A stretch of DNA of 32,164 bases from Verrucomicrobiaceae bacterium (GTDB taxonomy: Bacteria > Verrucomicrobiota > Verrucomicrobiia > Verrucomicrobiales > Verrucomicrobiaceae). Of the stretch, positions 1-32,164 are shown piece after piece. How positions within the stretch are numbered: position 1 is the stretch's first letter; each line of letters begins with the position of its first letter. The stretch lies in assembly GCA_947471905.1 (NCBI GenBank), contig CANIZT010000010.1, positions 1 through 32,164 of the forward strand, in the 5' to 3' direction. Both the position numbers and the translations under genes were made by a program. The notes below the pieces were generated by a model, which worked only from the letters and a program-made list of their open reading frames with translations, was not told the DNA's origin and did not search any database.

Positions 1-681
1 GCCTCCGGCACAGGTGTCGCCAAACGCATGCGCAAGGCAGGCACCATCCCCGCCGCACTCTATGGCAGCAAGGTGAAGCCCTCCAATATCCAGGTGCATG
101 GCAAGACTTTCTCGAAGCTCCTCGAAGGCAGCGCCTCGGACAACATCCTCGTCTCTTTGAAGATCGCCGGCCTTGCTGACGATCAGCTGGCCCTCGTTCA
201 GGAAGTGCAGCACGATTACCTGCGCGGTGGCATTCTGCACATCGACTTCCACGCCATCGCTCATGACGAGGAAATTCACGCGAACGTTCCTGTCGTCATC
301 GTTGGCGAAGCGAAAGGTCAGAAGCAGGGCGGCATGGTCGAGGCCATCCATCACGAACTGGAAGTGCGCTGCTTGCCAAAAGATCTCCCGGAAAGCATCC
401 AGATCGATGTTTCGCATCTCGAACTCGACCAGGGCATCCATATCAAGGAAATCAAATTTCCGGCCGGCGTCACCTGCCGCTTGGGTGGCGATGTCGTCAT
501 CGTCATGTGTGAAGAGCCGAAGGTGGAAGCCGAGCCAGAGCCGGTCGCTGCTGCTGCTCCTGCCGCTGGTGCTGCTCCCGCAGCCGGTGCCGCTACTGCT
601 GCTGCAGCCGGTGCGAAACCTGCCGCTGGTGCCAAAGCTGCTGCTCCTGCCGCCGCTGCCAAACCTGCGGCCAAGAAATAA
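1..681 (+). CDS. rplY: 50S ribosomal protein L25, general stress protein Ctc type (5' end cut by window)
   Basis: This is ribosomal protein L25 of the long Ctc/TL5 type, which binds 5S rRNA in the large subunit. The frame is open from base 1, and the first visible residues (A-S-G-T-G-V-A-K-R-M-R-K-A-G-T-I-P-A) match the conserved N-terminal part of L25. The true start therefore lies outside the window, and the ATG at 28 is internal. The conserved IPAALYG segment, the 'LALVQEVQHDYLRGGILHID' region and the second beta domain ('GGMVEAIHHELEVRCLP') are all present. The last 50 or so residues form a low-complexity tail of Ala, Pro, Gly and Lys ending in KK, longer than in many homologues. The gene is followed closely by pth, a common rplY-pth arrangement. 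Confidence 0.93.
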   Translation, partial: ASGTGVAKRMRKAGTIPAALYGSKVKPSNIQVHGKTFSKLLEGSASDNILVSLKIAGLADDQLALVQEVQHDYLRGGILHIDFHAIAHDEEIHANVPVVIVGEAKGQKQGGMVEAIHHELEVRCLPKDLPESIQIDVSHLELDQGIHIKEIKFPAGVTCRLGGDVVIVMCEEPKVEAEPEPVAAAAPAAGAAPAAGAATAAAAGAKPAAGAKAAAPAAAAKPAAKK

Positions 682-741
682 GCCCCGCACCTTTTCCACG
701 ATGTGGCTTCCGGCGCGGATTCAACGAGCAGCGGCTTAAAT

Positions 742-1317
742 GTGCCGCGCCTCATTGTCGGCCTCGGCAATCCCGGCGAAACCTACCGCGACACCCGTCA
801 CAACATTGGCTTCATGGTGCTGGACGAAATCGCTCGACGTTTGGGAACCGCTTTCCGCGAGGAGAAGCGCTGGACGGGTCTTGTGGCGAAATTCACTGGC
901 GGTTATCTACTCAAGCCACTCACCTTCATGAACGACAGTGGTCGTTCGGTGCAATCCGTCGGACATTTCTACAAGACCACTGCTGCGCAGACGCTCGTGG
1001 TTTACGACGATGTCGATCTACCGCTCGGCCGCATGCGGTTCCGCAGCAGTGGCTCTCATGGCGGTCACAATGGCATTCGTTCGCTTATGGCGGCCTTCAG
1101 CACGCAGGATTTTCCACGTTTAAAAGTCGGCATCGCTCCCGCCGATGGCCGTCCTGCCGGCGAACGCATGGTCGGCCATGTGCTCGGCAAATTCAGCGTC
1201 GAGGAGCAGCCCGCGCTGCACGCCGTCATCCAACGCGCCGCTGACGCCGTGCTTTCCGCAGTTGAACGCGGCTTGGACAGCGCCATGAATGTCTTCAACC
1301 GACTACCTGAATCCTAA
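742..1317 (+). CDS. pth: Peptidyl-tRNA hydrolase
   Basis: Pth releases the peptide from peptidyl-tRNA that has dropped off ribosomes, recycling tRNA. I choose the GTG at 742, giving 191 residues. From there N10 (LGNPG) and H20 (RHNIG) fall at exactly the numbers used for the E. coli enzyme. The other landmarks follow: N64 in FMN, D89 in YDDVDLP, and N110 in GGHNGIRS. A longer in-frame GTG at 703 would add 13 residues with no family match. An ATG at 740 is in another frame and reads into a short dead end. There is no clear Shine-Dalgarno site. The gene lies 60 bases after rplY and 19 before rpsF, so the three are probably co-transcribed. Confidence 0.95.
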   Translation: MPRLIVGLGNPGETYRDTRHNIGFMVLDEIARRLGTAFREEKRWTGLVAKFTGGYLLKPLTFMNDSGRSVQSVGHFYKTTAAQTLVVYDDVDLPLGRMRFRSSGSHGGHNGIRSLMAAFSTQDFPRLKVGIAPADGRPAGERMVGHVLGKFSVEEQPALHAVIQRAADAVLSAVERGLDSAMNVFNRLPES

Positions 1318-1336
1318 ACCCCCACCCGCACCACCT

Positions 1337-1627
1337 ATGAACCGCAAATACGAAGCACTCATCGTGCTCGACACCAAAGGCAAAGAAGAAACCATCGACT
1401 CTCTCGTCAGCACCATCAGCAAGGACATGGAAAAGTCCGGCTTGAAGCTCGAGCAGATCGACAACATGGGCAAACGCAAGTTCCCCTTCAACCCGCGCCA
1501 CGTTGAGGCCGGTCACTTCGTGAACATCCAGTTCAGCGGCGAGCCTGCCGGTGTGGACAGCCTGCGCGCCAAGCTGAAGCTCAACGAAAACGTCTACCAG
1601 CAGTACTACCTGAAGCGCAGCGCCTAG
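1337..1627 (+). CDS. rpsF: 30S ribosomal protein S6
   Basis: This is small-subunit protein S6 (96 residues), which binds 16S rRNA in the platform together with S18. The start at ATG 1337 gives the usual opening M-N-R-K-Y-E-A-L-I-V-L-D. The conserved 'DNMGKRKFPFNPRHVEAGHFV' region and the C-terminal 'NENVYQQYYLKR' are typical. An earlier in-frame GTG at 1289 would overlap the end of pth and is rejected. S6 is usually followed by ssb, rpsR or rplI. Here it follows pth and a terminator-like hairpin comes next, so the usual S6-S18-L9 cluster is not present in this window. Confidence 0.95.
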   Translation: MNRKYEALIVLDTKGKEETIDSLVSTISKDMEKSGLKLEQIDNMGKRKFPFNPRHVEAGHFVNIQFSGEPAGVDSLRAKLKLNENVYQQYYLKRSA

Positions 1628-1657
1628 TCCGCCGCTCTCAGCGTCCGTTTCATCATC

Positions 1658-1697
1658 ACCCCGGTGCCGTGTCACGCGCGCATCGGGGTTTTGTTTT
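1658..1697 (+). terminator. Rho-independent terminator after rpsF
   Basis: A 9-bp stem (1658-1666 with 1681-1689, containing one G-T wobble pair) encloses a 14-base loop. The run TTTT-G-TTTT follows directly at 1689-1697. It starts 30 bases after the rpsF stop and precedes pgsA, so it should end the rplY-pth-rpsF transcript. Confidence 0.7.
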
Positions 1698-1720
1698 GAT
1701 GGTCCGTGACAGGCTTGGCG

Positions 1721-1750
1721 TTGACAGCAGGGCCATTCCATCGCTAGACA
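1721..1750 (+). promoter_or_regulatory. Possible sigma-70-like promoter for pgsA
   Basis: A perfect -35 box TTGACA (1721-1726) is followed after 18 bases by TAGACA (1745-1750), which matches TATAAT at only three of six positions. It lies between the rpsF terminator and the pgsA start at 1768, where a new promoter is expected. The weak -10 keeps this tentative. Confidence 0.4.
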
Positions 1751-1767
1751 GAGAGATCGTTGAACCC

Positions 1768-2340
1768 ATGAATCTGCCGAACCAGCTTACTGTCGCCCGT
1801 CTTATACTGACGGCGGTGTTTGTCGTGTGTTTTTACCTGCCAATGGTGCATCACATCTCGATCGCGGCGCTGGTGTTTGGTGTGGCTTCGATCACCGATT
1901 ACTTCGACGGCCGGATCGCGCGTGCGCGCGGCATTGTGACGAATTTTGGCAAACTGTTCGACCCGCTGGCGGACAAGATCCTCATTGCGGCGGCTTTCAT
2001 TCTGCTGGTGGAGCGCGGGGATCTGCCGGCCTGGGTGGCGGTGGTGGTGCTGTCGCGGGAGTTTTTCGTGACGGGCATTCGGCTCATCGCAGCGGGACAG
2101 GGAGCCATCCTGATGGCGGAAAAGCTGGGGAAACACAAAATGCTCTGGCAAATCATTACCGTGAGCTGGTTCCTCGTGAAACAGGCCTCCGACGAGGCTT
2201 TGTTTAGTTTTGCGAAACCGTTTTATGCCGCGACGCCGGGCTGGGTGGCGGACATCATTATTTATTTCACCACTTTCCTGACGCTGGCCTCCGGTTTCAG
2301 CTACTTCTGGAAGAACCGTCAGCTTTTCAACGACGCCTGA
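1768..2340 (+). CDS. pgsA: CDP-diacylglycerol--glycerol-3-phosphate 3-phosphatidyltransferase
   Basis: This membrane enzyme joins CDP-diacylglycerol to glycerol-3-phosphate, the committed step to phosphatidylglycerol. The protein (190 residues from ATG 1768) opens M-N-L-P-N-Q-L-T-V-A-R, the usual PgsA beginning. It carries the full CDP-alcohol phosphotransferase motif: D44, D47-G48, A51-R52, G61, D65 and D69. Several hydrophobic segments follow. A longer in-frame start at 1669 lies inside the rpsF terminator and is rejected. Other CDP-alcohol transferases share the motif, but the N-terminus and length favour PgsA. The RidA-family gene begins 13 bases downstream and is probably in the same operon. 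Confidence 0.9.
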   Translation: MNLPNQLTVARLILTAVFVVCFYLPMVHHISIAALVFGVASITDYFDGRIARARGIVTNFGKLFDPLADKILIAAAFILLVERGDLPAWVAVVVLSREFFVTGIRLIAAGQGAILMAEKLGKHKMLWQIITVSWFLVKQASDEALFSFAKPFYAATPGWVADIIIYFTTFLTLASGFSYFWKNRQLFNDA

Positions 2341-2353
2341 ACCCTTTTACACC

Positions 2354-2815
2354 ATGACTGCTGAACAACAACTCACTGCCCTCGGACTCAGCCTTCCATC
2401 TGCACCGCCACGCGGCGGTGTGTACAAGCCAGTCGTCATCGTTGGCAACGTGGCCTACATTTCCGGTCATGGCCCTTATCTAGGTGATGGGAACTACATC
2501 ACCGGTCGTGTCGGCGCGGATCTCGATCTCGAAGCGGGAAAAGCTGCGGCGCGGCAGACTGGACTCGCGTTGCTGGCAACATTGAAAAGTGAGCTCGGCA
2601 GCCTGGATCGCGTGAAGCGCGTGGTGAAACTGCTCGGCATGGTGAACAGCACGGCAGACTTTCCCGATCATCCCAAGGTCATCAATGGCTGCAGTGAGCT
2701 GTTTGGCGAGGTGTGGGGCGAAGAATACGGTATTGGCGCGCGCAGCGCTGTGGGCATGGGATCACTGCCGGGCAACATCGCGGTGGAGATCGAGGGCATC
2801 TTTGAACTGCATTAA
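2354..2815 (+). CDS. RidA (YjgF/YER057c/UK114) family protein
   Basis: RidA-family proteins are trimeric enzymes. Classical RidA deaminates reactive enamine/imine intermediates made by PLP enzymes. This 153-residue protein belongs to a longer branch (about 150 residues, against about 128 for E. coli RidA). The arginine that binds the substrate carboxylate is present as R130 in 'GARSAVGMGSLPGNIAVEIE'. The N-terminal 'VGNVAYISGHGP' strand is also typical. Because it is not the short RidA form, the exact substrate is uncertain and I give no gene symbol. It starts 13 bases after pgsA and ends just before a strong hairpin. Confidence 0.85.
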   Translation: MTAEQQLTALGLSLPSAPPRGGVYKPVVIVGNVAYISGHGPYLGDGNYITGRVGADLDLEAGKAAARQTGLALLATLKSELGSLDRVKRVVKLLGMVNSTADFPDHPKVINGCSELFGEVWGEEYGIGARSAVGMGSLPGNIAVEIEGIFELH

Positions 2816-2843
2816 AAAACCTGCGCCGTTGCCAGCGCAGGTT
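2814..2843 (-). terminator. Terminator hairpin between convergent genes, strongest for the minus strand
   Basis: A perfect 9-bp stem (AACCTGCGC 2818-2826 with GCGCAGGTT 2835-2843) encloses an 8-base loop. Read on the minus strand it is followed by six T (2819-2814), a textbook rho-independent terminator for the lipoprotein gene ending at 2868. On the plus strand it lies just after the RidA-family stop but lacks a T run, so it may work weakly both ways. Confidence 0.8.
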
Positions 2844-2867
2844 GCTTGATATGAGGCTGGCTGGTTT

Positions 2868-3359
2868 TCAGTACCAACGTGAGCCGATGCCCAGGCCACT
2901 GCCCCAGCCCATCGGTTGACCAAAGCCATAGCCACCACCCCATGGGCGATAGTTGTAGCTGCTGTACGATGGGGTGCTGTTGTAGAACGGGCTGCTGTAG
3001 TAGCTGTTTGAGTAATATGGGTGGCGATAGTACGAACTCGAATAGTAGGTGGGCCGGTAGGCAGAGCTTGAGTAGTACCGGTTCCCGTAGCCTGAACTAC
3101 GGTTCACGTAATAGTAACGATCACGACTGGAGCCGATGGTGTTACCAAGCAAACCACCAAGGAGACCGCCGACGAGCACGCCTTGGACTGGATGACGATT
3201 GCTGAAGAGTCCGCCCAGCAAGGCACCGCCTGCGGCACCATAGAGCGTGCCAGCGCGTTGATTGGGGCCCATATTGTAATAAGGATACTGACAGGAACTC
3301 AGTGTCATTGAAGCACCGACAACTAGAATAACGATGAATCGAAGAGAAGGCGTTTTCAT
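2868..3359 (-). CDS. Tyrosine-rich glycine-zipper lipoprotein
   Basis: This is an uncharacterised predicted lipoprotein of 163 residues. From the ATG at 3359 it has a short signal peptide and lipobox ending in C23 (T-L-S-S-C). An upstream in-frame start at 3416 would bury the signal and is rejected. Residues about 35-75 hold a two-helix glycine zipper ('GAAGGALLGGLF' and 'VLVGGLLGGLLGNTIG'), as in SlyB/OmpA-like glycine-zipper proteins that insert in or bind membranes. After it comes a low-complexity tail with 21 tyrosines, mostly in YY pairs separated by Ser, Arg or Pro, ending in a Gly-rich stretch. The likely location is the outer membrane or periplasm. It is a single-gene unit with its own terminator. 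Function unknown. Confidence 0.8.
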   Translation of the reverse strand: MKTPSLRFIVILVVGASMTLSSCQYPYYNMGPNQRAGTLYGAAGGALLGGLFSNRHPVQGVLVGGLLGGLLGNTIGSSRDRYYYVNRSSGYGNRYYSSSAYRPTYYSSSYYRHPYYSNSYYSSPFYNSTPSYSSYNYRPWGGGYGFGQPMGWGSGLGIGSRWY

Positions 3360-3505
3360 GGATGAATTGAGTGACGTTTGGTAGTAGCGCACACAATCTC
3401 CGACCTTGGCAATCACGAAACATTCAGACTGCGACTGAAAATTTCAGCAGCGATGGAGTGGCTGTGATTTTTATAAGAAGCGCATCACGCAAGCGCTGAT
3501 CCGGT

Positions 3506-4273
3506 TCAGAACGCGATGATCTGGAATGGCCAACTGTCCTTCACCCGTTTTTCGGGCGGAGTGCTCATGAGTTTCTCAAACTGTCGTGCCCATTCGCGAA
3601 TGGCATATTTGGCCTGACCCGAAGGGAACAACTCTTGAGGGAAGAAAAAGAACAGTGTCTTGGCCTCTTCTTTGTCGGCAAATTCGAAGAACGGCTTTCC
3701 CGTCTTTGGCTCGATGAGAACACCTTCGATGGCGATCTTACCGCGTGCTGGTTTGCTGAACACGCCACCAATCATCGGCAACGTCACCAGATCCACAGCC
3801 TCCCTCACCACCAATCCAGAGTACGTATTTGGTTCCCACTCGATGATGGAAAGCTTCAAGGTCATCGCGTCCTTGGAGGGGGCATCCACGACATTGTAAC
3901 GCGATTTTTTGTTGGATTTGAAGACTCCCGCGAATTTCTCACGTGTGTACTCAAGCAGGCTCTTCATCTTATACTCGCGACGCTTGTTGCTAAACTCAAG
4001 CTTGGTGAATTTCTGTTCCATTGGCCGCAACTGATCGGCCACCACCGGGGCGATGTAGATCGATTTCACCTGTTCGGCGGCTTTTTGCACCCGCAGATCC
4101 TTGTTCCACCAGTTGCCGATGAAAGGCGAGCGCTTGCGGTCTTCCTTCAGTTCTGTCCCATGCGGCAGGAAGCCTGAGGGTTTGACATCGACCGCGCTGA
4201 TCACGCTTTTGGCGGTGCGGCAGGAGATCATTAGCCAGGGCAGGAGGAGGAAAATAGCGGTGCGGATCAGCAT
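3506..4273 (-). CDS. Putative lipoprotein resembling DUF3313
   Basis: This is a predicted lipoprotein of 255 residues and unknown function. Starting at ATG 4273 it opens with a hydrophobic signal and a lipobox-like end at C18 (L-M-I-S-C). Longer in-frame starts up to 4393 add a poor N-terminus. The pattern 'KPSGFLPHGTELKED', then 'SIYIAPVVADQ', 'YNVVDAPSKDAMTLKLSI' and 'GKIAIEGVLIEPKTGKPFFEFAD' resembles DUF3313 lipoproteins, in which an SGFL segment and an 'iEg.l.D..tGe' strand recur. That family match comes from memory and is moderate. The gene is divergent from rseP. Confidence 0.7.
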   Translation of the reverse strand: MLIRTAIFLLLPWLMISCRTAKSVISAVDVKPSGFLPHGTELKEDRKRSPFIGNWWNKDLRVQKAAEQVKSIYIAPVVADQLRPMEQKFTKLEFSNKRREYKMKSLLEYTREKFAGVFKSNKKSRYNVVDAPSKDAMTLKLSIIEWEPNTYSGLVVREAVDLVTLPMIGGVFSKPARGKIAIEGVLIEPKTGKPFFEFADKEEAKTLFFFFPQELFPSGQAKYAIREWARQFEKLMSTPPEKRVKDSWPFQIIAF

Positions 4274-4337
4274 TATCAGGAGGATGTTTTTGGTATACGT
4301 GTGAGGCAGCAGGATGACAAATATTTCACAGAGTGGA

Positions 4338-4357
4338 CCGGGATCAAATGATCCGGG
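4338..4357. promoter_or_regulatory. Inverted repeat in the divergent lipoprotein/rseP region
   Basis: GGATCA and TGATCC (4341-4346 and 4349-4354) form 6-bp arms around a 2-base centre. Two more C-G pairs lie outside a single mismatch (4338-4357). It sits between the divergent starts at 4273 and 4480 and has the size of a dimeric repressor site. No regulator is known for it. Confidence 0.3.
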
Positions 4358-4432
4358 CCTCATCACACAAACTTCCCGCATCATTTGCGCCAATCATGAT
4401 GGGATGTTAGCTTTCCGGCCTTGTCTTTCGCT

Positions 4433-4454
4433 GCACCGGCAATTCCGCCGGTGC
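4433..4454 (+). promoter_or_regulatory. Hairpin in the rseP leader
   Basis: GCACCGGC (4433-4440) pairs perfectly with GCCGGTGC (4447-4454) around a 6-base loop, ending 25 bases before the rseP ATG. An 8-bp GC-rich stem is stable. No T run follows it, so it is unlikely to be a terminator. It may affect mRNA stability or translation. Confidence 0.35.
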
Positions 4455-4479
4455 TCCGCCTGATTTTCCCTCCCCCTCT

Positions 4480-6000
4480 ATGGCATGGCTTTCCTCCCTC
4501 GGCACCTTCGGTGAAATTCTCCGTTTCATCATCCTCATCCTGGAGGTGATTTTGGTCTTTAACCTCATGATCGTCGTCCACGAGTGGGGTCATTTCCTTG
4601 CCGCCCGCTGGCGTGGGCTGAAGATCGAGAAGTTCTACATCTGGTTTGGTAAGCCTCTGTGGAAAAAGACCATCAACGGCGTCGAATACGGCCTCGGCAG
4701 CATCCCGGCAGGCGGTTTCGTGGCCCTGCCGCAAATGGCGCCCATGGGCGGTCTTGAAGGCGAAACCAGCACTGAGTCGCTGCCGCCCATCACCCCACTC
4801 GACAAAGCCATCGTCGCGTTTGCGGGTCCATTGTTCAGCTTTTTGTTGGCTTGTTTGTTTGCCACCGCCGTTTGGATGGTCGGCAAGCCCCAAAGCGAAG
4901 CGCATACGACCACCATCGTCGGCCATGTCGAAAAAGGCAGCCCGGCTGAAAAGGTGGGAATCCTGCCTGGCGACAAAATCCTTCAAGTGGACGGCCAGCC
5001 GGTGAAACGCTTCGAAGGTCTCGTGGACAGCGTGCGCTGGGGTATGGTGGCCAGCGAAGGCGACACCATTGCATTTGAAGTAGAGCGTCCCGGCCAAGGC
5101 GTGATGAAATTCAACGTCGATCCCAAAGCCTGGCCGAAGTCTGAAGAAAAAGCCGGGCCGGTTTCCTGGTGGCAGTCCATTTTCAAGCGCCCTGGATTGC
5201 GCGATGTGGGCCTGCAAGGCCAGATGACGCCCATGGTCGGTGGCGTCGCCCCAAACAGTCCGGCGGATGAAGCCGGCATCAAGGCCGATGACCTCGTCCT
5301 ACGTGCAGACGGACTGCAATTGCGCAGCATGGGTGATCTCGGCGATTACATCAAAGCCAACCTTGGCAAGACCATCACACTCGACATCGAACGTGCTGGC
5401 AAGCTCATCCAATTGCCGGTAACACCGCGCATTCCCGATGAAAACAATATGAAGGAAGCCTTGGATGACAAACAGGAGTATCCGATGATCGGTGTCGCTT
5501 GGGATGTCGAAGGCAAACGCATGCCCATCACCATCACCCCATGGGAGCAGATTAGCGACGCCGTCCGCCACATGGGCAACCTCGTCTCCAAGCTGTTCTC
5601 GCCGAAATCCGACCTCAGCCCGGCGCACATGAGCGGCCCCGTCGGTGTTGGCCGCCTCTACTACAAACTCTTCCAGCATCCTGATGGCTGGCGCCTCGTG
5701 CTGTGGTTCAGCGTCGTGTTCAATATCAACCTCGCCATCCTCAACATGATGCCATTCCCCGTGCTAGACGGTGGTCATATCACGATGGCCGCTGCTGAGG
5801 CCATCCGTCGCAAACCACCGCAGGGGCGCATCCTCGAATATGTGCAGACCGCCTGTGCGCTGGCCTTGTTTGGCTTCATCATCTTCGTCACGCTGAAGGA
5901 CACGGGCGACTTTTTTGGCGGGCCGGCCAAGGATGGCAAGACGCTGAAAATCATCTGGAAGTCGAAGGAAGATCGTGCCAAGACCGCCCACGGTTCCTAG
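4480..6000 (+). CDS. rseP: RseP-type site-2 zinc metalloprotease (intramembrane)
   Basis: This intramembrane protease of the M50 family cuts membrane-bound regulators, typically anti-sigma factors, after a first periplasmic cleavage. The 506-residue protein has the zinc motif H34-E-W-G-H38 in its first membrane segment. Two PDZ domains follow (about residues 140-220 and 245-330, each with the 'GSPAEKVGILPGD' or 'NSPADEAGIKADD' signature). The second catalytic motif near the C-terminus is 'LNMMPFPVLDGGH', with D430 as third zinc ligand. Length and layout match RseP (about 450) with extra linker and tail. It is not next to dxr or cdsA as in many bacteria. The glycosyltransferase starts 12 bases after its stop. 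Confidence 0.93.
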   Translation: MAWLSSLGTFGEILRFIILILEVILVFNLMIVVHEWGHFLAARWRGLKIEKFYIWFGKPLWKKTINGVEYGLGSIPAGGFVALPQMAPMGGLEGETSTESLPPITPLDKAIVAFAGPLFSFLLACLFATAVWMVGKPQSEAHTTTIVGHVEKGSPAEKVGILPGDKILQVDGQPVKRFEGLVDSVRWGMVASEGDTIAFEVERPGQGVMKFNVDPKAWPKSEEKAGPVSWWQSIFKRPGLRDVGLQGQMTPMVGGVAPNSPADEAGIKADDLVLRADGLQLRSMGDLGDYIKANLGKTITLDIERAGKLIQLPVTPRIPDENNMKEALDDKQEYPMIGVAWDVEGKRMPITITPWEQISDAVRHMGNLVSKLFSPKSDLSPAHMSGPVGVGRLYYKLFQHPDGWRLVLWFSVVFNINLAILNMMPFPVLDGGHITMAAAEAIRRKPPQGRILEYVQTACALALFGFIIFVTLKDTGDFFGGPAKDGKTLKIIWKSKEDRAKTAHGS

Positions 6001-6012
6001 CCTTCTTCGTTC

Positions 6013-7182
6013 ATGCGCGTCCTCATCCTCGTCGAAAACCTGCCGGTGCCCTTCGACCGGCGTGTGTGGCAGGAAGCCTGTGCGCTGCGCGATGCCGGGC
6101 ATGAGGTGACGGTTATCTGCCCGCAGATGCGTGGCTACACGCAGGCGGAGGAAGTGCTCGAAGGTATCCAAATTTACCGCCACTGGATCAGCGGCGAGGC
6201 CGGATCACTCGGCGGCTTCATCGCCGAATACGCCTCCGCCTTGTGGGGGGAATTCACCTGCGCCCTCAAAGCGTGGAAGCGTGGCGGTTTCGATGTGATC
6301 CATCTCTGCAACCCGCCTGATCTGCTGTTCCTCGTTGCTCTGCCCTTCAAGCTGTTTGCAGGAGTGAAAGTCATCTTCGACGTGCATGACCTCTGGCCCG
6401 AAATGTTCGAGGTCAAGTTCGGCAAACGCGGCCTCATTTACTGGGCCGTGCGCATCGCCGAGCGCTGCACACTCGCTCTCGCCAATGTTGTCATCGCCAC
6501 CAATCAGAGCGTACTGCATGCCGTCAAACAGCGCGGCAAGCTGCGTGATGACCGCGCCTTCATTGTGCGCACCGCTCCTAGCCGCATGAACACCGCCGCA
6601 GCGCCGGATGAATCGCTAAGGAACGGCAAAAAACATCTCGTCGGCTACATCGGCGTCATGGGCAATGCCGATGGTGTCGATTACCTCGTCCGTGCCGCCG
6701 AACACATCATCAAAACACGCCAGCGTGATGATGTGCAGTTCCTCCTCATGGGTTCCGGTCCCGAACATGCGGCCCTGCTCTCGCAGCGTGACCAGCTCGG
6801 CCTGCAAAATCACATCAGCATGCCCGGCCGTGTCAGCGATGAGTTTTTATGCCGCGCCCTGCGCACCATCGATCTCGGCGTCGCCTGCGATCCCATCAAC
6901 GCCTACAACGACCACTGCACCATGAACAAGGTGCTCGAATACATGGCCTTCGCGAAGCCAATGGTCATGTTCGGTACCGTTGAAGGTCGCTACTCCGCCG
7001 GTGATGGTGCCGTTTACGTCATGGAAAACAGCGCCGAAAAGCTCGGCGATGCAATTCTCGACCTCCTCGACGACGAACCACGCCGCAAAACTATTGCCAC
7101 CGCCAGTCACCAGCGTCTCACGCAGGAACTGAACTGGGAACGCAGTGTGGAGCAGTTAGTGGCGGCTTATCAGGCGGCCTAA
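6013..7182 (+). CDS. Glycosyltransferase family 4 protein
   Basis: This is a GT-B fold retaining glycosyltransferase (389 residues) that would use a nucleotide-sugar donor, probably in surface polysaccharide or glycolipid synthesis. The N-terminal domain opens M-R-V-L-I-L-V-E-N and has 'PFDRRVWQEACALRDAGHEVTVICP', 'DVIHLCNPPDLLF' and 'VIFDVHDLWPEMF', as in WbuB-like enzymes. The C-terminal donor domain starts near 'LVGYIGVMGNADGVDYLV' and includes 'KVLEYMAFAKPMVMF', whose Glu is the usual donor-binding residue. It follows rseP by 12 bases and is probably co-transcribed, but the sugar substrate cannot be told from sequence. Confidence 0.9.
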   Translation: MRVLILVENLPVPFDRRVWQEACALRDAGHEVTVICPQMRGYTQAEEVLEGIQIYRHWISGEAGSLGGFIAEYASALWGEFTCALKAWKRGGFDVIHLCNPPDLLFLVALPFKLFAGVKVIFDVHDLWPEMFEVKFGKRGLIYWAVRIAERCTLALANVVIATNQSVLHAVKQRGKLRDDRAFIVRTAPSRMNTAAAPDESLRNGKKHLVGYIGVMGNADGVDYLVRAAEHIIKTRQRDDVQFLLMGSGPEHAALLSQRDQLGLQNHISMPGRVSDEFLCRALRTIDLGVACDPINAYNDHCTMNKVLEYMAFAKPMVMFGTVEGRYSAGDGAVYVMENSAEKLGDAILDLLDDEPRRKTIATASHQRLTQELNWERSVEQLVAAYQAA

Positions 7183-7251
7183 GTCGGTTTCTCGTGGCTA
7201 TTTTGCAGCGAATCGCTCGGATGCCTTGCCAAGCATGACGCTACCGACTTA
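7180..7251 (+). other. Structured intergenic segment before the kinase gene
   Basis: A perfect 9-bp inverted repeat (TAAGTCGGT at 7180-7188, ACCGACTTA at 7243-7251) encloses 54 bases. These contain two smaller hairpins: AGCGA-A-TCGCT (7207-7217) and a 6-bp stem with one bulged C and a 3-base loop (7221-7236). Together they can draw a closed three-way-junction-like fold. The left arm contains the glycosyltransferase stop codon and the right arm ends 4 bases before the kinase GTG. No T run follows. It could be an RNA leader element or a DNA operator pair. Confidence 0.4.
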
Positions 7252-7255
7252 AATC

Positions 7256-8863
7256 GTGCTTATGCAGCCGGAGAGAGAGAAAAGCGGCGACGCCATCAAG
7301 TTTGATCCTTTCATCCCGCCTTCGACGGCGGAGTTGGACGAACTGATTCCCAGCTACAAGTTCCTTGAGTTCATTGACTGCGGCGGAATGGGGGCGGTGT
7401 ACAAGGCGGTACAGAAAAGCCTCAACCGTACCGTGGCAATTAAATTGCTACCACAGGTGCACCGTCACAAAGCCACTTTCTCCGAGCGGTTTATTCGTGA
7501 GGCACATGCGCTGGCGCAGCTAAACCATCCGCACATCGTCGGGGTGCATGACTTTGGTGAGACGAAGGACGGCCAGATGTACTACGCAATGGAGTTCGTC
7601 TCCGGCATGGACCTACAGCAACTGCTCAAACGTGCCCCGCCCGGGCCAAAGCAGATCCTCAAGATCATCACCCAAGTGTGCGAGGCGCTGCAGTTTGCGC
7701 ATGAACGCGGTATTGTGCATCGCGACATCAAGCCGGCGAATATTCTGATCGACGAACGTGGCAACGTGAAAGTGGCTGACTTCGGACTGGTGAAGATCGT
7801 CGGTCCGCAGATCAGCAATTACACCGCCACGGGGGCGACACTTGGCACGCCGGATTACATCGCGCCTGAGGCGCTCGATCACAATGGTAAGATCGACCAT
7901 CGTGCGGATATCTACTCGTTGGGCGTGATGATTTATGAGCTGCTAACTGGCCACGTGCCCAAGGGCGCTTGGGATCCGCCTTCAGTCTGCTCCGGCTCGG
8001 ATAAGCGCATCGACATCGTCGTGAGTACGGCCATGCAGAACAATCCTGAGAAGCGTTATCAGCACGTTAGCGACATGACTCAGGTGTTGGAGAAGTTGCT
8101 GCTGAACAGCGACAATTGGAAAAATTACCGCCGACCCGCAAAAAACAGCCGCACCGGTAACGAAGACCCTGTTGCCGAGATTTCCACCGACGCAGTCACG
8201 ATTAAAATCCAGCACGGTAAAAGACCTGCAAAACGTCGTAAGCTGGTCTGGGTAACTGGCGCAGTGCTGTTCATGGTTGCTGGAATATTCGTCGTACCTC
8301 AGGCAGGCTGGCTATCCCAGCCAGCGGTGCAAGCAAATGTCCCTGCGCCACTTCCGGTAACGCCGCCATCCGCGCCTGTGGCTCCAGAGCAGTCCAAACT
8401 GGCCTTGTGGGTCATTGACCATGGCGGTTTTGTGAATGTGCGGAGCTCCAATAGTGCAGAAATGCTGATGGGTGGCGATGCGGACATCAAAAACGCCTCT
8501 AATCTTCCCGTCGGCCCATACAACGTTTGGCGTGTTAGCTTTAACGAAGCCCCCATCGCGGATGAGAGCACGCTAGAAGAACTCGCTGCACTTTCCAGCG
8601 CGGAGGGAACAGTTCAGAATCTCAATCTGCGCGGCATGACGGCACCAGCGGATGCGCTACGGCATCTGGCCTCCATCAACACCCTCAGAAACCTCGATTT
8701 GATGGCCAGTCCCACGGTTACCCGGGATGCGATCCCGCACTTGGTGGCCTGCAAGCAGCTGACATTGCTCCGCATCGGTGGCTCGCAACTACCAGTGGAT
8801 AGCGCGATCGCCAGCGAACTACGCACTCTCATGCCGGATTGCACCATTCGTGACACCGACTAA
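7256..8863 (+). CDS. Membrane-anchored Ser/Thr protein kinase with C-terminal repeat region
   Basis: This is a Hanks-type bacterial kinase of 535 residues from GTG 7256; ATG 7262 is an equally possible start. The kinase domain covers about residues 34-290. It has a glycine loop 'DCGGMGAVYKA' (the first Gly of GxGxxG is Asp), catalytic lysine K63, the HRD motif H155-R-D157 with 'DIKPANIL', D175-F-G and an APE motif, so it should be active. A single membrane segment lies near residues 329-348, followed by a Pro/Ala linker. The outer part ends in leucine-rich-like repeats ('NLNLRGM', 'LRNLDLMAS', 'LTLLRIGGS'). Kinases built this way are common in Verrucomicrobia and Planctomycetes. The signal sensed is unknown. 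Confidence 0.9.
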   Translation: MLMQPEREKSGDAIKFDPFIPPSTAELDELIPSYKFLEFIDCGGMGAVYKAVQKSLNRTVAIKLLPQVHRHKATFSERFIREAHALAQLNHPHIVGVHDFGETKDGQMYYAMEFVSGMDLQQLLKRAPPGPKQILKIITQVCEALQFAHERGIVHRDIKPANILIDERGNVKVADFGLVKIVGPQISNYTATGATLGTPDYIAPEALDHNGKIDHRADIYSLGVMIYELLTGHVPKGAWDPPSVCSGSDKRIDIVVSTAMQNNPEKRYQHVSDMTQVLEKLLLNSDNWKNYRRPAKNSRTGNEDPVAEISTDAVTIKIQHGKRPAKRRKLVWVTGAVLFMVAGIFVVPQAGWLSQPAVQANVPAPLPVTPPSAPVAPEQSKLALWVIDHGGFVNVRSSNSAEMLMGGDADIKNASNLPVGPYNVWRVSFNEAPIADESTLEELAALSSAEGTVQNLNLRGMTAPADALRHLASINTLRNLDLMASPTVTRDAIPHLVACKQLTLLRIGGSQLPVDSAIASELRTLMPDCTIRDTD

Positions 8864-8916
8864 CGACGTCACGATTTTCTAATCCAAGCAAAACTCCTCT
8901 AGAAAAAGCCGTTTCA

Positions 8917-8947
8917 GCGAAAGGACTTTTCGCGATTTCACAATCGC
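8917..8947 (+). other. Overlapping hairpins after the kinase gene
   Basis: GCGAAA-5-TTTCGC (8917-8933) and GCGATT-4-AATCGC (8932-8947) are two perfect 6-bp hairpins sharing bases 8932-8933, so both cannot be fully formed at once. They lie in the 160-base gap between the kinase stop and the esterase start. Neither is followed by a T run. They may form a weak terminator or a leader structure. Confidence 0.3.
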
Positions 8948-9023
8948 CTGCACCAGCACTTGGGCTTGGTTAGTGAAGGAACGCGTTGGTCGTGACTTTG
9001 ACAAGCCGCTTCTCATTCCAGCC

Positions 9024-10502
9024 ATGAAAACACTCGCCGCTCTCCTCCTTTTCACTCTCTCAGCGCAAGCCGCCATCATGCTGCCCGCCGTATTCTCTGA
9101 CCACATGGTTCTTCAAAGCGGCAAACCCGTTCCCGTTTGGGGTGCGGCTGATGCGAACACGGAAGTCACCGTGGCCATCGCCGGTCAGAAAAAGACCACC
9201 CAAGCCGATGGTGAAGGTAAATGGTCGCTCAAGCTCGATGCGCTCACAGCCACTGCCGAGCCGCAGACACTCACGATTGGCGACAAAACGATCAACGACG
9301 TGCTCATCGGCGAAGTGTGGCTCGGCTCCGGCCAGTCGAACATGGCGATGACCGTGGAGCGTGCCAAAGACCTCGAAGCCTCAAAAGCTGCCGCGAATCT
9401 GCCGCTGATCCGCGTCTTTACTGAAGGCAGTGGTGCTTCCCCAACAGCGAAATCGGAGGGCAAAGGCACCTGGATCATCTGCACGCCCGAAACGGTCGGC
9501 AAATTCTCCGCCACCGCGTTTTTCTTTGGCCGTACGCTGCATGCCGAGCTCAAAACGCCCGTGGGGCTCATCAATTCCTCCGTCGGCGGTACGCCCATCG
9601 AGTCGTGGATCAGCCCCGAGGCGCAACAGGCGAGCGAAGAGCTCAAACCGTTCTTCGCAGCAATGAAGCAGGCCGACGCTCAGTTTGACGAAGGGAAAAC
9701 GAAGGCCGTGTTTGAGCGACAGGTCGCGGAATGGACCGAGGCAGTGAAGAAAGCCAATGCGGAAGGCAAGCGACTGCCGCGCAAACCGCGTGTTCCGTTG
9801 GAAACACGCAAACGCAAAGGCAATGTGGGAGGATTGTTCAACAGCAAGATCGCGCCACTGATCCCCTTCGCGATTCGCGGTGCCATCTGGTATCAGGGCG
9901 AGTCGAACAGCCAGGATCCGAAGGCACCGTTTTATCAGCATCAACTCACACTCCTCGCCAAAGACTGGCGTACGCGTTGGAACGATGAATTTGCTTTCGC
10001 CTGGGTGCAGTTGCCGAATTTCACCCGTGCTGGTGAAGGCTGGATGATCGTGCGCGAGCAGATGCTGAACGCGCTCCAGACCATTCCTAATAGTGGCATG
10101 GCCATCACGCTCGACATTGGTGATCCGAAAGACATCCACCCCAAGAACAAGCAGGACGTCGGTTATCGTCTCGCGCAGTGGGCGCTTGGATCGGTGTATC
10201 ACAAAGACGTTCCCGCCATCTGTGGCCCGCTGATCGACAGCGCGACGGCCAAAGGCGGTGAATTCGTGCTCACCTTCAAACATGCGAAGGGTTTGACCGC
10301 GAAAGGTAATCTCACCGGTTTCGAAATCGCCGGAGCCGACGGCCACTGGCAGCTTGCGGAAGCGAAAATTGATGGCGAGACCGTGATCGTCTCTGCCAAG
10401 GCCGTTGCGGAGCCGAAAAGTGTTCGTTATGCGTGGAAGGACAATCCCACGGCATCTCTTTTCAATGGCGCGGGCATTCCGGCGTCACCGTTTCGGAAGT
10501 GA
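9024..10502 (+). CDS. Secreted sialate O-acetylesterase family protein (SASA/SGNH-like)
   Basis: This is a predicted exported carbohydrate esterase of 492 residues that removes O-acetyl groups from sialic acids or other acetylated glycans. ATG 9024 gives a clean signal peptide ending A-Q-A. The longer in-frame ATG at 8973 puts charged residues before it. The N-terminal beta domain ('MLPAVFSDHMVLQSGKPVPV') is the usual start of the family. The nucleophile block is 'GSGQSNM' with S105 as likely nucleophile, 'IWYQGESNS' is the middle block, and 'DIHPKNKQDVG' holds the Asp-x-His pair (D370, H372). The oxidoreductase gene starts 38 bases on. With no other sialic acid genes here, the substrate could be plant or algal polysaccharide. 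Confidence 0.88.
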   Translation: MKTLAALLLFTLSAQAAIMLPAVFSDHMVLQSGKPVPVWGAADANTEVTVAIAGQKKTTQADGEGKWSLKLDALTATAEPQTLTIGDKTINDVLIGEVWLGSGQSNMAMTVERAKDLEASKAAANLPLIRVFTEGSGASPTAKSEGKGTWIICTPETVGKFSATAFFFGRTLHAELKTPVGLINSSVGGTPIESWISPEAQQASEELKPFFAAMKQADAQFDEGKTKAVFERQVAEWTEAVKKANAEGKRLPRKPRVPLETRKRKGNVGGLFNSKIAPLIPFAIRGAIWYQGESNSQDPKAPFYQHQLTLLAKDWRTRWNDEFAFAWVQLPNFTRAGEGWMIVREQMLNALQTIPNSGMAITLDIGDPKDIHPKNKQDVGYRLAQWALGSVYHKDVPAICGPLIDSATAKGGEFVLTFKHAKGLTAKGNLTGFEIAGADGHWQLAEAKIDGETVIVSAKAVAEPKSVRYAWKDNPTASLFNGAGIPASPFRK

Positions 10503-10517
10503 TGAAGGATTGCGCGG

Positions 10518-10543
10518 CATGAGGTCGTTTGCATGGCCTCATG
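10518..10543 (+). promoter_or_regulatory. Hairpin covering the start codon of the oxidoreductase gene
   Basis: CATGAGG (10518-10524) pairs perfectly with CCTCATG (10537-10543) around a 12-base loop, and a T-G wobble can add one pair. The right arm contains the ATG at 10541, so in RNA the start codon would be in the stem. This could lower translation unless the ribosome arriving from the esterase gene (stop 10500-10502) opens it. Confidence 0.4.
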
Positions 10544-11866
10544 AACCGCCGCCAATTCATCCAACAAGCCAGCGCTGCATCTACGCTGGGATTTCCTGCC
10601 ATTCTGCGCTCTGCATCGCCGAATTCGATGCTGCAGGTCGCCAGCATCGGTGTCGCCCGCATGGGCGGGAACACGATGCGCAGCGTGGCGAAGCATGCGA
10701 AGGTGAAAATTGTCGCATTGTGTGATGTGGATGCACGTCACATCGCGGAAGCAGCGAAGGATTTCCCCGAGGCAGCGCAGCACAAGGACTGGCGTGAGTT
10801 GTTGTCGAAGTATGGCGACAAGTTTGATGCGGTGACGGTGGGAACGCCCGACCACATGCATGCCTCCATTGCCATCACGGCCCTGCGCGGGAAGAAGCAT
10901 GTCTATTTGCAGAAGCCGATGGCCCCCACGCCACATGAATGCCGCGTTCTCGCGCAAGAGGCCGTCAAAGCCGGTGTGGTGACGCAGCTCGGCAATCAAG
11001 GCCGTTCCAGCATCGAAAGCCGCATGATGGTGGAACTGCTGCGCACCAAGGCCATCGGCAAAATAAAAGAGGTCATCATGTGGGAGAACAAAAAGCTCAA
11101 CTGGTGGCCGAAGAATACCGAACTTCGGCCGCAGGGTGATGCGATTCCCGAAGGTCTCGATTGGGACCATTGGCTCGGTGTGCGCATGCCACGTCCGTAT
11201 CTCAACGACACCTATCATCCGCAGACCTGGCGTGCATGGTTCGACTTCGGCTGTGGCGAACTCGGCGACATGGGCTGCCATCATTTTGATGCGACCTTCG
11301 ATGGCTTGAAGCTCGGTGCGCCGAAACGCGTGCGCCAGCTCACGGAAGGCAGCAGCGGCGCTTTGTGGGCCGACAAACGCCGTGTCGAATTCGAGTTCGC
11401 GGGCAATGAACTCATCGCCGGTGACACGCTGAAGCTCACCTGGCTCGATGGCTGCATCGAGCCCGACAGGAATGTGGTGAAAATGCCGTCAGCGCTCACC
11501 AACTTCCCCGCCAGCGGCGGCTTCTGGATCGGCGAGCACGGCGCGATCTTCAAACCCTATGGCGTGCGTCCTTTCGTGTTGCCCGAGGCCGATTTTCCGG
11601 CGGAAAAGTATCCGCGTGATATTAAGCCGCAGGATCATTACTTCGATTGGGTCGATGCGATCCTCGCTGGCACCAAAAGCTGCGGTGATTTCAGCCACGG
11701 CGGTCCGCTGACTGAAGCCGTCGTTGTCGGCACCATCGCTGATCGTTTTCCCAACCAGTGGCTTGAATGGGATCGCGCCGGTTTGAAATTCACCAACCTC
11801 GAAGCCGCAAACGCGCTGGTGAAGCGCGATTATCGCGACGGCTGGAAGATCGAAGGCCTCGGCTAA
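10541..11866 (+). CDS. Gfo/Idh/MocA family oxidoreductase with Tat signal
   Basis: This is an NAD(P)-dependent oxidoreductase of the Gfo/Idh/MocA superfamily (441 residues), predicted to act on sugars or sugar derivatives outside the cytoplasm. ATG 10541 opens M-N-R-R-Q-F-I-Q-Q-A-S, a twin-arginine signal. A TTG at 10529 would add four residues and is less likely. The Rossmann fold begins 'VASIGVARMGG' (a variant GxGxxG), with 'ALCDVD' closing strand 2. The catalytic-lysine motif appears as 'YLQKPMA' in place of EKP. 'GCGELGDMGCHHFD' is typical of the secreted Verrucomicrobia/Planctomycetes/Bacteroidetes branch. It probably works with the esterase just upstream in glycan use, but its substrate is unknown. 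Confidence 0.9.
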   Translation: MNRRQFIQQASAASTLGFPAILRSASPNSMLQVASIGVARMGGNTMRSVAKHAKVKIVALCDVDARHIAEAAKDFPEAAQHKDWRELLSKYGDKFDAVTVGTPDHMHASIAITALRGKKHVYLQKPMAPTPHECRVLAQEAVKAGVVTQLGNQGRSSIESRMMVELLRTKAIGKIKEVIMWENKKLNWWPKNTELRPQGDAIPEGLDWDHWLGVRMPRPYLNDTYHPQTWRAWFDFGCGELGDMGCHHFDATFDGLKLGAPKRVRQLTEGSSGALWADKRRVEFEFAGNELIAGDTLKLTWLDGCIEPDRNVVKMPSALTNFPASGGFWIGEHGAIFKPYGVRPFVLPEADFPAEKYPRDIKPQDHYFDWVDAILAGTKSCGDFSHGGPLTEAVVVGTIADRFPNQWLEWDRAGLKFTNLEAANALVKRDYRDGWKIEGLG

Positions 11867-11909
11867 AAATCTCTGTGAGAGCGAAACACCACTTCCACTC
11901 CCACAGAGA
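11865..11909 (-). terminator. Terminator-like hairpin for the TonB-dependent receptor gene
   Basis: TCTCTGTG (11870-11877) pairs with CACAGAGA (11902-11909) around a 24-base loop. On the minus strand the stem is followed by five T (11869-11865), 15 bases after the receptor stop. The loop is large for an intrinsic terminator, so confidence is moderate. Confidence 0.5.
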
Positions 11910-11924
11910 CAGGACCAACCTAAA

Positions 11925-14078
11925 TTAGAATTTCAAACTGCCGCCGACGTAGAAGTTCCGGCCAATGGCGGGGATGATGCCGCTGGAGGTGACGAGCGAG
12001 TAGTAGCGGTTGTCGAAGACATTGTTCAAGCCGCCAAGAACCGAGAAGTTCTTGGTAATCGGGATTTCGCCGGTGAGATCCCAAGTGGTGTAGGCGGGGA
12101 TATCGAAGCGGGCATCTGCGTTGTCGCTGCCGTTGTGGCGTGCCATGAGGGTGCCGAGGAAGGCGATCTTCAGGCCACTCTTGCGTTTGTAGATGGCTCC
12201 GGTGCGGAGCATGTATGGGGGCGCATACTGAGGCGTGCCGCCATCATTGACACCGCCGGAGAGCCGGGCTTCGAGCAGCGAGATGTTGCCATAGAGATTG
12301 AGGGCACCGAGACGCTCACCACGGTGCGTGCTATTCAGTGCGTCGAGGCCGCCGATGACATCAAACTGCACAGCACCGTCCCAGCCGTAGTTGATGCTGC
12401 GACCAACGCTCTGAATGTTCACGCCAGCGGTGCCGAGTTTGTCATCGAGATCGATGAGGAAGAAGGAGGTGTCATAGGTGAACCAAGGCCGGGGATTGCC
12501 GCGAATGCCGACTTCATAGCTCCAGCCCTGCGAAGGTGCGACATCGCTGGCGGTGCCGCCTGCGGCTGGGATAAGCGACTGACCAAAGGTGGTGGCACGA
12601 TAGCTTTGCGAGACATTGGCATAGACGGCAGTCTCATTGCCGAGGTCATAACACAGGCCGAGGCCAAAGAGCGGCTGTTTGTCGAACTTGCTGTTGTTGC
12701 GTTGCGTGGTGGCGACTCCGATGTTTCTGACGGTGACATCCTGATTGATCATTTCCATGCGGAAGCCGGGTGTGATGGTGAGGCGACCGAAGGTGAACTT
12801 GTTCTCCACAAAGAAAGACCCGTAGATGACATCGCGCTGTGCGTCGGTGGTAACCGTGCCGATGTCGTCTGTGGGCGAGGTGCCGGCGGCGTCTTTGCGC
12901 GGGGAGTGGCACATGTAGAACTGCATGCCGGCGGCGAGCGAGTGATTGCCGCCCCACAGCTCGTAGTCGTGGCGGATGCGCGGTTCGATGCCCCAGTTAT
13001 AAAACTGCTGATGCTGGATGGCATTGGTCAGCGCAGTGACGGTGCCGAACCCGCCGGTCTGTCTGCGGCTCCAGCGATCATAGGCCCCTGCCCACACCTT
13101 CACACTGAGTTCAGTCTGGCTGGAAAATTTGTGCTGCAATTCGGTGCTGGCGACGACACGGCTTTGATTGAAGCGGTCATTTAGGCGGATCGCTTGATTG
13201 CGATCCGCGTTGTAGGCTGCCGCCGTCAGTCCGCCGGGCTCGCCATGACGATCCGAACCAGCATCGAGGGAAAAGATCCAGCGTGTGTCGGTGGCCTGCT
13301 GGTAGATGAGCTTCAGACGACCGGCATAAACCTCGAAGTCATTGTTCGCGCTGCGGAAGCCATCACCCGAGCGATAATTGAACCAACCGAGCCAGCTCCA
13401 TTTTCCAGCCGCTCCTTCGATGGAGTTGAAGGTAGAGTACAGATTGTTGCTACCAAAGATGTGCTTCGACTGCATGCCGAAGAGCCGATCGGTGCGCGGC
13501 ATGCGCGAGACGTAATTGATGGCACCAGCAGGCTGCGGTCCGTAGAGGAGCGAGGCACCACCGCGGACGAAGTCGATGCGTTGTGTGGACTCCAGCGGCG
13601 GCATCCAATAAGCTTCGGGATAGCCCTGCGGGTCGGCGGCGATGGGAATGCCATCCTGTAGCACCATCATGAACTGCGCGCGGTCGGGGGAGCCGATGCC
13701 GCGGTAGCCGTAGCTTACCAGCGGCGTGCTTTCTTCGGTGGTCAACAGGCCGGGCGTCATCGCAAAGGCTTGGCTGTAGTTGTTGGCCTGAACTTCAGGC
13801 AGCGCCTGAAGGTTCAGCGAGGTCGCTTTCTTGCCTGCATAAATTTTGGTGCCTTCGACCGGCGGCAGGTAGGGAATCTGCACTGCCGGCTCAGGTTCGG
13901 CATCAGCGGTGATGACAATGTTTGGCAGCTCAGTGTTGGTGATTTGCTTCGGTTTGCTGACTGGATTGACCGGGCTTTGGGATTGAGCATGCGAAGCGAT
14001 GGCAAGGAATAGGAGTGCAGCAGCCGCCAGCGCAGGTCCGGCGCTGCGGGGGAGATTGGAAGTAGAGAAGGACTTCAT
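11925..14078 (-). CDS. TonB-dependent outer membrane receptor, FecA-like
   Basis: This is an outer membrane gated channel of 717 residues, powered by TonB, probably for ferric chelates. It has a signal peptide ending S-H-A, a possible TonB box ('NIVITAD'), and a plug domain (about residues 75-200) with 'LVSYGYRGIGSPDRAQFMMV' and 'GIPIAADPQGYPEAYWMP', closely recalling the FecA ferric citrate receptor. 'VRGGASLLYGPQPAGAINYV' ends the plug. A beta barrel follows, finishing 'FYVGGSLKF' with the terminal aromatic residue expected of outer membrane proteins. No FecI/FecR regulators are nearby. It is divergent from tonB, with a Fur-like palindrome between, which supports iron-linked control. The exact ligand is unproven. 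Confidence 0.92.
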   Translation of the reverse strand: MKSFSTSNLPRSAGPALAAAALLFLAIASHAQSQSPVNPVSKPKQITNTELPNIVITADAEPEPAVQIPYLPPVEGTKIYAGKKATSLNLQALPEVQANNYSQAFAMTPGLLTTEESTPLVSYGYRGIGSPDRAQFMMVLQDGIPIAADPQGYPEAYWMPPLESTQRIDFVRGGASLLYGPQPAGAINYVSRMPRTDRLFGMQSKHIFGSNNLYSTFNSIEGAAGKWSWLGWFNYRSGDGFRSANNDFEVYAGRLKLIYQQATDTRWIFSLDAGSDRHGEPGGLTAAAYNADRNQAIRLNDRFNQSRVVASTELQHKFSSQTELSVKVWAGAYDRWSRRQTGGFGTVTALTNAIQHQQFYNWGIEPRIRHDYELWGGNHSLAAGMQFYMCHSPRKDAAGTSPTDDIGTVTTDAQRDVIYGSFFVENKFTFGRLTITPGFRMEMINQDVTVRNIGVATTQRNNSKFDKQPLFGLGLCYDLGNETAVYANVSQSYRATTFGQSLIPAAGGTASDVAPSQGWSYEVGIRGNPRPWFTYDTSFFLIDLDDKLGTAGVNIQSVGRSINYGWDGAVQFDVIGGLDALNSTHRGERLGALNLYGNISLLEARLSGGVNDGGTPQYAPPYMLRTGAIYKRKSGLKIAFLGTLMARHNGSDNADARFDIPAYTTWDLTGEIPITKNFSVLGGLNNVFDNRYYSLVTSSGIIPAIGRNFYVGGSLKF

Positions 14079-14151
14079 GAAAGGTTGATATTGAGATTCG
14101 TTCGCAACGGTTCGGATAGTGAATCGGAAGAATCAGCGTGCAAGTTTTTTA

Positions 14152-14166
14152 TGCGACTGAGTCGCA
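14152..14166. promoter_or_regulatory. Fur-box-like 7-1-7 palindrome between receptor and tonB genes
   Basis: TGCGACT-G-AGTCGCA is a perfect inverted repeat with 7-base arms around one central base. This is the geometry of the Fur 7-1-7 consensus (TGATAAT-n-ATTATCA), and 8 of 14 arm bases match. It lies 74 bases upstream of the receptor start and 61 upstream of the tonB ATG at 14228, so one site could control both. Confidence 0.5.
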
Positions 14167-14227
14167 ATTGCAAATTGACAGCCATTTCTGGCGTTTCATC
14201 CTCCACTCCCCGCCGCTGTCTTGTGAC

Positions 14228-15067
14228 ATGACCTCCTCCATGATAAACACGCTGCCCACCATGGGTCTCGACCTCTCCAGCACTCCCACCATGCCTGGTT
14301 CTGCCAGCACAACGGGTGTTTGGCGTCGGCGGGGCACCGTTCAGGCGATCATCATGCTCTCGTGGATCGTGGGTATCAGCTCGAGCTTTCTGACCATCGG
14401 TATCGTCGGATTGTTCGCTGCCGACCTGCCGCCTATTCATCTCAAATCTCTCGCCGATCTCGATAACGCCGTCGAGATGCCGATGATCGAGACCTCGATG
14501 GCGGAGCTGCAAACGCTCGAAGCCAATGAAACACCGGTGGCCGAGGTGGAACCCGTGCTTCCCGTCGAGATTCCTGAAGCCGTCGAAACGCCTCCTGAAC
14601 AGCTCGATCTGCCTGAAATCGCCGAAGCGATGACGATGGAAGACATCTTTGCCATTCCCACTGCTCCGAAAATCGAAGACGCCCTGCGTCCCATCGATCC
14701 CGTGGTCAAACCTAAGCCTGCACCGACACCACCGCGCCCCCGCACGCCGGTGGCGAGTGGCGGTACGCGCTCCACCACGCCACAAGCTGGCAGCGCAGGC
14801 GGGATCGGTGCCTCCGGCAGCGGCGGCAAAGGGAAATTTCCTGCGCCCCCGTATCCGACCTTCGCGCGCGGTGCTGGCATGCAGGGCACCGTGCGTTTGA
14901 GCATCAGCGTCGGCCCATCCGGTGCTGTGGAAGGTGTTTCAGTCATCGGCAGCACTGGATTCAGTGCGTTGGATGAATACGCCGCCTCCTGGGTGCGCCG
15001 GAACTGGCGCTGGCCCGGCGGAACCTCCAACCGCTACACTTTGCCCCTCACCTTCCGTTTGCGCTAA
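14228..15067 (+). CDS. tonB: TonB family energy transducer
   Basis: This protein spans the periplasm and passes proton-motive energy from ExbB/ExbD to outer membrane receptors. I choose ATG 14228 (279 residues). An earlier in-frame GTG at 14138 would place the Fur-like palindrome inside the coding region. ATG 14240 and 14261 are also possible. One membrane segment lies at about residues 37-64, followed by an acidic, Pro-rich periplasmic region ('VVKPKPAPTPPRPRTPV') and a Gly/Ser linker. The TonB C-terminal domain (about 203-279) includes 'APPYPTFARGAGMQGTVRLSI', 'VEGVSVIGSTGFSALDEYA' and a final beta strand. The cytoplasmic part before the membrane segment is longer than in E. coli TonB. exbB starts 15 bases downstream. 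Confidence 0.9.
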   Translation: MTSSMINTLPTMGLDLSSTPTMPGSASTTGVWRRRGTVQAIIMLSWIVGISSSFLTIGIVGLFAADLPPIHLKSLADLDNAVEMPMIETSMAELQTLEANETPVAEVEPVLPVEIPEAVETPPEQLDLPEIAEAMTMEDIFAIPTAPKIEDALRPIDPVVKPKPAPTPPRPRTPVASGGTRSTTPQAGSAGGIGASGSGGKGKFPAPPYPTFARGAGMQGTVRLSISVGPSGAVEGVSVIGSTGFSALDEYAASWVRRNWRWPGGTSNRYTLPLTFRLR

Positions 15068-15082
15068 CCATCTTGTTTTATC

Positions 15083-15724
15083 ATGCCACTCCTCGCCAAT
15101 GCCGCCGTCGATCTCTTTCACAAAGGCGGTCCCATCATGTATCCCATCGCAGTGGTCACGCTGGTGGCCGTCTGCATCTTCGTTGAGCGTGTGTTCTGGT
15201 GGCTGCGCTTCGCCACCAAGCGTTCCGTGAAGCAATTAGACGAGGTTTACGAAAAACTCGAGGCAGGTGACTTAGCCAAAGCCATAGCTCAATCCGCCAA
15301 ATCGAGCGATCCGGTCGTGCGCATGATTCATCACGGTCTGCAACATCGTCACAGCAGCATGCAGGGCGCTCTCGAAGTCGCAGCGGGTCAGGAACTGCGT
15401 GATGCGGGCCGCTTTTTGAGTGCGATGGACACCATCGTCACGCTAGCGCCACTGCTCGGACTGCTCGGCACCGTCACAGGCATCATGGGCAGCTTCACCA
15501 GCATCGGCAGCAGCGAACTCGCTGTCGAAAAAGTCACCGGTGGCATCGGCGAGGCCCTCATTGCCACCGCGGCCGGTCTCGGCATCGCCATCGGCACGCT
15601 GGTGCCAATGAACTACTTCCACTCTCGTCTCGCTGCTTTGAAGTTCGATCTCGAAGCTGCTGCGAACAACGTGCTCATCCTCGCCGCCCAGCACGGTTTC
15701 GACAAAGTCACTCCCAAGGCCTGA
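15083..15724 (+). CDS. exbB: ExbB/TolQ/MotA-family proton channel protein
   Basis: ExbB forms the pentameric inner membrane channel that, with ExbD, powers TonB. The 213-residue protein has three membrane segments: about 18-40, about 118-145 with the family signature 'APLLGLLGTVTGIMGSF', and about 155-180 ('GGIGEALIATAAGLGIAIG'). Between the first two is the large cytoplasmic part. TolQ is the close alternative. Its place directly between tonB and exbD, divergent from a TonB-dependent receptor, supports ExbB. Confidence 0.92.
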   Translation: MPLLANAAVDLFHKGGPIMYPIAVVTLVAVCIFVERVFWWLRFATKRSVKQLDEVYEKLEAGDLAKAIAQSAKSSDPVVRMIHHGLQHRHSSMQGALEVAAGQELRDAGRFLSAMDTIVTLAPLLGLLGTVTGIMGSFTSIGSSELAVEKVTGGIGEALIATAAGLGIAIGTLVPMNYFHSRLAALKFDLEAAANNVLILAAQHGFDKVTPKA

Positions 15725-15731
15725 TCACGAC

Positions 15732-16160
15732 GTGAAACTTCACTCTCCATTGCCCGAGCGCAAAACGCGGCTTGAAATCATCCCGCTCATTGACGTGATG
15801 TTCTTCCTGCTGGCTTCCTTCATGATGGTCAGCCTCACCATGTCGAAGCAGCAGACCATCAAGGTCAACCTGCCCGTCGCCTCGTCGGCGCAGTCCGACT
15901 TCAAGCCGGACATGATCAATCTCGCCGTAAATGCCACCGGCGATGTCTTCTTCGACAAAGCCTCGACCACACTGCCCGAACTCGACCGCAAACTAGCCGA
16001 ACGCTTCGGCAAAGACCCCGCCACGCCCGTTTACATCAGCGCCGACGTGAACACGCGCTACGCCGACCTCGTCAAAGTGCTTGATGCCGCCAAACGTGTC
16101 GGCTTCACCAAGGTCGCCTTCAACGTCAAACCAGCCAACGCCCCCGCTCAGCCGAAATGA
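15732..16160 (+). CDS. exbD: ExbD/TolR-family transport protein
   Basis: ExbD partners ExbB in coupling proton flow to TonB. The 142-residue protein starts at GTG 15732, 7 bases after the exbB stop. It has one membrane segment (about residues 16-38) with the essential proton-binding Asp as D21 in 'IPLIDVMFFLLASFMM'. The periplasmic domain follows, with 'VYISADVNTRYADLVKVLDAAKRVGFTKVAF' typical of the family (quoted here in part). Its stop overlaps the ATG of the next gene as ATGA, suggesting translational coupling. Confidence 0.92.
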   Translation: MKLHSPLPERKTRLEIIPLIDVMFFLLASFMMVSLTMSKQQTIKVNLPVASSAQSDFKPDMINLAVNATGDVFFDKASTTLPELDRKLAERFGKDPATPVYISADVNTRYADLVKVLDAAKRVGFTKVAFNVKPANAPAQPK

Positions 16161-16702
16161 AGCGCCTGCTCACCACGCTGCTCATTTTGATCTCGCTCGG
16201 CCTCTGCGCCGTGTGTGTCGTGCAGTGGCAGAGCGAGGCACTCCTGCGCGGTCACATCACCGACCTCGTGAAACGTCTCGAAGCCGAGAACGCCCTGCGC
16301 ATCGAAGCCGAACGCAAAGTGCGCGAGTACGAGAAGGAAATCGAGCGTCTCACCGAACTGCGTGCGGAAGTCGAGGCCAAGCTCGTCGAAGTCACCCGCG
16401 AGTACAACGATCTCTCCGCCGACTCCGTCTCCCGCGGCATCGTCATCGCGATTTACATGCGAGAGCTAATGCAGTTGCAGCACGGTTTGGAGGCCACCCA
16501 GCTTGCCTTTGGTAAAGGCACCGAAGCGCTCAAGGAGCACAACACCGCCGTCACCGCTCAGAACAGCACCATCGAAAAGCAGAACGAGATGCTCAAACAG
16601 CTCGCCAAGGAACGCGACGCCGCCATCGAGAAGCTCAACGCCCGCACCATTGAGTTCAACGAGTTGGTCGAGAAGTACAACAAGCTCTCGAAGAGCCGGT
16701 GA
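16157..16702 (+). CDS. Membrane-anchored coiled-coil protein of the TonB operon
   Basis: I do not recognise this family. The 181-residue protein has a short basic start and one hydrophobic segment (about residues 4-24). This could be an uncleaved anchor or a signal peptide, and the two Cys within it lack a good lipobox. The rest is charged and alpha-helical with heptad patterns: about 30-80 ('LVKRLEAENALRIEAERK', 'EKEIERLTELRAEVEAKL') and about 105-180 ('STIEKQNEMLKQLAKERD'). It overlaps exbD by 4 bases (ATGA), so it is almost certainly made with the TonB machine. The orientation suggests a periplasmic coiled coil. It could act as a spacer, scaffold or TonB-partner protein, but that is inference. 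Confidence 0.8.
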   Translation: MKRLLTTLLILISLGLCAVCVVQWQSEALLRGHITDLVKRLEAENALRIEAERKVREYEKEIERLTELRAEVEAKLVEVTREYNDLSADSVSRGIVIAIYMRELMQLQHGLEATQLAFGKGTEALKEHNTAVTAQNSTIEKQNEMLKQLAKERDAAIEKLNARTIEFNELVEKYNKLSKSR

Positions 16703-16760
16703 ATCCTTTTTGGCATGATTGAACAAGCTGACATGGTGTGATCGTTCAGCTCGAGTCATC

Positions 16761-18185
16761 ATGAACTCTCTCCGCACTTCCAGCCGCTCACGCCGTCACT
16801 TTCTGCGTGCTGTTTTGCAGTCGGCGGCACTGCCGCTTGCCTCATCAGTCTCGCCAGCGGCGGTTCAGCCCGGCACGCGAGTGGTGGTGATCGGCGCGGG
16901 TGTGTCTGGTCTGGCGGCGGCACGCGAATTGCATGCGGCAGGCTGCCGCGTGACGATACTGGAGGCACGCAAGCGCCTGGGAGGACGTGTTTGCACTGAC
17001 CGCAAACAATTCGGCGGCTTACCGGTCGAACTCGGGGCGCAGTTCATCCATGGCATCCGCAATGGTAAAGGTGAGGTGAATCCCATCTACCGCATCGCGC
17101 AGGAATCAGGCTGGAAGATGAAGCCGTTCCCGGAGGACAGCGGGGAAACCTATCGTGCTGGCAAGCCTTTGAGCAAAGCCGAGGACAAAGCGCTCGTGGA
17201 CCTGCTCGATGAATTTGAAACCTGGCTGATCGACGAGTTCAAGGACGAACACGAAGATGACATCAGCATTCCATTGGAGCGGGCGATCGCGGCCAATGCC
17301 AAGGAAAACGAGCTGAGCAGTCAGGAACTCTTGGATCTGCGTGGCATCATCGCCTCAGACATCGAGGAAGACTTGGGCGGGGATGCGCGCAGGCTTTCGG
17401 TCGATGGTTATGATGAGGATGAAGAATTCGCCAAGGGCGAAGATCAATGCCTGATCGAAGGCTACGATCAACTACCAGCGCTGCTGGCTCAAGGACTCGA
17501 CATCCGCCTCGGCTGCATCGTGAGCGAGATTGATTACACCAAGCGCCAGATCAACATCGCCAGCAGCCAGGGAGATTTTGAGGCCGAGCATGTGGTGGTG
17601 TCTGTGCCATTGGGCGTGCTGAAGGCAAAGAGCCTGACGTTCACACCGGAGCTGCCAGACGCGAAGATCAAAGCCATCTCGCGCATGGGCATGGGCGTGC
17701 TGGACAAGGTGATCCTGCAATTTCCGGCACGCTTCTGGCCGGCGGGGAATTGGTTTCTCAATCTAGAGCGCACCGCTCCCTACGGCATTTCGTTCTCCAG
17801 CATGGAAGCCGCGCACTTAGGCTCAAATATTCTGGTGTTCTGGCATTTCGGTTCCCATGCGATCGCTCATGAAGCGATGCCTGATGCGGAGTTGATCGAG
17901 CTGGTGATGGGCCATGTGCGGCAAACGTTTCGTGACATCGACGTGCCTGCTCCCACCGCCACCGCGATCACCCGCTGGTCCGAGGATCCATTCTCACGCG
18001 GCAGTTACTTTTATCCTCAAATCGGTTCGCCGATCAGCGACATCAAGGTTTTGGGGGAAGCCGTGAGCGATCGGCTGTTCTTTGCCGGTGAGGCGACGAG
18101 CAAAGCCTACTTCGGCACCGTGCATGGCGCGTATCTGAGTGGTTTGCGTGAAGCCAAAAAAGTGATCGCTGCCTCGAAAGACTGA
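16761..18185 (+). CDS. FAD-dependent amine oxidase with Tat signal
   Basis: This is a flavin amine oxidase of the monoamine/polyamine oxidase superfamily (474 residues) that would oxidise amines with release of H2O2. ATG 16761 gives a twin-arginine signal (S-R-R-H-F-L-R-A), so folded, FAD-loaded enzyme is exported. A TTG at 16719 is rejected. The FAD-binding fold has G45-x-G47-xx-G50 in 'VVVIGAGVSGLAAAREL', the acidic 'ILEAR' that binds ribose, and 'RLGGRV'. 'GQ'-type substrate-entry residues ('ELGAQFIHG') and the C-terminal 'RLFFAGEATSKAYFGTVHGAYLSG' are typical. The closest pattern is polyamine/spermine oxidase, but the substrate is not certain. The MFS gene begins 63 bases downstream. Confidence 0.88.
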   Translation: MNSLRTSSRSRRHFLRAVLQSAALPLASSVSPAAVQPGTRVVVIGAGVSGLAAARELHAAGCRVTILEARKRLGGRVCTDRKQFGGLPVELGAQFIHGIRNGKGEVNPIYRIAQESGWKMKPFPEDSGETYRAGKPLSKAEDKALVDLLDEFETWLIDEFKDEHEDDISIPLERAIAANAKENELSSQELLDLRGIIASDIEEDLGGDARRLSVDGYDEDEEFAKGEDQCLIEGYDQLPALLAQGLDIRLGCIVSEIDYTKRQINIASSQGDFEAEHVVVSVPLGVLKAKSLTFTPELPDAKIKAISRMGMGVLDKVILQFPARFWPAGNWFLNLERTAPYGISFSSMEAAHLGSNILVFWHFGSHAIAHEAMPDAELIELVMGHVRQTFRDIDVPAPTATAITRWSEDPFSRGSYFYPQIGSPISDIKVLGEAVSDRLFFAGEATSKAYFGTVHGAYLSGLREAKKVIAASKD

Positions 18186-18248
18186 GTTCGACGCCCGCAC
18201 GCCAAAAGCCTTGCCATTCCCTGTGCCCTGCGAAAGACTCGCGACCGC

Positions 18249-19529
18249 ATGAGCCAACCAGCCACTCCTGAAATCACCCGTCTGCGGGATCTTTCGCCGC
18301 AGCAACGCCGTTCCGGACTCGCCGCATGGCTGGGCTGGATGTTTGACGGCCTCGACATGCATCTCTACACGCTGGTGGCCACGGCGTTCGTGGCGCAGCT
18401 CATGCTGGTGCCGGAGAGCGATCCCACCGTGGGCAAGCATGGCTCGATCATTCAGGCGGCCTTCCTCGTCGGCTGGGCGGTGGGTGGAGCTTTTTTTGGG
18501 CGTATCGGCGATGTGCTGGGTCGCAGCCGGGCGCTGACGCTCACGATTCTGACCTATGCCTGTTTCACCGGCCTGTCGTTCTTCGCACAGGAGTGGTGGC
18601 ACCTCATGATTTTCCGTTTCCTAGCCGCGCTCGGCATCGGTGGCGAATGGGCCGTGGGCGCATCCCTGCTTTCTGAAACGTGGCCGAAGAAATGGCGTCC
18701 GTGGATCGCTGCCACGCTGCAAAGCGCCGTGAACTGCGGTGTGCTACTCGCGTGTTTCGCCGGTTGGTTGCTCGCGGGCAAAGAACCACGGTATATCTTC
18801 CTCATCGGCATTCTGCCAGCGTTGATCACCCTGTGGATTCGCAAAGCAGTACCTGAAACGGAAGAATGGGCACAGGCGCGTGAAGGCCAGGAGGTGCCGA
18901 AGATCAGCGCGTTGTTTGGCCCTGCCGTGCGAGGTGTGACGTGGCGTGTGATGCTCATCTGCGCGGTGTCCTTGACCGCGCACTGGACCTTCCTGTTCTG
19001 GCAGCAGAAGCATGTGCTCAGCCTGACAGAGATCGCCTCGCTCGATAAAGCGGGCAAGGATTCCGCCGTCGTCACCGGTTTGATGTGGATCATGTTCGGC
19101 TCGCTCGTTGGCAACTATATCGCTGGCGGCTTTGCGAAGCTCTTTGGCTACCGCAACACCATCGTCGGCATGATGCTGGCCTATTTCGCCTTCATGTATC
19201 TCTCCTTCTCACAGGTGTGGAGTTGGGAGGCCACCAAGTGGCAGTTTGCCGCCATCGGCGCGTGTCAGGGCGTGTTTGGACTCTTCACCATGTGCCTACC
19301 GCCACTGTTCCCCGTGCTGCTGCGCACCACTGGCTCCGGCTTCTGCTACAACATCGGCCGCATCGTCGCTGCGGGCGGCACCGTGTTCTTCGGCATCTTC
19401 GTAAAGGTTGGCGACTTCCGCACCGCCCTGCTCTATGCCGGTTTCCTCTTCATTCCCTCCGCCGCTGTGGCGCTCATGCTGCCCTCCGAGCCGAAAGAAT
19501 CGGATGGCATGGCGAGTGCGGTGGATTGA
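18249..19529 (+). CDS. MFS transporter, sugar/organic acid:H+ symporter-like
   Basis: This is a 12-segment major facilitator of 426 residues. The opening 'LGWMFDGLDMHLYTLV' resembles the aromatic-acid and sialic-acid/shikimate symporter branches (AAHS/SHS, such as NanT or ShiA). The loop 2-3 signature appears as 'GRIGDVLGRSRAL', and 'ALGIGGEWAVGASLLSETWP' in segment 4 is typical of that branch. The solute cannot be told from sequence. It follows the amine oxidase in the same direction and may import a related metabolite. It converges on the cyclase gene with only 16 bases between stops and no evident terminator. Confidence 0.85.
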   Translation: MSQPATPEITRLRDLSPQQRRSGLAAWLGWMFDGLDMHLYTLVATAFVAQLMLVPESDPTVGKHGSIIQAAFLVGWAVGGAFFGRIGDVLGRSRALTLTILTYACFTGLSFFAQEWWHLMIFRFLAALGIGGEWAVGASLLSETWPKKWRPWIAATLQSAVNCGVLLACFAGWLLAGKEPRYIFLIGILPALITLWIRKAVPETEEWAQAREGQEVPKISALFGPAVRGVTWRVMLICAVSLTAHWTFLFWQQKHVLSLTEIASLDKAGKDSAVVTGLMWIMFGSLVGNYIAGGFAKLFGYRNTIVGMMLAYFAFMYLSFSQVWSWEATKWQFAAIGACQGVFGLFTMCLPPLFPVLLRTTGSGFCYNIGRIVAAGGTVFFGIFVKVGDFRTALLYAGFLFIPSAAVALMLPSEPKESDGMASAVD

Positions 19530-19545
19530 GCGTGTAAAAGCTGTC

Positions 19546-20427
19546 TCAGCCCGATTTTGCCGCGCCTGGCGCATAGAACTTGTGCCGCGCCGAGAAGCCT
19601 TCCACCTCGCATTCACCCGCGAGATGGACTTCCCGTTCCGCCTTCATCTTTTTCATCGCGGCTTCACTGAAGATGACGTTTTGCTTCAAGCCAGCAGCCA
19701 CCTTTTCGATGCGGAAGACGAAGTTCACCTCGGGGCCATGAAGGTTGAGTTCATTCATCGTCGGCACCGTGCCCAGCGCGGCACCGCCGAAGTGCAGCAC
19801 GAGACGGAACGGCGGATTGGCCTTCAACTGCGCCTCATAAAGCTTTGCCACGGCCTGCCTCACGCGGATGGAGCCGTCGTCGGTGTCATCCCAGTAGCAA
19901 AAGAAGCCGTCGCCGAGGTACTTCGACATGTGACCACCGCATTCGTCGATGATCTGGCGGCAGTTCTTGAACCAAGTGCCCGTCATGCGCGGAAACTGTG
20001 CGCCCGGAAGTGTTTGGGCCATCTGGGTGGAACCAATGATGTCGGCCACCATCAGCCAGCATTGCGCCTGACGGATGTGGATCATGGTCGAGGCCATGAC
20101 TTGCTGCCCGGCCGGATGCATGGAGCTGAGAATTTCCGTGCAGAACTCCAACTCGCTGCTGGCGATGCGGATGATGTCGCCATTGTGCATGCGCACTGAC
20201 TGCGAAATACGGCGGCCATTGACGTAAGTGCCGTTCGCGCTGCCGAGGTCCACCAGCCAGAATTCACGCTCGCCCTGCGCCTGAATGATGGCGTGGCGGC
20301 GTTACACCTCGTGGTCCGCAATCGGCAGAGAGTTATCCGGCGCACGGCCGATGCTGGTCGTTCCGGTCAGATCATGGCGTTCCCCGTCGGGCAGACGCAG
20401 CCAGGACTGGAGAAGGTTGTTGCTCAT
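19546..20427 (-). pseudogene. FHA domain-class III adenylate/guanylate cyclase, interrupted by a stop codon
   Basis: Reading from ATG 20427 gives an FHA domain ('GTTSIGRAPDNSLPIADHEV'), then TAA at 20304-20302 (codon 42), then in the same frame 'RRHAIIQAQGEREFWLVDLG', 'SANGTYVNGRRI' and a complete cyclase domain to 19546. The stop replaces the Ser of the FHA motif H-E-V-S-R-R-H. One base change (TCA to TAA) explains it. The cyclase part keeps its key residues: the metal Asp in 'VADIIGST', 'KYLGDGFF' with Lys and the second Asp, and 'GPEVNFVFR' with the catalytic Asn and Arg. A shortened product could start at GTG 20253, within the FHA domain. It is a fresh pseudogene, a sequencing error or a restart case. 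Confidence 0.8.
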
Positions 20428-20477
20428 GGGTTGGATTAAACCGCATTGTGGCAAAGGATAGTGTCCAAGCCAAGAGA

Positions 20478-20498
20478 CGTTGTGAAGAATTCACAACG
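20478..20498. promoter_or_regulatory. Perfect 9-bp inverted repeat upstream of the cyclase gene
   Basis: CGTTGTGAA-GAA-TTCACAACG is a perfect inverted repeat with a 3-base centre. It lies 51 bases upstream of the cyclase start (minus) and 44 upstream of the small membrane gene (plus). The arms contain TGTGA and TCACA as in CRP-family sites, but with 5 rather than 6 bases between them. It is probably a dimer-binding operator. Confidence 0.45.
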
Positions 20499-20541
20499 GG
20501 CATGTCTTGCCTTCGCCAGAACAATCTGAGAGCATCCCGGC

Positions 20542-20826
20542 ATGCCAACGGACTCAACCTCCGCCTTTCATGTGCTTTTCAACCAGGCCGAGGCCGGGCT
20601 GTGGTTTGTCATCGCGTTCGTTCTCATCGTTCGGAGCCGCATGAAAATGCCCTGGCGCTGGCTGCTGCCGCTGGCCTTTGCGGTGTTCGGCATTTCGGAC
20701 CTCATCGAAGCGCAAACTGGGGCGTGGTGGGAGCCGTGGTGGCTGTTCGTTATGAAAGTCGCCTGCGTGCTCGTGTTTGTGCTGGCATGGCGCGCGCATC
20801 GGCGGCAGGGAAAGTCACATGGCTGA
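20542..20826 (+). CDS. Small membrane protein of unknown function
   Basis: This 94-residue protein is not recognised. It has three likely membrane helices: about 18-32 ('AGLWFVIAFVLIV'), about 38-55 ('WRWLLPLAFAVFGISDLI', followed by 'EAQTGAWWEPWW') and about 65-82 ('WLFVMKVACVLVFVLAW'). The tail is basic (R-A-H-R-R-Q-G-K). The start at ATG 20542 is the only reasonable one. Its last 8 bases overlap the start of the Nudix gene (ATGGCTGA, 20819-20826), so the two are probably translated together. Confidence 0.75.
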   Translation: MPTDSTSAFHVLFNQAEAGLWFVIAFVLIVRSRMKMPWRWLLPLAFAVFGISDLIEAQTGAWWEPWWLFVMKVACVLVFVLAWRAHRRQGKSHG

Positions 20827-21317
20827 CTCTCCCTTCAAATTTTGCAGCAACTGTGGCAGCAACGCTTGGATCACACAGGGTGATCGCGAGTTCGTCTGCG
20901 CCGCGTGTGGACACCGGCATTTCATCACGCCCATTCCCGCCGCCGTGGCGCTGATTCTCGATGCACAGGATTGCATCCTTATCATCCGCCGTGCTCATGA
21001 ACCCGGTCTGGGAAAACTCGGCCTACCCGGCGGCGTTATCGAACCTGAAGAAACGGGCGAGATGGGTGCCGCGCGCGAGACGCATGAGGAAGTTGGTCTT
21101 GACCTGCCTGCAAGTGCTTACACCTACTTCTGCTCGCTGAACAACCGCTACGTGTTTCAAGGCTACGAGTGGCCTACGCTTGATCTGTGTTTCGTCGCAC
21201 GCGTGCAGGATTTCACCAATGTGGTGATCCAGCCCTCCGAGGTCATGGAATCATTGATCTGCACAATGGACGAAGTGCCATTCACTGACTTCGCATTTGA
21301 ATCAAACGCTGAGGCGA

Positions 21318-23096
<1,779 letters not shown>

Positions 23097-23221
23097 GGCG
23101 GGCAAGAATGCCGGATTGCAGGCGCGGCGCAAACGGGAAGCCGCAATGCCAAGTGGGGGATTACAAGTTTCTTACATCCGCCTTGCTCAAGGGGAGGGGA
23201 GATGCTAAAAATAGACTCAAT

Positions 23222-23644
23222 GTGGCAAATATCGTTGTTATCGAAGATCACCCGCCTGTCCTCAAATTGATATCAGCGCTCTGTCGTTCGCAGGGGCATG
23301 AGGTCATGGCTTTCGACAATGGCCGAGCTGGAATCAATGCCATTCGTGAAATGAATCCCGATGTCGCACTTGTCGATCGACGTCTCGGCGAGATGGACGG
23401 CCTCGATGTCGTGCGTGAAGCGCGTGATGCTTCACCCACAACTCGCTTTGTCATGGTTTCAGCCTGCTCGGAAACGCGTGACATCGTCACTGCCATCCGC
23501 CGCGGTGCCTGTGATTATGTGACCAAGCCGTTCGAGCCTGAGGAAATCCACACGGCAGTGAACCGTGCTTTGCTGGAGCCCGAGACACCAGTGACACCGA
23601 CACGACAGAAGCTGATCATTCTCTGCCCGAAGCAAGCGGCTTGA
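23222..23644 (+). CDS. Single-domain response regulator (receiver only)
   Basis: This is a receiver domain with no output domain (140 residues). From GTG 23222 it reads M-A-N-I-V-V-I-E-D-H. The acidic pocket is E8-D9, the phosphorylated Asp is D52 ('ALVDRRLGEMDG'), and the switch residues are S80 ('VMVSA') and K102-P ('YVTKPF'). No ATG is available in frame near the start. A purine-rich GGGGAG at 23191-23196 is 26 bases away and fits better with an ATG at 23202 in another frame. No histidine kinase is in the window, so its partner is elsewhere. CheY-like signalling through protein contact is the likely mode. Confidence 0.87.
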   Translation: MANIVVIEDHPPVLKLISALCRSQGHEVMAFDNGRAGINAIREMNPDVALVDRRLGEMDGLDVVREARDASPTTRFVMVSACSETRDIVTAIRRGACDYVTKPFEPEEIHTAVNRALLEPETPVTPTRQKLIILCPKQAA

Positions 23645-23730
23645 ATGGTGCGCGAACTGGTTTGGTCCACCGCGCTGGACTGGCGGAACATTGACCTTTG
23701 AAGTTTTCCACCGTTGACGCATTGATACGC

Positions 23731-24930
23731 ATGGAAAACCTTCGCCGATTGATGTTTGCTGCCATGTTGTTTGTGCTGGCTGCATTGCTGTTCTCATGGA
23801 TGCGGCAAGGCAGCGAGGACTATGGCTTGCTGAACCTGCTGCGGGGTGAAAAACCCACTCAGACTTCCCTGACTCCAACGAAATCGAAGCTCGATTTCGG
23901 CGATATGTCGGTAATGAGCCGCATGAATGATGAATTTGCCCGGCTCTCCGCCGCGGTGCTGCCCTCCGTGGTCAGTGTGACAACCAAGACCGTGAAACCA
24001 GGACAGATGAGCTGGCATCCCCTCTTTGGTCTCGTCAATCAGCAGGCGCAGATCATTCCCGGTTTGGGATCTGGTGTGATCATCAGCAAAGAGGGCCACG
24101 TCATCACGAACTACCATGTGCTCGAAAATAGCACGGAGATCATGGTCACCACCAACGACAACAAGAAATATCCCGTAATCATCCTTGGTGCCAACCGTGA
24201 GCGCGACATCGCTCTGCTCAAGATCGAGAGCAACCGCACGGATTTTTCCGCGCTGAGCTTTGGGAACTCCGATGAAGCGCGGGTAGGCCAGCTTGTGTTC
24301 GCAGTGGGTAACCCGTTTGGGCTTAGTGGCACGGTGACGCAAGGCATCATCAGCGCACGTGACCGCCATCTCAGCGACAGCCAGATGGATTTCCTGCAAA
24401 CCGACACGGTCATCAATCCCGGCAACTCCGGCGGACCGCTAGTGAACATCCGTGGCGAAATTCTCGGCATCAACGTCGCCATTTATCGTGGTGATGAAAA
24501 CGTGCGCGCCTGGCAGGGTGTGGGACTCGCCGTGCCGGCCAATGACGCGAAGATGGTCGTGGACAGTATCCTGGAAAAAATCAAAGACGGTGAGAAAAAC
24601 GCGACTGAAGTCTCAGGCAACACTGGCAAGGGATACCTCGGCCTCGAAGTCAGTACCGAACCAGTGGAGATCGACCCCGTTTGGGGCACCGCACGCCGTG
24701 GTGCGCTGGTGACGAACATTAATCCCAGCTCGCCAGCGGCAGAGTCTGGGCTCAAAGCAGGCGATGTAGTTACCAAATTTCAAGGCATGGCTTTTCGTTC
24801 CCCCGGAGACTTGCTCCACATCATCCGCACGCAACCGCCCGGCAGTGAAGTGAAACTCGAAGTGATACGCAACAACAAGATGGGCGACATCATCGCTAAG
24901 CTCGGCACTCGCCCGGATGTAGCAAAGTAA
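23731..24930 (+). CDS. HtrA-family serine protease, membrane-anchored, one PDZ domain
   Basis: This is a trypsin-like periplasmic protease for quality control or regulated cleavage (399 residues). ATG 23731 begins M-E-N-L-R-R-L-M-F, followed by a hydrophobic segment (about 7-25) without a clear cleavage site, so it is probably a membrane anchor. A TTG at 23698 is rejected. The triad is H129 ('TNYHVLE'), D159 ('RERDIALLKI') and S233 ('NPGNSGGPL'). A single PDZ domain covers about residues 300-395 ('SSPAAESGLKAGDVVTKFQG'). One anchor and one PDZ match the DegS layout rather than the two-PDZ DegP. Its stop is 14 bases from that of convergent comEC. Confidence 0.9.
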   Translation: MENLRRLMFAAMLFVLAALLFSWMRQGSEDYGLLNLLRGEKPTQTSLTPTKSKLDFGDMSVMSRMNDEFARLSAAVLPSVVSVTTKTVKPGQMSWHPLFGLVNQQAQIIPGLGSGVIISKEGHVITNYHVLENSTEIMVTTNDNKKYPVIILGANRERDIALLKIESNRTDFSALSFGNSDEARVGQLVFAVGNPFGLSGTVTQGIISARDRHLSDSQMDFLQTDTVINPGNSGGPLVNIRGEILGINVAIYRGDENVRAWQGVGLAVPANDAKMVVDSILEKIKDGEKNATEVSGNTGKGYLGLEVSTEPVEIDPVWGTARRGALVTNINPSSPAAESGLKAGDVVTKFQGMAFRSPGDLLHIIRTQPPGSEVKLEVIRNNKMGDIIAKLGTRPDVAK

Positions 24931-24944
24931 AGGTTTGGATCACG

Positions 24945-27293
24945 TCATTCGCGCGTTTTCAAAACGATGTGCTTGGCGTTTCTTGAAGCGAGAATGTGCA
25001 GTTCATCTGGGGTAAACTGAAGTTCGACACTGCCATCGCTCCAAGTGTCGAAGAGCGGGATGTTCTTTTGTTTGGCGTGCTGGGTAAGTGATTCAGGCAA
25101 CATGACTTCCGGCTCACGCGCATCGCTACCACAGAGAATCGCCCGTGGATTCGTCTTCAGCAGAAACTCGCTCGTCATGATCTGGTCGAGTTCATGCTGG
25201 CTGCGTATGAGCACATCGCAGTGTAGGTCGGCGGCGCTTGTGGTGAGAATTTTCTCCGTGTTCCAGCCCGCATCACTCATCCACAGCACGCGCCATGGGC
25301 CTATGTGCAGTAGCAGAACCATCGCACGATCATCACCGCGGCCGTTTTCCACCTGCATTGAGGGATAAAGCACCTGTGCCTCGACCTTGAACGTCTTTTC
25401 TTCTGATAGCACTATATGCTCATCGACACGCAATTTGCGCAGCTTGGGCCGACCTGCAGCCTCCAGTCGGCGTAAGGCGGTGAGCGAAGAGTCCTGCCTC
25501 CCAGGCTCCTGGGTGCTGCAAAACAGCAGTGGCGCGTCAAACGTCTCGATCAACGGCTCGATGGCACCGATGTGATCGGCATCGTTATGACTTAAAAAAA
25601 CGCCAGCGATCGAATTCACACCGCTGGAAAATAAGTAAGGCCGTAGCACGCGGCGGAAGCTGGTTTCATCGCCAGTGTCGAACAGCCAGTGGGTCTTGCC
25701 GAGGCGCAGATGATTCGCGGCACCGCCATGTGGCAGTTCCAGCATGCGCCACACAGCGGGAGCATTCGTGCGTGGCGCATTTGGCTGAAAATGGAAGTTC
25801 GCACCCGGTAGCGCAGCAAACCAAGCGGCGCTCGCGATCATCGCCTTCGCCAGCGACCAGTTTAGATTGTTGAAGATAATCTGCACGCCAGTGAGGTGCA
25901 GTCCTGCGGCACACAGGCTCAGACACGTCGCTCCCAGACATAAAAACGATAGCGGCACGAGCACGCAGTTCGCGATCACCGCCACGGGTGTCACCGATTG
26001 AAAATGGCCGAGGATGAACGGCAAGCTGCCGATCCATGCGGCGAAGGATACACTCAAGTTGGCCGCCAGCCAGAGTCGGAACTGGCTCGATCCACGCTGT
26101 CGCCAATTCGCTAGTTGAGGTGGCAAGAAGGGATCAAGCCGCGTGTAAGGCATTAAGTATTGTAGCAGCGGCACAGAACCGATGACACTGAGCCACAGCA
26201 CGACGAACGAGAGCTGAAAGCCCGGCATGAAGACCTGGTGTGTGTCGGTTGCCAGCAGTAACAGCATCGCTGCACCAAGACTGTTTTGCAGCGCGGACTC
26301 GCGATCTACCAGTGGCGCACCCATGAAAATCGCCACCATGAGCGCCGCTCGCGCTGCGGAAGGTCGCCAGCCAGTGATGAACGCATACGCAAACACGATC
26401 ACAATCATCACCCACAGTGAGATGCCACGCCGTAGGCCAAGCTGACGCAGCAACGCGAGTGCAATCACTCCTAGCAGCGCTACATGCAGTCCGCTGACCG
26501 CAAAGACATGCAGCGTGCCGCTGTTGCGAAACGCATCTTCGATCTCATCATCCGCTTCGGCGGAAACGCCGAGCGCCATCGCACGGATCACAGCGGCGGT
26601 TTCAGGATCATCCTCCAGATCGTGCGTGAGCCTCGTGCCAATCCATTGCCTGCAAAGTTCCGCTACCTCCAAAAATGAGCACCACAATGCACCGCCGCTA
26701 GCGCCGATGCGTTGCATGCGGTCGGCCTCAAAGCGCGCTACGCGTCCATTCCGCAGCGCATACTCCTGTGCATCAAACGTGCCCGGATTCGACGCCGTGC
26801 GCGGCAGGTAGATGCTCCCGTGCAGTTCAAATACACCTGCGCCCGGAAAGCGCATACCTTTGGGTAGGCGCACCAGCAGCACGGCACCTTGCGTGATAAC
26901 GACTCCCGCCGCAGGAATCTCGATCTGGCGTGTGGTACAGAGCGCATGAGCACGGCCATCCGCAGTCGTGTCGAAATCTGGCAGCAAGCTGCCACGAATC
27001 GTAGCCTGCACCGGTTTGTCCATCTGCTGCAAAGCAAGTCGTAGTGGATGGCGGAAGGTTTCATCCGTGCGTGTCTCGTGGATGAAGGCAAAGACCAAAG
27101 CTGCGGCTGGCATCAGCAACCATGAACGGCCACAAAGCAAGGCTGCAGCCAGCAGCACCGAGGCGAAACCAATGAGCCATGGCCCACCACCGTTCAGCCA
27201 GCCAAACTCAGCTGCGAGAATGCCGCACACTGCCGCCAAGGCCAGTGTCATCAGCGGATTCACCCGGGTCCAAGAATGGAGCTTCGCGAGCAT
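24945..27293 (-). CDS. comEC: ComEC/Rec2-family DNA uptake channel protein
   Basis: ComEC is the inner membrane channel for single-stranded DNA in natural transformation. The 782-residue protein has an N-terminal membrane pair, a soluble OB-like domain ('VQATIRGSLLPDFD', 'RFPGAGVFELHGSIYLPR') and the polytopic competence domain (from about residue 240) with the typical 'HVFAVSGLHVALLG' and 'RPSAARAALMVAIFMG'. A C-terminal metallo-beta-lactamase-like domain has 'LFDTGDE' and 'LSHNDADHIGA', in the place of the family's S-H-x-D-x-D-H. Length is in the family range. No other competence genes are in the window. It follows the TPR gene by 21 bases and is probably co-transcribed. Confidence 0.92.
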   Translation of the reverse strand: MLAKLHSWTRVNPLMTLALAAVCGILAAEFGWLNGGGPWLIGFASVLLAAALLCGRSWLLMPAAALVFAFIHETRTDETFRHPLRLALQQMDKPVQATIRGSLLPDFDTTADGRAHALCTTRQIEIPAAGVVITQGAVLLVRLPKGMRFPGAGVFELHGSIYLPRTASNPGTFDAQEYALRNGRVARFEADRMQRIGASGGALWCSFLEVAELCRQWIGTRLTHDLEDDPETAAVIRAMALGVSAEADDEIEDAFRNSGTLHVFAVSGLHVALLGVIALALLRQLGLRRGISLWVMIVIVFAYAFITGWRPSAARAALMVAIFMGAPLVDRESALQNSLGAAMLLLLATDTHQVFMPGFQLSFVVLWLSVIGSVPLLQYLMPYTRLDPFLPPQLANWRQRGSSQFRLWLAANLSVSFAAWIGSLPFILGHFQSVTPVAVIANCVLVPLSFLCLGATCLSLCAAGLHLTGVQIIFNNLNWSLAKAMIASAAWFAALPGANFHFQPNAPRTNAPAVWRMLELPHGGAANHLRLGKTHWLFDTGDETSFRRVLRPYLFSSGVNSIAGVFLSHNDADHIGAIEPLIETFDAPLLFCSTQEPGRQDSSLTALRRLEAAGRPKLRKLRVDEHIVLSEEKTFKVEAQVLYPSMQVENGRGDDRAMVLLLHIGPWRVLWMSDAGWNTEKILTTSAADLHCDVLIRSQHELDQIMTSEFLLKTNPRAILCGSDAREPEVMLPESLTQHAKQKNIPLFDTWSDGSVELQFTPDELHILASRNAKHIVLKTRE

Positions 27294-27314
27294 CTGCCGC
27301 AGGGATTGAAATGA

Positions 27315-27965
27315 TCATGCCGTCGCAGTCCCAGAGGATCCCGCTTTCGTGCGCAGGTCCATCAGCAGCTTGTACTGCATCTGTTCGATTTCGCTCATCT
27401 TGTGGTGCGCATTCGCGCTGTGACGTGTGTTCGGGAAGTTGCCGATCACCTGTTCCAGCATGTCACGTGCAGCTTCAAAATCGTGCCGTTGCGTTAAATT
27501 CACGTCGGCGATGCGGAACATGATGAACGCCGCATCATCCACCGGCCAGTCCTTGCTCTGTAGGTGCTCCTCCAGCGCCCGCAGCGCTGCCTGAGGATCG
27601 TGCAGCCGCTCGGCATGCACCTTGGCGATTTCTGCCACGGGGAAGGGATCGTCAGGTTTGTCCTCCAACATTTTTTCATAGTGCTCAATCGCGCCTTTAT
27701 AATCACCCTGAGCAATGCAGGCCGCTGCCTTGGTCATTGAATCCTGTTCCACCTCTTCACCGGAGGAAAACACGGCCTCACCCATCAGGTCACCCAACCA
27801 CGGAATGAAAAACTTCACCATTAGGATGCCGCCCAAGCCGCCCATCAAAATGACAAACACCAACTTCACTCCGTCACTGCCGTCCTTAACGCTCTCCCAC
27901 AGCAAAAAGATGAGCAGGACGGCCAGTAGGATGAGGCAGATGCGGATGACAAGTTGGCGGTTCAT
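27315..27965 (-). CDS. Membrane protein with tetratricopeptide-like repeats
   Basis: This 216-residue protein is of unknown function. From ATG 27965 (M-N-R-Q-L-V-I-R) it has two membrane helices (about 5-22 and about 32-54) joined by a short acidic loop. A soluble helical part follows with TPR-like units: 'AACIAQGDYKGAIEHYEKML', 'AEIAKVHAERLHDPQAALRALEEHL' (in part) and 'DFEAARDMLEQVIGNFP'. Such proteins often scaffold complexes. A start at 27992 adds nine unlikely residues. It sits between the VWA pair and comEC, all on the minus strand. Confidence 0.8.
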   Translation of the reverse strand: MNRQLVIRICLILLAVLLIFLLWESVKDGSDGVKLVFVILMGGLGGILMVKFFIPWLGDLMGEAVFSSGEEVEQDSMTKAAACIAQGDYKGAIEHYEKMLEDKPDDPFPVAEIAKVHAERLHDPQAALRALEEHLQSKDWPVDDAAFIMFRIADVNLTQRHDFEAARDMLEQVIGNFPNTRHSANAHHKMSEIEQMQYKLLMDLRTKAGSSGTATA

Positions 27966-28041
27966 TTTTGAAATGTTTCGTGAGGCTATCAAACCGCCCT
28001 CGTTTCGCCAAGTGCGAAGTTCTAGCTGTCACCAATCCGAA

Positions 28042-30234
28042 TTAAAACGCCCCAGCGGCTTTTCTTCCCACCCAGAAGAGGCCTAGGAGGAAAATCAGCA
28101 ACCCCGCCCATGCCGGATGTGACCAAAGAGGCAGGCGGCGTTCTTGAATGGCGGGCTCAGGCATGGCGGCGATGGCGGCGACGACTGAGGCGGGATCATT
28201 CGCATCAAGCATCTTGCCTTTGGTGAATTGGGCAATTTCACGCAGCACATCGAGCCGGGCTGGTTGGCCACGTTTCTCGCGACTGACGCCTTGAATGGAG
28301 ATTTTCGTTTCCAAACTGGAGCCTGCTTCGGCGCAGGTGAGCATGACGCGATGCTCGCCGGGTTCGATGGGAGTGAAGTTGCCGTTGAAGAGGCCCCAGG
28401 CTTCTTCGCCAGCGGGGATGAGGCGCACGCTCGATACTTTGCCACTTGGTGCGGCGATTTGGGCGATGACGGCTCCATCGCGCAAAGGCTCGCCTGTGAG
28501 GCTCATGACGTTGGCGTTGAGCGTGAGCACATCGCCGGTGCGCGGGCGATCTGGCGAGTAAAAGAGGCGCATGCTGTTGCCAGTGCTCATATTGCGCTGG
28601 TAGGCCATCCAGCGCACCACCTGGCCCCAGAAGCGGTAGTGGTATTTGTCTTCCACGCCTTTGCGCCAGCGCCATGCACCATCGGTGCCCATGAAGAGAA
28701 TTTTGCCGGCACCGTAAGTCTTGGTCACGATCAAGGGCACGCGGCCATACTGATTCGACTCCGTGCCGTGTGTGGCGAGCACCTCCGTGCCTGCTTTGGC
28801 ACGCAAGGCAGGTGCATACCATTGGAAGCCGGGCAGCGTGCTCCAGACTCGCGCACTGGCTTCGTCGCTATCTTCGAGTTTGGTCAAAAGACTGCGCGTT
28901 CCGGCCTCGGTGAGCGCAAACTTGCCCGGTGATGATGATCCCCAACCACGTGGCTGCGCGGCGTCCCACACGACGGGTAGCAGATCGGCCAGAGGCGTGT
29001 CTTGTAGCGTGGATTGATAACCGTGGAAGCCCGGCATGAAGACGAGGCCGCCTGCTTGATCGCGCACGAGTTTTTGCAGCGCGGCGCAATGTTCGGAGGT
29101 GAGCTGGCTTTTTTCCAAGCCGACATCGCCGAGGAAGACGACATCGTATTTGGTGAGTTCTTCGTCTTTCGGGAAAGCTTTGAGATAACCACGTCCTGCA
29201 CCGCTTTTGCCGAGTCCAGGATGCAGCAGCAGGCAGTTCACTTCGACGCCGGGGTCGCGCTCCAAGGCATTGCGCAGGTAGCGATACTCCCAACGCGGGA
29301 AGGTTTCGATCACCAGCACCTTGAGCTGTTCTTTGCGGATCGAGAGCGGTGCTTCCTGCGTGTTGTTTTCGGGATAGCGCTCGTTCGGAGTCTTCGGAAT
29401 CGTCAGCGTGAGTTTCACCTCGCCCGGTTTGTCCGGCTTCCACGCGATGGCATCCTGCAAACGACCCATGGCAGGCAGCGTGACCTCTTTCGTGATGATC
29501 TCGCCGCTTGAGGCCTTCATCTCCAGCATCACGACTTCATCACGCGGCAGCGAACTGTCGATGGTGAATGGAATGCGCAGCGGTTTGCCAGCCACGGCGA
29601 AGGTCGGCACGTCAAAGCTGCTCAATTCGACATCTGGCAGCCGCGTCTCGGCACCGGTAGGCACGGCAAACACGGGCACCTCGCGCATGCGCAAGCGTGT
29701 AGCGGCCTGTGCAGGTGCTAGGCCAGTGTTCCAATCGCCATCGCTGATCAAGACGACCGCTTTGAGGTTCGGCTGCTGTTCCAGCACGCCGGCGAGTGCG
29801 GCATGAATGTCTGTGCCCTCCGCCGCTGGCGTTTGCGCAGACGAAAACGGCTCGATTACGACATCCATGCGTTGTTTGAGCGGCTCCCAGAGTTTTGGCT
29901 CGATCAACGGCTTCGCCGCATCTTCACGCGAGGTCACCTCCGTGCCGCGTGTGACGTCTTTTGTGCTCATGCTGCCCGAAACATCATGCAGCATGGCCAA
30001 CACCGGCTTCGTCTCCGGCTTGAACGTCTCCAGCCACTCCGGCTGCAACAACGTGAGAGCGATGCCGATGGCGATGATCACGCGTAGCAACTCCAGCCAG
30101 CCCATGAGCTTGCGATAGCCGCTCCGCCGCCACGCCATGAACGCGAGACCCGCAATCGCCACGACAAACGCCACGCCAACGCCGAATGCGATGGGCGTGG
30201 GATTGAAGACGAGTTGTGAGGTGGTGGGTTGCAT
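28042..30234 (-). CDS. VWA and glutamine-amidotransferase-like membrane protein
   Basis: This 730-residue membrane protein has two N-terminal helices (about 14-35 and about 48-63). A von Willebrand factor A domain follows with a metal site 'D84-V-S-G-S' plus 'EGTDIHAAL' and 'VVLISDGDWN'. Then come Ig-like strands, a class I glutamine-amidotransferase-like fold (about 305-500, 'LKVLVIETFPRWEYRYLRNAL', cut here, and 'KYDVVFLGDVG') without an evident catalytic Cys, more beta structure, and one C-terminal helix with a basic tail. Such proteins occur with MoxR ATPases and DUF58 proteins in Verrucomicrobia and Planctomycetes. Its ATG overlaps the stop of the upstream VWA gene as TAATG, so the two are probably coupled partners. 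The exact role is unknown. Confidence 0.85.
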   Translation of the reverse strand: MQPTTSQLVFNPTPIAFGVGVAFVVAIAGLAFMAWRRSGYRKLMGWLELLRVIIAIGIALTLLQPEWLETFKPETKPVLAMLHDVSGSMSTKDVTRGTEVTSREDAAKPLIEPKLWEPLKQRMDVVIEPFSSAQTPAAEGTDIHAALAGVLEQQPNLKAVVLISDGDWNTGLAPAQAATRLRMREVPVFAVPTGAETRLPDVELSSFDVPTFAVAGKPLRIPFTIDSSLPRDEVVMLEMKASSGEIITKEVTLPAMGRLQDAIAWKPDKPGEVKLTLTIPKTPNERYPENNTQEAPLSIRKEQLKVLVIETFPRWEYRYLRNALERDPGVEVNCLLLHPGLGKSGAGRGYLKAFPKDEELTKYDVVFLGDVGLEKSQLTSEHCAALQKLVRDQAGGLVFMPGFHGYQSTLQDTPLADLLPVVWDAAQPRGWGSSSPGKFALTEAGTRSLLTKLEDSDEASARVWSTLPGFQWYAPALRAKAGTEVLATHGTESNQYGRVPLIVTKTYGAGKILFMGTDGAWRWRKGVEDKYHYRFWGQVVRWMAYQRNMSTGNSMRLFYSPDRPRTGDVLTLNANVMSLTGEPLRDGAVIAQIAAPSGKVSSVRLIPAGEEAWGLFNGNFTPIEPGEHRVMLTCAEAGSSLETKISIQGVSREKRGQPARLDVLREIAQFTKGKMLDANDPASVVAAIAAMPEPAIQERRLPLWSHPAWAGLLIFLLGLFWVGRKAAGAF

Positions 30235-32164
30235 TATGATTTGGCGGGCAACGGCTGAAGTTCACGTTTCCCAGGCATGCACAGCAATGCCTCGCCAAGG
30301 AGGGCGAGCGCCATCAGGAATAAGAACGTGCGCCAGATCTCGCTGGCGAGACTGGTTTCGTTTTCGACTTGGTCTTCGATGATGTGGTGATCGAGTCCGG
30401 CGAAGAGTTCTTCGAGAGCGGTTTTGCCGAGCGTTTCGGGGCGGTCTTCGCGCAGCGGGCGATTCAGGGCGATGAGTTTGTCGTCTTTGGTGAGGATGCC
30501 AGCACGTGATGATTGTTCGGAACTGAGCATGGCATCGCCAGATCGCTTCCAGTCATTCAGCGTGTCGGTGGTAGCGGCTTCACGTTGCTGCGCTTTGCCG
30601 AGGGTGCTGGCACCTTCGTTCAAAGCTCGATGCAGCATCGCAAACATCACGACGCCATCGCGGGCGAGACTGGAACTGCCGGAACTCGTCAGTGTGCCGA
30701 GGAACCAAGCATTGCCACCGCCGGGAATGTCAGCGCGCATGAGCAGCGGCTTGTTTTCGGCGAGTCGGGCCAATGGCGTGCCTTCGCCGAGGATGTCGCA
30801 TCGGCGGGTGACTTCGAGTTCGCCGACGGGCAATGAAGTGCCGCTGCGTGTGTTGGCCAGAAGGCCGGTGTCGTTGCGCCACCACTCGGCGGCGGCGGGT
30901 TTGCTGTCGCCACTCCACGCGCCCCAATGAAGGCCACCGAAGGTTTCGGTGTTTGGTGCTTCGGTGGGCAGGAAGAGAATGCTGCGGCCGGTTTTAAGAT
31001 GATTCGTGAGTTGTTGCGTGATCAAATCATCCGCCTTGGGCAGTGCGGCGTGCCAAATGATGAGCGCGGTGTCATCCCAGGCGATTTCGGCAGCGCGGGA
31101 GACAGGAAGAATGGTGGCAGCGTATTTGCGAGTGGGATCGGCAGCGGCTTCGAGTGCGGCTTGCAATGGTCCGGCTTCGGTTTCGTCGTCGGTGAGGATG
31201 ACGGAGCGCAATACGGCGGGTTCATCGAAGACGAAGTGGAAAACGTTGTCGGATGGCGAGGCATCGGCGGGCAGTTCCACGCGGCCTGAGCCACGTTTCG
31301 TTGTTTTGTCGATGGGAATGGCGTGACCTTGCAGCACGAGCTGCGAGTCCTTCATCTCGACCTTCATCGTGGTGCTCACGTCATTGATGACAAAGCGCAG
31401 CGGCAACTCGGTGGGCGTGGCGGAGGCTGCATCGCGTGTGATGCGGAGATCGAGCAGCAGTTCGGCTTTGTCGGCAGTTTCGCGACGCACGGTGCGCTCG
31501 ACTGAGACGGCGAGATTTTGTGAAACCGGCTGCGCATAGGTCAGCAGATGAAAGCGCAGGCCTTTGAGGCTGGTGAAAGCGCCGCGCAGTGCCTGCCAGC
31601 GACCGCTAGCGGCATCCCAATCGCTTTGACGCAGATCGCTGAGCACCCACACGTCGGTGCGGCCGGTTTGATTGGTGGTGATGTAATCGAGCGCGCCTTG
31701 CAGCAGCGCGGGCACATCCGCCGTCGTATCGGTGGGGCCAGTGAGCGGCAGATCGACGAGTGACTCGGGTTTTTCGAGCAACTGCGGCTGAAGATGCGCA
31801 TTCTCGATGAGCACGAGCTTCGAGCGCGTGCCCACGGTATCGCGCAAGGCCTGCGAGAGCTTCGCGATGCCTGCCGCACGTTTGCTGGTGCCGGTGGCGA
31901 GGTTTTGCTGCTCCATGCTCGCCGAACGGTCGAGCAGCACGATCACCGTGTCCGGCACGCCGCCCGTGAGGCCGAGCAAACCGCCCGCCATCGGCCGCGT
32001 GATGACAAACAGGATCGCCGCCACCGCCAGCACGCGAAACGCGAGGATCAAAATCTGCCGTAATCGCGACAGCCCCTTGTTCATGCGCTGCGCCATGCGC
32101 AGAAACATCATCGCCGCCCACTTCACCTGCCGCCGCCGATACAGGTGAATCAAATGAATGATCA
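30234..32164 (-). CDS. BatA-like VWA membrane protein (5' end cut by window)
   Basis: The frame is open to the right edge (…I-I-H-L-I-H-L-Y-R-R-R-Q-V-K-W), so the N-terminus lies outside. The visible start matches the BatA/aerotolerance N-terminal pattern, in which a hydrophobic helix ends 'IHLL.RRR...W.AM.FL'. A second helix ('ILILAFRVLAVAAILFVITR'), a VWA domain with metal site D-R-S-A-S, and a long beta-rich region follow. The last helix is near the C-terminus ('TFLFLMALALLGEALL'). The metal-site DxSxS is intact. By family context a MoxR ATPase and a DUF58 protein may lie upstream, outside the window. The TTG at 32153 is not taken as the start. Confidence 0.85.
   Translation of the reverse strand, partial: IIHLIHLYRRRQVKWAAMMFLRMAQRMNKGLSRLRQILILAFRVLAVAAILFVITRPMAGGLLGLTGGVPDTVIVLLDRSASMEQQNLATGTSKRAAGIAKLSQALRDTVGTRSKLVLIENAHLQPQLLEKPESLVDLPLTGPTDTTADVPALLQGALDYITTNQTGRTDVWVLSDLRQSDWDAASGRWQALRGAFTSLKGLRFHLLTYAQPVSQNLAVSVERTVRRETADKAELLLDLRITRDAASATPTELPLRFVINDVSTTMKVEMKDSQLVLQGHAIPIDKTTKRGSGRVELPADASPSDNVFHFVFDEPAVLRSVILTDDETEAGPLQAALEAAADPTRKYAATILPVSRAAEIAWDDTALIIWHAALPKADDLITQQLTNHLKTGRSILFLPTEAPNTETFGGLHWGAWSGDSKPAAAEWWRNDTGLLANTRSGTSLPVGELEVTRRCDILGEGTPLARLAENKPLLMRADIPGGGNAWFLGTLTSSGSSSLARDGVVMFAMLHRALNEGASTLGKAQQREAATTDTLNDWKRSGDAMLSSEQSSRAGILTKDDKLIALNRPLREDRPETLGKTALEELFAGLDHHIIEDQVENETSLASEIWRTFLFLMALALLGEALLCMPGKRELQPLPAKS

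Follow-up and report, generated by a model that had tools for sequence, protein, structure and literature searches.

A stop codon at the conserved FHA serine of a class III nucleotide cyclase gene in a Prosthecobacter-like genome

An FHA-class III nucleotide cyclase gene of a Prosthecobacter-like bacterium raises the question of whether an in-frame stop has silenced it, whether part or all of its product is still made, or whether the stop is present in most cells at all. The window analyzed here is the whole 32,164-base contig (C10) of a Prosthecobacter-like MAG (4.49 Mb, 465 contigs, 78% complete). A minus-strand frame of 293 codons runs from ATG 20427 to TGA at 19546 with one internal stop, a TAA at codon 42 located between V41 and R43-R44-H45, past which the reading frame continues without shift for 251 more codons. 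Translation confirmed this course of the frame, which had been described in an earlier sequence-only reading; the uninterrupted frame expected of a working gene product is not found in this copy because of the TAA at codon 42. The gene and its main parts are as follows.

19546..20427, minus strand: FHA-class III nucleotide cyclase gene (translation; Pfam on the read-through protein; uninterrupted, 98% identical orthologue in the nearest relative, G044)
20134..20409, minus strand: FHA domain, approximately residues 7-98, interrupted by the stop (Pfam, residues 24-88; strands 7-98 in the AlphaFold model of an intact orthologue)
20302..20304, minus strand: in-frame TAA, codon 42, in place of the phosphopeptide-binding Ser of the FHA motif S-R-R-H (translation; Ser in 29/29 genus relatives)
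19567..20097, minus strand: class III cyclase domain, approximately residues 111-287, without lesion (Pfam, residues 122-279; model and Foldseek; catalytic residues in the alignment)

Both domains were detected when the read-through protein was scanned with X in place of the stop: Pfam FHA (PF00498) at residues 24-88 with an E-value of 4.5e-21, and Pfam Guanylate_cyc (PF00211) at residues 122-279 with an E-value of 7e-6 (26.2 bits; cut-off 21.9). In an AlphaFold model of the intact orthologue, with a mean pLDDT of 72.9, residues 7-98 hold the FHA strands and the cyclase begins at residue 111; the linker between them, at 101-110, is poorly defined. Of the FHA cleft motifs, G27-R28, H45 and N65-G66-T67 are present and the stop takes the place of the Ser in S-R-R-H, which leaves the full set (G-R, S-x-x-H, N-G-T) incomplete in this copy; the Ser is kept in 29/29 relatives. 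In the cyclase domain the metal Asp129 and Asp173, Lys169, and the transition-state Asn235 and Arg239, all assigned by motif knowledge, are present and invariant in the family alignment. It had been stated that the visible catalytic residues remain, and this holds with one refinement: Asn228 is located at the position of the adenine-specifying Asp/Thr (Cys for GTP). The same Asn is seen in all aligned relatives and therefore, judging from the alignment, characterizes the family as a whole rather than reflecting damage. With Asn in place of the adenine-specifying Asp, this position gives no indication of the family's substrate. Foldseek matched the modeled intact orthologue to OaPAC, Ma1120, and CyaC (PDB 4yus, 4wp9, 1wc0), which share the cyclase fold and most catalytic residues with the window cyclase; however, identity is about 20%, their sensor domains are different or missing, and Asn replaces the adenine-specifying residue in the window cyclase. 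No studied FHA-class III cyclase fusion was identified in literature searches.

A genus-wide search of 48 genomes recovered a close orthologue in only about half of them; the gene therefore seems dispensable. The sequence-only reading had called for a comparison of codon 42 in close relatives. Serine was found at this position in every one of the 29 genus relatives examined, close and distant, encoded by one or another of the four TCN codons, and one base change separates the TAA from the serine codon that the nearest relative carries. The break at the conserved FHA serine and the claim of a one-base change were thus both upheld, and of the genomes examined only this one has the stop. An in-frame stop conserved across the genus was considered and rejected: the TGA of five close relatives is in each case their own terminal stop, a few codons before the query end, and all five carry Ser at the FHA site. 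Orthologues from Prosthecobacter-like Verrucomicrobiaceae MAGs (e.g., CANIBP010000003.1, locus L053) are 98% identical, have the same length, domains, and catalytic residues, and share the divergent small membrane protein gene and the Nudix gene as neighbors, but carry Ser at position 42 where the window gene has a stop. The source MAGs of close orthologues are named Prosthecobacter, Verrucomicrobiaceae, or Verrucomicrobia, and two are labeled Akkermansia muciniphila. The cyclases of these two (loci L054 and L067, on CAMCWM010000065.1 and CAMAZK010000037.1) are 89% and 79% identical; these genomes belong with the Prosthecobacter-like group, and their labels therefore look wrong.

The nearest relative, G044, encodes a 98% identical protein with no indels, and 10.7 kb including the cyclase gene are collinear between the two genomes, without gap, at 93% nucleotide identity. 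With the stop excluded, the genes are separated by 48.5 synonymous and 6.5 replacement differences (dN/dS 0.032); the values for five neighboring genes, 0.044-0.104, are all higher. Codons 1-101 show zero replacements besides the stop. No decay was found elsewhere in the gene in this comparison, and decay beyond the stop was dropped as a reading. A gene silent over a sizeable part of the branch would gather replacements; therefore the stop is either very young or not real, and the most plausible readings are a very recent knock-out and a consensus or strain-level sequence error. Recent loss had been proposed from the sequence alone, and the full purifying selection on the rest of the gene bears this out provided that the stop is real.

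Within the cyclase half, window positions 19825-19881 (codons 183-201) form a 57-base patch that is 70% identical to G044, compared with 96% for the rest of the gene. The patch resembles a short recombination tract; none of the relatives could be identified as its donor. The lower synonymous divergence of the FHA half was considered as a sign of an embedded element and dropped, since it is largely explained by this patch.

It may be that the TAA base is an error or a minor strain variant, because the source is a fragmented MAG. The corresponding account, a consensus error or mis-called strain variant with the gene intact in most cells, is in our view a serious possibility, though clearly short of an even chance. 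It is favored by the state of the assembly (465 contigs, 78% complete), by the intact codon 42 of 29/29 relatives and by complete purifying selection flanking the stop on both sides, as expected of an intact gene; however, the flanking sequence is clean, without indels, and a census of stops speaks against it. In this census 0.82 Mb of the genome (G000) were compared with 1.0 Mb of G044. Three stops were detected in G000 among 106 orthologous genes (46,186 codons): one near an ORF start, one near an ORF end, and the TAA at codon 42, the lone mid-gene stop. The opposite direction (104 genes) gave two stops, one of them mid-gene. A single mid-gene stop in roughly 46,000 codons matches an ordinary background, and with rates this low and this alike in the two directions there is no indication that the assembly is rich in errors or that genes have been lost in an unusual burst. 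Among the 293 codons of the intact orthologue, 73 can become a stop by one base change, 20 of them in codons 1-100; the FHA Ser codon is simply one of these 73, and no special cause is needed for a stop there.

The reading we favor, with slightly better than even confidence, is that a single nucleotide substitution at codon 42 is a very recent null allele of an otherwise intact genus-level orthologue. The substitution would have created the stop in an otherwise intact FHA-class III cyclase gene, and the allele would have arisen very recently in the sampled population. Ribosomes would terminate after 41 residues, and no functional FHA-cyclase would be made from this gene by the cell. The other class III cyclases of the genome, including an FHA-cyclase homologue on contig C4, remain. 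A second intact copy elsewhere was ruled out, as no other copy of the locus was found in the same genome. Six further matches to class III cyclases were detected, the homologue on C4 being a distant one, together with seven matches to the cNMP-binding domain; because of these, cyclic nucleotide signaling as such would not depend on the FHA-cyclase gene.

Could a part of the protein still be made? Internal restart would give a shortened cyclase acting without FHA control, which we consider unlikely. Two possible starts are of particular concern.

20251..20253, minus strand: GTG, codon 59, the restart proposed by the sequence-only reading (in a predicted FHA strand, residues 56-60, AlphaFold model)
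20119..20121, minus strand: ATG, codon 103, the best-placed possible restart, in the predicted linker between FHA and cyclase (alignment; AlphaFold model)

Further possible ATGs are located at the domain boundary, at 20097 (codon 111) and 20085 (codon 115). An uninterrupted cyclase half with the expected catalytic residues and the presence of the three ATGs within the predicted interdomain linker are consistent with restart. However, almost every relative with an intact gene has Met at these codons; hence the ATGs are not an adaptation, and their conservation gives no evidence of restart. A further objection is that restart would leave codons 1-101 partly dead, yet they carry no replacement apart from the stop. 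By eye, no ribosome-binding motif is evident upstream of the linker ATGs, a weak objection as the native start is likewise without one. The shortened cyclase from GTG 20253 found no support: codon 59 lies inside the predicted FHA strand 56-60, and a start there splits the FHA fold and leaves half a beta-sandwich.

It had further been suggested that such a product would be freed from FHA control, but loss of the FHA domain need not mean release. DgcB of Bdellovibrio bacteriovorus is an FHA-GGDEF diguanylate cyclase that is activated when the FHA domain binds the protein's own phosphorylated tail (PMC6733907); by analogy, removal of the FHA domain may silence the enzyme rather than free it. DgcB resembles the window gene in having an N-terminal FHA sensor on a nucleotide cyclase, with the consensus Ser/Arg in the cleft (PMC6733907). 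The catalytic domain, however, is GGDEF in DgcB and class III in the window gene family, and the self ligand of DgcB is held in a 30-residue N-terminal tail, whereas the FHA domain of the window gene begins within about 7 residues of the start. That a point nonsense change in the sensor domain has led to a population with a restarted, FHA-free class III cyclase of altered activity appears to us less likely still than restart itself.

Read-through or recoding of the stop, with full-length protein made, is very improbable. It would fit the constraint on both sides of the stop, but TAA terminates 9 of the 25 genes taken in the window and is therefore a working stop, and no relative has a stop at codon 42. 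Recoding of this TAA is unlikely, to judge from its normal use in the window, and stop reassignment was rejected on the same grounds. Neither restart nor read-through has positive evidence in its favor.

An MFS transporter gene (18249-19529) is convergent with the cyclase gene. On the other side, a small membrane protein gene (20542-20826) and a Nudix hydrolase gene (20819-21361) are divergent from it, and ispG/gcpE (21318-23132) comes next. The small membrane protein and Nudix genes adjoin the cyclase in 16 of 17 relatives. The importance of the locus is mainly that of an annotation note, and the broken copy itself teaches little: mechanical gene calling gives a 235-residue cyclase from GTG 20253 and masks the full FHA-cyclase nature of the family. 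Biochemical work could reasonably be aimed at the intact family, in which an FHA domain is joined to a class III cyclase whose base-specifying position holds Asn. Elsewhere in the collinear 10.7 kb, the most divergent 60-base bin relative to G044 (18 mismatches) is at window positions 23626-23685, flanked by genes for a response regulator and a trypsin/PDZ protease.
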